A stretch of DNA of 64,000 nt. Origin: Deltaproteobacteria bacterium (lineage in GTDB: Bacteria; Desulfobacterota; Binatia; Binatales; Binataceae). Location: NCBI GenBank assembly GCA_027317185.1, contig DAHVFB010000002.1:1-64000 (forward strand). Reading direction: 5' to 3'. The notes beneath the pieces are model-generated. The model was not told the DNA's origin. It did not search any database and saw only the letters and a list, made by a program, of their open reading frames with translations. Shown piece after piece: positions 1-64,000 of the stretch. How positions within the stretch are numbered: the first letter of the stretch is position 1; each line of letters starts with the position of its first letter. A program made the translations under genes and the position numbers.

Positions 1-1
1 T

Positions 2-442
2 TTTGCCCAGAAGAAATTCAGAGTAGTCCAGGATGGGCCGCCACCAACCTCTTATGCATCGAACCCCGGCCCGGGCATGAGCGGCGGCAGCATGGGCGGG
101 GGTTACCCGCCGATGGCATCGTCGGCCTTTCCGCCGCTGGATTCGCCGGTGCTGGCGCGGGGCGCGATCAGTGGAATCGGCGGACGATCCAACGTGCCGA
201 TGGAACTGCGCTTGCGCCCGCAGCCCAATGGGTTTCTGCATGGCGAGCTGGTGGTCAACGAGCCGGGTTATGGCGAGAACTCGATCGAGGGTTTCGTGCG
301 CGGCAACCGGCTGCAATTCCAGGTGCCCTATGGCACCGAAACCTTTTATTTCGAGGGCACCCGCGGCGTTAACCATCTGGGCGGCACTTTCGAGGCGACT
401 CCTTCCGGCGCACGCGGCACCTGGACCACAGTCGCGAATTAA
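2..442 (+). CDS. C-terminal part of an unrecognised protein (5' end outside window)
   Basis: The frame is open from base 2, so this is the 3' end of a longer gene. An internal ATG lies at 77, but nothing shows it is the real start. The visible part opens with a Gly/Pro/Ser-rich low-complexity stretch and passes into about 85 residues of alternating hydrophobic and polar sequence with many Gly, Asn and aromatic residues. That pattern looks like a small beta-barrel or beta-sandwich, as in exported or lipoprotein modules. No catalytic motif is visible and I do not recognise the family. It ends 22 bases before the convergent monooxygenase reductase. Confidence 0.6.
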   Translation, partial: FAQKKFRVVQDGPPPTSYASNPGPGMSGGSMGGGYPPMASSAFPPLDSPVLARGAISGIGGRSNVPMELRLRPQPNGFLHGELVVNEPGYGENSIEGFVRGNRLQFQVPYGTETFYFEGTRGVNHLGGTFEATPSGARGTWTTVAN

Positions 443-464
443 ACGCTACCCGCCCGCGCGAGCT

Positions 465-1490
465 TCAGTCACTGGCGGCGAAAAAGTCGTCGCGGAAGAT
501 ACGATCCTCTGAAATTCCCTTCGCCAGCAGCAAAGTTGCTACCGCTTCGCACATTTCAGGCTGACCGCAGATATACGCATCGTAGGGACTGGCGTCGGCA
601 ATCTCACGCTGCAGGACCTGTGTGACGCGGCCGACCGCGCCGCGCCATCCATCGCCGGCGGCAGGCGCGGATAAAGCCGACCTGAACGAGAAGTGCGCCA
701 TCCGCTGCTCAAGCAGGCGGAGTTCATCCCGCAAGATCAGATCGCTTTCAGTCCGCGCCCCGTAGTAAAGCCAATAACTGCGCGGATCCTGCCGCTCGGC
801 GGCCGAGCGGATTATCGAAAGCATCGGACCTAGGCCGGAACCGGTCGCCACCAGAAGGACCGGACGATCACTTTTTCGCAGATAACTCATGCCGTAGGGT
901 CCACGGATCGCGAGTTTGAAACCGGCGGTGAAGTGTTCGTCGCGGCCCGAGAATTCGCCACCGGCTATCCGTTTGACGATTAGCTCGATGCGATCAGGTG
1001 TGGCCGGCGAACTGGCTATCGAATAGCATCGCCAGCTTCCCGGACGGCCCGGTATTTCAACCTCGATAAATTGGCCGGGATAAAACGAAAGCCGACTTTC
1101 GAGCATCAGTTGCAGCCCCCACAACGACTCGCTCAATGGCCGGGCCGCGACGACCTCAGCGCGGCGATCGTCCGGCGTGATGACCGGCGCATCGTCCCGA
1201 TCCGCAACGGGCTGCTCGCGGATCACCAGATCTGATAGCGCCCGCGCCTGGCATAGCAGCGCCCAACCCTCCTCGCGCTCACTTTCTGTCAGGCTGTACG
1301 AGGATATGTTTCCGAGATCGACTTCACCGTCGATCAAAAGATATTTGCAGCTTGAGCAGCGTCCGTTGCGGCAACCGTATTGCAGCAGAATTCGTTGGCG
1401 CAGGGCGCAATTGAGCACCGACTCGCCGGGATGAAGGATAAATTCCCGGCCGCCCGGCTCGAGCCTGGCCTTGAAGGTTTCGCCGGCCAC
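465..1490 (-). CDS. Monooxygenase reductase component (2Fe-2S ferredoxin / FAD / NAD)
   Basis: Electron-transfer component of the soluble di-iron monooxygenase, expected to pass electrons from NAD(P)H to the hydroxylase. The N-terminal plant-type ferredoxin domain shows C-x4-C-x2-C (GCRNGRCSSCK) with the fourth Cys in LLCQA. The FAD-binding part has RCYSIASSP, and the NAD part has ATGSGLGPML and a C-terminal CGQPEMCEAV. This order matches the MmoC/PrmB/AmoD reductases. The start is unclear: the frame opens at TTG 1580, inside the coupling-protein gene. GTG 1490 avoids the overlap and gives an N terminus close to family length; TTG 1520 and CTG 1508 are alternatives. It is the last gene of the operon. 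Confidence 0.9.
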   Translation of the reverse strand: MAGETFKARLEPGGREFILHPGESVLNCALRQRILLQYGCRNGRCSSCKYLLIDGEVDLGNISSYSLTESEREEGWALLCQARALSDLVIREQPVADRDDAPVITPDDRRAEVVAARPLSESLWGLQLMLESRLSFYPGQFIEVEIPGRPGSWRCYSIASSPATPDRIELIVKRIAGGEFSGRDEHFTAGFKLAIRGPYGMSYLRKSDRPVLLVATGSGLGPMLSIIRSAAERQDPRSYWLYYGARTESDLILRDELRLLEQRMAHFSFRSALSAPAAGDGWRGAVGRVTQVLQREIADASPYDAYICGQPEMCEAVATLLLAKGISEDRIFRDDFFAASD

Positions 1491-1500
1491 TTGAATCCAA

Positions 1501-1821
1501 TCATGCAGAGGGAGGGGCAAACTCCAGCATCTCAGAGGTGATTCGGAACGCGCCCTCTTCAACCGAAACGCGGCCGACAAAAGTGGTCATTATCGTTAGC
1601 CATTGACCGAGCTCGATCTCCCGCCCCAGTTCTTCGCCGACGCGCTTCAGATCGATCACCAGCTCATCCTGCGCCTTGATTTGCCAGAAGGTGCCATGGT
1701 CTTCGATGATGGCATCGGGCTGATAGCTTTCAAGCGCGCTGATGGTAGCATCCGCTTCGTCACTTTTCATGAGCACCACGAATACCGCCCCCGACCTAGT
1801 GCTGGTCTTTTCCGGCCCCAT
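1501..1821 (-). CDS. MmoB-type coupling/regulatory protein of di-iron monooxygenase
   Basis: A 106-residue cofactor-less effector protein of the MmoB/DmpM family, which binds the hydroxylase and tunes substrate and oxygen gating. It has the family's size and pattern: an N-terminal strand (GAVFVVLMKSDEAD), a middle helix-strand unit, and a C-terminal LTIMTTFVGRV strand. ATG 1819-1821 lies 5 bases after the beta-subunit stop. The same frame runs open further upstream, but that reading overlaps the beta gene and is unlikely. Its presence supports a complete, functional monooxygenase rather than an orphan hydroxylase. Confidence 0.88.
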   Translation of the reverse strand: MGPEKTSTRSGAVFVVLMKSDEADATISALESYQPDAIIEDHGTFWQIKAQDELVIDLKRVGEELGREIELGQWLTIMTTFVGRVSVEEGAFRITSEMLEFAPPSA

Positions 1822-1826
1822 CAAAC

Positions 1827-2858
1827 TCACCCACCCTTTGCGCCGAGGCCGAGTTCGGCCATCATCGTGGCCTGCCGGGCGCAGGCGGCGGCTAGTTCTT
1901 CCTCGAACAGGCCCGCATGCGGGCCCAGGCGATCGTAGACCGGAGCCAAAGCTCTGGCCGCTGCGATCGCCAATGACATCCAACGATCGCACCACGCCCG
2001 CATCACGATGCGGTTGTCGTCGGCGTTGAGCAAGCCGGCCGCGGTGGTCATCCGCACCAACTCTTCGGTCCAAGCCTGATTGCGCCGCCGGTCGCGCTCG
2101 GTGGTCATGATGATCATCGGCGTGATCGGATCGCCATGGCGCGGCGCCTGGCGACGTACCAGGCGGCTGACTCCAATCTCGGTGGTGATTGGATCGATGA
2201 TCAGATTTACCGCGAACGCCAATTCGGCCCAGTCCTCGGTCGCCATCAGCGATTCCACTATCGCCCGCAACGGCTGATATCGCGGTTCGCTGAGCCAGCG
2301 CTGCTTGGCGCCCTGGTCTTTGAAGCCTTCGATATTGGCTTCGAGCGCCATCAGATAAAGCACGGTTGATTGCGCATGCCTGATGCGATCGACCGCTTCA
2401 AAACAGAGCACGTTGCCGAGCGTGTCGGAAAGCGCTTCCCGTTGTGCGCGCGAAAATGCGCGGAAAAGCCCGTACTCGAAGAACGACCACACCCGGTAAT
2501 GGCCGGCGATGATTTCGGTAAGCCAGTCCGGATCGAATTCGCTGAACGCTCCGGCGCTGGCGGCGTCTTCGACGCAGCGCTCGATCGCGCGCTCCTGCTC
2601 CGCCTGCAACTTGACGTAATTGCGTTGCCACATGCTTGAAGGATCGCGGAAATCAAACCAATGCGGGTGTTGCAAACGGGTCGATTCCGGACGCCAGGCG
2701 GCGCGGCCCTCGGGCGTCAGCAGGTACCAACCCTGACGGTCGAAGACCGCGGGGTCGGGCTGCGTATAGCAGGTGACCGCCTCGTATTCGGACAGGCGGC
2801 GCTTGCGCGGTTTGATATAGGTAAAATCGCGGGGAGACTGCACGGCGGTGTTCATCAT
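1827..2858 (-). CDS. Soluble di-iron monooxygenase hydroxylase, beta (small) subunit
   Basis: A 343-residue ferritin-like helical subunit, the non-catalytic partner that packs against the alpha subunit. The N terminus (FTYIKPRKRRLSEYEAVTCYTQPD) resembles PrmC/MmoY-type subunits. Further on come a WFDFRDPSSMWQRNYV segment and long amphipathic helices (YRVWSFFEYGLFRAFSRAQRE; WAELAFAVNLIIDP). The start ATG at 2858 overlaps the alpha-subunit stop as ATGA, so the two subunits are translationally coupled. The frame is open upstream to 3242, but that extension lies inside the alpha gene. No gamma-subunit gene follows; the coupling protein comes next. Confidence 0.9.
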   Translation of the reverse strand: MMNTAVQSPRDFTYIKPRKRRLSEYEAVTCYTQPDPAVFDRQGWYLLTPEGRAAWRPESTRLQHPHWFDFRDPSSMWQRNYVKLQAEQERAIERCVEDAASAGAFSEFDPDWLTEIIAGHYRVWSFFEYGLFRAFSRAQREALSDTLGNVLCFEAVDRIRHAQSTVLYLMALEANIEGFKDQGAKQRWLSEPRYQPLRAIVESLMATEDWAELAFAVNLIIDPITTEIGVSRLVRRQAPRHGDPITPMIIMTTERDRRRNQAWTEELVRMTTAAGLLNADDNRIVMRAWCDRWMSLAIAAARALAPVYDRLGPHAGLFEEELAAACARQATMMAELGLGAKGG

Positions 2859-4360
2859 TGCTGCCTCAATGGATCGCGAATCTCGTAGCGCGCCGCCCGG
2901 ATGTGGTCGATCGTCCACATCTGTTCCTGATTGAGCCAGGGCTGCGCGATCAGCGTCTTGCCATCGGCGCGCAGCAAGCCATTCTCGACGATAAAGTCGG
3001 CCAGGTCGTAACCGTCGAACAGTTCGTAAAAGGTGTCGTAAGCAAGATACCGATGCGGCTCCTGATCGAAGATCAACTCGCACTCGGGCGTGCAAAACGC
3101 ATGTCGTTTTCCGGCGAATTCCTTGATCCGGCAGGTCGAAATGTCGGGGCGGGGAAACACGCACGGCATCTGGCATACCCGGCATAGCGGCGGCAGGCTG
3201 GGAAACATCGACAGCGCCAACTCCCCGTTGCGCGGATCGCAACGCCGGCGATATTCATCCCAGAATTTCCCATATTGGCCGTGCCAGCCGGGATACTTCA
3301 GCTCGAACCAATCCATGTCCCGATTCGTGAGTGGATCGAAACGCCAGTACTGAAGCGGCCACGCCGCGAAGCCAACCATCGCGGCCGAATGCCCCATCCA
3401 TGGCACCCGATCGCGCGCGGCCGCAAAAGTGCTTGGCACCTTGAGGCCGAATGGCGCCAGCCGTTCGATATACGATCCGACCCAATCGTTATCGATCCAT
3501 TCACGCCATTTATCGAGGTAGGAGAAACTGCGGTTGGTCTGGAAATAATCCCACACCACGCTCAGAAATGAATCGATGAAGGCGTGCTGACGCCAGAAGG
3601 CGCGATCGAAATCGATCTGCAGCGCCGGCAGGTTATCGGGATTGGAGACCACCGCCGCGAGGGTCGAGTAGCCATTCGCCATATGGCGCGATTCGTCGGA
3701 TTGGATACTGAGAAAAACCGACGGTGTCACCTGGTCGCCATTGGCGGCAGCAATTTCCGTCAGCGCGACGAAGATCGAATTGGTATAGGCGGTCTCCGCC
3801 ACCACCTGAAGATTGAGCGCGCCTTCGATCGGATCGCCGACGAAAAAAGCCTCGAACGCCGCCCGTGCCGCGCGATTGAAAATATTGGTGCCGCGAAGCT
3901 TGAATCCTTGCGTGAAGCCCTCCGGATCGGCGGCATGCCGGGCGAAATAGCGGCTCAGGTAGGCCTCCTGATTTGTGTGCCGCACTTCGTCGAGCATCTG
4001 CGCCAGATAGCCCTGGCGGAGTTCTGCATTATTGATGGTCTCGATTAGCTGGCCCATGTTCTTCATGGCCGCATATTCACCGAAGTTCAGGATCGGCAGC
4101 GCCGCCTTCATCGCTTCCATCCAGCGCGGCTCGGCTTTGGCCGAGACCTGACCGCGGGCTAGCGCGTCTTCCATCGATCCGTACTGGCGATTGTCCTTTT
4201 CCTCTTCCATCGAAAGGTAATCGCGGATCAGGTGACGAAAAGGATCTTTGGTCTTCGCGGGGATTTTGTACTTGGTCGGGTACCAGTCGGGCTTGGACGC
4301 ATACGAGGGCTCCCAATCAAAATCCTTTACCCGGTTGTGCGCTTCGATTAAGTTTTGCAT
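2855..4360 (-). CDS. Soluble di-iron monooxygenase hydroxylase, alpha (catalytic) subunit
   Basis: A 501-residue catalytic subunit carrying the carboxylate-bridged di-iron centre that activates O2 to hydroxylate or epoxidise hydrocarbons. All six expected ligands are present: E95 (FGEYAAM), E125 and H128 (DEVRHTNQ), E189 (ETAYTN), and E223 and H226 (DESRHMANGY). The C-terminal half holds a Cys-rich stretch (CRVCQMPC, then CTPECE) resembling a YHS-like metal-binding region, known in some family members. It is first in an operon of order alpha-beta-coupling-reductase without a gamma subunit. The propane/alkene-type groups of the superfamily are more likely than true methane monooxygenase. Substrate cannot be read from the sequence. 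Confidence 0.93.
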   Translation of the reverse strand: MQNLIEAHNRVKDFDWEPSYASKPDWYPTKYKIPAKTKDPFRHLIRDYLSMEEEKDNRQYGSMEDALARGQVSAKAEPRWMEAMKAALPILNFGEYAAMKNMGQLIETINNAELRQGYLAQMLDEVRHTNQEAYLSRYFARHAADPEGFTQGFKLRGTNIFNRAARAAFEAFFVGDPIEGALNLQVVAETAYTNSIFVALTEIAAANGDQVTPSVFLSIQSDESRHMANGYSTLAAVVSNPDNLPALQIDFDRAFWRQHAFIDSFLSVVWDYFQTNRSFSYLDKWREWIDNDWVGSYIERLAPFGLKVPSTFAAARDRVPWMGHSAAMVGFAAWPLQYWRFDPLTNRDMDWFELKYPGWHGQYGKFWDEYRRRCDPRNGELALSMFPSLPPLCRVCQMPCVFPRPDISTCRIKEFAGKRHAFCTPECELIFDQEPHRYLAYDTFYELFDGYDLADFIVENGLLRADGKTLIAQPWLNQEQMWTIDHIRAARYEIRDPLRQQ

Positions 4361-4500
4361 CGTGTCTATAACCTCGAATCGCTCAGTTCCATTCGGGCGG
4401 CGCGTCGACCGCGATGTGTGAAGGGCCAGTCGTTCCGCAGATCGATGGCGTCAAACCATGGAGCGGCTTTGCTGGCTGGGATTCCCCGCGCTCCTGACAA

Positions 4501-4523
4501 AATTGTTGCCTCAGGCAACAATT
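4501..4523. promoter_or_regulatory. Perfect palindromic operator candidate
   Basis: Two 11-bp arms, AATTGTTGCCT and AGGCAACAATT, are exact reverse complements around a single C. The palindrome lies between the divergent monooxygenase operon and the MarR-type regulator. It abuts the proposed minus-strand -10 element (4523-4528), as a repressor site would. Size and symmetry suit a MarR dimer. Binding is inferred, not shown. Confidence 0.7.
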
Positions 4524-4552
4524 CGTTACCACTCTTCGCAGGTTATTGTCAA
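4523..4552 (-). promoter_or_regulatory. Candidate sigma-70-type promoter of the monooxygenase operon
   Basis: Reading the minus strand, a consensus -35 TTGACA (4552-4547) is followed after 18 bases by TAACGA (4528-4523) as a weak -10. Transcription would start inside or just past the palindrome at 4501-4523 and leave a leader of roughly 150 bases before the alpha-subunit ATG at 4360. The -35 is convincing; the -10 is poor. Confidence 0.4.
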
Positions 4553-4600
4553 CTAAAATGATTTACTTTGGAAACCAATCATCCGGAACAGGTCGTGGCT

Positions 4601-5197
4601 ATGGAACGTAAAATCGGCGAGGCCGATTTCCTCGAGCTCTTTTACCCGATTCACTACAAAATCGGCATGGCGCTTGAGGCAGCGCTGCAGGCGGGCGAAC
4701 TCACGCGCAAACAGGTCTCGATTTTGTGGCTTATCCGCAGCGAAAGTGGAACCGGGCGTTCGATGCGCCGCAAAGATATCCAGCGGCTGCTCGGCACCTG
4801 GTTCGAGATCAGCAATCCGACCATCACCAAGGTGCTGTATTCGATGTCGCGTGCCCCGTTAAGCTTGATCAAGGTCCTCGATGACCCGCGTTCGGGCCGC
4901 GAAAAACAGGTCGTGCTAACCCCCAAAGGCGAGCGCTTTCTGATCAAAATGGTGGAACAAGGGCGAGCCTTTATGCGGCCGATCGTGGCGCAATTCAGCG
5001 CTATCGAAGCGCGCGAGGGCTTCAACTTCCTCCAGAATGTCAGCACCGTTCACGATCGCATCTTCGGCCACGCGGTCGCCCAGGCAACCGCCGCGAGAAA
5101 TGGCCGGCGCCGTGGCCGCGCCGGCTCTATTGAACCGAAGCCGTCCGGCGGCCGTTCCAAACCTCAAAAATCGGTTCAACAAATCGCGGTCAGATGA
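4601..5197 (+). CDS. MarR-like winged-helix transcriptional regulator
   Basis: A predicted DNA-binding dimer with a winged helix-turn-helix: helices around RKDIQRLLGTWFEISNPTIT, then the wing DDPRSGREKQVVLTPKG, typical of MarR proteins. Flanking helices would form the dimer interface. The C terminus is a basic Arg/Lys/Pro-rich tail that may be disordered. ATG 4601 is preferred; GTG 4595 and TTG 4568 are in frame upstream. The gene is divergent from the monooxygenase operon and separated from it by the palindrome, so it probably controls that operon and itself in response to a hydrocarbon or its oxidation product. The ligand is unknown. Confidence 0.8.
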   Translation: MERKIGEADFLELFYPIHYKIGMALEAALQAGELTRKQVSILWLIRSESGTGRSMRRKDIQRLLGTWFEISNPTITKVLYSMSRAPLSLIKVLDDPRSGREKQVVLTPKGERFLIKMVEQGRAFMRPIVAQFSAIEAREGFNFLQNVSTVHDRIFGHAVAQATAARNGRRRGRAGSIEPKPSGGRSKPQKSVQQIAVR

Positions 5198-5278
5198 AAA
5201 TCTCGCGCCATGTGTGATTAGACGCCACGCCCGGCGGCTTGAATGAAGCCGCCACTAGCTGCCATCTTGTGAGTACCT

Positions 5279-6151
5279 ATGGCATTAAGCGTGTCCCGCG
5301 AGAAATTAATGTTTTATGCCGTCGCTGGCGGACTGGGCGGATTCGGCGCATGGGGCGCCGCCGAGCCGTTTCTGGGTATCCGCAGCGTCTATGGCCGCGA
5401 CCTCCTGCTGGGAGCGCTGATCGGATTGTTCATCACCTTGTTTCTGGCCTCGATCGAAGCCCTGAGCGTTGACCAATGGCGTCAGGCGGTACGGGGCGCC
5501 AGCAGCGGCGCAATCTTTGGGATTATCGGTGGTGCCGCCGGACTGGTGTTGGGTGAATACGCGTTCGATCTTTTTGGTGGACTGGCCGGTCGCATGATCG
5601 GATGGACGCTGCTGGGCCTGATTGTTGGCCTGGGCGCAGGCTGGGCTACACGCTCGAACGCACGGCGGCGCAACGGCGCAATCGGCGGGGTTATCGGCGG
5701 CGCGCTCGGCGGTCTTACCTATCAACTTCTCACCGGCATTTTTCCGCAGGCGTTCGGCCGTGCAATTGCGATTATCGTACTCGGCATGTTGATCGGCTTC
5801 TTTATCGGACTGGTCGGCGAGCTGCTCAAGCGCGGCTGGCTGATGGTGGTGCGCAGCCAGAGCCGCAACGCGCGTGAAGGCCGCGAATATCCATTGGCCA
5901 AGCCGGTGATGACCATCGGTCGCGCCGAGGAAAGCGACGTCGGCCTGTTCGGCGATGGGGCGGTTAAGCCGCAGCATGCGATCATTCGCCGCGACGGGCG
6001 TACCTTCGTGATCAGTCCGGCGGGCGGCGGCCAGGTGCTGATTAATCGGCAGCCACTGGCGGGACGCCACGTTCTGAAGAGTGGCGATCGGGTTGAGATC
6101 GGGGGGACGCTGTTTTTGTTTCGCGACCGGGCGCAGGCTTCCGCAGGTTAG
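5279..6151 (+). CDS. Membrane protein with C-terminal FHA domain
   Basis: A 290-residue protein. The first ~195 residues are Gly/Ala-rich membrane helices (about six segments) containing GxxxG-like repeats such as GAIGGVIGGALGG. A cytoplasmic FHA domain follows (about 205-285), with TIGRAEESDVGL, QHAIIRRDG and SGDRVEIGG. FHA domains usually bind phosphothreonine peptides, so a link to Ser/Thr kinase signalling is plausible. The usual Ser before xxHA is replaced (VKPQHA), which may weaken phosphopeptide binding. ATG 5279 begins the frame. It lies 21 bases before a lipoprotein gene on the same strand, so the two are probably cotranscribed. Confidence 0.75.
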   Translation: MALSVSREKLMFYAVAGGLGGFGAWGAAEPFLGIRSVYGRDLLLGALIGLFITLFLASIEALSVDQWRQAVRGASSGAIFGIIGGAAGLVLGEYAFDLFGGLAGRMIGWTLLGLIVGLGAGWATRSNARRRNGAIGGVIGGALGGLTYQLLTGIFPQAFGRAIAIIVLGMLIGFFIGLVGELLKRGWLMVVRSQSRNAREGREYPLAKPVMTIGRAEESDVGLFGDGAVKPQHAIIRRDGRTFVISPAGGGQVLINRQPLAGRHVLKSGDRVEIGGTLFLFRDRAQASAG

Positions 6152-6172
6152 GAGACAGGCCAGGAGGTTGCG

Positions 6173-6943
6173 GTGTCCATCAACGGGCGGGGATTGCGAA
6201 TTGTTACAGCTTTCGCCGCTGCCTCATTCTGGGTTGCCGGTTGCGCCACCGCGACTCGTCAGGTGGGAGCCCCGGCCGATCCGATAGTTCAAACCCTTCA
6301 GTATTACCCGTACCAGGTCAAAGGCTACCAGAACAGCTACGCCAAACGCCGGATTCTGGTCCTGATGCCGGTCGATGCGCATCAGCCGGTGCTCGCACCC
6401 GGACTTACCGCGCTACCATACCAGGGCAATGTCGCGGTTGGCGCGGTCGACGACATGACCAATCAGCCGGTGCAGGAACTTTATGCGGCGCCGATCGGTG
6501 GTCTGGTTCAGGACGGGATTGCGCAATCTGCGCGCGAGGCGGGTCTGATCGCCACCGTGACGCCCGGTTCGCTCTATGTTCCAGGCCAGGTGGTGGGCGC
6601 GGACTACGTTTTACAGAGCCGGATCGTGCGATGCTGGGTGAGTAGACGTCCAGGACCGGGCGGCCAAAGCGGACCCGCATGGTTTAACTCGGCGCAGTTC
6701 GCAATCGAGGTGACCGTCTTCAAGCCGCCATTCAGCGTGCCGTTCTGGCAGGGCATGAGCGCGGCCGACTACTACGATCCGCCGATCGACAGCAACACGA
6801 TCGACCCCGAGGACGAAACTGCTATCTACGACCAGCCGAGCGAAGTCTTGTCGGTCGCATTGACCCGCGCGGTGGCGGGTATCTTCAATCGTACCGCACT
6901 GTTTTCACTGGTTAACGAAGATCGAATGCAGTCGCACCAGTGA
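6173..6943 (+). CDS. Predicted lipoprotein of unknown function
   Basis: A 256-residue protein with a type II signal peptide: a short basic N terminus, hydrophobic TAFAAASFWVAG and a lipobox ending at Cys (VAGC, about residue 24), so it is expected to be lipidated and membrane-anchored. The mature part has RRILVLMPVDAHQP, a conserved-looking middle, and a Pro/Asp-rich region near YYDPPIDSNTIDPEDE. It resembles envelope lipoproteins of the kind seen with assembly or transport functions, but I cannot name the family. GTG 6173 is chosen because AGGAGG sits about 8 bases upstream. Confidence 0.7.
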   Translation: MSINGRGLRIVTAFAAASFWVAGCATATRQVGAPADPIVQTLQYYPYQVKGYQNSYAKRRILVLMPVDAHQPVLAPGLTALPYQGNVAVGAVDDMTNQPVQELYAAPIGGLVQDGIAQSAREAGLIATVTPGSLYVPGQVVGADYVLQSRIVRCWVSRRPGPGGQSGPAWFNSAQFAIEVTVFKPPFSVPFWQGMSAADYYDPPIDSNTIDPEDETAIYDQPSEVLSVALTRAVAGIFNRTALFSLVNEDRMQSHQ

Positions 6944-7112
6944 AGATTGCGTCGCGCCGGTCAACTGGAGTTAGGCGGCCTGCCGTCGATGTCAATTTTC
7001 GGCGTGTCACAAATCCCGGGATCGGCTAGGCTTTGACTCAGGTGCGAGCGGCGGCAGCTCCGCCAGCTTCCAATCAACCGGCTTTGGCCCTCAACCTCAA
7101 AAGGCATAAACG

Positions 7113-8642
7113 ATGGCGGACAGCGCACGCGATACCACTGAAGTCGACCTGCTACGCGGACGGCAGCATACGCCGCCGGGCATTCTTGTGATTTTCGGCG
7201 GAGCGGGCGATTTAAGCCATCGCAAGCTCCTGCCGGCGCTCTATAATCTTTCGCTCGATGGTGAGTTGCCCGCGCATTCGGCGATTGTCGGGTTTTCGAT
7301 GGAGGACCTGACCGACGATGCATATCGCAAGTTTGCGCGTAGCGGAATCGAACAATTTTCGCGGCGTCCGCTCGACGAGGATCACTGGAAAAAATTTGCT
7401 CCGCTGCTGCATTTCGTGCGCGGAAACTTCACCGATCAATCCAACTACAAAGCGCTGCGCGATCGGCTGGAAGCGATCGACAAGGAGGCCGGCACGCAGG
7501 GCAATCGGGTCTTCTATTTCGCCGTTCCCCCCGCGTTTATCGATCCTTGTTCAAGCGGATTGCACAGCGCCGGAATGATCAGGCCGGCGACCGACGCCAC
7601 GGTTTTCACCCGCGTGGTGGTTGAAAAACCGGTCGGTCACGATCTCGCCAGCGCCCGCGAGATCGATGAGCGTTTGGCGCGCTACTTCGATGAAAGCCAG
7701 ATTTTTAGAATTGACCATTACCTGGGCAAGGAGACGGTCGAGAATCTGCTGGTACTGCGCTTTGCGAACTCGATGTTCGAGCCGCTATGGTCGTCGCGCT
7801 TTATCGATCACGTCCAGATCACGGTCGCCGAACAGGAGGGTGTCGGCACGCGCGCCGATTACTATGATCATGCCGGAGCTTTGCGCGACATGGTGCAAAG
7901 CCATCTGCTGCAGGTGCTGTGCATGATTGCGATGGAGGCGCCGCGCACCACCGGCGCCGATGCCGTGCGCGATGCCAAGCTCGACGTGTTGCGATCGCTG
8001 AAACCGTTTGACGCCGATGAAGTAGGCCGTTTCGTGGTGCGTGGCCAGTACGGCGAGGGTCTGGTGGCGGGCGAAAAGGCCAAGGCCTATCGCGAGGAGG
8101 AACATATCGCGCCCGATTCGATGACCGAGACGTTTGTGGCGATGCGCTGCTTCGTCGAGAACTGGCGATGGGCGGGCGTGCCGTTTTATCTACGCACCGG
8201 GAAGCGGCTGCCGAAGCGGGCCAGCGAAATCGCGATCTTTTTCAAATCGGTGCCGCGCATCCTGTTCAATTCGCGTCCGCGGCCTCCGCTCGAACCCAAT
8301 ATCCTGGTGGTCCGGATACAACCCGATGAAGGTCTGGCGCTGAACATCATTTCCAAGCTGCCGGGCGCGGAGCTCAGGCTGGCGCCGGTCAAGGTGGATT
8401 TCCATTATACGACCGCCTCACCCGAAGCTTACGAAACCCTGCTGCGCGACGTGATGATCGGCGATCAGACGCTGTTCATGCGCCGGGATACGGTCGAGGC
8501 CGCCTGGCAGTTCATACAAAATATTCTTGACGTATGGGCCGCCGCGCCCAGTGAGCCCAAGATCTATTCGGCCGGCTCGTGGGGACCGGTAGAATCGGCG
8601 CTGATGATTGCGACCGATGGACGTGCATGGCGCACGCCGTGA
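7113..8642 (+). CDS. zwf: Glucose-6-phosphate 1-dehydrogenase
   Basis: Oxidises glucose 6-phosphate to 6-phosphogluconolactone with NAD(P)+, the entry to the oxidative pentose phosphate or Entner-Doudoroff route. The 509-residue length is normal. The N-terminal Rossmann motif is FGGAGDLSHRKLLPALYNL, and the active-site signature RIDHYLGKETVENLL contains the catalytic His/Lys region. The C-terminal KLPGAELRLAPVKVDFHY region also fits the family. It is first of four same-strand genes with 16-43 base gaps (zwf, glk, aldolase, enoyl-CoA hydratase). A likely role is NADPH supply, useful next to a monooxygenase-rich region. Confidence 0.96.
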   Translation: MADSARDTTEVDLLRGRQHTPPGILVIFGGAGDLSHRKLLPALYNLSLDGELPAHSAIVGFSMEDLTDDAYRKFARSGIEQFSRRPLDEDHWKKFAPLLHFVRGNFTDQSNYKALRDRLEAIDKEAGTQGNRVFYFAVPPAFIDPCSSGLHSAGMIRPATDATVFTRVVVEKPVGHDLASAREIDERLARYFDESQIFRIDHYLGKETVENLLVLRFANSMFEPLWSSRFIDHVQITVAEQEGVGTRADYYDHAGALRDMVQSHLLQVLCMIAMEAPRTTGADAVRDAKLDVLRSLKPFDADEVGRFVVRGQYGEGLVAGEKAKAYREEEHIAPDSMTETFVAMRCFVENWRWAGVPFYLRTGKRLPKRASEIAIFFKSVPRILFNSRPRPPLEPNILVVRIQPDEGLALNIISKLPGAELRLAPVKVDFHYTTASPEAYETLLRDVMIGDQTLFMRRDTVEAAWQFIQNILDVWAAAPSEPKIYSAGSWGPVESALMIATDGRAWRTP

Positions 8643-8658
8643 ACCAGGGGATCGTTCG

Positions 8659-9654
8659 ATGTCCGATCGAGTGATTCTGGCCGGCGATATCGGCGGCACC
8701 AAAACGCATCTCGCGCTATGCCGCAGGTCCGACTCCGGACTTGATCGATTCGCCGATAAAATTTATCGCACCAGAGATTATCCCAGCCTGGTCACGGTAT
8801 GTACTGAGTTTCTCAAAGGCGCGAAGTCCCCCGATGCGCTGTGCTTCGGTGTGCCCGGCCCGGTGATCGGTGGGCGCAGCCATGCGACCAATGTCGCGTG
8901 GGCCATGGAGCAGCCGGCGCTGAGCGCGGCGTTCGCGGGCAGACCGGTGTGCTTGATGAACGATCTCGAAGCGACCGCCTATGGCGTGCTACACCTCGCT
9001 GAGAACGAGACGATCGTGCTGCAGGCGGGAGAACATCATCCGGATGCCAATTGCGCGGTGATCGCCGCCGGCACCGGACTGGGCGAAGCGGCGCTGATCG
9101 CGCAAGACGGTCGTTACCGTGCATTGGCTTCCGAAGGCGGCCATGCGGATTTCGCACCGCGCGGCGTCGATCAGATTAATCTGATGAAGTTCCTGGCCGC
9201 GGAATTCGGGCATGCGAGCTATGAACGTGCGTTGTCGGGGCCGGGCCTGACGAATATCTACCAGTTTCTTAAAGCCAGCACTCCTGTATCGGAACCTTCG
9301 TGGCTGAGCGATGAACTGAACTCCGCGCACGATCCGGCAGCGGTTATCAGCCAGGCGGCTTTGGCGAATCGCGATGCGCGCTGTGTGCAGGCGTTGGAAA
9401 TGATGGTTGCAATCTACGGTGCGGAGGCTGCTAACCTCGCGCTCAAGGTGCTGGCGCTGGGCGGTGTATACCTGGGCGGCGGAATCGCGCCGAAGATTCT
9501 GCCGATGCTTCAGCGCGGTGGCTTTGTCAGCGCTTTTAACGATAAAGGCAGACTGGGCGGGATGTTGCGCACGATTCCGATTCGTGTCGTCCTGAATCAG
9601 GATGCGGGACTGATCGGGGCGGCTTACTCGGCGCTGGCGATGCTCGGCGAGTAA
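8659..9654 (+). CDS. glk: Glucokinase
   Basis: Phosphorylates glucose to glucose 6-phosphate with ATP, supplying the preceding zwf product. This is the Glk family (about 331 residues) rather than a ROK kinase. Visible motifs are the phosphate-binding LAGDIGGTKTHLAL near the N terminus, FGVPGPV, MNDLEATAYGVL, the adenosine-binding GTGLGEA, and EGGHADFAP. No ROK-type Cys-rich zinc motif is seen. The frame opens at 8608 inside zwf, but ATG 8659, with AGGGG upstream, gives the normal family N terminus. Confidence 0.94.
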   Translation: MSDRVILAGDIGGTKTHLALCRRSDSGLDRFADKIYRTRDYPSLVTVCTEFLKGAKSPDALCFGVPGPVIGGRSHATNVAWAMEQPALSAAFAGRPVCLMNDLEATAYGVLHLAENETIVLQAGEHHPDANCAVIAAGTGLGEAALIAQDGRYRALASEGGHADFAPRGVDQINLMKFLAAEFGHASYERALSGPGLTNIYQFLKASTPVSEPSWLSDELNSAHDPAAVISQAALANRDARCVQALEMMVAIYGAEAANLALKVLALGGVYLGGGIAPKILPMLQRGGFVSAFNDKGRLGGMLRTIPIRVVLNQDAGLIGAAYSALAMLGE

Positions 9655-9685
9655 GCCGCCCTGGAAAAACCAAACTGAGGAAATT

Positions 9686-10600
9686 ATGACCAAGCGAGTA
9701 CGAGAAATTCTTAGCTGGTACGAGTCCGCCAACCCCGGCGTGCGCGCCAATCTGGCCCGCATGTTGAATCACGGACGGCTGGCCGGCACCGGGAGGATGG
9801 TAATCCTGCCGGTCGATCAGGGTTTCGAGCACGGTCCCGCGCGCAGCTTCGCGGCTAATCCGCCAGCTTACAATCCGCTGTATCATTATCAGCTCGCGAT
9901 CGATGCGGGCCTCAATGCATACGCCGCGCCGCTCGGCTTTATTGAAGCCGGCGCGGCCGCTTTCGCCGGTGAAATTCCAACTATTCTGAAGCTCAACAAT
10001 CACGATCTGCTGTCGGACGAAAGCGATCCGGCCCCGGCCGTCACCGCCAGCGTAAAGGACGCCCTGCGGCTGGGATGCGCGGCGGCCGGCTTCACCATCT
10101 ACCCCGGTTCGCTCAAATCCGGGCAGATGTATGCCGAGTTGCGCGAGATGGCGCAGGAGGCGCAGGCCAATGGCCTGGCGGTGGTGGTATGGTCCTACCC
10201 GCGCGGTTCCGGAATCAGCAAGGAAGGCGAGACCGCGCTCGACGTGGCCGCCTATGCCGCACAGATCGCGGCGCAGATGGGGGCGCATATCATCAAGGTG
10301 AAGTTGCCTACCAGCCATCTCGAACAGCCCGCGGCCAAAAAAGTATACGAGGAAACCAAGGTACCGCTGGAACCGCTCTCGGCTCGCGTCCGGCACGTGG
10401 TGCAGAGCGCGTTCGACGGCCGCCGGATCGTTATCTTCTCGGGCGGCGCACGCTCGGACGACAAATCGCTGCTCGAACAGGTGCGCGCGATTCACGACGG
10501 CGGCGGCTTCGGCTCGATCATCGGGCGCAACTCGTTCCAGCGTCCGCATGATGCCGCGGTGGCATTGCTCGGCCAGATAATCGATATTTACTCGAAATAG
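9686..10600 (+). CDS. Class I fructose-bisphosphate aldolase, DhnA/FbaB type
   Basis: A 304-residue Schiff-base aldolase of the DhnA (archaeal/FbaB) family, cleaving fructose 1,6-bisphosphate to two triose phosphates. The N-terminal LPVDQGFEHGPARSF is characteristic. The putative Schiff-base lysine lies in HIIKVKLPT (K204 or K206), with VVVWSYPRG before it. The C-terminal IFSGGARSDD and IIGRNSFQRP form the phosphate-binding loops. ATG 9686 follows CTGAGGAAATT. Its position after glk and zwf places sugar-phosphate metabolism in one operon. Related DhnA aldolases act on other phospho-sugars, so the exact substrate is inferred. Confidence 0.88.
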   Translation: MTKRVREILSWYESANPGVRANLARMLNHGRLAGTGRMVILPVDQGFEHGPARSFAANPPAYNPLYHYQLAIDAGLNAYAAPLGFIEAGAAAFAGEIPTILKLNNHDLLSDESDPAPAVTASVKDALRLGCAAAGFTIYPGSLKSGQMYAELREMAQEAQANGLAVVVWSYPRGSGISKEGETALDVAAYAAQIAAQMGAHIIKVKLPTSHLEQPAAKKVYEETKVPLEPLSARVRHVVQSAFDGRRIVIFSGGARSDDKSLLEQVRAIHDGGGFGSIIGRNSFQRPHDAAVALLGQIIDIYSK

Positions 10601-10643
10601 CTCGCGCGCCGCCCGGCGGCATCCTGACCGGCAGGAGTAAACG

Positions 10644-11447
10644 GTGAACTACAGCGACTATCAATTCCTAAAATTCGAGCGGCGCGATCCCGGGATCATG
10701 CTGATCACGATCAACCGTCCCGAAGCCTTCAACGCCACCAATACGCGGCTGCACTGGGAATTGAGCCAGGTCTGGAAAGATATCGGCGAGGACGATGAAA
10801 CCAATCTGGCGCTGATTACCGGGGCCGGTAAGGCATTCTCGGCCGGCGGCGATTTCGAAATGATCGATTCGATGATGGGCAACCCGGCGAATATCGCGCG
10901 CGCATGGCGCGAGGCGGGCGATATCGTTTACAACATGATCAATCTCGACAAGCCGATAATTTCGGCGATCAATGGCGTCGCGGTGGGCGCGGGCCTCGCG
11001 GTCGCGCTGCTGGCCGACATCAGTATCGCGGCCGATACCATGCGCATCAGCGACGGCCATACTCGCATCGGCGTCGCCGCGGGCGACCATTCGGTGATCA
11101 TCTGGCCGCTGTTGTGCGGCATGGCCAAGGCCAAATATTACCTGCTCACGGCGGATTTTATCGACGGTAAAGAGGCGGAACGGATTGGCCTGGTCTCGAT
11201 GTGCGTGCCGGCCGCCGAATTGATGGACCGCGCCTTCGAGGTGGCGCGCAAGCTCGCGAGCGGTCCGCAGCATGCGCTGCGATGGACCAAGCGCAGTCTG
11301 AACAACTGGCTGCGAACGGCGGGGCCGTCGTTCGACGCCTCGCTGGCGCTCGAAATGCTGGGATTTTTCAGTTCGGATGTAACCGAAGGAATCGAGGCGG
11401 TCAGGAACAAACGGCAGCCGTCGTTCCCAAGCGCGCGCAAAGCCTGA
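10644..11447 (+). CDS. Enoyl-CoA hydratase/isomerase family protein
   Basis: Crotonase-fold enzyme of 267 residues, acting on acyl-CoA thioesters. The oxyanion-hole motifs are visible: [15 protein letters not shown] for the first and [21 protein letters not shown] for the second. At the position where hydratases carry catalytic Glu it has the segment [12 protein letters not shown], so hydratase activity is uncertain and another crotonase reaction is possible. GTG 10644 is supported by AGGAG at 10633-10637. It is the last gene behind the zwf-glk-aldolase group; the link between this enzyme and sugar metabolism is unclear. Confidence 0.85.
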
Positions 11448-11530
11448 GCCTTCACTAATACGTGCCTTAGCGGTTAACCGTCGACGATGTCTATGGCATT
11501 CGATTAGAATTTAAAATAATCGCTTTTCGC

Positions 11531-11558
11531 TGCGGGTATTTTTTGGCATACTCCCGCA
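11531..11558 (+). terminator. Possible terminator hairpin after the zwf-to-hydratase operon
   Basis: TGCGGG (11531-11536) pairs with CCCGCA (11553-11558) across a T-rich loop; TAT and ATA inside can add pairs with a 2-base bulge. It lies between the hydratase stop and the next gene. There is no T tract after it, so its role as a terminator is weak. Confidence 0.3.
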
Positions 11559-11594
11559 ATCCAAGATTGCTGGAATTACGCGGAGCTTTCGAAA

Positions 11595-11891
11595 ATGAAA
11601 AAAACGATCACAACTATTGCATGCCTGGCGCTCGGTTCGGTGATGAGCTTAGGAATCGCGATTCCTAATGCCCATGCGGCGCGCGGGGTCAAGGTGGATT
11701 GCGCCCAGGTGATGCAGGATCTGAACGCCGGCAAAAAGCCACGCGCGATCGCGACGGAAATGAAAATCTCGACCTCCAGCGTGTACAAATGCCGGCGCCG
11801 TGCGCGTGGGACGACGGTCGCCAGCGCCGCCCACGGCAAGACCGCCCATCCAAAGGCCAGCGCTTCTCCGGCAGCCACGATGAATCACTAA
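11595..11891 (+). CDS. Small exported protein carrying a helix-turn-helix-like motif
   Basis: A 98-residue protein. Residues 1 to about 28 form a clear Sec signal peptide: MKKTITT, a hydrophobic core, and NAHA-ARG as the likely cleavage site. The mature part begins VDCAQVMQDLNAGKKPR and contains a pattern very like a resolvase/homeodomain helix-turn-helix (PRAIATEMKISTSSVYKCRRRA), then an Ala/Ser/His-rich tail. An exported HTH is odd: the fold could serve another role, or the leader may not be cleaved. Two Cys flank the motif and could form a disulphide. ATG 11595 opens the frame. Confidence 0.65.
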   Translation: MKKTITTIACLALGSVMSLGIAIPNAHAARGVKVDCAQVMQDLNAGKKPRAIATEMKISTSSVYKCRRRARGTTVASAAHGKTAHPKASASPAATMNH

Positions 11892-11929
11892 GCCGTCTGC
11901 ATACCGCCGTCAGTTGCCAAAAGCACCCG

Positions 11930-11963
11930 AGCGCCCGCGGCCTTTTTTAGGCTCGCGGGCGCT
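11930..11963 (+). terminator. GC-rich hairpin downstream of the small exported protein
   Basis: AGCGCCCGCG (11930-11939) pairs exactly with CGCGGGCGCT (11954-11963). The loop contains TTTTTT and an inner GCC/GGC pairing. It sits 39 bases after the stop of the exported HTH protein and is followed by only a short T-containing stretch, so it may be a terminator or an RNA-stabilising hairpin. Confidence 0.5.
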
Positions 11964-11998
11964 TGCCATTTGTATCCGATCGCGGTCAGATCGGGGCC

Positions 11999-12292
11999 GT
12001 GAAACCGTGCGAACTTTGCGAACTTAGCGAATATACGCAGCATTACTGCCGCTATATCCATCCGTTCAGATTTTCGATTTTGGATTGCGATTCGTGCGAC
12101 ACCCCGATGGCAGTGCTGGGCGAGCATCGCGCGGCCCCGACTGACTTCGAACGGCAGTTCATGGTCGAGGCCTTAAGCATGGTGGCGCGCTTTCGCTATG
12201 GCGAAGGCCGCTTCGTCATCGATGGCATCATGCGGCAGATTCCTGACCATTGTCATCTCCACGCCCGCCCCTTGGCGGACTGGGCGCGCTAG
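11999..12292 (+). CDS. Small CxxC-type protein, unrecognised
   Basis: About 97 residues from GTG 11999, preceded by GGGG. The upstream TTG at 11963 lies in the hairpin and is unlikely. Two Cys pairs (CELCEL near the N terminus and CDSCDTP around residue 25) suggest a small zinc ribbon or a metal-bound knuckle. The C-terminal DGIMRQIPDHCHLHARPL, rich in His with one Cys, resembles conserved ends of small hypothetical proteins. I do not recognise a named family. No operon partner is obvious. Confidence 0.55.
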   Translation: MKPCELCELSEYTQHYCRYIHPFRFSILDCDSCDTPMAVLGEHRAAPTDFERQFMVEALSMVARFRYGEGRFVIDGIMRQIPDHCHLHARPLADWAR

Positions 12293-12562
12293 CTGTTTCA
12301 ATCTCTTTTGGGCTTTCTTGCATTTTTTAGATTCGTCGTCACCCAGAGCACGAGTCTGAAGCCGCATCTTTGGTACAAAACCCGATATCTTGGGCGATCG
12401 ATGATCGGTATCGTATAACCCGTTGCATCATGGCCTGAAATCATTCCTTCAATGTCTACTTGGCACATGATCAGCCATATGGTATATGCGCGGCACTGTG
12501 TGTGCAGTTGGGCGGTGCCGCGAGGCGGCCCGCCTATTTAGTTTAGGAGGTTCGGGGGAGAC
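12293..12562. other. Non-coding stretch before the cold-shock gene
   Basis: No convincing gene on either strand. The left part is T-rich (CTTTTGGGCTTTC, GCATTTTTTAG). The right part has GC-rich complementary patches around 12505-12535 that may form a leader hairpin just before the ribosome site. This fits a long 5' untranslated region, as seen in cold-shock genes, but the structure was not computed. Confidence 0.3.
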
Positions 12563-12769
12563 ATGGCTAACGGAACGGTTAAGTGGTTCAGTCCCAAAAA
12601 GGGGTACGGCTTCATCACCATGGAGGATGGACAAGAGGTATTCGTCCACTACTCCGCGATCGGCGGCGACGGCTTCCGCTCGCTTGAGCAGGGTGACAGG
12701 GTCTCATTCGAAGTCGCTCAAGGCCCCAAGGGGCTGCAGGCCTCGAATGTGAGCCGCGCGGAGGCCTAG
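12563..12769 (+). CDS. Cold-shock domain protein (CspA family)
   Basis: A 68-residue single cold-shock domain that binds single-stranded RNA or DNA. RNP1 (KGYGFI, followed by TMEDG) and RNP2 (VFVHYSAI) are both present, with the usual start NGTVKWFSPKKG. AGGAGG lies about 15 bases before the ATG, followed by GGGGGAG, which is nearer and may be the working ribosome site. The preceding 270 bases contain no gene and could hold the long structured leader typical of cold-shock genes. A strong hairpin follows at 12805-12829. Confidence 0.93.
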   Translation: MANGTVKWFSPKKGYGFITMEDGQEVFVHYSAIGGDGFRSLEQGDRVSFEVAQGPKGLQASNVSRAEA

Positions 12770-12804
12770 GCCGCGCGTAGCAATTCCGAAAATCAATGGG
12801 TTCG

Positions 12805-12829
12805 GGCCGCGCCGCGAGTCGGCGCGGCC
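12805..12829. terminator. Bidirectional GC-rich hairpin between csp and ligD
   Basis: GGCCGCGCCG (12805-12814) and CGGCGCGGCC (12820-12829) are exact reverse complements around a CGAGT loop. The hairpin lies between the convergent cold-shock and ligD genes, where one element can end both transcripts. It lacks a T tract on either side, so Rho or RNA-end protection may be involved. Confidence 0.5.
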
Positions 12830-12866
12830 GCTGGACCATCCGTCTCAAGCGCCAGGGCAACAGCGG

Positions 12867-15497
12867 TCAGGGTTGCCGTTGCGCCAGCATCTGCTCCAGT
12901 TTCGGCAACGATAGTTCGATCGACTGAGGATCGTCTAGCGTGCCCAGGAATGGATCGTGGCCCAGCCGCTTCATCCGATCCGCAGCCGTTTTGAGATTGA
13001 ACGCTGCCGGATTCAGCCTCGGCTTCAATTCATCCCATTGCAGCGGCATCGAGACCGGCGCGCCGGGCCATGGCCGGACCGCGAACGGCGCCGCGATCGT
13101 CTTGCCCTGCCCGAGTTGCAGGTAATCGATATAGGCTCGTCCTTTACGCGCGCCCGGCCGCGCCAGGGTCGCATCTTTGGGCGCGCGCCGCACCACCATG
13201 GTCGCCACCAGTTCTGAAAAGGCGCGTGCCTGCTCATAGGTGTACTTCGGCGGCAGCCCAACCATCACGTGAATTCCCATTTGGCCTGAGGTCTTGAGAT
13301 AGGGCCGCATTCCGATCTCGCGCAACACCGCCGCGACCTCATGCGCCACGCGTATCGCTTTGGCGGTGGTCGCTTCCTTGCTGTCGATGTCGAACAGCAA
13401 CCAGTTGGGATGTTCCAGCTGTGGCGCGCGCGAAGACCACACGTGAATCGGGATCACGCCCATGTTCGCCATGTAGGCGATCGCCTCCGCGCTTTCCAGA
13501 ATGAAATATGAAATCCAGCGCTCGGCCTCACGCGCGTAGATTTTCTCGCGGCGAATCCACGAGGGCGCAAATGCGGGCGCGTCTTTCTGATAAAAGCTTT
13601 TGCCCTCGATTCCATCAGGATAACGCGTGAGCATCACCGGGCGATCTTTCAAATACGGCAACATCCAGGGTGCGATCGAAAGGTAATATTCGACCAGATC
13701 GCCTTTGGTGTAGCCCTTGCCGGGCCAGTAGATCTTGCCGGCATTCGTGATTTGGAAAGCGCGCGGTTGCAACGTTGACGGCGAACCCGCGGCGATCGCA
13801 GCTTCGTTGGCGGGCGGCAACCTCTGGCCGGTTGTGGCGATCGTATCGGATTTGACCGTAGCGCGTTCGGGAAGGTCATGCTCGTCCTCAAAACGCACTT
13901 GCGCAGGATTGGCGTCCTCGACCAGGCGCAGAAAACTCGGATGGCGCAGTACGTGGTCACCGGTCCAATCTGAAAAGCGTACCTCGCACACCAGCTCGGG
14001 GCGGCAAAAGTGCGCGCGGCGCGGCGGACGGGACTTACCAGCGCGCGGCGGGCGAAACGGCGACTCATCCGATGCGATCGATTTCAAGCGGCGGCTGATC
14101 TCGTCCATCAGCTTGCCGTCGAAGCCGGTGCCGGCCCGTCCCACAAAACGCAGATTTCCCTCATCTTCATATTGCCCGAGCAGCAGCGCGCCGAATCCTG
14201 TGCGGCTGCGCGCCTGATCGGTCCATCCGCCGATCACGAACCGGCCAGCCTTCGGGCACTTGATCTTCAGCCATTCGCCATCGCGGCGTCCGGCATATTT
14301 CGATTCGCGCCGCTTGGCGACCACTCCTTCGATTCCAGCTTTGGCCACCGCGGCGTAAAACTGACGTCCACGCTCCGTCACATGGTCGCAATAGCGCAGC
14401 ACGCCCTGACCTTTGACGATCATCGCGAGTATCGATTTGCGTGCTTCAAGCGGACGCGAACGCAGGTCGTAGCCGCCGAACGCGAGCAGATCGAACATGT
14501 AACAACTGGCCGGCATCGCGAACGAGAGCCGGTTGATTTCCGCCCGATCGGTCATGCCGATGCGCCGTTGCAGCATCTGAAAGCTGGCTCGCCCATTTTC
14601 GTCGAGCGCCACAATTTCGCCGTCCATCACGAAGCGATCAAACGGTAGCCGATTCAGAGCCAGGGCCACTTCCGGATAGCGCATGGTAATCTCGGAACCG
14701 CTGCGCGCGAACAGGCGCGGCTCGCCGCCGTCGCGAATCGCCAACAGGCGCACGCCGTCGTGCTTGATCTCGAACAGCCAGGCGGGACTGTCGAATGGCT
14801 CCTCGTGAGGGCGGGCGAGGTTAAGCGGGAACGACTTGAACGTGGGCGGCACGGTCAACTTCGGTGGATCGAGTTGCTCGACCTTGCGCATCACCATCGG
14901 TTCAAGCTCGGCGCTGGCCGCCATCTCCTCAACCGTGAGTCCCGACAGCACCGATCGCGGTTGCTCGGCCAGCAGATCCTTGCCGCTCGTCCATTGGTCG
15001 CGTTTCTTGATCAGCAGCCAGTTTTCCTTGGCGCTCGAACTTCCTCGCGCCATCCCGCGCGTACGAACCAGCGTATATGCGCCGTGCAGCTTGAATCCGT
15101 GCAGCTCGATATCCACTTTGCCGTCGCGAATGCTTTTCGCGACCTCGCCCGGCGGGCTGATAGCGCGATAGACGCCGCGATCCCACACGATGACCGCACC
15201 CGCGCCATAGTTGCCGGCCGGAATATTTCCTTCGAACCCGCCGTAGTCGATCGGATGATCCTCGACCATCACGGCCAGATGTTTCTGCGCCGGATCGAGC
15301 GCGGGTCCTTTCGGCACCGCCCAGGAACGCAGCACGCCTTCCATCGCGAGCCGGAAATCGTAATGCAGCCGCCGGGCCGCATGTTTCTGAATGATGAAAT
15401 GACAGCCATCGGCGGAGGCAGGTTTTTTCTCAGTCGGCCCGAAAGGTTCGGGAGTGCGCGCCGGATTGCGTTTGCTGCGATAGGTGTCGAGAGGCAT
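12867..15497 (-). CDS. ligD: DNA ligase D (phosphoesterase-ligase-polymerase)
   Basis: An 876-residue multifunctional non-homologous end-joining enzyme. The 3'-phosphoesterase domain is first (about 30-165), with QKHAARRLHYDFRL holding its catalytic His/Asp. The ATP-dependent ligase core follows (about 220-520), with nucleotidyl lysine K245 in KHDGVR. The C-terminal primase-like polymerase (about 585-870) shows WPGKGYTKGDL, the DID metal-binding aspartates in LLFDIDSKE and a KTSGQMGIHV loop. This domain order is common in proteobacteria-like LigD. It is divergent from ku with 113 bases between, so the two form one repair module. Confidence 0.96.
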   Translation of the reverse strand: MPLDTYRSKRNPARTPEPFGPTEKKPASADGCHFIIQKHAARRLHYDFRLAMEGVLRSWAVPKGPALDPAQKHLAVMVEDHPIDYGGFEGNIPAGNYGAGAVIVWDRGVYRAISPPGEVAKSIRDGKVDIELHGFKLHGAYTLVRTRGMARGSSSAKENWLLIKKRDQWTSGKDLLAEQPRSVLSGLTVEEMAASAELEPMVMRKVEQLDPPKLTVPPTFKSFPLNLARPHEEPFDSPAWLFEIKHDGVRLLAIRDGGEPRLFARSGSEITMRYPEVALALNRLPFDRFVMDGEIVALDENGRASFQMLQRRIGMTDRAEINRLSFAMPASCYMFDLLAFGGYDLRSRPLEARKSILAMIVKGQGVLRYCDHVTERGRQFYAAVAKAGIEGVVAKRRESKYAGRRDGEWLKIKCPKAGRFVIGGWTDQARSRTGFGALLLGQYEDEGNLRFVGRAGTGFDGKLMDEISRRLKSIASDESPFRPPRAGKSRPPRRAHFCRPELVCEVRFSDWTGDHVLRHPSFLRLVEDANPAQVRFEDEHDLPERATVKSDTIATTGQRLPPANEAAIAAGSPSTLQPRAFQITNAGKIYWPGKGYTKGDLVEYYLSIAPWMLPYLKDRPVMLTRYPDGIEGKSFYQKDAPAFAPSWIRREKIYAREAERWISYFILESAEAIAYMANMGVIPIHVWSSRAPQLEHPNWLLFDIDSKEATTAKAIRVAHEVAAVLREIGMRPYLKTSGQMGIHVMVGLPPKYTYEQARAFSELVATMVVRRAPKDATLARPGARKGRAYIDYLQLGQGKTIAAPFAVRPWPGAPVSMPLQWDELKPRLNPAAFNLKTAADRMKRLGHDPFLGTLDDPQSIELSLPKLEQMLAQRQP

Positions 15498-15569
15498 TTC
15501 GTCTTATGTTCGCCTCATGCTCATGCGAGGTTGGTTTGGATAACAACTGATTGGATGTGTGTTTCTCAG

Positions 15570-15575
15570 TATACT
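15570..15575 (+). promoter_or_regulatory. Possible -10 element for ku
   Basis: TATACT matches the -10 consensus at five of six bases and lies 35 bases before the Ku ATG in the short ligD/ku divergent region. No good -35 is seen at 16-18 bases upstream, so this is tentative. Confidence 0.25.
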
Positions 15576-15610
15576 GTCTAACAAGCAACCAGTTTTCGGA
15601 GGCGCTTTCG

Positions 15611-16501
15611 ATGGCATCCCGCGCAATCGCCAACGGCAATATTTCATTCGGCCTGGTCTCGATTCCGGTTCATCTGTTCACCGCCACGGTGTCCAAATCG
15701 GTCGCGTTTCATCTGCTGCATGCGAAGGACAAAAGCAGAATCCAACAGCGGATCTACTGTCCTGTGGATGATGCAATTATCGAGCGCAGCGAACTCGAGC
15801 GCGGTTACGAGGTCGAAAAAGGACGCTACGTGGTCTTCACCGACGAGGAATTAAAAAACCTTGAGGCGCGTAACGAGCATACGATCGAAATCACTGAGTT
15901 CGTCCCGCTGTCGGCGGTCGATCCGATCTATTTTGAGAACGGCTATTTCCTGGGATCCGACACCGGCGCGGCCAAGGCCTACCGATTGCTCACCGAAGCG
16001 ATGGTCGCCAGCAAGCGCGTCGCGCTCGGGCGCTTCACAATGCGGGGCAAAGAGCACCTGATCGTTATCCGGCCATATGAAAAAGGACTGATGCTGCACA
16101 CGGTCTACTATGCCGACGAAGTCCGTTCGAGCGCTGAGATCGATCGCGGACAGCATGAGAGCGTCAAAGAGGCTGAGTTGACGCTGGCCAAACGGCTGAT
16201 TGATGACCTTACCGTCAAAAAGTTCGAGCCGGAAAAGTATCACGATAGCTATCGCGAACGCGTCCAGGAGGCCGCGCGGCAGAAACTGACCGGCCAGGAG
16301 GTGGCCGAAGCGCCCGCCGAACCGCGCCACGGCCAGGTGATCGATCTGATGGCGGCGCTGAAGGCCTCGCTCGAAAAGCGCGCCAAGGCCGAACCGGCAG
16401 CGAGCGAGGAGGCGGACGATCAGAAACCAGGCAAAGGCTCCCGCGGATCATCGCGAACCGCACGTGCCGCGGGCGAGCGCCGCAGCGGCAGCAAACGCTA
16501 A
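15611..16501 (+). CDS. ku: Non-homologous end-joining protein Ku
   Basis: Homodimeric DNA-end-binding ring protein that recruits LigD to double-strand breaks. The 296-residue form has the family start MASRAIANGNISFGLVSIPV, the core GYEVEKGRYVVFTDEE and EITEFVPLSAVDPIYFE, and RFTMRGKEHLIVIRPY in the beta-barrel. The end is a Lys/Arg/Ser-rich extension that in other bacterial Ku proteins contacts DNA and LigD. The frame opens at 15551, but ATG 15611 has GGAGG 8 bases upstream and gives the conserved N terminus. It is divergent from ligD. Confidence 0.97.
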   Translation: MASRAIANGNISFGLVSIPVHLFTATVSKSVAFHLLHAKDKSRIQQRIYCPVDDAIIERSELERGYEVEKGRYVVFTDEELKNLEARNEHTIEITEFVPLSAVDPIYFENGYFLGSDTGAAKAYRLLTEAMVASKRVALGRFTMRGKEHLIVIRPYEKGLMLHTVYYADEVRSSAEIDRGQHESVKEAELTLAKRLIDDLTVKKFEPEKYHDSYRERVQEAARQKLTGQEVAEAPAEPRHGQVIDLMAALKASLEKRAKAEPAASEEADDQKPGKGSRGSSRTARAAGERRSGSKR

Positions 16502-16678
16502 CATCGGCCCGCCCGGCCGCCTTCGGAGCAATCGCGCATACACCCGTGGGGGCGATCGCCAATCGTGACCCCTTGCCAGTTTTGACTATCGGACGCCGCC
16601 TGTGCGATATAGGCGAAACAGGCGCGGATGGTTGCCACGCCGGGTACACAGCGCAGCTTTTCACTCGGTAGGTGGGGA

Positions 16679-17704
16679 ATGAGTAAAAACTTCAAGCGAG
16701 TGGTCATCACCCGCGAGCCGCCGGTTGGCCATCCGGATGAGACGCTCAGGAAGGTTGGCTACGACGTCAGGGTCGGTTCTTACAATTGGTACACCGGCAC
16801 GGATCCCTCTACAGAAGAGTTAATCAACCTGATTGGCGATGCCGACGCAGCCCTGGTCGCTCCGTTCGACAAAATTGGATCGCGAGTGATGGAAAGCTGC
16901 GCCAACGTCCAGGTGATGGTGTGCGCGGTAATCGGGGTCGACAAAATGGATCTCGAAGCCGCCACCAGCCGCGGCATTCTGATCTGCAACAGTCCTGCGC
17001 CGGAAAACTTTGTCGGACTCGCCGAAGCCACCGTCGGCTTGGTTGTGATGCTGATGAAGGGCCTCAAACGCAACGAGGACGAACTGCGTTCCGGCGGATG
17101 GTATCGAGTGGCCAATCGCGGCCTGATGATGCAGGGCCGAACGGTTGGACTGATAGGACTCGGGCGCGTCGCGCGGGAAACCGCCCGGCGGCTGGAAAGC
17201 TGGGGGATGCGGCTGATTGGCTACGATCCCTACGTCGAGGCGGATACGGCGCGCGGCTTCGGGGTCGAGAAGGTCAGCCTCGATGAACTGCTCGCTCAGT
17301 CCGACGCCGTCAGTCTCCACGTAGTACTGACCGAAGAAACCCGCAACCTGATTGGGATGCGGGAATTGAAGCTGATGAAACGAGAAGCCGTGCTGGTGAA
17401 TACCGCCCGCGGCGGTGTGGTGAACGAGGCCGACCTCGCGCAGGCGCTCAACCAGGGCATCATCGCCGGCGCCGCGCTCGACGTGTTTGCGAGCGAGCGC
17501 ATCGAACGCGACAATCCGCTATTCGGAGTCGATCAGCGCAAGTTGATCATGACGCCGCATATCATCGGGCATGGACAGGGGGTCGAAGGCTCGGGGCTCA
17601 GTCTCGCGGTCGAGACTATCCAATCGGTGCTCAATGGCGAAGTGCCGAAGACGGTAATCAATCACGCGGCGGTCGATCGTTGGCGCGCGCGATTTTGGAA
17701 ATAA
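16679..17704 (+). CDS. D-isomer-specific 2-hydroxyacid dehydrogenase
   Basis: NAD-dependent oxidoreductase of the D-lactate/phosphoglycerate dehydrogenase superfamily, 341 residues. The Rossmann motif VGLIGLGRVA lies at about 156-165. The catalytic Arg (R244) is in NTARGGVVNE and the catalytic His is in TPHIIGHG near residue 294, with the Glu in the DVFASERIE segment. The substrate side cannot be read. ATG 16679 follows TAGGTGGGGA; the open frame from 16628 lacks such a site. It lies 43 bases before an amidohydrolase on the same strand, so the two may share a transcript in a catabolic route. Confidence 0.88.
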   Translation: MSKNFKRVVITREPPVGHPDETLRKVGYDVRVGSYNWYTGTDPSTEELINLIGDADAALVAPFDKIGSRVMESCANVQVMVCAVIGVDKMDLEAATSRGILICNSPAPENFVGLAEATVGLVVMLMKGLKRNEDELRSGGWYRVANRGLMMQGRTVGLIGLGRVARETARRLESWGMRLIGYDPYVEADTARGFGVEKVSLDELLAQSDAVSLHVVLTEETRNLIGMRELKLMKREAVLVNTARGGVVNEADLAQALNQGIIAGAALDVFASERIERDNPLFGVDQRKLIMTPHIIGHGQGVEGSGLSLAVETIQSVLNGEVPKTVINHAAVDRWRARFWK

Positions 17705-17747
17705 CATTTGGGGTCATCCCCGATCGTTAGACAGGAGCATAGCGACT

Positions 17748-19226
17748 ATGGCAGCAGCAATTTCTTCGCGGCAGCAGTCCAAATCGGCTCAGGTGAGAGC
17801 GCACCTTAAGCATCCAATCATCGACTCCGACGGCCATACATACGAGTTCCTGCCAGTCATCCTCGACTATATCAAGGCGGTGGCCGGCGAATCGGTGGCC
17901 AAGCGGTTCATGACCGCTTCGCACGATACTTTTCAGGATCCGCGCTGGCGATTCTTTTCGATGGAGGAACGGCGCGAACGGCGCGCGATGCGTCCGACGT
18001 GGCGCGGGCTGCCGGCCCGCAACACCGTCGATCTGGCGACCGCGGTGATGCCCGGCCTGATGTACGATCGGCTCGATGAGATGGGACTCGACTACTCAGT
18101 CGTCTATCCCACTTTGGCCTTTCTGGCGATTGAGGTCGCGGACGAGGAAGTCCGGCGGGCCGCCTGCCGCGCGATCAACAATATGCGCGCCGACATGTTC
18201 CGCGAATTCGGCGATCGTCTCACCACCCCGGCCACGATTCCGATGCATACGCCGGCTGAAGCGATCGCGGAGCTGGAACACTGCGTGAAGGAACTGGGCC
18301 TGAAGTCGGCCATGATGGCGAGTTATGTCCGCCGTCCGATTCCAGTCGCGGAGAAGCAATTTCCCGGCGTCAGCCGTTGGGCGTACTGGCTGGACACCTT
18401 CGGACTCGATAGCGTGCATGACTACGATCCATTCTGGGCGAAGTGCGTGGAACTTGGGATCTCGCCGACCTTCCACTCGGTTGGTTATGGCTGGGGATCG
18501 CGCCAATCGATTACCAACTACGTGCATAACCATCTGGGCAACTTCGCCGCCAGCGCCGAGGCGATCTGCCGGTCGCTATTACTGGGCGGGGTGCCTAAAC
18601 GTTTTCCTAAGCTGACCTTCGCCTTCCTCGAAGGCGGCATCCCATGGGCCCGCAATCTGTTCTGCGACATGATCTCGCACTGGCACAAGCGCAATGGCGC
18701 GGCAGTCGAACACTATAATCCTGCGCTTATCGACAAGTCGAAATTCCTCGAGTTGGCGGCACGCTATGGCGGGCGCACCACCGAAGGCAGGGCCGACAGC
18801 CTGCTGGGCAGGCTGATCGAATCGTTGGAAATCGGCGAGGACCGGAGCCTGATCGACGAATGGGCGCCCAGCGGAATCCACTCGGCCGAGGAAATTCGCG
18901 ACATCTTCGTCAATCAGTTCTATTTCGGCTGCGAAGGCGACGATCCGCTGAATGCGATGGCTTTCAAGCCACAGGGCACACCTCTCAATATGCGCCTGAA
19001 TGCGCTGTATGGATCGGACATCGGCCATTGGGACGTGCCGGATATGTCAGAGGTGGCCGAGGAAGTTTACGAACTGGTCGAGCACGAACTAATCAGCGAG
19101 GACGAGTTGCGCGAGTTCGTGTTCGTCAACGCGGTTAAATTCTGGACCTCGACCAATCCCGACTTCTTCAAGGGTACGGTGGTCGAGAGTGAGGTTAACA
19201 AGTTAGTAGCCAACGGACTTAAATAG
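17748..19226 (+). CDS. Amidohydrolase-2 family metal-dependent hydrolase/decarboxylase
   Basis: A 492-residue TIM-barrel protein of the amidohydrolase-related (ACMSD/2,3-dihydroxybenzoate decarboxylase-like) group. The N-terminal metal motif is IIDSDGHTYE; here the second metal-binding side chain of the usual D-x-H is spaced DGH. FHSVGYGWGS and FLEGGIPWARNL carry the later barrel motifs, and a C-terminal IYGSDIGHWD-like segment (LYGSDIGHWDVPD) supplies the catalytic Asp. Members hydrolyse or decarboxylate aromatic or keto acids. ATG 17748 follows CAGGAG. A second member lies at 51750, and many catabolic clusters carry such paralogues. Confidence 0.85.
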   Translation: MAAAISSRQQSKSAQVRAHLKHPIIDSDGHTYEFLPVILDYIKAVAGESVAKRFMTASHDTFQDPRWRFFSMEERRERRAMRPTWRGLPARNTVDLATAVMPGLMYDRLDEMGLDYSVVYPTLAFLAIEVADEEVRRAACRAINNMRADMFREFGDRLTTPATIPMHTPAEAIAELEHCVKELGLKSAMMASYVRRPIPVAEKQFPGVSRWAYWLDTFGLDSVHDYDPFWAKCVELGISPTFHSVGYGWGSRQSITNYVHNHLGNFAASAEAICRSLLLGGVPKRFPKLTFAFLEGGIPWARNLFCDMISHWHKRNGAAVEHYNPALIDKSKFLELAARYGGRTTEGRADSLLGRLIESLEIGEDRSLIDEWAPSGIHSAEEIRDIFVNQFYFGCEGDDPLNAMAFKPQGTPLNMRLNALYGSDIGHWDVPDMSEVAEEVYELVEHELISEDELREFVFVNAVKFWTSTNPDFFKGTVVESEVNKLVANGLK

Positions 19227-19303
19227 CGCACGGCCCGATTGGCTAATGGAATAGCCAGTAGGAACCCTGGTAGCTCAGTCGAACAACTTTGCCTGAAAAG
19301 ATT

Positions 19304-19335
19304 GATTACCTCTCCTTGTCCAAGGAGAGGTAATC
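19304..19335. repeat. Perfect 15-bp inverted repeat
   Basis: GATTACCTCTCCTTG (19304-19318) and CAAGGAGAGGTAATC (19321-19335) are exact reverse complements around a TC loop. It lies between the convergent amidohydrolase and acyl-CoA dehydrogenase genes. It could be a terminator hairpin or a mobile palindromic repeat; no T tract follows. Confidence 0.65.
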
Positions 19336-19382
19336 CACTGCGCCGTTAGGCAGTTACGCAAAGATCTCCTTCGGGAAGGGGC

Positions 19383-19420
19383 CGGGGGTCAGGTTCCATC
19401 GCAAGGGAACCTGACCCCCG
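19383..19420. repeat. Perfect 15-bp inverted repeat, REP-like
   Basis: CGGGGGTCAGGTTCC (19383-19397) pairs exactly with GGAACCTGACCCCCG (19406-19420) around an 8-base loop. The GGGGTCAGGTTCC core resembles palindromes that flank REP-associated tyrosine transposases (RAYTs) in other genomes, from general knowledge. No transposase gene is present in this window. It ends 14 bases from the stop of the acyl-CoA dehydrogenase. Confidence 0.65.
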
Positions 19421-19434
19421 CGCCGCACGGCGTC

Positions 19435-20589
19435 TCAGTATGGGCGCGAGGCCTTGCCCAGCAGTTCGCGCGCAACCACGATTTTCATCACCTGCGCTGT
19501 GCCGTCGCCAATTTCCAACCCGATTACGTCCCGCAGCCGCTGCTGATGCGGCAGGTCGAGGCTGTAGCCGAAATGACCATGCAGCAGCAGACATTTGTGA
19601 ATGACGTCGGCGGCAAGTTCCGGCCCCCACCATTTGCATCCCGCCGCCAGCCATCCGTGCGGCTCGGAGCGATCGCGTAGCCATAAGGCCTCGTAGCAGA
19701 GCAGCCGGGCGGCGCGAAGCTGCACCGCGGCTTCGACCAGCGGAAACGAAACCCCCTCGAAACGGGCTAGACTCGCGCCGAAGGCCTGGCGCTCCTTAAC
19801 GTAATTGCAGGTTTCATCGACGCTTTGCTGCGCCGCGCCGATACACATGAGGCCGATTAGCGCGCGGCTGAAATCGAACCCCTGCATCACCTGCGCAAAG
19901 CCCGCGCCTTCCGGGCCGATCCGCATCGCAGCCGGCACCCGCACCGAATCGAAAAAAAGCTGGCCGCGCCCGACCGATCGGGAGCCGAGGTCTCTGAAAC
20001 GGTTACGGCTGACACCGGGCGAATGAAGATCGACATAGAAGGCGCTGACGCCGTGTGCACCGTCATCCATTGCGCCCGTGCGCGCCATCACGAGTGCGCC
20101 GTCGGCCGACGAGGCGAACGAGATCGAGGTCTTCTCGCCGTTAAGAACATAGCAGTCGCCGTCGCGGCGGGCGGCGAGCCTAACGTGAGCCGCATCGGAA
20201 CCCGCGCCGGGCTCGGTTACAGCCAGCGCCGCAATCGCCTCGCCACGGCAGATCGACGGCAGAATCGCCGCGCGTTGTTCGTCGCTGCCGCGCTGCGCGA
20301 TGATCGCGGCGACCAGCGCCGACAGCAGCATCACATAGCCGGCGTTGAAATCGGCGCGCGCGATCTCTTCATGCGCGATGCCCAACCCCAAATAATCGAG
20401 GCCGTTTCCGCCGAAGCGCGAATCGACCATCGGCGCGAGCAAACCCATCGCGCCCAACTGCAGCACCAGCTCGCGCGGGAGATCCTGGTCGATATCACGC
20501 GACTGATATTTCGGGGCCAGCTCGCGGGTCGCGAAATCGCGCAGGGAGGCCTGGAGCAGCTTGTGATCCGGAGAAAATTCAAAATCCAT
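19435..20589 (-). CDS. Acyl-CoA dehydrogenase
   Basis: FAD enzyme of about 384 residues oxidising an acyl-CoA to the enoyl-CoA. The family signatures are present: ALAVTEPGAGSDAAHVRLAA around the FAD/substrate site, and the C-terminal dimer/FAD segment DVIGLEIGDGTAQVMKIVVARELLG. The frame opens at 20622, but ATG 20589 gives the normal start MDFEFSPDHKLLQ and follows AAGGAGGATCTCATCGC. It is convergent with the amidohydrolase and divergent from the Rieske oxygenase. The chain length or branched substrate cannot be told; the enoyl-CoA hydratase at 10644 could act on its products. Confidence 0.92.
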   Translation of the reverse strand: MDFEFSPDHKLLQASLRDFATRELAPKYQSRDIDQDLPRELVLQLGAMGLLAPMVDSRFGGNGLDYLGLGIAHEEIARADFNAGYVMLLSALVAAIIAQRGSDEQRAAILPSICRGEAIAALAVTEPGAGSDAAHVRLAARRDGDCYVLNGEKTSISFASSADGALVMARTGAMDDGAHGVSAFYVDLHSPGVSRNRFRDLGSRSVGRGQLFFDSVRVPAAMRIGPEGAGFAQVMQGFDFSRALIGLMCIGAAQQSVDETCNYVKERQAFGASLARFEGVSFPLVEAAVQLRAARLLCYEALWLRDRSEPHGWLAAGCKWWGPELAADVIHKCLLLHGHFGYSLDLPHQQRLRDVIGLEIGDGTAQVMKIVVARELLGKASRPY

Positions 20590-20726
20590 CGCGATGAGAT
20601 CCTCCTTGGGTGCCTGATTCACCTACGCGCCAACTTCCGCATAGTTTTTCGCAACTGTACTCGATCAGGATCGGCTTGTGCTAAATTGAGCCTGCGGGAA
20701 ATAACCATGATTGCAGGAGCGCGGTT

Positions 20727-21920
20727 ATGAAAACGGTGATGGCCGATAGGCGCTGGATTAAAGATCATGCCGACCTCGGCACCGGTCCGGTATCGACCGA
20801 AACCTGCACTTCAGCCGATTTTTTCGAGCGCGAGCGCGACGGTATCTTTCGCCAACTCTGGTTGAATATGGGCCGCGAGGAAGAGCTGGCGGAGCCGGGC
20901 GACTATATCGTCCGGGATTTGGCGGTAGCCAATACCTCGGTGCTGATCGTGCGCGGCAAAGATCGGAAGATCCGCGCGTTTCACAACGTCTGTATGCATC
21001 GTGGCAACCGGCTGGTCAATGGCGCCAGCGGCACCTGCAATAAACTCCTTGTCTGCCGGTTTCATAGTTGGGCCTACGATCTTCAGGGTCAATTGCAATG
21101 GGTTTCCGATGAGGCGAATTTTTACGATATCGACAAATCCAATCTGGGGCTGAGGAGCATCGCGGTTGATACCTGGGAAGGTTTTATCTTTATCAACCTG
21201 AGTTCCTCGCCGGCGCAGAGCCTGCGCGAATATCTTGGTGGATTAGTGCAACAGATCGGTGGCTACCCTTTCCAGCAACACTCCCTGCTCTGCCGCTATC
21301 GGATCGAAGAGCAGGCCAACTGGAAGGTGATCCTCGATGCCCAAAACGAGGTTTACCACCTGCCCTTCCTGCACATCGCGTATCCCGATTTTTGCCCCTT
21401 GAACGAGCAGAAATTCAGCCGCATCCAGAGTTTCAAGCGCTTCGATCGGCATACCGTATATTCGGTCGAGAACAACGCCGAGCATCAAATGACCGCGACC
21501 GAAGCGATCGCCGCACGCACCTTCCCGGGCGATGGAACCTTGAGCCCGTCGATGATCGGCTGGTTCGACTTTTACACAATATTTCCGAATTTCTGTCTGA
21601 TTTTTCTGGGCGGGAATTATCTGACCTACAACATCTGGCCGGTATCGGTATCGTCATCGGTCTGGGAAGTGAGTGTTTATCAACCGGCTACCGATAAGCC
21701 GAGCGAGCGATTCGCCGAAGAGTATGCCCGCTGCCGCCTGCGCGATCTGCTGCAGGAGGACGCGAGCAACCATGAGGCGATTCAAGCCAGCTTGAACTCC
21801 GGGGCGCTTGCGCATTTCCAGCTTCAGGACGAGGAAATACAGATCCGGCATTTCCACAAGATGGTTCGCGAGCATGCCGAGGCGCGCGGGCAATCGGTTT
21901 TGGCCGCAGCCGGTAAATGA
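20727..21920 (+). CDS. Rieske non-heme iron oxygenase, alpha subunit
   Basis: A 397-residue ring-hydroxylating or demethylating oxygenase. The Rieske cluster ligands are C89-M-H91 and C110-x2-H113 (CMHRGN; CRFHSWAYDLQG). The mononuclear iron site is near DAQNEVYHLPFLH, with H211 and H216 and E208 at the bridging position. No beta subunit or reductase gene is adjacent, so it probably belongs to the homomeric, carnitine/phthalate-like class and borrows electrons from elsewhere. ATG 20727 is preceded by AGGAGCGCGGTT. A small protein gene follows after 44 bases. It is divergent from the acyl-CoA dehydrogenase. Confidence 0.92.
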   Translation: MKTVMADRRWIKDHADLGTGPVSTETCTSADFFERERDGIFRQLWLNMGREEELAEPGDYIVRDLAVANTSVLIVRGKDRKIRAFHNVCMHRGNRLVNGASGTCNKLLVCRFHSWAYDLQGQLQWVSDEANFYDIDKSNLGLRSIAVDTWEGFIFINLSSSPAQSLREYLGGLVQQIGGYPFQQHSLLCRYRIEEQANWKVILDAQNEVYHLPFLHIAYPDFCPLNEQKFSRIQSFKRFDRHTVYSVENNAEHQMTATEAIAARTFPGDGTLSPSMIGWFDFYTIFPNFCLIFLGGNYLTYNIWPVSVSSSVWEVSVYQPATDKPSERFAEEYARCRLRDLLQEDASNHEAIQASLNSGALAHFQLQDEEIQIRHFHKMVREHAEARGQSVLAAAGK

Positions 21921-21964
21921 ATGCATCCATCAATCGTGTAATTCAAAAGCAAGGGCACTGAAAA

Positions 21965-22297
21965 ATGACCCGGCAGTTACCGTCTGAGTTTGTCGACCTC
22001 GAAAGCTTTTTGCCATGGGCATTGCCGGCCAGCGTCGCGCGGAATAAGAAGCGCCTGGCGAGCTCGATGGAAGAGATTAAATCTTTTTACGATGCGATCC
22101 TGCCGCGCGCCGACCGGATACTCGCCTACCTGGACCAATACTCAGTAAAAGAGATGCCGCAGGATGCCGCCCAGCTCTTTCGCCTGATGCTCGCATTGGC
22201 CGAAGTGTCGAACGCGGTGGAACTGTTTCACGAGCCGGGCGTCACCGACGGCTGCGATCCCTCGCGATTTGTAGTGGTCAAAGAACGCAATCCCTGA
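21965..22297 (+). CDS. Small helical protein paired with the Rieske oxygenase
   Basis: A 110-residue, mostly helical soluble protein with no signal peptide and no metal motif. The central part (SMEEIKSFYDAILPRADRILAYLDQ) is amphipathic, and it ends with a short charged tail. I do not recognise a named family. It begins 44 bases after the Rieske gene on the same strand, so cotranscription is likely and a role as a partner or stability factor is possible, but this is inference. The ATG is preceded by only a weak purine run (AAGGGCACTGAAAA). Confidence 0.6.
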   Translation: MTRQLPSEFVDLESFLPWALPASVARNKKRLASSMEEIKSFYDAILPRADRILAYLDQYSVKEMPQDAAQLFRLMLALAEVSNAVELFHEPGVTDGCDPSRFVVVKERNP

Positions 22298-22385
22298 TTC
22301 ATGTTCGCGCGCTACCCGGCGCACCCTTGGCTCATTTCGCTTCTAATGTCATAAAACGTCAAGATTTACGAAACAACGAGGGAAG

Positions 22386-22402
22386 GCGGCTCAATAACCG
22401 CT
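22386..22402 (+). terminator. Weak hairpin with T run after the Rieske pair
   Basis: GCGG (22386-22389) pairs with CCGC (22398-22401) across the loop CTCAATAA and is followed by CTTTTC. The stem is only four pairs, but the T run and position between operons fit a weak intrinsic terminator. Confidence 0.35.
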
Positions 22403-22466
22403 TTTCTCATGTTTGACTTGCCCGTGATCGCGATCAATGCTCATAGCGACCCGAGGGGACTTGGCT

Positions 22467-24179
22467 ATGTTCAAATTGCGATCTTTGTTGGTATTGGCGC
22501 TTATCATTGTTTCGACTTACGCGTGGTGTCCCGCGCGATCCGCTGAATCCGCCACTATCGATATCGTGGTCCAACCGGTTCCGCGCACCGAACTTACCGC
22601 ACCACCGTCGCACGGCCTCAACAGTCGATCGGTGATGCCGCGCCACTTTGCCAACCCGGCGCTGATCCGGCAACAGAAGGAGCTGTTGGCCTCCACGCGG
22701 ACCAAGCCCTCTTCCGAGCATGGCGGTCACGGAAAACCTACGCCAAGCCCGACGCCGACTCCCACGTCGACTCCCACGCCCGCACCGCCGGTGCCGATCA
22801 GTCAAACCGGGACCTCTCCGACCGCAGTTAATTTGACTGGCGCTTTCGTCGGAACTGGCGACACGCTTTATGAACCACCTGATACGCAGATAGCCGCCGG
22901 GTTGAACGGCTCGACAACTGAATTGCTTGAGGCGGTGAATTTGACCGGCCAGGTGTTCAGTACCAGCGGCACCCTACTCACGACGTTGAACCTGTCCCAA
23001 CTCACGATCGATCCGTCCACCGATAGCGTGAGCGATCCGCGGGTGCTGTACGACGCCGTCTCGCAACGCTGGCTGATATTGTTGATCACCTTTTCGCCCA
23101 CCACGGATTCGGGATGGGATCTCGCGGTCTCGCAGACCAGCGACCCGAGCGGGGGCTACAACCTGTATACGATCTCCACCGCCAACGTCGTGAATCCCGA
23201 CGGTACGAAAGGAAATTTCCCGGACTTTCCGAAAATTGGTTTCAACGGCAATAAGGTGGTAATCACCGGCGACGCATTCCACGCGATCCAAAAGCACTCC
23301 GGGACCTCCTACAAGTTCGAAGGCACTGAATTCGTCGTGCTTAACAAAAGCGAACTGGTGAGCGGCGATTCCTCCGCCAGCGCCGTGATGTTCCTGCCTG
23401 ACCAGGGAGACCTTGCGATAGAACCGGCGCTGCATCTCAATCCCACGTCAACCCCTGGAGTTTCACCGGCGGACAATCTGTACATGGCGGCGGTTAACGG
23501 GACCCTGGCCTCCACCTCAACCATCGACGTGTGGACGGTAACGGGGGTGCCTGGCGTAAGCACCGTCGGGGCCGTTCGCACTTCGCTGCCGATTGGAACG
23601 CTTTCGATTCCACCCAACGCCCAGCAAGCCGGCAGCGGCGTGCTGATCGACACCAACGATGACAGCCTGCTCGATGCCGTCTTCCGCGACGGCTCGATTG
23701 CGGGATCGTTGTGGGTTTCGGCCAATGACGGATGCGTCCCGCCCAGTGACAGCGCGGTGCGTTCGTGCCTGCGCTTTATCGAGGTGTCGGTCGGGAGCGG
23801 TGGAACCAGCGGGTTGAGCGTCAGCCAGGATTTCGACTATGCGGGCCAGCCGGGTCTCTATTATTATTATCCGGCCCTCCGGACCGATTCATCCGGTGAC
23901 CTTGCGACAGTGTTTTCCGGGTCTTCCACCAGTTCGTTCGCGTCGGTCTACTCGGCGTCGCGACTGGTTGGCGATACTGCGAATACCCTGACAAATTTTT
24001 CGACCATCGAATCCGGCGCGGCCGCCTACACCACGTCGCCGCCGCGATGGGGTGACTACTCAGGCGCGGGAATCGATCCCGACGACAGCACTATCTGGAT
24101 CGGCGGCGAGTACGCGGCGTCCGACAATCCAATCCTCGGTTCGCTTTGGGGCACCTGGATCGCCAGCGTACAGCCATAG
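22467..24179 (+). CDS. Exported protein with Pro/Thr linker and beta-rich repeats
   Basis: About 570 residues. A Sec signal peptide (MFKLRSLLVLALIIVSTYAW, then CPARSAESA) is followed by a short leader and a low-complexity Pro/Thr/Ser linker (alternating TP, about residues 90-108). The rest is beta-rich and Gly/Asp/Ser-heavy, with FPDFPKIGFNGNKVVITGDAF and, near the end, RWGDYSGAGIDPDDSTIWIGGEYA, suggesting a propeller-like or adhesin-type surface protein. No catalytic motif is seen. The frame opens at 22437, but ATG 22467, with GAGGGGA 9 bases upstream, begins the signal peptide. Function is unknown; secretion is well supported. Confidence 0.75.
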   Translation: MFKLRSLLVLALIIVSTYAWCPARSAESATIDIVVQPVPRTELTAPPSHGLNSRSVMPRHFANPALIRQQKELLASTRTKPSSEHGGHGKPTPSPTPTPTSTPTPAPPVPISQTGTSPTAVNLTGAFVGTGDTLYEPPDTQIAAGLNGSTTELLEAVNLTGQVFSTSGTLLTTLNLSQLTIDPSTDSVSDPRVLYDAVSQRWLILLITFSPTTDSGWDLAVSQTSDPSGGYNLYTISTANVVNPDGTKGNFPDFPKIGFNGNKVVITGDAFHAIQKHSGTSYKFEGTEFVVLNKSELVSGDSSASAVMFLPDQGDLAIEPALHLNPTSTPGVSPADNLYMAAVNGTLASTSTIDVWTVTGVPGVSTVGAVRTSLPIGTLSIPPNAQQAGSGVLIDTNDDSLLDAVFRDGSIAGSLWVSANDGCVPPSDSAVRSCLRFIEVSVGSGGTSGLSVSQDFDYAGQPGLYYYYPALRTDSSGDLATVFSGSSTSSFASVYSASRLVGDTANTLTNFSTIESGAAAYTTSPPRWGDYSGAGIDPDDSTIWIGGEYAASDNPILGSLWGTWIASVQP

Positions 24180-24271
24180 CGTAGCCGCGGCGCAGTGAAC
24201 TTCAGTGCAGCCGCGTTTCGATCGCGCAATGCGCGTTACTTTCGCGAACCAGCTACCCTCCGGCAATAGGC

Positions 24272-24910
24272 TTACCTGTCAGTATCGCGAGCGGCGCGGG
24301 GGATCGGCTTGAGATTAAGGTAAAACTTTTTTATCGGAGTGTCCCATAAGAGTGGGATGCCGCATCGGGCAACTGCTTTTGCAGGATTACCCTGCACCAT
24401 AGTCATCGCGGGGATTGATCGGGTCACGACGCTTCCGGCGGTAATCACCGCACCGCGGCCAATAGTAACGTTAGGCAATATTATCGATCCGGCGCCGAGG
24501 TAAACCTCGTCTTCTATCTTTACCGATACGTAGTTACTTAGATCTTCTTCATGGGGAAGCAGACTATGTATATGGGCGATTATCAAACACCTGATTCCGA
24601 CCTGAACATCATTGCCGATCGAAATCCATTGCGGGTATGCAGTTTCCATCATCACGTCCGAAGCGATATGGACGCGCTCACCGATCTTCACTCCTCGCTG
24701 GCGATGGGCCCAAATTCGGAAGCCGGTAGCGCCCGGCATCGAACGGGCAAGACTCTGCAGGATGCGGTTTTTCAGGGCTCGCCCGATGGACTCCTTGAAC
24801 GCCGGCTTGTTGTGCGATTCCAAGCCATAGGCGGCGTCGGGCGTGATCTGATTGACGTCAAGAGGAAAGTTCTTATCCATGTTTCGTGACCGGGCAACTA
24901 AGCCGAACAT
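24272..24910 (-). CDS. Hexapeptide-repeat (LbH) O-acyltransferase
   Basis: About 212 residues. The left-handed beta-helix is read from hexads such as VKIGERVHIASDVMME, ISIGNDVQVGIRCLI, VKIEDEVYLGAGSIIL and VTIGRGAVITAGSVVT, with MVQGNPAKAV at the end, as in maltose/galactoside acetyltransferases. The catalytic His is probably in AHIHSLLPHEEDL. It would acetylate or otherwise acylate a hydroxyl, using acetyl-CoA or possibly the acyl carried by the adjacent carrier protein. ATG 24910 overlaps the carrier stop (TGATG), giving tight coupling. It is the last gene of the cluster. Confidence 0.85.
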   Translation of the reverse strand: MFGLVARSRNMDKNFPLDVNQITPDAAYGLESHNKPAFKESIGRALKNRILQSLARSMPGATGFRIWAHRQRGVKIGERVHIASDVMMETAYPQWISIGNDVQVGIRCLIIAHIHSLLPHEEDLSNYVSVKIEDEVYLGAGSIILPNVTIGRGAVITAGSVVTRSIPAMTMVQGNPAKAVARCGIPLLWDTPIKKFYLNLKPIPRAARDTDR

Positions 24911-25209
24911 CAAGGCTGATCCGGGTGCTTATTATCGGTCGGGGTTTGACTTCTATCCGCGATATATCGGCAAAACGAGCCCAGGACGGTAAGTTGTTCC
25001 GGGTCAAGCTCAGAAAAGTCAATCACGATCCCAAAAGTCTGTTCGACAGTTGAGATAAGCTCGACGATATCGACCGAATCGATAATACCTTCGGTCAACA
25101 AGTCCAGGTCATCGGGCAGATCGTCAAGTTCGCGTCCTGCGGCAAGTATCGAGTTTTCCAGTCGAGAGACGACAAGCGCCCTGACCTGCTCAGCGGAAAC
25201 CACAGTCAT
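24910..25209 (-). CDS. Acyl/peptidyl carrier protein
   Basis: A 99-residue four-helix carrier domain. The phosphopantetheine Ser is S45 in GIIDSVDIVELIS, followed by the usual helix and EQTFGIVID. It would hold the adenylated substrate as a thioester. The start overlaps the adenylation gene by ATGA, and the stop overlaps the acyltransferase start. The stand-alone arrangement of adenylation enzyme plus carrier is typical of pathways that load one amino or aryl acid for tailoring while tethered, such as luciferase-like oxidation. The C-terminal tail after about residue 85 is probably disordered. Confidence 0.9.
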   Translation of the reverse strand: MTVVSAEQVRALVVSRLENSILAAGRELDDLPDDLDLLTEGIIDSVDIVELISTVEQTFGIVIDFSELDPEQLTVLGSFCRYIADRSQTPTDNKHPDQP

Positions 25210-26810
25210 CCCAGTTCCTCCAGGTGCTTCTGCAATTGGCGACGATCGATTTTACCATTGGCGTTCAGCGGCCATTGTTCAATTTTGTGAATCCTGCGGG
25301 GTACCGCGTAACGGGGGAGCCGATGCTTAAGTTTATCGCGCAGCAGACCCATATCGGCTTTCGCGCCGGCTACAAAGACTTCGATCGCCGCGGCGCCCGT
25401 ACTGGTTAGAGGCCATCCCAGTGCAATGGCCACCTCTACGCCGGCTTCCGCCCGCAGTACGGCTTCGACCTCCTCCAACTCGACTCGATGTCCCTGAACC
25501 TTGATTTGATGATCGAGTCTGCCCAAATAAGTCATCGAACGATCGTCCTTGGACGACCGCACCCGGTCACCAGTGCGATAATAAAGCTCTTGTTTGGCCG
25601 CCGGCACCACAAAGCGCGCCGCGGTCTGTTCGGGATCCCGCCAATAGCCCAGCGATACCTGCGGGCCCGTCAACAGAAGTTCGCCCTCCTCACCCGGCGC
25701 AACCTCGACGCCGTTCGCATCGGCAACCATCGCCACCATACCCGGTATCGGATCACCGATGGGAACTATTTCGCGCTCGCATTGCGCTGGTGAGCTGGCC
25801 GGATCCCAGCGATAGATAGTGCAGGCAATAGTCAATTCGGTGGGCCCGTATAGATTTTCGACAATGCTGTTCGGTGCGGCAGCAGCCCACGTCGAGGCGA
25901 TCTCAGCCGGCAAGGGTTCGCCGCAGAACAAACTCAGCCGCAAGTTCGGATAGTGACCGGCCCCCAGCGACCCCAGTCTTTTCATCAGGACGCCTACCGA
26001 TGGAACTGAAAACCACACGGTAATACGAGCTTCCTGTATAAAGGAGCCGGGATTCAACATCGTCCGCTGCGACGGGCAGCACACGCACGCACCCGCCTCC
26101 CAGGCAACGAACATATCGAACACGGAGAGGTCGAAGGTCATATCGAAAGTCTGTGAAAAGCGATCGCCGCAGGTTACTCGATAACGATCCATTATCGCGT
26201 CGACAAAATGAGTGACGTTGCGCTGGGCAACCATCACCCCTTTTGGTATTCCCGTGCTGCCCGAGGTGAACAGAACGTAGGCCAATGCGTCTCGAGTTTT
26301 CGGACGCTCCCGCCACGCAGCCGCCGGGTCCAAATCCTTCCGCGCGATAAACCGATGGGCCGGCCAGCGTAACTTCAAATCGCCTGGTTCATCGCGATCG
26401 GCAAGTATAATGAGCAGTGGATAGTCAATCCCGTGAAGTAGTTCCGCAAGCTGCGGTTCGGACGCGCCATCAACGATGATCGAGCGGCACTCCGATCTGG
26501 CAAGCATCGTACGTGTTCGCTCCGGCGGGAATCCCCGATTCAGCGGCAAATAGCCATTGCCCGCCAGAAGGGATCCCAACACGCCAGCGAAGGCCGCGGG
26601 GGATCGGTATGCGAACACCCCGGTCATCGCGGGACCTCCCTCCGGAGTATGACTTTGGATAGTCGCGGCGAGCCGCGTGGCCGCCTCGCGTAGCTCGCGA
26701 TACGTTACACATACGCCAGCCACGTCCACCGCGGGACGATCCGGGTGAGTTTCAGCCGAACGTAGAAACCCGTGGTAAAGCGGGCGATTCGGATCGTCTG
26801 CCGCAGTCAT
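25206..26810 (-). CDS. Amino-acid/aryl-acid adenylation enzyme (ANL family)
   Basis: A 534-residue stand-alone adenylation domain that activates a carboxylate with ATP and loads the neighbouring carrier. Core motifs: A3 FTSGSTGIPKG (181-191), A5 NLYGPTE (about 319-325), A7 YRTGD, and A10 NANGKIDRRQL with K520 as catalytic Lys. D227 in TFDLSVFD sits at the position of the amino-group-binding Asp of amino-acid-activating domains, suggesting an alpha-amino acid substrate. FDLSVFDMF also resembles proline- and alanine-type domains, but the full pocket code was not extracted. Starts and stops overlap both neighbours as ATGA. Confidence 0.9.
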   Translation of the reverse strand: MTAADDPNRPLYHGFLRSAETHPDRPAVDVAGVCVTYRELREAATRLAATIQSHTPEGGPAMTGVFAYRSPAAFAGVLGSLLAGNGYLPLNRGFPPERTRTMLARSECRSIIVDGASEPQLAELLHGIDYPLLIILADRDEPGDLKLRWPAHRFIARKDLDPAAAWRERPKTRDALAYVLFTSGSTGIPKGVMVAQRNVTHFVDAIMDRYRVTCGDRFSQTFDMTFDLSVFDMFVAWEAGACVCCPSQRTMLNPGSFIQEARITVWFSVPSVGVLMKRLGSLGAGHYPNLRLSLFCGEPLPAEIASTWAAAAPNSIVENLYGPTELTIACTIYRWDPASSPAQCEREIVPIGDPIPGMVAMVADANGVEVAPGEEGELLLTGPQVSLGYWRDPEQTAARFVVPAAKQELYYRTGDRVRSSKDDRSMTYLGRLDHQIKVQGHRVELEEVEAVLRAEAGVEVAIALGWPLTSTGAAAIEVFVAGAKADMGLLRDKLKHRLPRYAVPRRIHKIEQWPLNANGKIDRRQLQKHLEELG

Positions 26811-28069
26811 TCGCGCCCTCTAGTCGTTGCGATCGCTTTAGCCGCGCCGGGCAATACTGGAGGATTCGCCGCCAGCGCGGTAAGCGGAATTGTCCTTGAT
26901 AAGGTGTTGGCATCCGCCGACGCCAGGCTGGCTGCCGCCATGCGAAATGCCGTCTGGCAGGAATGTAGATCCCGTTCTGCGAGGGGGATATCGAGAATAT
27001 ACCGGGTGAACCCTGCTCGCATATATTTACTAATCTCATTTGATACCGTTTCGTAGCCGCCGACCAAATAGGGACAAAAAGTGTTGTAATTCTTGAATGG
27101 CCATAGCCAATAGACACTGCGTTGACCGCTGGTGTCCTGTTCCATCGCCGACAATTGTTTATGCCATTGAGAATCTGAGAGTTTCATCGCCAGTGCATGA
27201 CGGATCTGACCTTTGCGATCGGCGGGAAATCTCTGCTGCGCCAGTTGCCATGCTTGTTCGTCAGTTTCAGCCGCGATGATTCCGATGCGGATCCCCATGT
27301 TGCAGCGCGGCTCAAGCGGCGGATATTCCTCGCCCGGCTTCGGGTACTCGACTGCAACCGCATTGAGGGCCGCGGCGGTTTTCATGCCTGCGGGTGAAGA
27401 ACCCGAAACGAAAACTCCAGGCATCAGATCGGAGGGGAGCAGCGGTTGTAAGCTGAGGTTCTTCACCCGGTAAAAGTCGCCGGCGAAAGTGACTGGCGTT
27501 TTCCCAGTCAATAGTTGCTGAATGATGGAGGTATATTCGGAAATTCTGGCATAGCGCTGATCGTGCGGAGTCTCGTCGCACAAGGCGGTTAGATCGTTGC
27601 GAAAGCCACCCGCTATCATATTCAGGTAGATTCGGCGGCCGTATAGATATGCCAATGAAGTCACCATCCTGGCGACCGAATAGGGATGCATATATGCAGG
27701 CTGCACTGCTACCAGTGGACATAGGCGCGCGGTGTTGGTGAGTACGATCTGGGTGGCTATCCATGGATCGATCAGCCGGTTGTCGGAGTAAATTAGAATG
27801 CCGCTGCAGCCTGCCTCTTCGCTCCAGCGCGCCACTTCGGCGAGATGGGCCGCATAAACCTTGCCCGCATAGGCGGCAGACTGAGGCGCGGTGGAAAATA
27901 ATGAAAACCGAAATGGCTCAGCTTCAGTGGTGTTTCCAGGCTGCAACACGGTCAACCCTCTAGAGGCTCCCGCCTCGCTGCGGGCCGGCATCCGTGATTT
28001 GTTCTCGATGATTCCCAAGCGGTAGCCATCGATTGCGCATCCGGCAAATAAATTCTCCGACCAGTTCAC
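26807..28069 (-). CDS. LLM-class flavin-dependent monooxygenase
   Basis: A 420-residue luciferase-like TIM-barrel enzyme using FMNH2 and O2, of the SsuD/alkanesulfonate-monooxygenase-like branch. Recognisable: FRFSLFSTAPQ, GCSGILIYSDNRLIDPW, PYSVARMVTSL, RIYLNMIAGGF, and DETPHDQRYARISEY. Enzymes of this branch often occur in natural-product clusters, where they oxidise carrier-bound amines or thioesters. Start is uncertain: GTG 28069 opens the frame and gives a long N terminus before the fold; ATG 27991 is an alternative. It overlaps the adenylation start by ATGA, so at least four genes form one tight unit. Confidence 0.85.
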   Translation of the reverse strand: MNWSENLFAGCAIDGYRLGIIENKSRMPARSEAGASRGLTVLQPGNTTEAEPFRFSLFSTAPQSAAYAGKVYAAHLAEVARWSEEAGCSGILIYSDNRLIDPWIATQIVLTNTARLCPLVAVQPAYMHPYSVARMVTSLAYLYGRRIYLNMIAGGFRNDLTALCDETPHDQRYARISEYTSIIQQLLTGKTPVTFAGDFYRVKNLSLQPLLPSDLMPGVFVSGSSPAGMKTAAALNAVAVEYPKPGEEYPPLEPRCNMGIRIGIIAAETDEQAWQLAQQRFPADRKGQIRHALAMKLSDSQWHKQLSAMEQDTSGQRSVYWLWPFKNYNTFCPYLVGGYETVSNEISKYMRAGFTRYILDIPLAERDLHSCQTAFRMAAASLASADANTLSRTIPLTALAANPPVLPGAAKAIATTRGRE

Positions 28070-28283
28070 GACAAATTCACTCGCAGTACGTCACGTTTCC
28101 ATAACTTAGACTAGAACTGCATACTCGTGACGGCGCTAAGAATAGAACGTTTCCGCCTCCGCTAACTGGCTGTTGGGCTGCGAATAATGCGAATTTTTGG
28201 GCATAATTCACGAAGGAAAAGGACGTTTTTGGAAGTTTTAACACCAGATCGTGCATCCCCTTGCGATGGGCGAGCTTACCCAT
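28070..28283. other. Intergenic stretch in the biosynthetic cluster
   Basis: 214 bases, richer in A/T than the neighbouring genes by eye. Two direct copies of ACGTTTCC (28093-28100 and 28148-28155) and an inverted pair CGTCACG (28089-28095) / CGTGACG (28126-28132) lie in it. They may form regulatory sites for the LLM-to-acyltransferase unit. No gene is convincing. Confidence 0.3.
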
Positions 28284-29507
28284 CTACCGAGCAGGGCGCT
28301 CAGGCGCGGTATGCGGTTGCGGAAGATCGCCGATCGGGGCGTCTTTAATCAGCGCGGCAACTGCATCACAAAGGTTTTCCCGTTGAGCGTTCCATCCAAG
28401 GCCGGTCATTATCGAACCTGCTCGTTGGACGATCCGGGCACGATATTCCGGATGGTCGTGAAGTTCTGCGATCGCGGCCGCCAACGAGGCGACATTGCCG
28501 GGCTCGAAGTAACGCACCGCATCCTCGGGAAAAAAATGTTCTATCGTACGCAGGCGTGCCGTAATCACTGGAATTCCCAGCGCGGCATATTCCAGCAGCT
28601 TCACCGGCAGCATCAGGTGGGTCGCGCTGCTCGGAGGATTCGGCACCAGGCCGGCCGAGACCGTGGAGAGCGCCGCGGGCAGTTGCTCGAGCGGAACCTG
28701 ACGCTCGAACCGCACGCGATCATCGAGTTTGAGCCGCGCGCAAAGCGCTTGGGCTGCTTCCCAGAAATCACCGGTGCCCAGCAATCGCAGCCGCAATTGC
28801 GGAATGCGATCGCGCAGCTCATGGATGGCGTAGAGCGCGGTATCGATACCCAGCCGGCGGCTGACGGTGCCATGAAATACCAGGGTGAAATGATCGTCTT
28901 TGGGCGGCGAGCCGTACAGATCACCGATTGGCTTGAAAATTTCTGGGTTGGGAGAATTCAACACCACATCGATTTTCTCGCGCGGTATTCCGGACTGCAC
29001 CAGACGCTGCGCGTGCGGCTCATGCACCGCGAGTATCCGATCGGCAAGCCACGCGCTGGCGCGCTCTTCGAGCATCAGCAAGCGTGCGCCAGCCGCTCCC
29101 AATCGTCCATCGAACTTGTCGCGGTAAAGCTCGGGCATGGTGTCGCGGATATCGAGCAGAATCTTACTGCCGAGTAGCTTCGGAATCAGGGCGCTTAGCA
29201 CCGCGGCGTCCGGCATGGTGCACACGATCACGAGGTCATACTTCTGTCGCAGGGACAATCTGGCGGCGGTCACCGAGGCTAAGGCAAAAAATCTCAGGTA
29301 GCTGAACAGGTAGCCGACTCGGCTGGCGCCATGGTATTTCGGCATCGGCAGCCAGATCACATTGATGCCGTTACGCTGACCGCGGACCTTGGTGGCGACG
29401 CAGATTACGTCAACCGAGTGACCTTGTTGAGCGAGGGCCTCCGCATGACGCTTTGATCGCGCGTCGGAAACCCAGGTGTTGTAAGTGATCATTAAAATCC
29501 GCGCCAC
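28284..29507 (-). CDS. Glycosyltransferase family 4-like
   Basis: A 407-residue GT-B glycosyltransferase moving a sugar from a nucleotide donor. The N-terminal domain has the GH-type loop (ALAQQGHSVDVICVA). The C-terminal donor domain has FTLVFHGTVSRRLGID, LRLLGTGDF and, near the end, LPVKLLEYAALGIPVITARL, which carries the family's E-x(7)-E-like Glu. No signal peptide is seen; it is cytosolic or membrane-associated. It sits 86 bases downstream of the carbamoyltransferase on the same strand, so the two may modify a sugar moiety jointly. Its link to the LLM/adenylation unit, 214 bases further on, is plausible but not shown. Confidence 0.88.
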   Translation of the reverse strand: MARILMITYNTWVSDARSKRHAEALAQQGHSVDVICVATKVRGQRNGINVIWLPMPKYHGASRVGYLFSYLRFFALASVTAARLSLRQKYDLVIVCTMPDAAVLSALIPKLLGSKILLDIRDTMPELYRDKFDGRLGAAGARLLMLEERASAWLADRILAVHEPHAQRLVQSGIPREKIDVVLNSPNPEIFKPIGDLYGSPPKDDHFTLVFHGTVSRRLGIDTALYAIHELRDRIPQLRLRLLGTGDFWEAAQALCARLKLDDRVRFERQVPLEQLPAALSTVSAGLVPNPPSSATHLMLPVKLLEYAALGIPVITARLRTIEHFFPEDAVRYFEPGNVASLAAAIAELHDHPEYRARIVQRAGSIMTGLGWNAQRENLCDAVAALIKDAPIGDLPQPHTAPERPAR

Positions 29508-29593
29508 CGGAATATCTCCTCGCAGTTCTGCGCATCGCTCTCCGTCTTACCTGTCGCACATGTTGGTTCAGTGATCGGTAGCTATCGAAGCTC

Positions 29594-31363
29594 TCACACC
29601 GAGTTGCTCAGGCGGGTCACCAGCATGTTCTCAAGAAAAAGGCAGTCGATTCCCGTGTTCAGAAAGGTTTCCAGCGCTTCACGTGGAGTGTTAACGATCG
29701 GCTGTCCCTTGACGTTGAAGCTGGTATTGAGGACCATCTCGCGGCCGGTCGCCCAGCCCACCGCGCGAAGCAGATTGTGAAAGTCGGGATTGTCGGTAGC
29801 TGAAACCGTCTGCATGCGTGCGGAGCCATCCACATGCGTGATAGCCGGCAGCGTCGCGCGATGTTCGGGCCGCACATCCACGGTCGCAATCATGTAGGGA
29901 TAGAGCGCCCCCGGCGCCACTTCGAACCAGCGATCGGCCTCCTCGATCGTGACCGCCGGTGCGAACGGCCGGAACGCCTCACGCTTTTTGACCATTGCGT
30001 TGATCCGATCACGCATCTCGGGATGGGCCGGATCGGCGAGAATACTGCGATTGCCGAGTGCGCGTGGTCCGAACTCCATTCGTCCGCGGTACCACGCCAG
30101 CACCTTCCCTTGCTTGATGAAATTGGCGGCTTCGCTGCTGGTCTGATCGAGGTCGTTGAAGCGTCTCACTTTGATTCGATCCGCGAACTGTGCGACTGCG
30201 GTATCGATCGCCGGCTGGGAATATCGGGGGCCGAGAAACGGGACCGGCATGCGCTGATTCATCACCTCACCCTTAAGCGCAGCGCGATGAAGCGCCGCAC
30301 CGAGCGAGGTGCCATCGTCGCCGGCCGCGGGCTGCACATAGATTTCGTCGAACAATCCGGACCGCATGAGTCTGCCATTGGCGGTACAGTTAAGCGCGAC
30401 GCCACCCGCCATCGCGAGTCTGCGCAATCCGGTTTCGCGGGCGAAATGGCTGACGATGTGCATGATCACCCGATCGAGACAAGCCTGCAGCGCCGCCGCG
30501 ACATCGCAGTGATCGCGGCTGATTTCGTCAGCCGGATCGCGCCGGGCAATTAGATTGTCGGCCAGCCATTGACGCGTTTGCAGATAATTTTCGCGTTCAT
30601 CGCGAGTGCGATTCAGGCGCAGAATCGGGATGTGCACGGAGCCGTCAGGGCGGCACTCAATGGCATTGCGGAAGACCGGTTCGTAGTGCGCCGGATCGCC
30701 GTAGGGCGCCAACCCCATGATTTTGTATTCATCGGAATTGAAATCGAAACCGAGATGAAGCGTAACCAGCGAATATAGGATCCCGATGGAATCGTTGGCC
30801 GATAGCTCACGCAGCTTCTGCAACCGTCCTTCGTGCGCTCGATAAATTGAGACACTCTGCGACTCCCCCATCCCATCGATCACGATTACCAGGCACTCGT
30901 TCCATCCGGAGGTGAAGTAGGCGCTCGCGGCGTGACATAAATGGTGATCGACCTGATGAACCGATGCGGGTGGAAAGTCTGGACAATGACGGGCTATCTG
31001 TTCCAGCAGGGCGTGCTTCGAGTAAACCGTCTCATAGCGACGAGCGTAGAGCGGATCGAGCGAAAAAACGGCCTTGTGACGGGAATAATCGAAGGAATGG
31101 GCAACCTCGCTGACATCGCCAAGTGAAATGCCGGCTTCTCGCAGACAATAGTTGATCGCTTCGATGGGGAAATCGCCGCAATGCTTCTTGCCATTGAAGC
31201 GCTCTTCGGCTGCGGCCGCGACCACCGTGCCGTCGACGATCAACGCTGCGGCGGCATCAAACCCCTGCAAAATTCTGTACTCACGCTCATCCAATCCGGA
31301 CCAATTCGCCTGCTTAAAACTGAGCGAATTGGCCAGTCCGCTGATTCCGAGGATTGCACTCAT
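29594..31363 (-). CDS. Carbamoyltransferase (NodU/CmcH/TobZ family)
   Basis: About 589 residues. Transfers a carbamoyl group from carbamoyl phosphate to a hydroxyl via carbamoyl-AMP. The N-terminal Kae1-like domain has VHQVDHHLCHAASAYFTS, with metal-binding His pairs at H136/H140 and H141/H144; VIDGMGE; and NSDEYKIMGLAPYGDP. The C-terminal YrdC-like part has YRGRMEFGPRALGNRSIL and KKREAFRPFAPA. These are hallmarks of the family seen in nodulation factor and antibiotic pathways. The frame opens at 31420, but ATG 31363 with AGGTG upstream starts at MSAILGISGL, the normal N terminus. It is first of the minus-strand cluster. Confidence 0.93.
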   Translation of the reverse strand: MSAILGISGLANSLSFKQANWSGLDEREYRILQGFDAAAALIVDGTVVAAAAEERFNGKKHCGDFPIEAINYCLREAGISLGDVSEVAHSFDYSRHKAVFSLDPLYARRYETVYSKHALLEQIARHCPDFPPASVHQVDHHLCHAASAYFTSGWNECLVIVIDGMGESQSVSIYRAHEGRLQKLRELSANDSIGILYSLVTLHLGFDFNSDEYKIMGLAPYGDPAHYEPVFRNAIECRPDGSVHIPILRLNRTRDERENYLQTRQWLADNLIARRDPADEISRDHCDVAAALQACLDRVIMHIVSHFARETGLRRLAMAGGVALNCTANGRLMRSGLFDEIYVQPAAGDDGTSLGAALHRAALKGEVMNQRMPVPFLGPRYSQPAIDTAVAQFADRIKVRRFNDLDQTSSEAANFIKQGKVLAWYRGRMEFGPRALGNRSILADPAHPEMRDRINAMVKKREAFRPFAPAVTIEEADRWFEVAPGALYPYMIATVDVRPEHRATLPAITHVDGSARMQTVSATDNPDFHNLLRAVGWATGREMVLNTSFNVKGQPIVNTPREALETFLNTGIDCLFLENMLVTRLSNSV

Positions 31364-31637
31364 TATTACACCTATTCGAGGCGATTGAGCCGCGCCATTG
31401 CCGACAGTCGCCTTTTCCAAACGGCGCTCGCTTGCCTTGGACCGATACTGCCATTTTCAGCAATTTTAAAATGGATAAAACCTACGTCTGGGAGTGCCGC
31501 TTTGGTTCACCGTTGCCATTCAAGGCGAAACGGTTTCGCTCTTTGGTACGAATCGGCAGGCGAGGCCGAAAATGCCCCGTAGCGGTTGGTTCTTTTCCCA
31601 AACAGGACCAGGCGGACGCGACTTGGGCCCGGCGCGG
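31364..31637. other. Gap upstream of the carbamoyltransferase
   Basis: No gene supported. AT-rich stretches near 31455-31480 (CAGCAATTTTAAAATGG) could hold the cluster promoter on the minus strand, but no clear -35/-10 pair was recognised. Confidence 0.25.
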
Positions 31638-31850
31638 TCAAAGTGTCCAGCGCTCGAGGTCGGGCGGAGAATCGAGTTGCACGCGATCGCCGTTGCTCGG
31701 CGCATCACCCGGCGCTGCCGGTATCCATCCCGCGCCAACCTGCCGCAGCTTGACGACCTTCAGGGCCCCATCATCGGTCACGTGGAGCTTGTAGCGATGC
31801 CTCCCGTTGGGCGACTGCAAGGTGATTTCGGCGTAAGCGAATTCGTCCAC
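31638..31850 (-). CDS. Possible small protein of 70 residues
   Basis: GTG 31850 to TGA 31638. The sequence has a balanced composition with alternating beta-like stretches (EITLQSPNGRHRYKLHVTDDGALKV read in parts) and no long low-complexity run, which looks like real protein. An in-frame TGA lies just before the GTG. GGTGA about 6 bases upstream is a weak ribosome site. I know no family. It is an isolated gene before the M23 peptidase, so it may be real or chance. Confidence 0.4.
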   Translation of the reverse strand: MDEFAYAEITLQSPNGRHRYKLHVTDDGALKVVKLRQVGAGWIPAAPGDAPSNGDRVQLDSPPDLERWTL

Positions 31851-32008
31851 TTCGGTTCACCATCCGATCAGATTCGCCAGGCTAAACGCATTGATGCCTG
31901 CTTTTTCGATTATTATTGCTTCCGCAGTGGGTGCATGCCCGAGTCAAACCGAAACGCTATCGGGCATTGCTACGCTGAACATGCTGAACGCGAGAGGAAG
32001 ATTGGAAC

Positions 32009-33199
32009 ATGAAGATATTTGCATTTTGCGCGGGGCTGGCACTGGCGATTTCGTTGGCAAGCCTGAGTCGCAACGCTCAGGCACAAACATCGCCTCTGCC
32101 ACCGCTCAACGATCCGCTTTACATCCGGCTGATGGCCCAAACTTCTCCAACCCAAGCGGAAGTTGTGGAAGGAGCCAGCGTGAAGCATTCCGCCTATGAG
32201 CTTTACATCGCTAATTACGGTGGCACCCCGATGAAGATTGCCGAAGTGACAATCAGCGGCAAACATCGGGGCAAACTGACGCTGGAGGAACATCATGCCG
32301 GGGAGGACTTGAAAAATATGTTCAAGTTGGCTTCCGGCAAAACGGAGCAGGAATCTCAAGCAATATTGGAACCTGGTGCGAGTGCGGCGATTTTTTTATT
32401 TCCAGCGCTGACTTCGGATCGCCCAACGCCGGACCGGTTTGAAACCGCAATCAAAGTCGAGGGGCAGGGCGATCACGGCGGTTCGGGCACGATTCACGTT
32501 GCGCCCATAATGGTCGATCGCGCTCCTCCAGTCGTAATCACTTCGCCGGTAGATGGGCCCGATTGGCAGGCGGCGAATGGTCCGTCAAATACCTCCGCGC
32601 ATCGCCGCGCTCTCCTGTTCGTCAACGGGCGCGGCCGAATTGGACAACGGTATGCAATCGACTGGGTTCAGTTGGGCAATAATGGCCTGACCTACCGGGG
32701 CGATGAACACCGCAACGCCAGCTATTTCGCGTACGACCACGAAATCCGCGCCGTCGCCGACGGGACCATTGTCGATGTTAAAGATGGAATACCTGAAAAT
32801 ACGCCGAACTCAGACAAGACTGCAGTGCAAATTACCTATGACACGCTGGCAGGTAATCGCATTGTCGAGGACCTCGGAGGCGGCCGCTTCGCGGCGTATG
32901 CCCATCTTCGCCCCGGCACGATCACAGTCAAACGTGGCAGCCACGTTCATGCGGGCCAGATAATCGGGCGCCTGGGCAACACCGGTAACTCCAGCGAGCC
33001 ACATCTGCATTTCCAAATTTGCGATGCGCCGTCGTTCGTCGACTCGGAAGGTCTGCCGTTTGCGATAGACCGTTTTACCCGTCAGAGCTATCGGATCAGC
33101 ACGGATACGGCGGGCAAGCAGCACCTGACGACCGGTTCCGGTGTCCAGATTTCCAACCAGGAACCGATGGAAAACGAGCTCGACAACTTCAGGCGCTAG
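32009..33199 (+). CDS. Exported M23 (LytM-type) metallopeptidase
   Basis: A 396-residue secreted zinc endopeptidase that cleaves peptide bridges in peptidoglycan or acts as a division activator. Signal peptide: MKIFAFCAGLALAISLAS to about AQA (residue 25). A beta-rich N-terminal domain follows, then the peptidase domain. It shows the variant start QRYAIDW, later FAYDHEIRAVADGTIVDV, AAYAHLRPGTITV and the signature GNTGNSSEPHLHFQI with the catalytic/metal His of HLHF. ATG 32009 follows AGAGGAAGATTGGAAC. Its stop overlaps that of the convergent gene at a CTAG. Confidence 0.9.
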   Translation: MKIFAFCAGLALAISLASLSRNAQAQTSPLPPLNDPLYIRLMAQTSPTQAEVVEGASVKHSAYELYIANYGGTPMKIAEVTISGKHRGKLTLEEHHAGEDLKNMFKLASGKTEQESQAILEPGASAAIFLFPALTSDRPTPDRFETAIKVEGQGDHGGSGTIHVAPIMVDRAPPVVITSPVDGPDWQAANGPSNTSAHRRALLFVNGRGRIGQRYAIDWVQLGNNGLTYRGDEHRNASYFAYDHEIRAVADGTIVDVKDGIPENTPNSDKTAVQITYDTLAGNRIVEDLGGGRFAAYAHLRPGTITVKRGSHVHAGQIIGRLGNTGNSSEPHLHFQICDAPSFVDSEGLPFAIDRFTRQSYRISTDTAGKQHLTTGSGVQISNQEPMENELDNFRR

Positions 33200-33612
33200 T
33201 GACTATTCGACCACTCCAACGAAGTGAAATTCTGAATTTTCCAATTAACGAAATCGGGCTGAGTAGCGGGATTCATCACCTGCTCAGCCCGAGCAATCTG
33301 TTCCAGCGCCGTCCGCAACCTCGCCGGTTCAATTTCGAGGGCATCACAAATCGCTTCGTAACTGAACGGACCTACGCCGCCATCGCTTCTGATCCAATTT
33401 TCAGCCTCATGCGAAAGCATCAGGTCCCGGGTCTTGTTGGAGCCGCGCTTTTTCAGGTAACAAACGATGGCGTCTTCGAGCACGGCGAACAGCAGCCGGC
33501 GCTCGCCTTCGAGCGCCCGGCGCCGTCTCGTCAGATCGTAAAACTGGCCCGGCAGCAGACACATGTACTCGAGATCTTGGCCAAGGATGTCCGTGTCGCC
33601 ATTGAATAGCAT
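33196..33612 (-). CDS. Conserved hypothetical protein, 138 residues
   Basis: A small soluble helical protein. RRLLFAVLEDAIVCYLKK, HEAENWIRSD and PFSYEAICDALEIEPARLRTAL follow a pattern I have seen in uncharacterised proteins from deltaproteobacteria and acidobacteria (AVLEDAI-CY..., EAE-WI..., FSF-ICE-LG-DP-LR). No catalytic motif is apparent; function is unknown. ATG at 33612 is in frame. It ends in a shared CTAG with the M23 peptidase stop. Confidence 0.7.
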   Translation of the reverse strand: MLFNGDTDILGQDLEYMCLLPGQFYDLTRRRRALEGERRLLFAVLEDAIVCYLKKRGSNKTRDLMLSHEAENWIRSDGGVGPFSYEAICDALEIEPARLRTALEQIARAEQVMNPATQPDFVNWKIQNFTSLEWSNSH

Positions 33613-33922
33613 AGAACCCTCAGTACTTTTGACGCAGGCGCTGAATTCTGTATCGGCGTTTCCAGCGCGTGGGCTCAGATTGATACGTCTGCTGATCTTG
33701 CGTCATGGTCTGCTTCTTTCCAGTCACTTTCAGGATGATGGTGGGCAGGAGCGGGTTCATGCAGGCACTGACGCGGATGGACGATTAGCGGGATATCCAT
33801 AACCCCTAAAAAATGTTTGATTGCTCATTTGGGCAATCTTAGCGAAAGAAATCCCTTTTCATCAGAAGCATAAATTGCATTGGTCATCGTGAAGCCCTTC
33901 TGGTTGTTATGGGGAATCTATT
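33613..33922. other. Gap of 310 bases before the MFS gene
   Basis: No coding frame is convincing. A short inverted repeat, GATTGC (33819-33824) and GCAATC (33833-33838), follows an AAAAAATG run and may be a weak hairpin or terminator. The rest shows no recognised element. Confidence 0.3.
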
Positions 33923-35221
33923 TTGAGTAGCCGCCTTGCAGCTACTCAAGCTCGTTCGCCAAAGGCCGCGCCCGGTTCGGCGCAAAGCCGGCTGCTGGCT
34001 GCCGGCCTAATCGGAAACGTTCTGGAATGGTATGACTTTTCGCTGTACGGATATTTCGCCGCCTCGATTGGACAGCACTTTTTTCCCTCGCGCAGTCCCG
34101 CGGTATCATTGATGGTGGCGTTCGCCGTCTTCAGCGCGGGCTTCCTGACCCGTCCGCTGGGCGCGATCCTCTTCGGCTATATCGGCGATCACTATGGCCG
34201 CGAGCGCGCCTTGATGCTGTCCATACTCGCGATGGCGGTGCCGACCTTCGTCACCGGATTGTTGCCCGGCTACGCCAAAATCGGCGCGGCGGCCTCGATC
34301 CTGATGGTTATTCTTCGGCTCACCCAGGGGCTTTCCGCCGGTGGCGAATACACCACGTCAATCGTGTTTTTGGCCGAACGTTCGACCCAGATGGGACGCG
34401 GCTTCATGGCCTCGTGCGGACTGTTTGGCAGTATCGCGGGTGGGATGCTCGGCTCGGCGGCCGGCGCGCTACTGAGTCATTTGATGACACCGGAAAATGT
34501 GGATGCCTGGGGATGGCGAATACCCTTCGTACTCGGCATTGTGCTCGCGTTCGTGGGCATACTGATCCGGCGCGATTTACCGCATACCGCGCATCCTCGC
34601 AGCGAGCCGGCAGCCGCGATGGCGCGCGCGATCATTACGCAATGGCGGGCGTTGCTGCATGTAACTGGGTTCGAGTTGCTCGAAGCGGTGGGGTTCTACA
34701 CGACCTTCATATATCTGGCCACCTACATGACACAGGTGGTTCATCTTTCTCAGCCACACGCCTTCGCGGTTAATACCTTGAGCATGGGTTTCGTACTGTT
34801 CATCATTCCGCTGGCTGGATGGATGTCGGACCGGATCGGACGCAAGCCGGTTTTGCTTACCGCCGCCGTCTGCGCGCTCGCGTTCGCCTGGCCATTATTC
34901 CGCCTGTTCCAGCGCGGTTCGTTTGGCTCCGCGCTGTTCGCCGAGCTGGGCCTGGCGGCAATTATCGGATGTTACGAGGGTGCAACTCCCGCAGCCGCCG
35001 CGGAAGCTTTTCCGGCCGGTATTCGAGCCACCGGCGTTGCCGTGGCATTCAATCTCTGTATGACGCTGTTTGGTGGAACCACTCCGATGGTGGCAACCTA
35101 CCTGATTGAACGTACCCGCAGTCCCATGGCGCCGGCGGTATATCTAATGATTGCGGCTGCACTTTCAACAATCGCGATACTTACCTTATCGGAAACCGCA
35201 CACGACCCCCTGAAAGATTGA
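33923..35221 (+). CDS. MFS transporter, metabolite:H+ symporter type
   Basis: A 432-residue inner-membrane protein with about 12 helices, of the sugar-porter-like MHS/ProP branch that imports carboxylates, betaines or similar metabolites with protons. NVLEWYDFSLYGYF at the first helix is a strong signature. The loop 2-3 motif is GYIGDHYGRERAL and the repeat in loop 8-9 is DRIGRKPVLL; GLSAGGEYTTSIVFLAE lies in helix 4-5. The start is TTG 33923. It overlaps the next gene by four bases (TTGA), so the two are cotranscribed and possibly coupled. The substrate is not deducible. Confidence 0.9.
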   Translation: MSSRLAATQARSPKAAPGSAQSRLLAAGLIGNVLEWYDFSLYGYFAASIGQHFFPSRSPAVSLMVAFAVFSAGFLTRPLGAILFGYIGDHYGRERALMLSILAMAVPTFVTGLLPGYAKIGAAASILMVILRLTQGLSAGGEYTTSIVFLAERSTQMGRGFMASCGLFGSIAGGMLGSAAGALLSHLMTPENVDAWGWRIPFVLGIVLAFVGILIRRDLPHTAHPRSEPAAAMARAIITQWRALLHVTGFELLEAVGFYTTFIYLATYMTQVVHLSQPHAFAVNTLSMGFVLFIIPLAGWMSDRIGRKPVLLTAAVCALAFAWPLFRLFQRGSFGSALFAELGLAAIIGCYEGATPAAAAEAFPAGIRATGVAVAFNLCMTLFGGTTPMVATYLIERTRSPMAPAVYLMIAAALSTIAILTLSETAHDPLKD

Positions 35222-37125
35222 ACAAGCTATTGGCTCGGCATTTGCTTCCTTCTCTGCCCGGTCATTGCTTGGAAACCACCAATCAGAACTCCAACCCTGA
35301 ACTCGTCGAAGACGGACATGTCGGCGTCAGCCGCGCGGCGCGCCCAATTATCGGCGTGATCATCGGAACCGCGGTCCTTTATTTCGGGCGTGAGGTTCTT
35401 CTTCCACTCGCGGTCGCCACCATTTTGGCGGTGATCTTCAGCCCTATCGCAGATCGACTAGAGCCGTGGCTGGGCCGTCTGATCAGCACTGCGCTGGTGG
35501 TTTTGACCGCAATCGTGGTGGCCGCCGGCATCGGTTATTTCCTGACCGTCGAGCTGGCTTCGGTCGCCCTGCAGATGACCGACTATACCGATAACATCGC
35601 GCGCAAAGTATCGGCGGTCGAGAGAAGCCAGCCGGCATGGCTGCAACGGGTCGAAAACGCCATCAAGGAAGTCGAAAACCAGGTGCAACGTTCGCAGCCC
35701 CGCGTACGGCAGCGAAAACCGACGATGGTACAGACGGTGCCTGCTTCACCCCAGGTTCAGGAGGTGGTGAAGAGCGTCCTCCCGGTGTTGTCCGGCGTGA
35801 TCGAAACCCTGCTGATCATCGTGCTGTTGTTTTTTATGCTGCACGAACGCCGAAACCTGCGTGATCGATTTGTCAGATTGTGCGCACGGGGGCGGATCAC
35901 AGTAGCGGCGGAGGCGATCGATACCGCCGGACATGCGGTCAGCCATTATCTATTTTTAATTTCAGTAATCAATTTTGCTTTCGGCGTTTCGATTGGAATT
36001 GTCCTCGCGATCCTCGGCCTGCCGAACCCGTGGCTATGGGGCGTCATCGCTTTTTTGCTGCGGTACGTGCCCTATGTCGGGGCGTTCATGGCGGGATTAT
36101 TGCCGACTTTGGTGGCTTTTGCGGTATTTCCCGGATGGGGTAAGTCGCTCGAGGTGTTGGGCGCGTTCATTGTGTTGGATCAAGTGTCGGCACAGTTCCT
36201 GGAGCCAGTTCTGGTCGGGCGCGGAATCGGCGTTTCGCCGGTAGCGCTACTGGTCTCGGCCATGTATTGGGCGTGGCTGTGGGGGCCGGCAGGCTTGCTC
36301 CTGGCGACGCCACTGACGACTTGTTTCAAGGTCGCGGGAGACTACCTTCCAGCCCTCGGGTTCTTTTCGATCCTGCTAGGGGCAGATGGCAAACTTGAAG
36401 ATTACAACGATTACTACCGAATGTTGCTTGAACTCGATGAATCAGGCGCACGCGCACTCGCAATCCGCTACTGCAACGAGCACGGCCTGGAAGCGACTTT
36501 CAACGATTTGCTGATTCCCGCCGTGATGCTGGCCGGCGACGAGCGCGCACAGAACCATATTCCCGAGGAGAACGAGCGCTTCGTGATGGACGTCACGCGC
36601 CAGTTAATTGCTGATCTTGGAAGTCGTTTCAGCAAGGCCCGGATCATCCCTAATCTGCGCATCTTCGGCATCTGTGCGCCCGGCGAGGTACACAATATCG
36701 GCCTTCTTATCCTGCTCGAGCTGCTGCGGCTCGATGGCGCCGCTGCCCGTTACTCAGGCGATAATCAATCGCGCGACGAGATTCGCGAATACACCAGACG
36801 CTATTCACCCGATGTGCTGTGCATTTCATGTGTCAGCGATCAGAGCCTGCCGGTAACGATCGAGCTTACCCGGGAGCTCAAGCTGGATCTGCCCAATCTG
36901 GCAATCTTCGCCGGCGGAACCGCCGCGATGGCCGGATCGAATGAACTCCTGAAGGCTGGATGCATGCAAGTATGCGCGACCAAGGAGAAAGCCAGACGCG
37001 ATATTCTGCGCTTCGCCCAACGCCGCTTTCGCCTGCGCGCGGTCCCCCCACCATCGCCTGCGACGGAGCGTCAACCGGCTGCCGCCGGGGCGGAAGCCGC
37101 GCCTCGTCAAAATCGCAACATCTGA
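35218..37125 (+). CDS. PerM/AI-2E-type permease fused to cobalamin-binding-like domain
   Basis: A 635-residue fusion. Residues ~40-385 follow the AI-2E exporter/PerM (UPF0118) pattern: paired N-terminal helices, a loop of ~90 residues, LLIIVLLFFMLHERRNLRDRF, then the NPWLWGVIAFLLRYVPYVGAF and QFLEPVLVGRGIGVSPVALLV signatures. A helical segment (395-470) precedes a Rossmann-like C-terminal domain. There, E490-x-H492-x-x-G495, then 41 residues, S537-C-V, then 26 residues, G566-G567 match the spacing of the B12-binding DxHxxG-41-SxL-26-GG motif, with Glu for Asp. H492 is the candidate cobalt ligand. The start TTG 35218 overlaps the MFS stop. Function is unknown; sensing or gating by a corrinoid is inference. 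Confidence 0.8.
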   Translation: MNKLLARHLLPSLPGHCLETTNQNSNPELVEDGHVGVSRAARPIIGVIIGTAVLYFGREVLLPLAVATILAVIFSPIADRLEPWLGRLISTALVVLTAIVVAAGIGYFLTVELASVALQMTDYTDNIARKVSAVERSQPAWLQRVENAIKEVENQVQRSQPRVRQRKPTMVQTVPASPQVQEVVKSVLPVLSGVIETLLIIVLLFFMLHERRNLRDRFVRLCARGRITVAAEAIDTAGHAVSHYLFLISVINFAFGVSIGIVLAILGLPNPWLWGVIAFLLRYVPYVGAFMAGLLPTLVAFAVFPGWGKSLEVLGAFIVLDQVSAQFLEPVLVGRGIGVSPVALLVSAMYWAWLWGPAGLLLATPLTTCFKVAGDYLPALGFFSILLGADGKLEDYNDYYRMLLELDESGARALAIRYCNEHGLEATFNDLLIPAVMLAGDERAQNHIPEENERFVMDVTRQLIADLGSRFSKARIIPNLRIFGICAPGEVHNIGLLILLELLRLDGAAARYSGDNQSRDEIREYTRRYSPDVLCISCVSDQSLPVTIELTRELKLDLPNLAIFAGGTAAMAGSNELLKAGCMQVCATKEKARRDILRFAQRRFRLRAVPPPSPATERQPAAAGAEAAPRQNRNI

Positions 37126-37216
37126 TTCATTGGGCCTTTTTACAAAGAAGCGGACACAACTTAGCCGTCGTGCCTGCCCGCGAGCGAATCGCCAATCTTT
37201 AATAGTTAACGGCGGA

Positions 37217-37247
37217 CTTTGTAGGGTGAAACTTCACTGCTACAAAG
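37217..37247. repeat. Nested inverted repeat
   Basis: CTTTGTAG (37217-37224) pairs with CTACAAAG (37240-37247). Inside, GTGAA and TTCAC pair as well, so the whole 31-base element can fold as one hairpin. It lies 92 bases after the permease-B12 stop. It may be a terminator or a regulator-binding site. Confidence 0.5.
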
Positions 37248-37518
37248 AGCCGTACCTATTGAAGCGGGGTTAAGCCGATCGAACAAGCAAAAGCTCACGA
37301 TGCCATCATCGTAGCCCGTGGCATATATCGTGCGTCCGCGATCATCATCTATAAGCGTATAGTCGTTGGCGTATCGCAGATCAGTGGAACATTAAGCGGT
37401 TCGCAACCATTTTCTTCGCGCGAGCATACTTAATCGTTCACTTCCGCTGCGAAACGCTCAAGCTGACGCTTTGGTCCCGCCGACCCGCGTAGGACCGTAA
37501 ACAAACAACACACTTAGC

Positions 37519-37545
37519 GCTCCGGCCTGGAGTCGGAGCCTTTTT
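37519..37545 (+). terminator. Intrinsic (Rho-independent) terminator
   Basis: GCTCCG (37519-37524) pairs with CGGAGC (37534-37539) across a 9-base loop and is followed by C and TTTTT. The preceding + strand gene ends nearly 400 bases upstream and the next begins 70 bases downstream, so it may end a small RNA or attenuate the sigma-54 activator transcript. Confidence 0.6.
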
Positions 37546-37614
37546 CCCGGTACGTCCTTGGCCGCGCTACCGCGATGGTACTGCGCCGTTTTTCGTTGAA
37601 GGAATTTAGTTAAG

Positions 37615-38637
37615 ATGATTTCCGCAGCTCACCACAATGAAGTTGCTTGCGGCGACCAGAGCGCCATGATCGGACGTTCGCCGGCCATGCGCGCGGTGAT
37701 GGCGACGATTGAAAGGATCGCACAATCTCCGGCTTCGGCCGTGATCACCGGCGAGAGCGGGACTGGAAAGGAACTGGTAGCCCGTACCATTCATCAACTC
37801 TCAGCGCGCCGGGATGCCCCCTACGTAGCCGTTAACTGCGCGGCGATCCCTGAAAGCCTGATGGAAAGCGAGCTTTTCGGACATGAGCGTGGTGCTTTCA
37901 CCGGGGCGGATCGCAGGCAGGAAGGCTGCTTCGAGATGGCCAACGGCGGCACTCTGTTGCTCGACGAAATTACCGAGATGAAGGCTGGTCTGCAGGCGAA
38001 GCTTCTGCGAGTACTGGAAGAGCATCGTCTGCGCAGGGTCGGCGGTTCGGTCGAGCTCTCGCTGGACGTGCGGGTGCTGGCGACCACCAATCGCAATGTC
38101 GAGCAGACCGTCCGTGAGGGCCGCCTGCGTCCCGACCTGTACTATCGGCTCAATATCTTCACCGTTCATCTGCCCCCGCTTCGCGAGCGAGTCGAAGACC
38201 TGCCGATGCTGATCGAGGCGTTTCTGCGGCAGTTCTCGCGCACGGGAGCAAAGGAAATAACTGGCATCGACGAAGCCTGCCTCGATTTACTACGCGCGCA
38301 TCCATGGCCCGGGAATGTCCGCCAGTTGCGCAACGTGATCGAACGGGCCTGTATCGTGTGTCAGGGCGGACTGATCCGCAAACAAGATTTGCCCGAGGAG
38401 TTTCGCAACTGCGGACCGCAGGGCAATGGCTACTTCATGGTGCGGCTGGGAACCTCGCTGACCGAGGTTGAACGGGAGCTGATTTCGCGAACAATCGACT
38501 ACGCCGGCGGAAACAAAACCAGGGCAGCACAGATTCTGGGCGTGAGCACACGCACGATCTACAATAAACTCGACCAATACGCGCAGCCCGATAGCCAGGA
38601 TGGAACCCACGCCCACTCGCGTGAAACTTTGAACTGA
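37615..38637 (+). CDS. Sigma-54-dependent transcriptional activator (AAA+ / Fis)
   Basis: A 340-residue enhancer-binding protein lacking an N-terminal sensor domain. The AAA+ core begins at about residue 20: IGRSPAMRAVMATIERIA, Walker A GESGTGKE, the sigma-54 contact loop GAFTGA, Walker B GGTLLLDEITEM, and arginine-finger-region sequences such as RPDLYYRLNIF. The C-terminal Fis HTH is NKTRAAQILGVSTRTIYNKL. With no receiver or ligand domain it may be constitutively active or controlled by a partner. ATG 37615 opens the frame. No clear -24/-12 promoter was found near the following catabolic genes. Confidence 0.93.
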   Translation: MISAAHHNEVACGDQSAMIGRSPAMRAVMATIERIAQSPASAVITGESGTGKELVARTIHQLSARRDAPYVAVNCAAIPESLMESELFGHERGAFTGADRRQEGCFEMANGGTLLLDEITEMKAGLQAKLLRVLEEHRLRRVGGSVELSLDVRVLATTNRNVEQTVREGRLRPDLYYRLNIFTVHLPPLRERVEDLPMLIEAFLRQFSRTGAKEITGIDEACLDLLRAHPWPGNVRQLRNVIERACIVCQGGLIRKQDLPEEFRNCGPQGNGYFMVRLGTSLTEVERELISRTIDYAGGNKTRAAQILGVSTRTIYNKLDQYAQPDSQDGTHAHSRETLN

Positions 38638-38903
38638 TCCCATTGAACCAATCCGCGGTGGAGCTTCGGCGTGCTCTGCACGCTGCCGGCGCCTTCCGCG
38701 CTTCCACGCCAATTGCAATTCCCTCTTCTCTGGGCTATGGGGAAACGAACGCTTGCAAGGATAATAGGTATCCAGGGCCGTTGCCTGTGCGATCGGGGCA
38801 TGTAGCTCATCCCTAAGCCATACCCAACACCTGATCCTCACGACTACAGCTCTGTAACGCTCTCTTACGCGGAGACGCCATAGAGAGAATGAGGGAAAGT
38901 GCC
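38638..38903. other. Gap between the activator and the UbiD-like gene
   Basis: No gene supported. It holds the promoter region of the UbiD-like gene by position. I saw no confident -24/-12 (TGGC-N-TGC type) or -35/-10 pair. A long reverse frame crossing it is a shadow. Confidence 0.25.
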
Positions 38904-40388
38904 ATGGCGGTAAAGAAAACCGAACTAGGAACGGGTTTTGGATGTCCAGCCGACCTGCGGGAATACCTCGAAGTTCTCGAGCGCGCAGGTGAACTTCGGC
39001 GGGTAAAAGCCGAGGTCGATTGGCAATATGAGGCTGGCGCAATCAGCCGGCTGGTCAACGAGCGCCGAGGTCCTGCCCCTCTTTTCGAAAATGTCAAGGA
39101 CTATCCTGGCCAGCAGATAGCGGCGGTGTTGATGGGGCCCAGCAAGCCGGCGCTCCATGCCCGCATCGCTTTGGCGCTGGGTTTGGATAAGAACACTCCC
39201 ACCCTCGACCTGATCGAAATCGTGCGGGCGCGGCTGAAAACTCCGTGTGATCCGGTGGTGGTCAGAAAGGAGCAGGCGGCATGTAAGGAAGTGGTGCTGA
39301 CCGGCAAGGACATCGACCTTAACAAGTTCGCCTTCCCCTGGATTAAAGAGACGCTCGATGGCGGACGCTACCTCGGGACCTGGGATATCGTTGCGCTCAG
39401 AGATCCCGATACCGGATGGCTCAACTGGGCCACTTATCGCTGCATGGTCAAGGACGGGAATCATTTCGCCATACTGTTGATGCCGGCGGCCCAGCATGGC
39501 GGCGCGATTTTGCGCAAGTACGAAGCGATGGGCAAGCCGATGCCGATCGCGATTATGATCGGCGCCAACCCGGCTTGTCATCTTGCCGCCGTCACCGCGA
39601 TGGATCATGGCGTAGCCGAAGTCAGCGCAGCCGGCGGACTGATGGGTTCGCCCATTCCGATAGTGCGATGCGAAACCAGTGACCTCGAGGTCGCGGCCAG
39701 CGCCGAAATGGTGATCGAAGCGGAGATCCTGCCAGGCGATCGCGTTGATGAGGGCCCCTTCGGCGAGTACACCGGGCATTCCGCCCATCGCGAAAAGTGT
39801 CCGCAGGCGCGCGTGACCTGCATCACACATCGCAAGAACCCGATTCATACGATGGCTAACATGGGTAAGCCGTGGGATGACGCCGCCGCCAATATGTCGG
39901 TGATGACTCCCGCGCAAGCCAAAAATCGCCTCGAAGCGCATGGATTGGCGGTCAAAGCGGTTTACACGCTGCCCCCGGATGTCATGGTGGTCTCGTTGAA
40001 ATCAGGGCCCGGATTGCAACAGCGGGTGGTTTCGACGCTAACTTCGGTACCGCGCCTCGCAATGAGAGGGATTGTGTTTGTCGACGAGGACGTTGACGTT
40101 ACTGACGTCGAAGATGTCTGGTGGGCGATTGCGAGCCGTATGAACCCGGAGAATTTCGATACGATTAAGGGAATCGGGGCCAATACTTTATACCCGTGGC
40201 TGACCCCCGAGATGCGTGAGCGAAAACAGCTTCCCTTCTTCATCATCGATGCCACATTTCCCTATCATTGGCCGCAAGAGTATCGCGACGCGCACACCAA
40301 GGTCTCGGATTTCAAACACGGATGGACAGAAGAGACCAAGCGAAAGGTTTTGGCCCGGTGGAAGGAATACGGCTACGGTGACCTTTAA
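38904..40388 (+). CDS. UbiD-family (prenylated-FMN) decarboxylase
   Basis: About 494 residues. Reversible non-oxidative (de)carboxylase of aromatic or alpha,beta-unsaturated acids, using prenylated FMN and Mn/K. The family's FGEYTGH segment is present (DEGPFGEYTGHSAH), as are the metal/cofactor region around NWATYRCMVKDGNHFAI and AMGKPMPIAIMIGANPACHLAA. No UbiX (flavin prenyltransferase) gene is in the window; it would be needed elsewhere. ATG 38904 is preferred, with GAGGGA about 10 bases upstream; ATG 38889 is an alternative. A strong hairpin follows its stop. It probably feeds or drains an aromatic acid pool in the catabolic region. Confidence 0.92.
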   Translation: MAVKKTELGTGFGCPADLREYLEVLERAGELRRVKAEVDWQYEAGAISRLVNERRGPAPLFENVKDYPGQQIAAVLMGPSKPALHARIALALGLDKNTPTLDLIEIVRARLKTPCDPVVVRKEQAACKEVVLTGKDIDLNKFAFPWIKETLDGGRYLGTWDIVALRDPDTGWLNWATYRCMVKDGNHFAILLMPAAQHGGAILRKYEAMGKPMPIAIMIGANPACHLAAVTAMDHGVAEVSAAGGLMGSPIPIVRCETSDLEVAASAEMVIEAEILPGDRVDEGPFGEYTGHSAHREKCPQARVTCITHRKNPIHTMANMGKPWDDAAANMSVMTPAQAKNRLEAHGLAVKAVYTLPPDVMVVSLKSGPGLQQRVVSTLTSVPRLAMRGIVFVDEDVDVTDVEDVWWAIASRMNPENFDTIKGIGANTLYPWLTPEMRERKQLPFFIIDATFPYHWPQEYRDAHTKVSDFKHGWTEETKRKVLARWKEYGYGDL

Positions 40389-40727
40389 CCGGATTTGGAC
40401 AAGGATCGAATAACCGGCGCAGGTGAGCGGCGCGCAACCGCTCACCTGCGGCAGATTGATGGAACCGTCGCGGCCTGGACGAGCGTTGCTGCAGATTCGC
40501 GTGGTGACCATCCAACGCCGACGCCTGAACTAGAAGTCCGCCCGCTCAACGAGGCTGATATAGGCCAGGATGCTTCCAGCAAGCTCGCCTTTCTCGACGG
40601 CCAGACGGAGCGCTTTAACCAAATTGCGAGTGAGTTCTTTTTCGGCAAGAGCAGTTGATGGGGACTGCGGCAGTCATGCTATGTTTTGGCAGCCTTCAAG
40701 GGTAAATTCGGCCCGGCGGTGAGGACC
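40389..40727. other. 339-base gap after the UbiD-like gene
   Basis: Holds a strong hairpin near its start (40419-40449). A + strand frame 40395-40658 (TTG start, 87 codons) reads through that hairpin; its second half looks protein-like, but no ribosome site precedes it, so it is not called as a gene. The right end carries GGTGAGGACC before the flavin oxygenase ATG. Confidence 0.3.
40419..40449 (+). terminator. Hairpin downstream of the UbiD-like gene
   Basis: GCAGGTGAGCGG (40419-40430) and CCGCTCACCTGC (40438-40449) are exact reverse complements around a 7-base loop. It begins 31 bases after the stop. No T tract follows, so termination would need Rho or serve RNA protection. Confidence 0.5.
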
Positions 40728-41774
40728 ATGGAGCAGATCAGTTTCGGAGTTTTCGACCATATCGAGCGGACCAGCGGCAGCGCCAATTTGCATACGCTTT
40801 ATCATGAGCGGCTGCGGATGATGGAAGAGTACGACAAGGCGGGCATGTTCGCGGTTCATATCGCGCAGCATCATGCCACGCCGCTGGGGATGGCGCCGTC
40901 GCCCAACGTATTTTTGGCCGCAGCCGCGGAGCACACCAAGAAGCTGCATTTTGGACCGCTGGTTTATCTGCTGCCGTTTTATCAGCCGTTACGCCTGATC
41001 GAGGAAATCTGTATGCTCGATCATCTTAGCGGTGGCCGTTTGGAAGTCGGCGTCGGGCGCGGGGTTTCGCCCTTTGAGCTGGGACTGCATCGGATTCCTT
41101 TCTACGATTCGCGCAATATTTATAATGAGGGGCTCGAAGTGCTCCGGCGCGGCCTCAGCAATGACCACCTCACCTTCAATGGCAAGTACTATCAGTTCGA
41201 GAACGTGCCGATGGAACTGCGGCCGCTACAGCAGCCGCATCCGGATTTCTGGTACGGCACGATTAACGTCGAGAGCACGATATACGCGGCGAAGCATGGA
41301 ATGCATGTGGTGACGCTGGGACCGGCCAGCGATGCCGCGAAAGTCGTGGCCGCATATCGCGAGGCCTGGGATCCGAAGGGTCCGGATAATCTGAATCCGC
41401 ACGTGAAGTCGCCGAAAATCGGAGTGCAGCGCCATATCTTCGTGGCCGAAAGCGACGCGGAAGCCTATCGCATCGGGAAAGAGGCGTTCAAAGTTTTCTT
41501 TCATAATATTCAGAAGATCTGGGCTGACTTTCACACTTCGACCAGCGTGTTCCCGAATGACTTCGACCTCATGCTGAAGGCGGGCGCGTTCATTGTCGGA
41601 TCGCCTTCGAAGGTGCGCGATGAACTGGCGCGCGTCGCCGAGGTAACCCGGACCAATTACCTGGTGCAGGTGTTTTCGTGGGGCAACCTGACGCTCGATC
41701 AGTCGCTCGGTTCGCTGAATTTGTTCGCAAGCAAGGTGATGCCCGATCTGCAGAAGATTGCGCTCGCGGCCTGA
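40728..41774 (+). CDS. LLM-class flavin-dependent oxidoreductase
   Basis: A 348-residue luciferase-like TIM-barrel enzyme. N terminus MEQISFGVFDHIERT, then HHATPLGMAPSPNVFLAAAAEHT, LDHLSGGRLEVGVGRGVSPFEL, FNGKYYQFENVPMELRPLQQPHP and a C-terminal GSPSKVRDELARVAE; all are standard for the bacterial luciferase family (FMN or F420). The partner reductase or F420 system is not seen. ATG 40728 follows GGTGAGGACC. The gene lies between ubiD-like and queC genes and probably acts as a monooxygenase in the catabolic region; the substrate is unknown. A second LLM enzyme is at 26807. Confidence 0.88.
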   Translation: MEQISFGVFDHIERTSGSANLHTLYHERLRMMEEYDKAGMFAVHIAQHHATPLGMAPSPNVFLAAAAEHTKKLHFGPLVYLLPFYQPLRLIEEICMLDHLSGGRLEVGVGRGVSPFELGLHRIPFYDSRNIYNEGLEVLRRGLSNDHLTFNGKYYQFENVPMELRPLQQPHPDFWYGTINVESTIYAAKHGMHVVTLGPASDAAKVVAAYREAWDPKGPDNLNPHVKSPKIGVQRHIFVAESDAEAYRIGKEAFKVFFHNIQKIWADFHTSTSVFPNDFDLMLKAGAFIVGSPSKVRDELARVAEVTRTNYLVQVFSWGNLTLDQSLGSLNLFASKVMPDLQKIALAA

Positions 41775-41775
41775 G

Positions 41776-42474
41776 TTAAGCGGGGGCGCGATACCGTATG
41801 GGATCGCGCCTCCCTGCTTCCGCGAAACCCTTCAAACGCAGAATGCAGGAATCGCAGTGTCCGCAGGCCTCGCCGGCCGGCGATGGATCGTAGCAGCTGA
41901 TAGTGAGTGCGTAGTCAACCCCGAGCGCTAAACCGAGTTGTATGGTTTCGGCCTTGGTCAGATCGATCAGCGGCGTATGTATCGTCAGCCGATGGCCTTC
42001 CACGCCGGCCTTGGTGGCGAGATTCGCCATCCGCTGGTAGGCCTCGATATAATCCGGGCGGCAATCCGGATAGCCGCTGTAGTCGAGCGCGTTAACGCCG
42101 ATAAAGATGTCGTTTGACCCTGATACTTCGGCCTGCGCGAGGGCGAACGAAAGAAAGATTGTATTGCGCGCGGGCACGTAGGTAATCGGAATGTCCTGCG
42201 CCAACCCTTGAGCGGGACGGTCCTTTGGCACCGCGATAGCGCTGGTCAGCGCCGATCCGCCGAACACGCGCAAATCTATCTCGGCGATAACATGGTGGGT
42301 CACGCCCATCCGCTGGGCGATCTGCCGCGCCGCATTAACCTCGATTTCATGGCGCTGGCCATAACGGAACGTGATCGCCGAGACTTCATAGCCATCGCGG
42401 AAGGCGATCGCGAGCGTGGTGGTCGAATCGAGCCCGCCACTTAGAAGCACTACCGCTTTTCGCGCAGCCGACAT
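41776..42474 (-). CDS. queC: 7-cyano-7-deazaguanine synthase
   Basis: Converts 7-carboxy-7-deazaguanine to preQ0 with ATP and ammonia in queuosine biosynthesis. The 232 residues have the PP-loop [16 protein letters not shown] (residues 10-25), [45 protein letters not shown] and the zinc site C-x-..-CGHCDSC near the C terminus. Length and motifs are standard. It ends one base from the convergent flavin oxygenase stop. No queD/E/F genes are adjacent. It is unrelated to catabolism, so the region is not a pure pathway island. Confidence 0.96.
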
Positions 42475-42538
42475 CTATCTACCGAACAATCGAGTCCATC
42501 CTGCGAACCCATACCGCCGAATCCATCCCGGCTGAGCT

Positions 42539-43333
42539 TCAGCTTTGCCGGTCCACCTCATCGATGAAGCCGAGTACGGTGTCGTTGAACTCGTGCGGCT
42601 GTTCCAGATAGCTGATATGCCCAACGCCGGCAATCTCGACCAGCCGGGCGCCGGGAATGAGCGCGGCGGTTTCGCGGCCGCCCTCAGGCGGTATTACCCG
42701 GTCAAGCTCGCCGGTCAGTACCAGGGTTGGAATACGGATCGAGCGAACCTGCTGGCGAACGTCGAATCCCTGCAATCCTTCCGTGAATGCCTGCGCGTAA
42801 ACCTCGCGATCGTTGCCGGCGATTATGTCGCATAGCCATTCGTGCACCGCCGGACGGACGTGAACCGCCAAGGCCTGATCGCACACCAGATGCGCATACT
42901 GGGTCATCGACTTTTTGCGCAGAGTTTTAAGCCGCACCTCACGCACCTTGGCCGGAATATCGGTAACGCTTGCCGTATGACATAGCGACAGGCTGCGGCA
43001 CAGATCGGGCCTGCGAAGCGCAACCGCCTGGCCGATAAAACCGCCAAGCGAGGTTCCGACATAGTGCATCGGCGCGATTCCGAGTTTCTCGACCAGTGCG
43101 ATTATGTCGTTTGCGAAATTATCGATCGCGTAAGAACCGGGTGCGGTGGGCTTCGATGACTTTCCGAAACCGCGCAGATCAACCGCGACCACACGATGCT
43201 TTTCGGCGAACAGCGGAACCTGGTTGATCCATCCATCGCCATTCAGCCCGATGCCATGCACCAGCACAATCGAGGTGCCAGTGCCCGTATCCTGAATGTT
43301 GATCGAGATCTCACCGAGATCCACCAAAGACAT
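42539..43333 (-). CDS. Alpha/beta-hydrolase
   Basis: A 264-residue serine hydrolase. The oxyanion motif is VLVHGIGLNGDGW, the nucleophile S95 is in YVGTSLGGFIG, the acid Asp is in TGELDRVIPPEGG, and the His is in IAGVGHISYLEQPHEF. It groups by pattern with 3-oxoadipate enol-lactonase or formylmaleamate-deformylase-like enzymes. ATG 43333 is preferred; GTG 43345 is in frame upstream. It lies 24 bases downstream of a NicX-like dioxygenase on the same strand, an arrangement like nicX/nicD of nicotinate degradation; that function is inference. Confidence 0.87.
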   Translation of the reverse strand: MSLVDLGEISINIQDTGTGTSIVLVHGIGLNGDGWINQVPLFAEKHRVVAVDLRGFGKSSKPTAPGSYAIDNFANDIIALVEKLGIAPMHYVGTSLGGFIGQAVALRRPDLCRSLSLCHTASVTDIPAKVREVRLKTLRKKSMTQYAHLVCDQALAVHVRPAVHEWLCDIIAGNDREVYAQAFTEGLQGFDVRQQVRSIRIPTLVLTGELDRVIPPEGGRETAALIPGARLVEIAGVGHISYLEQPHEFNDTVLGFIDEVDRQS

Positions 43334-43357
43334 AACCGTTTCCACTTTCGGTTCCGT

Positions 43358-44392
43358 TTAGCGTCCCGCGGCGCGCATGTCTTCCGGCATAACTTCACCG
43401 TCGCGCAGGATCAGATCATCATCGAGATACAACGTGCAGTTGCGCATCGGCAAATCCAGATGGCAGGCGGTATCGTTGTCGCCGCCCAGTTCAGTGTTGG
43501 GACCGGTCGAAAACAGCACGTTGCCATAAAACGCGCGCCCCTCGATCCCGATTCCGGGCACGCCCTGGGCATGGCAGGTCCAGTTCGCCCGCTCGTTGAG
43601 GCCCCATCCGATATGAGAAATCCCGTAAGCTTTCGGATCGCGATAGCTCGCCATGTAGTCGCGCAGCATCTCCGCGTCGAGTCCGCCTTTGGTTTCGACG
43701 ATCCGACCTTCGCGTATCGTGAACTCGATCGGATCGCGCAGGTAGCTCGCGAACGGATAAATAATGTCGCCGCGGTCCATCACCACCTTGCCATTCACCT
43801 CGGTCTCGCCCGCGCCGGTAAAAGCAAATCCGCTGGGCCAGTGATCCCATCGTCCGGGGGTGTCGGTGTATCCGTACTCGGACATCGCGGGAAACTTGCC
43901 GAGTTTGTAGGTGACGTCGGTGCCCGCCCGATTGGTGAATCGCAACTGATGACCGTTGGCGAGCCGCCGCTCGGCCGCCTCAACCCGTTCCCGCAAGTCT
44001 GTGGTGGGGAACAATCGTTGCAGAATTTCAGGAGGTTCCACGCACAACAGAATCCGCGCCCCAGCCTTCTGCATCTCGAGCTGCTCCTTGGAGAACAGCA
44101 AAAACATCAGATCGACCACCAGGTCGGCGCTCTTGAGCGCTTCGATCGCCGGCCGATTGCCCGCCAGCGCCGCCGCGCCACCGAAACCAAGCAGGCCTGC
44201 GCCCCGGCCCGGCAGCAGATTGACATTGAACACGTGGGCTCCGAGATCGCGCGCCGCAACCATGAAGGCGCTGGCGTACTCGACGTTCTTTTCGGCCTCC
44301 GAAAGGACCGCGACCGTTTCGTCTTCCTTCACCCGGCATAGTTCCAGTTCTCGGCGAAATAGCAATACGAGTTCGGTCGATTTCAAGGACAT
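43358..44392 (-). CDS. NicX/aminopeptidase-T-like ring-cleaving dioxygenase family protein
   Basis: About 344 residues, related by pattern to 2,5-dihydroxypyridine 5,6-dioxygenase and leucyl aminopeptidase (M29-like fold). SHIGWGLNERANW and CHLDLPMRNC place a His and an H-x-D pair in the region where NicX binds iron. FSKEQLEMQK and EGRAFYGNVLFSTGPN are other conserved-looking blocks. A ring-opening dioxygenase on a hydroxypyridine or similar ring is plausible, but peptidase homologues share the fold. The frame opens at 44491; ATG 44392 has GGAGG 7 bases upstream. Followed by the alpha/beta-hydrolase, the pair matches an oxygenase-then-deformylase step. Confidence 0.75.
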   Translation of the reverse strand: MSLKSTELVLLFRRELELCRVKEDETVAVLSEAEKNVEYASAFMVAARDLGAHVFNVNLLPGRGAGLLGFGGAAALAGNRPAIEALKSADLVVDLMFLLFSKEQLEMQKAGARILLCVEPPEILQRLFPTTDLRERVEAAERRLANGHQLRFTNRAGTDVTYKLGKFPAMSEYGYTDTPGRWDHWPSGFAFTGAGETEVNGKVVMDRGDIIYPFASYLRDPIEFTIREGRIVETKGGLDAEMLRDYMASYRDPKAYGISHIGWGLNERANWTCHAQGVPGIGIEGRAFYGNVLFSTGPNTELGGDNDTACHLDLPMRNCTLYLDDDLILRDGEVMPEDMRAAGR

Positions 44393-44599
44393 CGCAATTG
44401 CCTCCATGGCCAATCCGGGTTCGTGAACTCCGACTGCCTTTCGTTCGAATATAGTTCCGTTTTCCGGTGGATTGAAACCTCGTGCATCCACTATAAAGAA
44501 GGCCTGACGCAGATTTTTAACCGAGGCTATGCGATAACCGAACTCGCCAATGCCCTCGAAATCGCAATGGTGGATCGATCGACATAAGGAGGTCTGACA

Positions 44600-45448
44600 A
44601 TGGCTACTGGTTTTATCGAAAAGCGTATTCCTTCAGGCAAGCTAACGAGCAATGCCCTGATCGCGGGCGATCCCAAGTCACCCGCGTTGATCCTGCTTCA
44701 CGGCGCCGGACCGGGAGCGAGCGCCGCTTCGAATTGGCAGAACTGCATCCCCGATCTAAGCAGTAAGTTCTACGTGGTTGCGCCGGACATGGTGGGCTTT
44801 GGCCAGTCTGACTATCCCAACCCGCTACCAACCCACGCGATGACCTGGATGGGTTTACGGGTCGAACAGATATTGGGCATGATGGACCATCTGGAGATCA
44901 AAACCGCCCATATCGTGGGAAATTCGATGGGCGGAGCGCTGACGTTGCATCTGCTGCTGGAAGCGCCGCAACGCTTCAAACGGGCGATGCTGATGGGTGC
45001 GGTAGGCGCGCCGATGTCGCGCACGCCGGAACTGGTTCGTCTGCTGTCATTTTATCACGACCCGCGATTGGGCCGTTATCGCGAACTGATCCACAGCTTC
45101 GTCTGCGATCCCGCCCAGTTTCCTGGGCTGGAGGATATCGTGCAGGCCCGTTTCAAGACTGCGACCGATCCCAAGGTGCGCGCGATTCAGGAGAATGCTT
45201 TCGAGTCGATGCGAAACGGCATGGACTCGCTGATTGTCCCGCCCTCGTTTTTGGCCCGTATGCCACACAGGGTGTCGCTGATTCACGGCCGTCAGGACCG
45301 CGTGGTGCCGCTGGAGACCAGTTTGTATTTCCTGCAGCATCTGAAAAACGCTGAGTTACACGTGCTCGACCGCTGTGGCCATTGGGCCCAGCTACAGCGT
45401 TGGGATGCGATGCTCCCGATAATCATGGATCACTTCGTAGAGGAATGA
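44600..45448 (+). CDS. Meta-cleavage product hydrolase (alpha/beta-hydrolase)
   Basis: A 282-residue C-C bond hydrolase of the BphD/MhpC/XylF group, which splits ring-opened dienoates into a carboxylic acid and a 2-hydroxypentadienoate. The HGAGPGASAASNW oxyanion motif is the classic signature. The triad is S109 in VGNSMGG, D233 in HGRQDRVVP and H261 in RCGHWAQLQ. ATG 44600 follows AAGGAGGTCTGACA. It is first of four + strand genes that can complete a meta-cleavage route with the hydratase, aldolase and extradiol dioxygenase after it. It is divergent from the NicX-like gene. Confidence 0.92.
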   Translation: MATGFIEKRIPSGKLTSNALIAGDPKSPALILLHGAGPGASAASNWQNCIPDLSSKFYVVAPDMVGFGQSDYPNPLPTHAMTWMGLRVEQILGMMDHLEIKTAHIVGNSMGGALTLHLLLEAPQRFKRAMLMGAVGAPMSRTPELVRLLSFYHDPRLGRYRELIHSFVCDPAQFPGLEDIVQARFKTATDPKVRAIQENAFESMRNGMDSLIVPPSFLARMPHRVSLIHGRQDRVVPLETSLYFLQHLKNAELHVLDRCGHWAQLQRWDAMLPIIMDHFVEE

Positions 45449-45515
45449 GAGGTCTGGCCGGAAAGCCGGCAGCGCGCCCTAACCTTCGGTGACGCTGCCC
45501 TTTCCGGCCTGAACG

Positions 45516-46331
45516 ATGGTGCCAGACATGCTCGATAATGATGCGGTAAAGCGACTGGCGGCGGAGTTGAACTCCGCTCAGAAGCAGCGCAAACAAATCA
45601 GCCAGCTTTCAAAACGTTTTCCGGAAATGACGGTTGCCGACGGCTATCGAATCAACCGCGCCTGGGTCGCAATAAAGCATCAGGAAAGCCGTGTCACGCA
45701 GGGACATAAGATCGGTTTAACCTCGCGCGCGATGCAGCAGATGGCGCAGCTTACGGAACCTGATTATGGAACTCTTTTTGACGATATGTTTTTCAGGGAA
45801 GGCGGTGAGGTGCCGTTCGACCGGTTCATCGCGCCGATGGTCGAAGTTGAACTTGCATTTGTCCTGGGCAAACCGCTGAGAGGACCGCAGGTCACCATCT
45901 TCGACGTACTCGCAGCCACCGATTTCGTCGTGCCGGCGGTGGAGATCATCGATACCCGGATCGAACGCTTCGACCCGGAAACGAAAACGATGCGCAAGGT
46001 GCAGGACACTATCGCGGACAATGCCGCCAGCGCGGGCGTCGTGCTCGGATCGAGCCCGATCCGGCCCGAAAAGGTGGATCTGCGATGGGCGTGCGCGCTG
46101 CTTTCCAAAAATAGCGTAATCGAGGAGACCGGCGTCGCGGCAGGGGTGCTTAATCATCCCGCGAACGGCGTGGTCTGGCTGACGCATAAACTCAGCCAGT
46201 GGGACGAATATCTGGCGGCGGGTGAAATCGTGCTCGGTGGTTCTTTCACGCGCCCGGTCAGTGCCGCGCCGGGCGATACTTTTCATGCCGACTATGGAAC
46301 CCTGGGTTCGATCAGCTTCAGATTCGTCTGA
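45516..46331 (+). CDS. 2-oxo-hept-4-ene-1,7-dioate / 2-keto-4-pentenoate hydratase family
   Basis: A 271-residue FAH-like hydratase that adds water to the dienol from the hydrolase. The motif HKIGLTSRAMQQMAQL (HpcG-like), FIAPMVEVELAFVLGKPL with the metal Glu, DNAASAGVVLGSS and HADYGTLGSISFRF are typical. It resembles HpaH/HpcG of homoprotocatechuate degradation more than the shorter pentenoate hydratases. ATG 45516 has no strong ribosome site; ATG 45528 is an alternative. It follows the hydrolase by 67 bases and precedes the aldolase by 81. Confidence 0.9.
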   Translation: MVPDMLDNDAVKRLAAELNSAQKQRKQISQLSKRFPEMTVADGYRINRAWVAIKHQESRVTQGHKIGLTSRAMQQMAQLTEPDYGTLFDDMFFREGGEVPFDRFIAPMVEVELAFVLGKPLRGPQVTIFDVLAATDFVVPAVEIIDTRIERFDPETKTMRKVQDTIADNAASAGVVLGSSPIRPEKVDLRWACALLSKNSVIEETGVAAGVLNHPANGVVWLTHKLSQWDEYLAAGEIVLGGSFTRPVSAAPGDTFHADYGTLGSISFRFV

Positions 46332-46412
46332 TCTCGCCCGGCGCGATCAGCATACGCAAAATGTGCTTAAGTGGGGATCCGGATGATCCAGCTTGCGTAT
46401 CCATGAGGATTT

Positions 46413-47183
46413 GTGAAAACACCCGTGAATCGTTTCAAGTTGGCGCTCAAGGCAGGGCAGGTTCGGATCGGCTTCTGGCTGGCGCTGACTGATTCCTACA
46501 CCGCCGAGATTTGTGCGGGCGCCGGCTTCGATTGGCTGCTGATCGATGGCGAGCACTCGCCCCATACCCTGGTCACGATCGCCGGGCAGTTGCAGGCGAT
46601 CGCCGGTTACTCCGAATGCGATGCAATTGTGCGGGTGCCGTGGGCGGATCAGGTCACGATCAAACAATATCTCGATCTGGGAGTGCAGACGGTGCTGGTT
46701 CCGATGGTGGAGACCGCCGAACAGGCGGCTGAAGTGGTGCGGGCATGCTATTACCCGCCCGCCGGTATCCGCGGCGTGGGGGGTGCGCGGGCGGCGCGCT
46801 GGGGGCGCTATCGGAATTATGTGACCGAGAGCAACGAACAGATGTGCGTACTGGTGCAGGTCGAGAGTAAGCGAGGACTGGACAATCTCGAACAAATTGC
46901 GGCGGTTGCGGGGGTCGATGGAGTTTTTATCGGCACCGCCGATCTCGCCGCCTCGCTCGGATATCCCGGCGATGCCGCGAACCCCGTGGTGCAGGATGCG
47001 ACCCTCGATGCCTTCCGGAAAATCCTGAGCATCGGAAAGGCCCCGGGCGCCCTGGCTCGCGATGAAGCCCTGATCTGGCGATACCGGGATAACGGAGCGC
47101 TGTTCGTGGCCGTGGGATTGGATGCTCATCTGCTGGCCGCACAAACCAGCGCCCTGGCTGCCCGCTTCCGCGCAGCTCGTTAA
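46413..47183 (+). CDS. HpcH/HpaI-type class II aldolase
   Basis: A 256-residue metal-dependent pyruvate aldolase. Motifs: RIGFWLALTDSY at the start, LLIDGEHSPH for the metal/active-site region, VRVPWADQVTIKQYLDLGVQTVLVPMVET, RGVGGARAARWGRY and VQVESKRGLDNLEQIAAV with the metal Glu, and DGVFIGTADLAASLGYPG. It splits 4-hydroxy-2-oxo acids into pyruvate and an aldehyde, the next step after the hydratase. The start is GTG 46413. With the neighbours it forms a coherent meta-cleavage set. The aldehyde dehydrogenase is not seen nearby. Confidence 0.92.
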   Translation: MKTPVNRFKLALKAGQVRIGFWLALTDSYTAEICAGAGFDWLLIDGEHSPHTLVTIAGQLQAIAGYSECDAIVRVPWADQVTIKQYLDLGVQTVLVPMVETAEQAAEVVRACYYPPAGIRGVGGARAARWGRYRNYVTESNEQMCVLVQVESKRGLDNLEQIAAVAGVDGVFIGTADLAASLGYPGDAANPVVQDATLDAFRKILSIGKAPGALARDEALIWRYRDNGALFVAVGLDAHLLAAQTSALAARFRAAR

Positions 47184-47298
47184 TAGGGTCGTGAGAAGCA
47201 TGCCGTTGGCCTGAAATCGCAATAAGCCTGCGGCTTAACTGGCAGTCGCGGCGCCAACGATGGTAACTTTGCAGTTGATCGACGGAGGCCGCTGTCCG

Positions 47299-48147
47299 AT
47301 GGCTGACCACGCCCCGCGCCTGCGCGCACGCCTGGATCATATCGCGATCAATTCGCCGGAGCCTGAGCGGATGGCCGAGTTCTACCGGCTCGCGATGGAC
47401 CTGCGGCTCGAGCGGTTGAGCAACAATCTATGGTTGTGCGAAGCCCCGCGCCGCCGGCTTTTGATCGTTAAGGGCGAGGCCAAAACCCTCGCGTTCGGAG
47501 CCTATGCGGTCGATGAGCCGGACTTACTGGCAGCGGTTCGTAAACGCGTGGTTGACAGTGGTGCGAAGCTTGAGCGATCGGAAAGTTCGCTGCTGACCGG
47601 CGATAGCTTGATGGTGAAAGATCCGGATGGCAATCGGATAGCATTCGGGATGCCGGTCCCGGAAAAATCTTCCGATACTCCCGCGCTGCCGGCCCGGCTT
47701 CAGCATCTGGTATTTGGCAGCGACGAAGTAAGCCGCATCGCCGACTTTTATGAACGGGTTCTGGGCTTCACGGTCAGTGACCGCGTGTTCGACAAAACCG
47801 GCAAGCTGACCAATTGCTTCTTCCGCGCCGATCGCGGCGACCATCATATACTGGCGATTTTTCCGTCCGATCAAAAAAAGCTTGACCATCATTGTTATGA
47901 GTCGATCGATTGGGGTTCGATTCGCGACTGGGCCGATCAATTATCCAGCCGTGGGGTTTCCATCGCCTGGGGACCGGGCCGCCATGGTCCAGGGGCCAAC
48001 CTGTTTATCATGGTCCGCGATCCGGACGGCAACTGGGTCGAGATTTCCGCCGAGCTGGAACAGGTCGAGGCCGAGCATCCGGCCGGCGTATGGGAACATG
48101 GTCCGCTGGTGGCTAATCGATGGGGCCAGCCGCGCCTGACTGTGTGA
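47299..48147 (+). CDS. Extradiol ring-cleavage dioxygenase (VOC/type I)
   Basis: About 282 residues, two glyoxalase-like (VOC) modules. Second-module residues fit the iron triad: H136 (ARLQHLVFG), H197/H198 (LDHHCYESIDW) and E248 (NWVEISAE), with HHILAIF also present. This is the BphC/2,3-dihydroxybiphenyl-dioxygenase plan, cleaving a catechol next to the hydroxyl. The frame opens at 47260; ATG 47299 is a better start (GGAGGCC upstream). It is the fourth gene of the meta-cleavage set, so the ring-opener lies last. The preferred catechol cannot be read. Confidence 0.85.
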   Translation: MADHAPRLRARLDHIAINSPEPERMAEFYRLAMDLRLERLSNNLWLCEAPRRRLLIVKGEAKTLAFGAYAVDEPDLLAAVRKRVVDSGAKLERSESSLLTGDSLMVKDPDGNRIAFGMPVPEKSSDTPALPARLQHLVFGSDEVSRIADFYERVLGFTVSDRVFDKTGKLTNCFFRADRGDHHILAIFPSDQKKLDHHCYESIDWGSIRDWADQLSSRGVSIAWGPGRHGPGANLFIMVRDPDGNWVEISAELEQVEAEHPAGVWEHGPLVANRWGQPRLTV

Positions 48148-48223
48148 GCGGCAAAGAACTGCTGGCTCGGTGAGTCAACCTGTTCTTAGCTGGTTTTCTG
48201 GATCGAATCAGGGAGTAACGATT

Positions 48224-48427
48224 ATGAAGATCAGAGTCGTGGTTCATGAAGCAGAAGAGGGAGGTTACTGGGCCGAGGTTCCGTCAATAATTGGCTGCGC
48301 GACCGAGGGAGCAACCTTCGAGGAGCTGCTCAAGAATCTCTACGAAGCTATCGAGGGCTGCTTGTCAGTCGATATCAGCGTGCCAAAGGCCACCGGGAAG
48401 GATCGAGTCGTCGAGATCATCGTGTGA
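48224..48427 (+). CDS. hicB: HicB-family antitoxin
   Basis: A 67-residue protein matching the short HicB/UPF0150 form: MKIRVVVHEAEEGGYWAEVP, then GCATEGATFEELLKNLYEAIEG, a partial RNase-H-like fold without catalytic residues. No DNA-binding C-terminal domain is present, unlike long HicB. AGGGAG lies about 9 bases before ATG 48224. The stop overlaps the hicA start by four bases (GTGA), so the order is antitoxin then toxin. The pair sits inside the catabolic region on the same strand as its neighbours. Confidence 0.88.
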   Translation: MKIRVVVHEAEEGGYWAEVPSIIGCATEGATFEELLKNLYEAIEGCLSVDISVPKATGKDRVVEIIV

Positions 48428-48633
48428 AGCAGCTTTCCGGCAAGGCATTCATCAGCATCGTGGAACGCCGGGGATGGATGCTGCTGCGTGTACATGGTAG
48501 CCATCACATCTATGGTAAGCCTGGCAGCATAGTGCGGCTTTCGATCCCGATACATGGAAATCAACCGCTGAAGCGGGGACTGCTCGCATATTTGATGAAG
48601 GCCGCGGATCTCAAGGAGGGTGATTTGGAATAG
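48424..48633 (+). CDS. hicA: HicA-family mRNA interferase toxin
   Basis: A 69-residue double-stranded-RNA-binding-fold toxin that cleaves mRNA when free of HicB. The active-site His is in GSHHIYGKPG, and IPIHGNQPLKRGLLAYLMKAADL matches the C-terminal half. GTG 48424 overlaps the hicB stop. Length is normal. A complete HicBA pair in the middle of a catabolic region may stabilise it or simply be a hitchhiker. Confidence 0.9.
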   Translation: MKQLSGKAFISIVERRGWMLLRVHGSHHIYGKPGSIVRLSIPIHGNQPLKRGLLAYLMKAADLKEGDLE

Positions 48634-48720
48634 AGGCCAGCCGCGCCTGACCTTCTGAGTTGCCAGCTCGAGATTCTGAGAAAATCCGATCCAGGGTTGA
48701 GTAGCCTTTAGGAGCTAACC

Positions 48721-49824
48721 ATGAACGATGAATTAAAAGCCGGATTCGAGGATCGCACCGGGCAGGCGACGCCAGGTGTGAACCTGTGGCCGTCGATCGT
48801 AATCCCGAAAGAGGACATCGATGCGCAAATTGAGCGCCTCGCCAGTCTGCCGCCGCCGATCAATGGACGGCGTCGCGCGCTCGTGGTCCATCCGATGGCC
48901 GACAGCGGGCGCGGACTGGCCCCCGGAATCCAGGTTTCGATCGACGTTCTAAAACCGGGCGAGCGCACCCGTCCGATTCGCCACAACTCATCGCAGGTGA
49001 ACTTCTGCATCGGCGGCGCCGGACGGTCGCTAATCGGTGGCAAGCAGATCGTATTTTCGCAGTACGATGTATGGAATACGCCGTCGATGGCGATCTATCA
49101 GCATTTCAACGACACCAACGGTCTCCAGGTGCGGCTCACCTACAGCAACGCGGCGCTGCTCGAGAAAATGAACGTCCACTATATCGAAGATGATCCGCCA
49201 TCCGGGCCGGCCGCGCATTCCGAAGCTGCCGAAGTCGCGGACCCCAACGATCCTTCGCGCGTGAATCCATTTGGGACCTTCCGAATCTCGGATGATGGCG
49301 CATACCTGATGCCATACGAGAAGCTGATTAACCCCGACGTGATCGAATCGAAAGCGCTGCACTGGCCATGGAAAATCGTCAAGGAGCATCTCGATAAACT
49401 TACGGCTCTGGGTTCCTCATACGTGGGACGGCGTTTGTATCTGCTTTATAATCCGGTTTCGGGCCGCACCAACGGCACCACGCACAATTTTTTCGCGACC
49501 ATGACGGTGCGTCCGCCGAACATCGTGGACCGGCCGCATCGGCACGCCGCCGCCGCGATCAACTACTACTTCTCCGGCAGCGGACGGAGCACGGTCGAGG
49601 GCAAAATTTACCGATGGAAGGCGGGCGACCTGATGCTATCGGCGCCGGGACTGGCGGTGCATAACCATGCTTCTAACGATGAGCCGGTTTACGAGCTGAC
49701 CATCCAGGACAGCCCGTTGAATATCGCGATGGACTCCTTGCTCTGGCAGGAGAGCCTGAAGGGTCCGATAACGCTGCTGGGATCGCATACCGGATTCCAG
49801 ACCAATCGCGCCAAGGCAGCATGA
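48721..49824 (+). CDS. Bicupin, gentisate 1,2-dioxygenase-like
   Basis: A 367-residue two-cupin protein. The N-terminal cupin (about 60-125) has GQVSIDVLKPGE-like sequence and RHNSSQVNFCIGGAGRS. The C-terminal cupin (about 265-325) has RPHRHAAAAINYYFSGSGRS and GDLMLSAPGLAVHNHAS, supplying His ligands for iron. This is the plan of gentisate and 1-hydroxy-2-naphthoate dioxygenases, which open rings between a carboxyl- and hydroxyl-bearing carbon. ATG 48721 follows TTAGGAGCTAACC. It is first of three same-strand genes (cupin, decarboxylase-like, SDR) with short gaps. Confidence 0.8.
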   Translation: MNDELKAGFEDRTGQATPGVNLWPSIVIPKEDIDAQIERLASLPPPINGRRRALVVHPMADSGRGLAPGIQVSIDVLKPGERTRPIRHNSSQVNFCIGGAGRSLIGGKQIVFSQYDVWNTPSMAIYQHFNDTNGLQVRLTYSNAALLEKMNVHYIEDDPPSGPAAHSEAAEVADPNDPSRVNPFGTFRISDDGAYLMPYEKLINPDVIESKALHWPWKIVKEHLDKLTALGSSYVGRRLYLLYNPVSGRTNGTTHNFFATMTVRPPNIVDRPHRHAAAAINYYFSGSGRSTVEGKIYRWKAGDLMLSAPGLAVHNHASNDEPVYELTIQDSPLNIAMDSLLWQESLKGPITLLGSHTGFQTNRAKAA

Positions 49825-49866
49825 ATGCCTAAACCCGCGATATCTACATGATGAGAGAGTAAGAAA

Positions 49867-50859
49867 ATGGGCAATATCCAGCTAAGCGTGGGCATTGGCG
49901 ATTACTACCATGTCCGTCCGCTGTTCGATGGCTCGGTGCAGGTCGAGGGCGTGGATCTGATTCACGTCGCCACCGGAACCGAGGAAATTTTCTGGCGGTT
50001 CGGTAAATATCGCGAATGGGATGTTTCCGAAATGTCGTTCGCAAACTACAGCGCGCAACGCTCGCGCGACGACAGCGTGATGGTCGCGATACCGGTGTTT
50101 CCGTCGCGGGTGTTCCGCCATTCCTCGATCTACGTGCGCAAGTCGAGCGGCATTTCCAAGCCGAAGGATCTCGCCGGTAAAAAGGTCGGGGTGCCCGAAT
50201 GGGCGCAGACCGCCGGTGTGTATGCGCGCGGCGAACTGGTGCATCAGGAAGGCCTGCGCCTGCAGGATATCGAATGGATTCAGTCGGGCGTCAACGAGCC
50301 TGCCCGTCAGGAGAAATTCACCTACCAGCTTCCCCCGGGATTACACGTCACGCCGCGGCATGAACGATCGCTCAACGATCTGCTGGTCGAGGGACAGATC
50401 GACGCGATCATCACGGCGCGGACGCCGCTCTGCTTCGATCAGGGCAATCCCGAGGTGGTTCGGCTGTGGCCCGATTATGATCAGACCGAGGAAGAATACG
50501 GGCTGAAGACGGGAATCTTTCCGATCATGCATCTGATCGCGATCCGCGGCGAAGTTTATCGCCAGTATCCATGGGTCGCGATGAACCTGTTCAAAGCCTT
50601 CGACGCCGCCAAAAAACTTGCGGTCGAGCGGCTGTTTCAGTTCACCATTTCGTGGCTGCCGATGGCGTGGCTGCCGCGCGCCGCGGAACGCACGCAACGG
50701 CTGTTCCAGGGCCATGAGTATTGGCCCTATGGAATCGAGCCGAACCGCATCACGATCGAAGCTTTTCAGCAATATCTCCATGAACAGGCGATCACCACCC
50801 GGCGATTGACGCCCGAGGAACTGTTCGCCAAAGAAACTCAAACGTTCGCGCGCATCTGA
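49867..50859 (+). CDS. 4,5-dihydroxyphthalate decarboxylase-like protein (substrate-binding fold)
   Basis: A 330-residue protein with the periplasmic-binding-protein-like fold but no signal peptide, resembling 4,5-dihydroxyphthalate decarboxylase (Pht5). The start MGNIQLSVGIGDYYHVRPLF is typical, then GVPEWAQTAGVYARG and LLVEGQIDAIITARTP. The middle and C-terminal half, with WPYGIEPNRITIEAF, also fits. It may decarboxylate a phthalate-type acid. It sits 42 bases after the cupin and 30 before the SDR, so the three are likely one operon acting on one aromatic acid. Confidence 0.8.
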   Translation: MGNIQLSVGIGDYYHVRPLFDGSVQVEGVDLIHVATGTEEIFWRFGKYREWDVSEMSFANYSAQRSRDDSVMVAIPVFPSRVFRHSSIYVRKSSGISKPKDLAGKKVGVPEWAQTAGVYARGELVHQEGLRLQDIEWIQSGVNEPARQEKFTYQLPPGLHVTPRHERSLNDLLVEGQIDAIITARTPLCFDQGNPEVVRLWPDYDQTEEEYGLKTGIFPIMHLIAIRGEVYRQYPWVAMNLFKAFDAAKKLAVERLFQFTISWLPMAWLPRAAERTQRLFQGHEYWPYGIEPNRITIEAFQQYLHEQAITTRRLTPEELFAKETQTFARI

Positions 50860-50889
50860 CCGTCGGTCCAGTCAGGAGGAGGTTCAGGA

Positions 50890-51651
50890 ATGAGAATCGA
50901 TAAAAAAGTGGCGTTAATCACCGGTGCGGGATCGGGAATCGGACGGGCAACCGCGAAATTGTTTGCCGAAAATGGCGCGACGGTCGCGCTTGCCGATCTC
51001 AATGCTGAGGGCGGACGCGAAACCGAGCGGATGGTAACCGCGGCCGGCGGCAAGGCGCTTTTCGTTCAGACCGACGTAACCAAAGTGTCGGAAGCGAAAC
51101 GGCTGGTGGACGCCGCCGTAGAGAAATTCGGACGCCTCGACATTCTGGTGAATGCGGCCGGCGTGTTTCTGTTCAAAGCGATCGCCGAGTGTACCGAGCA
51201 GGATTGGGACCACGTACTTGGCGTCGATCTCAAGGCGGTGTTCTTCGCTTCCAAATTCGCGGTCGCCGCGATGGAACAATCCGGCGGTGGTACGATCGTG
51301 AATATCTCGTCCGGATGCGGTCTGATTGGGATTCCGGAAAACACCATCTATACGGCGGCCAAAGGCGGCGTGATTGCGATGACGCGCGCCTTCGCGGTGG
51401 ACTGCGCGCCGAAGAAAATTCGCGTCAATTGCATCTGCCCCGGCGTGATCGATACTCCGATGAGCCGCGGCGCCTTCAAATCGCTACCGGATCCCGAGAT
51501 GGCGGCCAAGGCCAACATGGCGCACACGCCGATGGGCCGTTTCGGCGAGCCGGAGGAGATGGCCAACACGATCCTGTTCCTCGCCAGCGAGCAGTCGTCG
51601 TACTTCACCGGCGGAATTCTCGCCCCCGACGGCGGCTTCAGCGCCTGCTGA
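50890..51651 (+). CDS. Short-chain dehydrogenase/reductase
   Basis: A 253-residue NAD(P)-dependent SDR. Motifs: TGxxxGxG in ALITGAGSGIGRATAKLF (residues 9-26), NAAGV after strand 4, catalytic Ser in SSGCGLIGI, YTAAKGG with Tyr and Lys, and the PGVIDTPM loop. It belongs to the classical FabG-like group. ATG 50890 follows AGGAGGAGGTTCAGGA, a strong ribosome site. It may oxidise an alcohol or dihydrodiol from the same pathway. A strong hairpin follows 39 bases after the stop. Confidence 0.93.
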   Translation: MRIDKKVALITGAGSGIGRATAKLFAENGATVALADLNAEGGRETERMVTAAGGKALFVQTDVTKVSEAKRLVDAAVEKFGRLDILVNAAGVFLFKAIAECTEQDWDHVLGVDLKAVFFASKFAVAAMEQSGGGTIVNISSGCGLIGIPENTIYTAAKGGVIAMTRAFAVDCAPKKIRVNCICPGVIDTPMSRGAFKSLPDPEMAAKANMAHTPMGRFGEPEEMANTILFLASEQSSYFTGGILAPDGGFSAC

Positions 51652-51690
51652 CGCGATAACGATACCGGTCTGGTGAAATGGATATGAGAA

Positions 51691-51720
51691 GGGCCCCGGA
51701 ACGGTCGAGTTCCGGGGCCC
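51691..51720. terminator. Bidirectional 12-bp hairpin between SDR and amidohydrolase
   Basis: GGGCCCCGGAAC (51691-51702) pairs exactly with GTTCCGGGGCCC (51709-51720) around the loop GGTCGA. It lies between convergent genes and is followed by CATAGTTT on the + side. One hairpin probably ends both transcripts. Confidence 0.65.
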
Positions 51721-51749
51721 CATAGTTTAACGATCAGGGATTGTGCGAA

Positions 51750-52838
51750 TCAGTTCAGACCGTAGAAGCGGCGCGAATTATCGTACAAAATCCCGCGCTT
51801 GTCGCTCTCCGTGAGCTCCGACGATTCCAGCACCTCGTCGATCTCATGCTTGCACAATTTGGCATCGACCTCATGCGGGAAATCCGATGAGAACAGGAAA
51901 GGCTCGCTGCCGAGCGTCTTGACCGCATGCGCCAGGTCGGGCTCGTCGCCTTCCACCCCGACGTAGATCCTGCCGTCGTGAATCAGCTTGCGCACATAAG
52001 CGCGAAAGTCGCCGTCTTTGGAAACCTTAACCAGCCGATGATCGGGATCGAATGGCGTATGGATCTTGAACGATCCTTCGGCGCGCTCGATCGCGGTCAG
52101 AAACCAGCCGACTCCCGCTTCGAGGTAGGCAACCTTGAGACCCCCAAAGCGATCGAAAATCCCGTTGTAAACCATGCTCACCAGCGCCCGCATCATGCCC
52201 ATCGGATGGCCCAGCGCGTGATAGGCGGCGAACACATTAAGGTCGTCGAGGCCCATCTGATCGTGACATCCGCCGTGAAATGCGACACAGGCGCCGAGCT
52301 TGTCGGCCTCGGCATACAGCGGCCAGTAATCCTGCGAACCCGGATGGGCCTTGATGCCGTTGCTCGGCAGCATCACGCCGCACATCCCGAGGTCTTTCAC
52401 CGCGCGCCGCAGCTCCTTCACCGCGCCGTCCATGTCGCGCATCGGAACCAGGCCCATTCCCTTCAAACGGGAACTCTTGCGCAAATAGGCGTCCTGGAGC
52501 CAATCGTTATAGCCGCGCACGGCGGCGTTGGCGAAATAAGCGTCGGTGATCTTGCCGCAGGCGAGCCCGGCCGTAGGGTACAGGACCGAGTACTCGATCC
52601 CGGTATCCTCAAGGAACTGCACCCACTCCTCGGGCCCGACCCGTTTCACGCTCGCCCGCGTCATCATCTCTTCGATAAAGCCATTATCGATAAAAGCGGT
52701 ATGGAAGTGATCAAGCGGCGGAAAAGTTCCAGTCAGCCGCGCATAGCGTTTGTACGGCTCGGGAATATAGTCGGCGATCGCCGCATTGTCCTCGAATACG
52801 TGTCCGTCCCCATCAATAACTTTCATGTTTGCGGTCAT
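51750..52838 (-). CDS. Amidohydrolase-2 family protein
   Basis: A 362-residue metal-dependent TIM-barrel hydrolase or decarboxylase, shorter than the member at 17748. The N-terminal D-x-D-x-H motif appears as IDGDGHVFED. CVAFHGGCHDQ, LKVAYLEAGVGWF and FSSDFPHEVD carry the later metal and catalytic residues (His, Glu, Asp). ATG 52838 follows GGGAGCGTCTC; the second Met (52826) is an alternative. It ends at the shared hairpin with the SDR operon. Members of this group act on aromatic or keto acids; the substrate is unknown. Confidence 0.9.
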   Translation of the reverse strand: MTANMKVIDGDGHVFEDNAAIADYIPEPYKRYARLTGTFPPLDHFHTAFIDNGFIEEMMTRASVKRVGPEEWVQFLEDTGIEYSVLYPTAGLACGKITDAYFANAAVRGYNDWLQDAYLRKSSRLKGMGLVPMRDMDGAVKELRRAVKDLGMCGVMLPSNGIKAHPGSQDYWPLYAEADKLGACVAFHGGCHDQMGLDDLNVFAAYHALGHPMGMMRALVSMVYNGIFDRFGGLKVAYLEAGVGWFLTAIERAEGSFKIHTPFDPDHRLVKVSKDGDFRAYVRKLIHDGRIYVGVEGDEPDLAHAVKTLGSEPFLFSSDFPHEVDAKLCKHEIDEVLESSELTESDKRGILYDNSRRFYGLN

Positions 52839-52917
52839 GAGACGCTCCCATTCCTTGATGCCCCATCAACTAGCACATTCGAGTTTGCGCCGTACAGCCG
52901 CCGATACGGAATCCGGC

Positions 52918-54300
52918 TTAACTGTTCGGCGGCACCGGCACAGCCGGTTGTAGCCATTTGGACAGGAAATACCAGGGCAGGCCAAAGGCGACCACCGCCA
53001 GACTGGTAAGGGCTTCCTCGGGACGGGTAAAAAGTACATACAGTACGATCCACGACAGGACCGCGACGTATGCCGCCGGCAACCAGGGATGGCCGGGAAT
53101 GCGAAATGGCCGCGTCATCCCGGGCCGGCGCACCCGCATCACGATCAATGAGGTAACGCTTAACCCCGAAAAGATGATAACTGCGAACCCGGTATACAGC
53201 ACCACTTTTTCGAACGCACCAAAGAACAGAATGAGAACGCTCGACCAGATGGCCTGTAACACCATCGCACGTGCGGGCGTGCCGAAAAACGGATTGATGG
53301 AAGCAATTCCTGACGGAAATACCCGATCGCGCGCCATCGCGAAGTACACCCGCGGCCCCGCGACCACCATCGCACTGGCCGAGTTCAGTATCGCCAGCGC
53401 CAGCACCGCCGTGATTCCTACCGCGGCGGCCGGCCCAAACAATTTTACCGAGGCTTTTTCCGCGACGGCCAGCACCCCGCTCATGGCGGGAATCGGCAAC
53501 GCGTAAAGGTACAGCAGGTTCATGCCGGCATATAGAAAGATCACGACTGCGATGCCGATCAGCAGGGCGCGCGGAAGGTTTCGCTGCGGATCGCGAATCT
53601 CCTCGGCGACGTATGCGGCGGAGTTCCATCCGCTGTAGGCATAAAGCACGAAAATCAGGGAGACGGCGGCGTTGCCGTGCGCCCGGCCATGCGAACCGAA
53701 GTTGGCGAAATTGCCATGCCCCGAAAGGAACCCACCTACGATTAGCGCGACGATCGCAGCGATGGTGCCGACAGTCAGTATCCGTTGCAGCACACCACCC
53801 GCGCGCAGGCCAGAGATATGCACCGCGGTGAGCACAGCGAGCACCGCGATCGCGATGAGCTTGCCGCCGATTCCACTGGCATCGGGGATCGCGGTCAAAT
53901 GATGCATATAGCCGATCAGGGCGAGCGCAGCGGCGGCAATCGCACCGCTAAAGCCGACGAAAAACGAGGTCCACCCGCTCAGGTAGGACACCAGCGGACC
54001 GAAGGCCTCGCGCAGATAAACATATTCACCGCCGGCCTCGGGCATCGCGGCGCTGAGCTCGCTGTAGGACAGCGCGCCAATTGATTCGATCAGGCCGCCG
54101 GCGATCCACAGGCCGATCAGCCACCACGGCGATCCGATATCGCGCGCGATAAACCCGGAGGTGGTGAAGATGCCGCTGCCGATCGTGTTCGCGACCACCA
54201 GCGCCACTGCGACGTCGAGACCGATTGTACGGCGCAGTGGCGCGCGGCCGGGCCGCGCGCCACCTGCTCCTGCTTCCGAAGCGGCAGCCGGTATCGCCAC
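52918..54300 (-). CDS. APC-family amino acid permease
   Basis: A 460-residue inner-membrane protein with about 12 helices. The first helix carries VANTIGSGIFTTSGFIA, the substrate-binding GSGIF-type motif; ALSYSELSAAMPEAGGEYVYL is the second conserved block. FVLYAYSGWNSAAYVAEEIRDPQRNLPRALL is the helix 6-7 signature, strongly diagnostic of the amino acid-polyamine-cation superfamily. GTG 54300 opens the frame. It lies 79 bases upstream of the amidohydrolase on the same strand and 9 bases after the repeat-protein gene. Import of an amino acid or amine-containing compound is probable. Confidence 0.92.
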   Translation of the reverse strand: MAIPAAASEAGAGGARPGRAPLRRTIGLDVAVALVVANTIGSGIFTTSGFIARDIGSPWWLIGLWIAGGLIESIGALSYSELSAAMPEAGGEYVYLREAFGPLVSYLSGWTSFFVGFSGAIAAAALALIGYMHHLTAIPDASGIGGKLIAIAVLAVLTAVHISGLRAGGVLQRILTVGTIAAIVALIVGGFLSGHGNFANFGSHGRAHGNAAVSLIFVLYAYSGWNSAAYVAEEIRDPQRNLPRALLIGIAVVIFLYAGMNLLYLYALPIPAMSGVLAVAEKASVKLFGPAAAVGITAVLALAILNSASAMVVAGPRVYFAMARDRVFPSGIASINPFFGTPARAMVLQAIWSSVLILFFGAFEKVVLYTGFAVIIFSGLSVTSLIVMRVRRPGMTRPFRIPGHPWLPAAYVAVLSWIVLYVLFTRPEEALTSLAVVAFGLPWYFLSKWLQPAVPVPPNS

Positions 54301-54309
54301 GATTTTACG

Positions 54310-55161
54310 CTAGAAAAATCGTGGCACCAGGAAGGAATAAATGCCGTTGCGCACGCTGTCCGTAGTGAAAATTTCTCCATGCGCCGGATCGATCGCGATA
54401 CCACTGGGATGGATCAGATCGGTACCCGCGCCTCGAATGATCGCACGCGGCGCGATGTCGCCATTGTCACCGATGTTCCAGACGCCCACGAAGCCGAGCG
54501 GTCCGATCCATGGCAGTGGCGGCCCCTTGCAATCCTTCGCCGGTGCGAACCCACCGGGATCGTAGGGCGGAAGATATTTGATGTTGGTGGCAATCGCGTA
54601 AATTTTGCCATCGTAGACCTGGACGTGCCACACCCCCACGATTCCGGTGGTCGGACCCGCGATCACGTCGCGCGGCGCAACGTTTCCGTTGTCCGTACGG
54701 TTGAACACGAACAGTCCGCCGTTATGATGCCAGGTGTTTCGGCCGAGCAGGCTGCCGACCACGGCCAGATTGCGATCCGTGTCGATCGCAACTCCCGCCG
54801 TATACCACAGTCCTGTCTTCGACCCCATGATGATGCGTTTGGGCGCAATGTTGCCGTTGCCGTCGAGCGGAAACACCAGTAGGGCATCGGTCCGCGAGTC
54901 GGCGACCCACAGTTCATTATTCTTAAGGTCCACCGCAGGCTGATATGGCCCGTGAAGCTGGGTCTTGGGTCCCTGGATCACCCGAATCGGCGCAGCTTCG
55001 CCGGACGCATCGCCCCGGAAAAAGGTGATCGAACTGGCCAGCGGTTCGGTGGAGATGATTACATCGTGCGCCGGATCGTAGACGATTCCATGCGCGACGC
55101 GTGTAAGCTTGGTCTTCTGTCCTTCGATTATCCGTTCCGGCTCGCTATTTCCACTTGCCAT
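54310..55161 (-). CDS. Beta-propeller-like protein, downstream half (follows in-frame TGA)
   Basis: 283 residues from ATG 55161. Contains about five blades of the same repeat as the gene before it: (I/V)-F-x-R/G-D-x(3)-G-N-x-A-P-x-R-x-I-x-G-P-x-T-x-L. It has no signal peptide and no good ribosome site (AGG touches the ATG), although the upstream half is exported. The frame is continuous with the upstream half: only one TGA (55195-55197) separates them, and the sequence between reads on as a blade. It is best seen as the second part of one 724-residue protein or a broken gene. ATG 55161 lies in the hairpin described at 55152-55172. Confidence 0.7.
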   Translation of the reverse strand: MASGNSEPERIIEGQKTKLTRVAHGIVYDPAHDVIISTEPLASSITFFRGDASGEAAPIRVIQGPKTQLHGPYQPAVDLKNNELWVADSRTDALLVFPLDGNGNIAPKRIIMGSKTGLWYTAGVAIDTDRNLAVVGSLLGRNTWHHNGGLFVFNRTDNGNVAPRDVIAGPTTGIVGVWHVQVYDGKIYAIATNIKYLPPYDPGGFAPAKDCKGPPLPWIGPLGFVGVWNIGDNGDIAPRAIIRGAGTDLIHPSGIAIDPAHGEIFTTDSVRNGIYSFLVPRFF

Positions 55162-55172
55162 CCTGGCAAATG
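55152..55172 (-). promoter_or_regulatory. SECIS-like RNA hairpin after in-frame TGA
   Basis: In the minus-strand RNA, CAUUUGCC pairs with GGCAAGUG (one G-U pair) around the loop AGGAU. The stem starts 22 bases after the TGA at 55195-55197, and the loop 30 bases after it. Bacterial selenocysteine elements usually have a stem of several pairs with a small loop bearing G in its first two positions, about 16-37 bases after the UGA. This fits by eye, but the loop is not the GGUC-type of E. coli fdhF. Function is hypothetical. Confidence 0.3.
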
Positions 55173-55194
55173 CCGCAATACGCGGATCGCTTAC

Positions 55195-56484
55195 TCAGTT
55201 CGGGACTAGCAATACGTCCCGCTTGGTGTCGTACGCTATCGCCATCGGATTGCCGAAGCCGGCGGCGGGAGTGCCGGCGGGCGCGTTGCGCAAGATCCGT
55301 TTTGGAGCCACGTTGCCAGAGGCGTCAAGGTCAAACACCTCGGCCTCATGGCCGAAGTTTGCCACCCATAGCTCCTTGCGAATCGGATCGAACGCCACGC
55401 CCATCGGATGGATGATGTGGGTCAGTGGCCCGCTGAGCGTGCGTACCGGCGCCACATCGCCGTTATCTCCGCGATGAAAAATCAGAACCTCGTTCGACGG
55501 CTCCTGGGCCACGGCGATTAAATTGTTCAGATTGTCGACCGCGATTCCGGTCGGCCAGTCGAGCTGGGTTTTCGGCCCTTGAATTACCTGCAGCGGGGCC
55601 GCATCCCCCTTCGCATCGCCACTGAACACTTCGACCGACGGGGGATAGTAATGTCCGCCGCCGTTGTAGTCCGCGTCCCAGTAGCCGCGCGACCAATTGC
55701 CATAATTGGTCACGAAAATCTTATCGCTCTTTTCGTCCCAGGCCACCCCATGCGGGTCGGCGAGTTTAGTCTTTAGTCCGCGGATCGACCGCAACGGTAA
55801 CGCAGCGCCCTGCGCACCGAGGCGATAGAAGATAATCTGGGCGTTATGCTGGATTGCAACCGCCATCTGATGGTGCTTCTGGCTGAGTGCAATTCCATAC
55901 GCGCCATGCGGTACGGCCAAAGCGCGCGATTTGAAGTCGCCGTTCGCGGTATAGGGAAACGCGGCGACATCATCGCCAATATCGTTTTCGGTGGTATACA
56001 GTTCATGCCGAACCGGGTCGAGCGCCACTCCGGCCGCGAAGGACAGATAGGTGGCGGGCCCCTTAATCCAGCCCTTGTATGGGGTTATGTCTTTCGCTGA
56101 TGGCGGTCCGCCGGCGTCGATCGAGTAGACCAGCGCGCTTTTCAGATTGGTATCGCTTAGAACCGCCACCCCGTTGCGCGGATCGAGCGCGATGCCATTG
56201 AACTCGGGATATGGATCTTCGAGCGCACGGCATGGAGCTACTTCACCGCCCGGAATCTTCGACAAGACGGCTTCGAACTTCTCCGACACGCCTAAATTGT
56301 TAACCGAGGCATTCACCGGCGATCGCGAAGGTTGATTCATGCCGGATGGCGCAGCGCTGCCGTCCGGGGAGGACGCCGCGATTGCTTGATTCGATGAAAA
56401 CCGGTTGCTGCCGTTGGTAGGTAAGAGCGCGAAGGCCGTGATGACGGCCGCGCCAATAGCTATCCTGAACCTTATCGATCTCAT
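55195..56484 (-). CDS. Exported beta-propeller-like repeat protein, upstream half
   Basis: 429 residues, start ATG 56484. A signal peptide (MRSIRFRIAIGAAVITAFAL, then LPTNGSN) precedes repeats of about 45-60 residues, such as GDAAPLQVIQGPKTQLDWPT and GNVAPKRILRNAPAG, each ending in a hydrophobic strand (GIAVD, LWVAN). The pattern resembles NHL/Kelch-like surface propellers. The reading frame stops at TGA 55195-55197 right after VLLVPN, yet the next in-frame codons continue the same repeat. Either the gene was truncated by a nonsense change, or the TGA is read through or decoded as selenocysteine. Its function is unknown. Confidence 0.8.
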   Translation of the reverse strand: MRSIRFRIAIGAAVITAFALLPTNGSNRFSSNQAIAASSPDGSAAPSGMNQPSRSPVNASVNNLGVSEKFEAVLSKIPGGEVAPCRALEDPYPEFNGIALDPRNGVAVLSDTNLKSALVYSIDAGGPPSAKDITPYKGWIKGPATYLSFAAGVALDPVRHELYTTENDIGDDVAAFPYTANGDFKSRALAVPHGAYGIALSQKHHQMAVAIQHNAQIIFYRLGAQGAALPLRSIRGLKTKLADPHGVAWDEKSDKIFVTNYGNWSRGYWDADYNGGGHYYPPSVEVFSGDAKGDAAPLQVIQGPKTQLDWPTGIAVDNLNNLIAVAQEPSNEVLIFHRGDNGDVAPVRTLSGPLTHIIHPMGVAFDPIRKELWVANFGHEAEVFDLDASGNVAPKRILRNAPAGTPAAGFGNPMAIAYDTKRDVLLVPN

Positions 56485-56676
56485 GCTTTGCGAATAGTGA
56501 ATGCCTACTCAGGTGTCAACCTTTATCGCGTAAAAACGCACGGATCGGGTAAATTCGCCGCTCCTTGACTTGAAAGCGATCACCATGTTACGCCGCTCGC
56601 AGTAGCCCAGCGACTCCTTTATAACTCTGTTAATAAGAAGCTTCTCAGGTGCACTCACGGTCGAGGAAGACAGGTT
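56485..56676. other. Divergent intergenic region
   Basis: 192 bases between the repeat-protein gene (minus) and the CE4-like gene (plus). TTGACT near 56564-56569 could be a + strand -35, but no matching -10 was found. GAGGAAGACAGG just before 56677 is a plausible ribosome site for the CE4 gene. Confidence 0.25.
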
Positions 56677-57540
56677 ATGCATCATAATCGATTTGACTAT
56701 ACGCCGGTTTCGAAACGGCCAATCATTAAATGGCCGAACGGCGCCCGGCTGGCGGTGTGGGTCATTCCTAATATCGAATGGCACGAGTTCGATGGTCCCG
56801 GGGTCGGAACCAATCCACCACCCGGGTATTTGCCGGACATCCTGAATTTCGGTTGGCGCGATTACGGACTGCGTGCGGGTATCTGGCGCATGATGGACAC
56901 CCTCGACCGTTTCGGCATGCGCGCCACGGTGGCCCTCAACGCGCTGGTCTGCGAGCACGTTCCGGAGATCATCGCGGAGGGCAAAAAACGCAATTGGGAG
57001 TTCATGGGCCACGGCATGACGAACTCCCAACTGCTGGCCGGTCTCAGCCTCGACGACGAGCGCCGCGTAATCAATCAGGTTTGCGATACGATCAAAAAAC
57101 ATGTCGGCACGGCTCCCAAAGGATGGCTCGGGCCGGCGCTGGCCGAGACCGTCAACACGCCCGACCTGCTGGCTGAGGCCGGCGTCAAATATGTCTGCGA
57201 CTGGTGTAACGACGATCAGCCATACCCATTCAAAGTGAAGCAGGGCAGCCTGATTTCGGTGCCTTATTCGATCGAGATCAACGACATACCGTTCTTTGTC
57301 GGCAAAGGCGCTACGGGCAAGGACTTTGGCGATGCCATCCAGGATCAGTTCGACGTGCTGTATGAAGAGGGCGCGAAGACCGGCAAGGTGATGGCGCTCG
57401 CGCTGCATCCGTTCCTCGTCAGCGTGCCTCATCGCCACAAGCACTTCGTGCGCGCGCTGGAGTACATCACGCGCCATCGCGATGTCTGGTTGACCACCGG
57501 CGGCGAAATCGCGGATTGGTATTACAAGCATTGTATGTAA
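56677..57540 (+). CDS. Polysaccharide-deacetylase-fold (CE4/PuuE-like) hydrolase
   Basis: A 287-residue NodB-like protein. The start MHHNRFDYTPVSKRPIIKWPNGARLAVWV matches the allantoinase PuuE/cyclic-amidase subgroup of CE4. GMRATVALNALVCEHVPEII and FMGHGMTNSQLLAG hold the His-containing metal region. ALHPFLVSVPHRHKHF near the end supplies further His ligands. Members hydrolyse amide bonds of cyclic ureides or N-acetyl groups. ATG 56677 opens the frame. It is followed after 34 bases by an isochorismatase-type amidase, so both probably act on the same amide or ureide intermediate. Confidence 0.85.
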   Translation: MHHNRFDYTPVSKRPIIKWPNGARLAVWVIPNIEWHEFDGPGVGTNPPPGYLPDILNFGWRDYGLRAGIWRMMDTLDRFGMRATVALNALVCEHVPEIIAEGKKRNWEFMGHGMTNSQLLAGLSLDDERRVINQVCDTIKKHVGTAPKGWLGPALAETVNTPDLLAEAGVKYVCDWCNDDQPYPFKVKQGSLISVPYSIEINDIPFFVGKGATGKDFGDAIQDQFDVLYEEGAKTGKVMALALHPFLVSVPHRHKHFVRALEYITRHRDVWLTTGGEIADWYYKHCM

Positions 57541-57574
57541 CCGGAGCCATCCGATGGCCCCCAAGGAGAACGTC

Positions 57575-58285
57575 ATGAGGATTTGGGATTCATTCATCAC
57601 CGATCGTGACAGGAAGATTTTCTCGGCGGCTGGGATGGGTCAGAAGGCGGGCTTTGGCAGCAATCTGGCTCTGATTATTATCGATGTTACCTACGCATTC
57701 ACCGGCGAAGGCGATCCGATCGAGGAATCGGTCAAGCGCTATCCCATGAGTTGCGGCACGGAAGCCTGGGTTGGCGTCAAGCACAACCAGCAGCTTCTGG
57801 AAGCTGCGCGCCGCACTGGCATTCCGGTTTTCTACACCTTGACCGAATATCGCACCGACAAAGCCGATGTCGGTGGATGGGCCGGCAAGCAGGCGCAGGC
57901 CGCGCATCCTTCAATGATCGAAGGTTCCAAGGGCGCGCTAATCGTCGAAGATCTGACCCCCGCCGCGGGCGAACTCGTGATCTCGAAGAAAAAGCCCAGC
58001 GCGTTCTTCGGCACCCCAATCGTCTCGTATCTGGTTGAGCGGAAGATCGATACGGTGATCATCACCGGATGCACCACCAGCGGATGCGTGCGCAGCTCGG
58101 TGGTCGACGCTTTCTCGCTTAACTACAAAGTCATCGTGCCCGAGGAATGCTGTTTCGATCGCGGACAGGCTTCGCATGCGCTCAACCTGTTCGACATGCA
58201 TCAGAAGTATGCTGATGTGATCCCGACTGCGGAAGTTATCGCGCAATTGGGTAAGCGGCCCTCGGCGCGGCAGGCGGCAGCTTAA
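57575..58285 (+). CDS. Isochorismatase-fold cysteine amidohydrolase
   Basis: A 236-residue enzyme of the N-carbamoylsarcosine amidohydrolase/RutB/maleamate amidase group. The triad fits: D37 in LIIIDVTYAF, Lys at 138-140 (SKKKPSAF) and the nucleophile C171 in GCTTSGCVRSS. It hydrolyses amide or N-carbamoyl bonds, releasing ammonia (and CO2 for carbamates). The frame opens at 57554; ATG 57575 has AAGGAG 8 bases upstream. It follows the CE4-like gene directly. With the hydantoinase genes at 61379 it could form a hydantoin-type degradation route. Confidence 0.9.
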   Translation: MRIWDSFITDRDRKIFSAAGMGQKAGFGSNLALIIIDVTYAFTGEGDPIEESVKRYPMSCGTEAWVGVKHNQQLLEAARRTGIPVFYTLTEYRTDKADVGGWAGKQAQAAHPSMIEGSKGALIVEDLTPAAGELVISKKKPSAFFGTPIVSYLVERKIDTVIITGCTTSGCVRSSVVDAFSLNYKVIVPEECCFDRGQASHALNLFDMHQKYADVIPTAEVIAQLGKRPSARQAAA

Positions 58286-58393
58286 CTTTGCCAACGCACT
58301 GAGCTGAGTCCGACTTGGATTGTTTCCCGAAGCTGGCGTCCGGCGGTTGCCGGGCGCCAGTTTAGTTTTTCACTGATCACCTATCGGCCGCCG

Positions 58394-60202
58394 CTACCAC
58401 GGCCGGACCGTGCGCACGTCGATCACCGCGACGCCGCCTTGTTCGACGATCGCAACCGCTTCGCTCAGCGCCGTTTCCAGATCCTTCGCCGTGTCGATCG
58501 GACCTTTCGCCCACGCGCCGAAGCCTCGGCTCACGGTGGCGAAATCGATCTCGGGATTAAACATCGCGGTGCCAATCCAGGCGTTTTCCAGCGGTCGTTC
58601 CCGATGGCGCGCCATTTTCCGCTGATGCTCCTCATCGTTCATAAAGGAAAGATTGTTATCGATAATCGCCAGCAACGGAATGCTATAATGCACCGCGGTC
58701 CATAGCGCCGCCGCGGACATCACCATGTCGCCGTCGCCCAGAATCGCAACCGGAAGCTTGCCCTGCCGATGGGTCGCTAGCGCAGCGCCAACCGACGCGC
58801 CCGGCCCGTAGCCGATTCCGCCGCCGACGTTCGCGCCGAGGTAGTCGCCTACGCCCTGAAACTCCCACACGCCCTCGGGCCATCCTTTGATGGATCTTCC
58901 CGAAAGCACGTATTCCCGCCCCTTTAGCGCGTGCCACAACATATCGACCAGCCGCGCCCTTGAGACCCCCGATTCGTTTGCGCGAGTAATTGCAGATTCG
59001 GCTTGATGGGCGCGAAGCGCGCGATGACGGTCGGTTAGCTTTGCGATTCGCGCCTGAATCCTGGCAGCGATTTCCCGGTCAGCAGTGCGGGACTTAACCG
59101 CTTCGATCAACTGGCGCAGGCCGGCGATCGGATCGGCCAGCAGACGGATATCGGCGGGCGAGATATCACCGCCAACTCGCGACCATGAACGAAACGCGAA
59201 GTCATTCAATGACAGATCGATTACAGTCAGATTGGGCAGCGTAGCCGGGCGTCGTCCCTCCTCGTCGCCATAGAGTCCCACCAGGTCGGGCACGTCGAGT
59301 ACGTCGACCGCCAGCACCACATCTGCTTCCTTAAGAATCTGCGAATCGCCATTGAGGTTTTGTGGATGGCGGCTCGGAAACGATACGTGATTCATTTGAT
59401 CGATGTAGGCCGCGCCGGTGGCCTCGACCAACTCGATCAGCGGAGCGGTTGCGCGCGGATCGTAGGCCAGGCTGCCGGCCGCGATCAGCGGCAGTTTCGC
59501 CGACAGCAAGGCCTCCGCCGCGCGCGCAATGGAAGCGGTATCGGCGCAGATCGACGCAGGCGCTTGGTAGCGCGGCAGCTTCACGTCGGGAAGCGGTAGC
59601 GGTCCCGCTAATGCGGTCTCCTGCAAAATCTTGTCGAGCGCGATATAGACCGGCCCATAGGGCGGCGTGGTGGCGATCTTATGTCCGCGCAGAATCGAAC
59701 TGATCGCCGCCGCCGGGGTAGTCGGTTCATCCTCCCATTTGACAAATGGCCGGACCAGTTCACCCTGAGTGCTGGCCGAATGCGTGAAATCGATCCATCG
59801 CCGCCAGTTGGGATCGGACGGGCCTGCGCCGCCAAGGATCAGGAGCGGAGTGCGATCGCACCACGCGTCGTAGACCGCCATCGAGGCGTGCATCAATCCG
59901 ACCAGGTTGTGACAGATCGCCAGGCCCGGCTTTTGCGCCACTTTCGCATAGCCATGCGCGAACGCCACCGCAATTTCCTCATGCGTGCACAGCAACACCT
60001 TGGGCGTTTGATTGCGATGGTGGTTGATTAATGAATCGTGCAGCCCGCGAAAGCTCGATCCGGGGTTCAGGGTGACGTATTCGTAGCCCAGCGCACCCAG
60101 CAGATCGACGATCACGTCCGATACATACTGCGGCTCTGGCCGTGGTCCCGCGAGCCCGACCGGGGTCTCGATCTCACTGGTTTTGATGGTTCTGTTGTTC
60201 AT
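58394..60202 (-). CDS. Thiamine-diphosphate enzyme, acetolactate synthase/benzoylformate decarboxylase-like
   Basis: A 602-residue ThDP-dependent enzyme. The catalytic Glu is in THEEIAVAFAHGYAK. The ThDP-binding motif GDGDMVMSAAALWTA ends with the NN pair in IIDNNLSF. NPGSSFRGLHDSL lies in the N-terminal domain and GGGIGYGPGASVGAALA in the third. The Ser/Thr/Asn around GPSDPNWRRW differs from acetolactate synthase, and no small subunit is adjacent. It may decarboxylate or ligate 2-oxo acids from the aromatic routes. ATG 60202 opens the frame. Confidence 0.88.
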   Translation of the reverse strand: MNNRTIKTSEIETPVGLAGPRPEPQYVSDVIVDLLGALGYEYVTLNPGSSFRGLHDSLINHHRNQTPKVLLCTHEEIAVAFAHGYAKVAQKPGLAICHNLVGLMHASMAVYDAWCDRTPLLILGGAGPSDPNWRRWIDFTHSASTQGELVRPFVKWEDEPTTPAAAISSILRGHKIATTPPYGPVYIALDKILQETALAGPLPLPDVKLPRYQAPASICADTASIARAAEALLSAKLPLIAAGSLAYDPRATAPLIELVEATGAAYIDQMNHVSFPSRHPQNLNGDSQILKEADVVLAVDVLDVPDLVGLYGDEEGRRPATLPNLTVIDLSLNDFAFRSWSRVGGDISPADIRLLADPIAGLRQLIEAVKSRTADREIAARIQARIAKLTDRHRALRAHQAESAITRANESGVSRARLVDMLWHALKGREYVLSGRSIKGWPEGVWEFQGVGDYLGANVGGGIGYGPGASVGAALATHRQGKLPVAILGDGDMVMSAAALWTAVHYSIPLLAIIDNNLSFMNDEEHQRKMARHRERPLENAWIGTAMFNPEIDFATVSRGFGAWAKGPIDTAKDLETALSEAVAIVEQGGVAVIDVRTVRPW

Positions 60203-60410
60203 CAGTCACCTGCACTTCTGCCCGGTTTAACGAAGAAATCGATCATGGGTTATGTTCAAACGGGGCTACTATACAACAGCCATCGGCCGGCGCGAGCGCC
60301 GTGTCAGATGACGGCCCAGCGGCGGTCGTGATAGCGCGTCGGCGCCAAATCACCGATCGGGACTGGTACTGGCCCGCGAGACTCACTGAATCCAACCTTT
60401 TCAGCTCTCC
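60203..60410. other. Gap of 208 bases
   Basis: No gene supported. AT-rich patches near 60250-60280 may hold the promoter for the thiamine-enzyme gene. The rest is GC-rich without a clear hairpin. Confidence 0.25.
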
Positions 60411-61091
60411 TCACGCCGAGAGCATTGAATCGAAGCCTTTCCAGAAGCCATGACACAGTGTGCGCGCCTCGACCAGGAACTCCTCCTCGTGGCCGGTGCC
60501 GGTCACCAGCCGATCGATCAGCCAATGTCCGGTCTCGCTGTGATCCTTGTCGGCTTCGTAATGGACGTCGAGAAACCGCAGATCGGATGGCTTCATGCCG
60601 TAATGCTCCTGCAGTCCGATTTGGAGCTTTTTGTAGGCGTGCACCTCCATCTCTTCGGACAGCCCAAAGCCGCCCAGGTAGCGCGGCTTCAAATAAGCAA
60701 TCCGATAGAACAGGGCGTTGGAGGCGAGCGATTCTTCCGAACCGATCGAGTCGAGAAGCTGCGGGCGGGGCATCCCCAGCGCCTGTTCCCACATCTCGCA
60801 CAGCAATTCAGTATGGCCGGCGCTGTGGCTTAGCAATCCCAGCGCTTCTTCGGCAAAGTTTTGCGCGATATGTTGTGCGGCATCCAGATCGAGTTCACGC
60901 AGCCGCAGGTAGGCCAGCGCCGCGAGCGGTCCCGAGTCCTTCACCGTCATCGCATAATGTTCGATCGGATAACGCTTGAGTTGCTCCCTGGTCGCTTCGC
61001 CCCGGCTGACGAGCTCCACGTAAGGGTGCTTGGTCAGGTCGTACTCCCTGACGATCTTTTCGATTTCAGCATAAAATTGTTTCTTATCCAT
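60411..61091 (-). CDS. CADD/PqqC-like heme-oxygenase-fold di-iron protein
   Basis: A 226-residue all-helical protein. E82 and H89 (AEEALGLLSH, spacing 7), a Glu in LSEEMEV (146-149), then H177, D181 and H184 (VHYEADKDHSETGH, spacings 4 and 3) reproduce the ligand spacing of CADD-type heme-oxygenase-like di-iron oxidases. H189 and H93 are extra His. The family includes enzymes making p-aminobenzoate, oxidising N-hydroxyamines or decarboxylating fatty acids. The TenA/PqqC members that lack iron are an alternative. The frame opens at 61181; ATG 61091 has GGGAGGTGAGCCC upstream. Confidence 0.82.
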   Translation of the reverse strand: MDKKQFYAEIEKIVREYDLTKHPYVELVSRGEATREQLKRYPIEHYAMTVKDSGPLAALAYLRLRELDLDAAQHIAQNFAEEALGLLSHSAGHTELLCEMWEQALGMPRPQLLDSIGSEESLASNALFYRIAYLKPRYLGGFGLSEEMEVHAYKKLQIGLQEHYGMKPSDLRFLDVHYEADKDHSETGHWLIDRLVTGTGHEEEFLVEARTLCHGFWKGFDSMLSA

Positions 61092-61378
61092 GGGCTCACC
61101 TCCCGCTGAACACACTGTTTGTCCAAGAGGATCCGGCGACGTACGACTCCGGCGCCGACTCCATCGGGGATAGATAATCAAACCGGCATTGTGCGTCTGT
61201 CAAACAAAAAGCTCTACGCCGCAATCGCGCCCCAGCCCAATAAGCGCCCCGAGTCTTGTCGATCGGTGAACGGAGACTACAATCAAAGCCCCTGATAACC
61301 GCAAAAAACCTCGAACGGATTTCGCGCGGACGGCCGCTGTATACCGATGCAGGGAGCATACTGCCGGAAGGATTTTGA
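61092..61378. other. Divergent region before hyuA
   Basis: 287 bases with no supported gene. The right end carries GGAAGGATTTTGA directly before the hyuA ATG (ribosome site). No -35/-10 pair was clear. Confidence 0.25.
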
Positions 61379-63517
61379 ATGATGGATTATCTGGTCGGAA
61401 TCGATATCGGTGGCACCTGCACCGATTGCGTCGTGATTGCAGGCGATGGGCGGGTGACGGTCGGCAAAGCCTTTTCCAGCCCACCGGATTTCTCGAGGGG
61501 CATTCTCGATGCGCTTTCGGTTGCCGCGCAATCGATCGGAATTACCTCGCGCGACATTCTCGCCAATACTCGCCTGTTCCTGCATGGCACCACGGTTGCC
61601 GAGAATGCGATGGTCGATGGCAACCTGGCGCGCGCCGCTCTGATCACCACCCGCGGCTTTGAGCATACGCTCTTCACTACGCGGGGCGGCTACGGCCGCT
61701 GGTCAGGACTGACGGAAGACGAAAAGCGCGATCCGGTCAACACCGACAAGCCTCCGCCAATTATTCCAATTGCGAATATCCGTGCGGTGCGCGAGCGCAC
61801 CGACCATAACGGCCGCCTGCTGGCAAAGGTCGGCGAAGAAAACATTCGCGCGGCGGTTCGCAGTCTGGCGGGCGAGCAAATTGAGGCTTTGGGAATCAGT
61901 CTGCTGTGGTCATTCGTCAATCCGACCAACGAGCAGATCGTCGCCAGTATCGTGCGCGAAATGCGTCCCGATTTGTTCGTTACGCTTTCCTCGGACATCG
62001 CGCCGATTCTGGGCGAATACGAACGCACGTCAACCGTCGCTTTGAATGTTTCGCTGGGCCCGGTGATCGCACGCTATTTGAGCAATTTACTCGATGGACT
62101 CCGCCAGCTTGGTTTTGGAGGTAATCTGCTGGTGATGCAGGCGCACGGCGGATTGCTGCCGTTGGAGCAGGCGGCCGCACGACCAATTGGGATGGTGGAA
62201 TCGGGGCCGGTAGGGGGACTGGTCGGATGCAAGCGGCTGGGCGACTTGATCGGCATCCGCAACGTGATTTCCGCCGACATGGGCGGCACCACGTTCAAAG
62301 TCGGCACCGTGCGCGACGGACTGATCGAGTATCAGCGTGAGTCGATGGTCCTGCGGTATCATTATTCGCTGCCTAAAATGGACGTGGTCAGCCTCGGCCT
62401 GGCTGGTGGCAGTGTGATTTCGATCGAACCGCGCACCCGTTCGCCGCGGGTCGGGCCGCGCAGCGCGGGTTCGTATCCGGGCCCGATCTGTTACGATCAT
62501 GGCGGTACCGAGCCCACCCTGACCGATGTCGATGCGATCCTCGGCTATCTGAACCCAAGCTATTTTCTTGGCGGGCGCGCCCGGCTGAATATCGAAAATG
62601 CCCGGCATGAATTCGAGGCCCAAATCGCGAAACCATTGGGTATGCCGTTGATCGAGGCGGCCGCCGCGATGCACAAACTCGCCAATTCGATGATTTACGA
62701 CCTGCTGCATAAAACCACCGTGCAGCGCGGCCTGGATCCCCGTGAATTCGCTCTGTTCTCGACCGGCGGCACAGCCGGGATGCATCTGCCGGCGGTAGGT
62801 CAGGAATTGGGCGTCAAGAGTATCGTGGTGCCGCACTCGGCCTCGGTTCACGGAGCCTTTGGGCTGGCTACCTCGGACATCGTCCATGAGGAACTGATCA
62901 CCCGTCCGCAACGCCATCCGGCTGACTATCGAATGGTCGATGGAATTTTTAACGAAATGCTGGAGCGAATACGCATCCAGCTCGAAGCCGAAGACTTCTC
63001 CAACGAGCGCGTCGAGTTCCATCGATCGATCGACGTGCGCTATCGCCGTCAGGTCCACATCCTGACCGTCCCGCTGGATGAAGGTTCACCTGCCATGCGG
63101 CGCAACCATCCCGCGTCAGTCACGGGCGAGATGCTTGACGCCACCGTTGCGCGGTTCGAGGCGCTCTACAAACAGAAATATGGCGCCGACTCGACTTTTC
63201 GAGAGGCTGGGGTCGAGTTGGTTACCTTCCGGGTGCGCGGCGTCGGCCTGGTGCACAAGCCCGAGCTGCAAATGGCGCCGCTTGGCGACCGTGACGCAAG
63301 CCCTGCTATTGTCGAGCGGCGCCCGGCCTACGTTCCCGATCTGGGACGGGTGGTCGAAACCACCGGTTACGATTTCGAACATTTGCGCCCCGGCAACGTG
63401 ATTCCGGGACCCTCGATTATTTGGACCCCGATTACGACCGTAGTGGTTGGCAGCCGTCAGACCACTGTCTGCGACGGCCTCAGGAATCTTATCATCACGG
63501 CTGCCGCCGCCGCGTGA
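61379..63517 (+). CDS. hyuA: Hydantoinase/oxoprolinase subunit A (HyuA family)
   Basis: A 712-residue ATP-dependent amidohydrolase or carboxylase subunit. The actin-like ATP fold begins VGIDIGGTCTDCVVI; FLHGTTVAENA is the second phosphate motif; DMGGTTFKVGTV lies in the third. HyuA works with HyuB on N-methylhydantoin, 5-oxoproline, or acetone/acetophenone in carboxylase relatives. GDGRVTVGKAFSSPPDF and ERTSTVALNVSLGPV fit the family. ATG 61379 opens the frame; the next ATG (61382) is also possible. hyuB follows after 20 bases. Confidence 0.92.
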   Translation: MMDYLVGIDIGGTCTDCVVIAGDGRVTVGKAFSSPPDFSRGILDALSVAAQSIGITSRDILANTRLFLHGTTVAENAMVDGNLARAALITTRGFEHTLFTTRGGYGRWSGLTEDEKRDPVNTDKPPPIIPIANIRAVRERTDHNGRLLAKVGEENIRAAVRSLAGEQIEALGISLLWSFVNPTNEQIVASIVREMRPDLFVTLSSDIAPILGEYERTSTVALNVSLGPVIARYLSNLLDGLRQLGFGGNLLVMQAHGGLLPLEQAAARPIGMVESGPVGGLVGCKRLGDLIGIRNVISADMGGTTFKVGTVRDGLIEYQRESMVLRYHYSLPKMDVVSLGLAGGSVISIEPRTRSPRVGPRSAGSYPGPICYDHGGTEPTLTDVDAILGYLNPSYFLGGRARLNIENARHEFEAQIAKPLGMPLIEAAAAMHKLANSMIYDLLHKTTVQRGLDPREFALFSTGGTAGMHLPAVGQELGVKSIVVPHSASVHGAFGLATSDIVHEELITRPQRHPADYRMVDGIFNEMLERIRIQLEAEDFSNERVEFHRSIDVRYRRQVHILTVPLDEGSPAMRRNHPASVTGEMLDATVARFEALYKQKYGADSTFREAGVELVTFRVRGVGLVHKPELQMAPLGDRDASPAIVERRPAYVPDLGRVVETTGYDFEHLRPGNVIPGPSIIWTPITTVVVGSRQTTVCDGLRNLIITAAAAA

Positions 63518-63537
63518 ACCGTCGCAGGAGATAGGAA

Positions 63538-64000
63538 ATGAACAATGCAGTGGACGCGGTCACTTTCGAGATCATTCGTCACCGCCTGAACCAGGTGATC
63601 GAGGAAGCGATCGTCGCGTTGGAAAATGTATCAGGCTCGCCGATCACCAACGAAGGCCACGACATGATGGTTTCGCTGTATCGGGCGGACGGCGGCCTGA
63701 TGGTTGGCGGAATGGGTTTTCTGCATCATCTGACCAGCGCGGCGCAGGCGGTCAAGCATATTCTCGCCACTTATTCGGAAGATCCCGGAATCGATCAAGA
63801 CGATGTCTTCATGCTCAACGATTCCTATACCGCCGCCCTTCATCCGCCCGATGTGTACCTTATCTCGCCGGTGCATTATCAGGGGAGGCTAACCGGATTC
63901 GTCGGCAACTTCGTGCATATGACGGACATCGGAGCGATCGATCCGGGTGGCTTTTCACCCAACGCCCGCGAAGCTTTTCAAGAAGGCTTCGTCACGCAGG
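63538..64000 (+). CDS. hyuB: Hydantoinase/oxoprolinase subunit B (HyuB), 5' part
   Basis: Begins at ATG 63538, with AGGAGATAGGAA directly upstream, and stays open to the window edge (about 154 residues visible). The start VDAVTFEIIRHRLNQVIEEA, then SPITNEGHDM, DQDDVFMLNDSYTAALHPPD and FVGNFVHMTDIGA match HyuB/OplB proteins. It continues outside the window. It forms the second subunit with HyuA and is probably cotranscribed. Confidence 0.93.
   Translation, partial: MNNAVDAVTFEIIRHRLNQVIEEAIVALENVSGSPITNEGHDMMVSLYRADGGLMVGGMGFLHHLTSAAQAVKHILATYSEDPGIDQDDVFMLNDSYTAALHPPDVYLISPVHYQGRLTGFVGNFVHMTDIGAIDPGGFSPNAREAFQEGFVTQ

What the first reader, a model, noticed from the sequence alone, without database searches (positions are those of the whole stretch)
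54310..56484. One in-frame TGA inside an exported repeat protein, with a SECIS-like hairpin
Two ORFs on the minus strand share one reading frame, separated by a single TGA (55195-55197). Reading through gives codon 430 of a 725-codon frame. The repeat blade that ends in VLLVPN continues after the TGA (VSDPRIAAFARMASGN aligns with an earlier blade, VANFGHEAEVFDLDASGN). The second ORF has no signal peptide and no good ribosome site, unlike the exported first half. A stem CAUUUGCC/GGCAAGUG with loop AGGAU begins 22 bases after the TGA, within the spacing reported for bacterial selenocysteine elements. Readings: selenocysteine, regulated read-through, a recent nonsense mutation, or a sequencing error.
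Basis: partly seen in the sequence, partly recalled or inferred. Interest (0 to 1): 0.75.

Follow-up and report, generated by a model that had tools for sequence, protein, structure and literature searches.

The report
New selenocysteine-containing double-propeller protein family
A predicted exported bacterial protein of two predicted propeller domains has a UGA codon in mid-frame, followed by a conserved RNA hairpin, that is likely read as selenocysteine; the relatives read here, from two bacterial groups, have UGA or cysteine at exactly that place, and many database copies stop there, probably because gene finders took the UGA for a stop.

Summary
Of 24 full-length family genes in four related genomes (window's included), 22 have one TGA, all in the same column, and two have Cys there. 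In a scan of named genomes, 41 of 43 readable acidobacterial loci also have TGA there and two have TGT. All 74 longer database homologues examined have Cys there. The downstream hairpin fits the published bacterial SECIS rules, and 69 distinct UGA sites show compensatory, partly synonymous changes. The window's genome has selA, selB, selD and tRNA-Sec(UCA), yet 12 of 18 other window genes end in TGA. The protein is predicted to be two six-bladed NHL propellers; Sec/Cys is the only invariant Cys column (81 of 81 rows). I saw no propeller family in the 119-entry 2026 catalogue of prokaryotic selenoproteins or in my paper searches. One relative carries 17 UGA copies. The reaction is unknown; patchy gene context suggests a periplasmic redox enzyme (inferred, weak).

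The parts
54310..56484 (-). Whole predicted selenoprotein gene (724 residues with Sec, plus TAG stop): N-terminal signal-like segment (by eye), two predicted six-bladed NHL propellers
55195..55197 (-). In-frame TGA, codon 430, predicted selenocysteine codon
   Evidence: TGA in the same aligned column in 22 of 24 full-length genes (this one included), Cys in the other 2; Cys in 74 of 74 longer database homologues
55173..55185 (-). Proximal hairpin (CCGCG/UGCGG) between the TGA and the SECIS-type hairpin
   Evidence: 92.2% of cells paired over 69 sites; 4 of 5 pairs with changes on both sides; alone -4.9 kcal/mol, 17 of 200 shuffles as good
55152..55172 (-). Bacterial SECIS-type hairpin, 8-9 bp, apical loop A-G-G-A-U (55164-55160)
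   Evidence: 96.2% of cells paired over 69 sites, 3 of 8 pairs with changes on both sides; GG or GU at loop positions 2-3 in 69 of 69; -10 kcal/mol
55198..56484 (-). First half (429 aa), what a gene finder would annotate; ends ...VLLVPN
54310..55161 (-). Second ORF as listed mechanically; its ATG begins in the SECIS loop and is not conserved as a start
52918..54300 (-). APC-type amino-acid permease, 9 bases downstream (first possible start), likely co-transcribed; same neighbour in L030 and L035
   Evidence: Pfam AA_permease_2; neighbour clustering
51750..52838 (-). Amidohydrolase (Amidohydro_2) further downstream, also near the orthologue in L030

Best explanation
The TGA at 55195-55197 is likely decoded as selenocysteine, which would make this gene a member of a selenoprotein family, not seen in the catalogue that I checked, that is predicted to be exported and built of two six-bladed NHL propellers. 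Likely mechanism: SelB carrying Sec-tRNA(UCA) would bind the hairpin at 55152-55172 and insert Sec instead of terminating, giving one 724-residue precursor that is exported. Shown from sequence: the shared TGA/Cys column, the covarying hairpin, the sel genes in the genome, coding constraint on both sides. Inferred: actual Sec insertion, export and function. My best guess for function (about 35%) is a periplasmic oxidoreductase in which the lone selenolate (no family-wide second Cys) acts as redox group or metal ligand at the second propeller, with c-type cytochromes as a plausible electron partner. The confidence given is for Sec decoding.
For: Column: of 24 full-length genes 22 TGA, 2 Cys, same column. 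Of 48 loci of the named-genome scan 46 were readable: 44 TGA, 2 TGT; acidobacterial 41 of 43 TGA. Cys in 74 of 74 database proteins over 470 aa. Hairpins: 69 distinct UGA sites, 94.6% of 897 cells paired against 86.3% in shuffles and 35.8-50.2% when slid; 84 cells changed on both sides against 29.6 in shuffles, 0 of 500 as high; 7 of 13 pairs with such a change against 4.8, 1 of 500 as high. Columns 30 and 42, both third codon positions, are U-A in 43, C-G in 25, U-G in 1, never mismatched. Loop G[G/U] 69 of 69. Own genome: selA 569.9 bits, selB 364.4, selD 382.4, all over the curated cut-offs; tRNA-Sec 71.3 bits, anticodon tca. selB over cut-off in 22 of 25 acidobacterial genomes that carry the gene. 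TGA still ends 12 of 18 Pfam-supported window genes. At least 14 Sec/Cys changes on a 115-row tree.
Against: No protein evidence of any kind. One covariation measure does not exceed its shuffles (16 further pair types against 14.9, 117 of 500 as high), and pairs 27-45 and 17-21 fail in 17 and 10 of 69 sites; related sequences inflate shuffle tests. The hairpin overlaps conserved codons, so its conservation (not its covariation) could be protein-driven. It is decayed in the Cys-coded DNA copies, but I saw only four such copies. selB is not over cut-off in 3 of 25 genomes, one of them with it in two pieces. The tRNA-Sec search is loose: it rings in all 14 controls and is over the gathering score in 5, so I rely on the 71.3 bits and ARAGORN. 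Function: neighbours are patchy (two-CxxCH protein at 5, LigXa-type oxygenase at 7 of 66 loci), and the two-CxxCH proteins tested match no Pfam family; no enzyme family over cut-off for the window protein.
Confidence: 0.92

Rival explanations
1. The UGA is read by a near-cognate or special tRNA as cysteine, tryptophan or another residue (programmed read-through, or a selC-like tRNA-Cys), not as Sec.
For: Cys is the alternative residue in the Cys-form homologues; selC-like tRNA-Cys species are mentioned in a review of which I saw passages (PMC7609411).
Against: Own genome has selA, selD and a tRNA scoring 71.3 bits as tRNA-Sec with anticodon tca; the loop obeys the SECIS rule in 69 of 69 sites. 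No general reassignment: TGA ends 12 of 18 other window genes and 5 of the 24 family genes, all five in G002.
Confidence: 0.05
2. Two separate proteins: the frame really stops at the UGA and the second half is translated from its own start, by coupling.
For: Mechanical ORF lists and databases hold the first half alone; an ATG lies 33 bases after the TGA in the window.
Against: That codon is start-like in only 35 of 69 sites; the Cys forms are single proteins (74 of 74); the junction falls inside a predicted blade and the full-length model is confident; no ribosome site before the second ORF (by eye).
Confidence: 0.02
3. Recent nonsense mutation or sequencing error in this assembly.
For: None beyond the single TGA.
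Against: 69 distinct UGA sites in the same column from related and acidobacterial assemblies; similar constraint before and after the TGA.
Confidence: 0.005
4. It is a selenoprotein, but Sec has a structural, scavenging or selenium-storage role instead of catalysis, for example in a non-enzymatic binding propeller.
For: The best structural matches are binding domains; no family-wide partner Cys.
Confidence: 0.3

Closest known systems
Catalogue of 119 prokaryotic selenoprotein families/subfamilies (PMC13188914; I saw the abstract, section 5, parts 1-2 of 3 of section 7 with Table 1, and section 9)
   Same: UGA-Sec, bSECIS directly downstream, Cys homologues, sel genes
   Different: I saw no NHL or beta-propeller entry; its text says the majority of characterised ones have a thioredoxin-like fold; here a predicted tandem propeller with N-U-[VIN] and no fixed CxxU/UxxC partner
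NHL-repeat propellers (TRIM2, TRIM3, Thin NHL domains; PDB 7qrv, 7b96, 7qrw, 6xg7)
   Different: Animal binding domains, 14-17% identity
Peptidyl-alpha-hydroxyglycine alpha-amidating lyase, PAL (PDB 3fvz)
   Different: 12-14% identity; a metal lyase by recall; no relation of active sites tested
YncE / 6-phosphogluconolactonase-like and other bacterial propellers (public names and precomputed Pfam domains of Cys forms)
   Same: Database names of some Cys forms; precomputed Lactonase, SGL, Arylesterase domains on many of them
   Different: Window protein far below the NCBIfam cut-offs, 20.5 of 370 and 14.9 of 400 bits, and its halves below the Pfam cut-offs of those domains
Methanethiol oxidase / SELENBP1 (recalled only)
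   Same: Propeller-type protein with a reactive Cys, by recall
   Different: Not compared here; not UGA-encoded by recall

Membership tests
Bacterial selenoprotein | In-frame UGA at a column where homologues have UGA or Cys | tested here: met
Bacterial selenoprotein | Genome encodes selA, selB, selD and tRNA-Sec | tested here: met
Bacterial selenoprotein | Selenocysteine chemically present in the protein | not testable with these tools
   needs mass spectrometry or 75Se labelling
bSECIS model (rules as quoted in PMC13188914, Fig. 2 legend) | 3-9 nt apical loop and 4-16 bp upper stem | tested here: met
   3- or 5-nt loop, 8-9 bp
bSECIS model (rules as quoted in PMC13188914, Fig. 2 legend) | G in the first two loop positions, mostly N1-G-[G/U]-N-N2 with N1-N2 paired | tested here: met
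   G[G/U] in 69 of 69; N1-N2 a standard pair in 56 of 69
bSECIS model (rules as quoted in PMC13188914, Fig. 2 legend) | 16-37 nt between UGA and apical loop | tested here: met
   30 nt in the 5-nt-loop reading (columns 4-33), 31 in the 3-nt reading (alignment)
bSECIS model (rules as quoted in PMC13188914, Fig. 2 legend) | Minimum free energy at most -7.5 kcal/mol | tested here: met
   -10 kcal/mol for the window's hairpin
NHL-repeat six-bladed propeller | NHL repeats over the Pfam cut-off, and the fold | tested here: met
YncE (NF052280) or 6-phosphogluconolactonase (NF008258) | Score over the curated equivalog cut-off | tested here: not met
   14.9 of 400 and 20.5 of 370 bits
PAL | PAL active-site residues and activity | not tested
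   only the overall fold was compared
Any of the 119 catalogued selenoprotein families | Listed name, domain and Sec motif | tested here: inconclusive
   Table 1 seen, no propeller, NHL or matching motif noticed; entries were not compared by sequence

The most novel reading that the evidence does not exclude
A new kind of selenoenzyme: a periplasmic double NHL propeller whose selenocysteine, with no thioredoxin fold and no partner cysteine, forms the active centre of an uncharacterised oxidation (perhaps of aromatic or plant-derived compounds, feeding c-type cytochromes), expanded to 17 Sec-coded paralogues in one genome and swapped between Sec and Cys many times across Binatota and Acidobacteriota, while databases list the Sec forms as half-proteins.
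Probability: 0.35. Interest if true: 0.88.

Novelty: new variant of a known kind. Interest (0 to 1): 0.76.

Why it matters
It adds a fold, the tandem beta-propeller, that I did not see in the 2026 catalogue of prokaryotic selenoproteins. It lies in uncultured bacteria where few selenoproteins are on record in the papers seen: the 2006 survey counts 4 in Acidobacteria (PMC1794560, passage) and a 2025 test genome of that phylum has 3 (PMC12013277, passage). The Sec forms are hidden because gene finders cut them: 46 of the 120 listed hits are half-length, 45 ending in the motif before the UGA (two are the window genome's own). One genome has 17 UGA copies, against 39-46 selenoprotein genes in all for the richest bacteria named in PMC5029168 and PMC12013277 (passages). 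With Sec and Cys forms side by side, even in one genome, the family allows a direct test of what selenium buys.

Tried and rejected
Rejected: nonsense mutation or error; two-gene reading; genome-wide UGA reassignment. A fixed redox pair: the only invariant Cys column is the Sec site; the Cys at residue 652 is in 22 of the 24 close genes but not family-wide, and an N-terminal Cys is in 48 of 81 rows and absent from the window. YncE and 6-phosphogluconolactonase membership: far under cut-off.

Led nowhere: Rfam scan of the window, 0 matches; PDB sequence search gave only partial NHL and propeller matches; Foldseek on the full model gave generic double propellers with low TM. The lists name no selenoprotein or Sec-like site; that shows nothing. 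I had no atomic coordinates, so distances from Sec to conserved His/Arg were not measured. In the own-genome search with the RNA model only 150 of 3714 first-look candidates were scored; in the window its next matches are at chance (9.9 bits, E 2.5). A phylum-wide acidobacterial count was not obtained.

Paper searches without a relevant paper in the listing: selenoprotein + NHL repeat (16), Binatota + selenocysteine (PMC9999580 listed, not read), selenoprotein + Acidobacteria + SECIS, new selenoprotein + propeller, tRNASec + Acidobacteria, selenoprotein + beta-propeller + UGA, selenocysteine + Acidobacteriota, selenoprotein + six-bladed. One search (10,811 papers, 25 listed) gave the selenoproteome papers used here. 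Word searches inside papers, no hit for NHL or propeller: PMC7609411, PMC1794560, PMC13188914, PMC12013277, PMC9312934, PMC5029168. No supplements were read, and subscription papers are mostly not in the library.

Full report
What is there. On the minus strand, 54310-56484 is one frame of 725 codons with a single TGA at codon 430 and a TAG at the end. The N-terminus looks like a signal peptide (by eye, no tool). Both halves match Pfam NHL repeats over the cut-off. The organism: the window's genome has 4.1 Mb in 249 contigs. Three contigs of the same-family genome G002 have the lengths (250,689, 115,895 and 92,664 bases) of contigs carrying proteins named Candidatus Binataceae, so the window is most likely from Binataceae (Binatota by recall); this is an inference. 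Relatives under public names read 'Proteobacteria' or 'Deltaproteobacteria bacterium'.

Is the TGA conserved? A search of 57 genomes (own and relatives) found 24 full-length family genes, the window's included, in four genomes; 20 of 57 genomes had some match, the others partial propeller hits. 22 of the 24 have exactly one TGA, after alignment all in the same column; the two exceptions, both in G002, have Cys there. G002 alone has 17 TGA copies and these two Cys copies. In the collection of named genomes 48 loci were found; in 46 the column could be read: 44 TGA and 2 TGT. Three of the 46 are genes already counted, under public names; of the 43 acidobacterial ones 41 have TGA. L107 (fragment) and L113 (weak partial match, Nocardioides) were not readable; L112, a Cys copy, lies in a stretch with a broken frame, and L109 has a second TGA and N runs. 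One of the three search patterns encoded Cys at the site and could only favour Cys forms. In a class-wide search, 5 of 148 genomes had a member at E below 1e-60, each with a best match that has one TGA; only up to seven candidates per genome were scored, so copy numbers there are too low.

The protein database. 1413 homologues passed, 120 were listed. Of these 120, 46 are 380-470 residues long and 45 of them end in the motif that precedes the TGA; the remaining one ends in a similar stretch; all 74 longer ones have Cys at the Sec column. Two of the 46 are the window genome's own two genes. I did not read the DNA behind each entry. In an 81-row alignment (window, 27 UGA loci, 53 database Cys forms) the Sec/Cys column is the only Cys column without exception.

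Is the second half translated? Differences between related copies fall mainly on third codon positions, to a similar extent before and after the TGA, in all five pairs compared (for example 0.51 and 0.43 between the window and its closest relative).

The hairpins. A protein-motif filter over the window and 65 loci gave 74 places, 72 distinct: 69 UGA sites (22 from the Binataceae-type genomes, 47 acidobacterial) and three Cys sites; the Cys copy in L050 was missed by the filter. The 69 align without gaps. A proximal hairpin (columns 13-17 with 21-25) and a distal one (26-33 with 39-46) hold 94.6% of 897 cells paired, against 86.3% in shuffles and 35.8-50.2% when slid; 7 of 13 pairs show changes on both sides (shuffles 4.8), and 84 cells are double changes (shuffles 29.6, 0 of 500 as high); the number of further pair types, 16, is not above shuffles (14.9, 117 of 500). 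The hairpin lies over conserved codons, so mere conservation proves little. Columns 30 and 42 say more: both are third codon positions (Phe TTT/TTC and, except in L093, Ala GCA/GCG), yet they are T-A in 43, C-G in 25, T-G in 1 and never mismatched. In the three Cys sites that pair forms in one of three, and refolding four Cys copies did not give the SECIS hairpin in its usual place. Further cases are 16-22 (C-G 52, A-U 12), 15-23 (G-C 56, C-G 7) and a single G-C to C-G swap in L093. Weak pairs are 27-45 and 17-21, unpaired in 17 and 10 of 69. Related sequences inflate such tests, as the tool warns. The apical loop has G followed by G or U in 69 of 69; loop size, stem, distance and energy fit the bSECIS model as quoted in PMC13188914. 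A covariance model of these sites finds in the own genome only the two family genes, both training sequences; 150 of 3714 first-look candidates were scored.

Machinery. Own genome: selA, selB and selD over the curated cut-offs; these searches ring over cut-off in 1, 2 and 2 of 14 control genomes. tRNA-Sec scores 71.3 bits (5 of 14 controls are also over the gathering score of 47, so the score itself matters), with anticodon tca by ARAGORN. selD itself contains one TGA. In 25 acidobacterial genomes that carry the gene, selB is over cut-off in 22; one more has it in two adjacent pieces and two have only weaker matches. TGA remains an ordinary stop: it ends 12 of 18 Pfam-supported window genes.

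Evolution. On a FastTree tree of 115 full-length rows (59 Sec, 56 Cys; seven rows left out: L066-L068 as duplicates, L103, L106, L107, L111 as short; L090, L105 and one G002 copy are long branches) Sec and Cys interchange at least 14 times; the Binataceae-type rows are one strongly supported group next to an acidobacterial group. The Sec column was masked only in Sec rows. The method is quick and the count approximate.

Context. Downstream in the window an APC permease follows after 9 bases; the same neighbour sits beside the copies in L030 and L035. Across 66 compared stretches of unequal length, a small protein with two CxxCH motifs is next to the gene or one gene away in five (one Binataceae-type, four acidobacterial); three of these tested match no Pfam family, so 'c-type cytochrome' is my reading of the motif. 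A LigXa-type Rieske oxygenase lies near in seven (four and three; two were tested by Pfam, the rest by clustering). LigXa acts on a lignin-derived biphenyl by recall. Acidobacterial copies are near outer-membrane TonB-type receptors in 14 loci (clustering; one tested). The window carries further aromatic-type genes. Hence my guess of a periplasmic redox enzyme in uptake or breakdown of organic, perhaps aromatic, compounds; it is weak, because most loci lack these neighbours.

Novelty. The 2026 review lists 119 families or subfamilies; in its Table 1 I saw no propeller or NHL entry, and word searches in it and in four other selenoprotein papers found none. NCBIfam has no model over cut-off. So it is new as far as these sources go; nothing outside the open library was searched.

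Noticed in passing
G002 (same family as the window's genome), loci L032-L036, L038-L041, L044-L050: One 3.9-Mb genome holds 19 full-length paralogues, 17 with TGA and 2 with Cys: a large expansion of one predicted selenoprotein family.
   Followed up: partly
L053:6544-6639 and L053:10728-10823: G012 has two tRNA-Sec genes about 4 kb apart on one contig.
   Followed up: no
L063 (G000:C111:49955-50878): The window genome's selD contains one in-frame TGA and lies next to selB: likely itself a selenoprotein.
   Followed up: no
L069, L071, L072, L074: These acidobacterial loci carry a second, neighbouring UGA copy whose proximal hairpin could pair in a shifted register, CCAG/CUGG (register read by eye).
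   Followed up: partly
L030:7524-8357, L035:2716-3459, L070:2617-3468: A methyltransferase-like protein with a signal-like N-terminus (by eye) sits near the gene in both bacterial groups (L030 and L070 tested by Pfam).
   Followed up: partly
window 2855-4360, 20727-21920, 38889-40388, 40686-41774, 47260-48147: Methane/phenol-type hydroxylase, Rieske ring hydroxylase, UbiD decarboxylase, luciferase-like monooxygenase and glyoxalase/dioxygenase-fold genes: looks like an aromatic or hydrocarbon catabolism region.
   Followed up: partly
G129:C219:6253-8406: A genome of another family in the class has the best-scoring match, with one TGA (1016 bits); the genome is 67% complete, so transfer or bin contamination is possible.
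   Followed up: no
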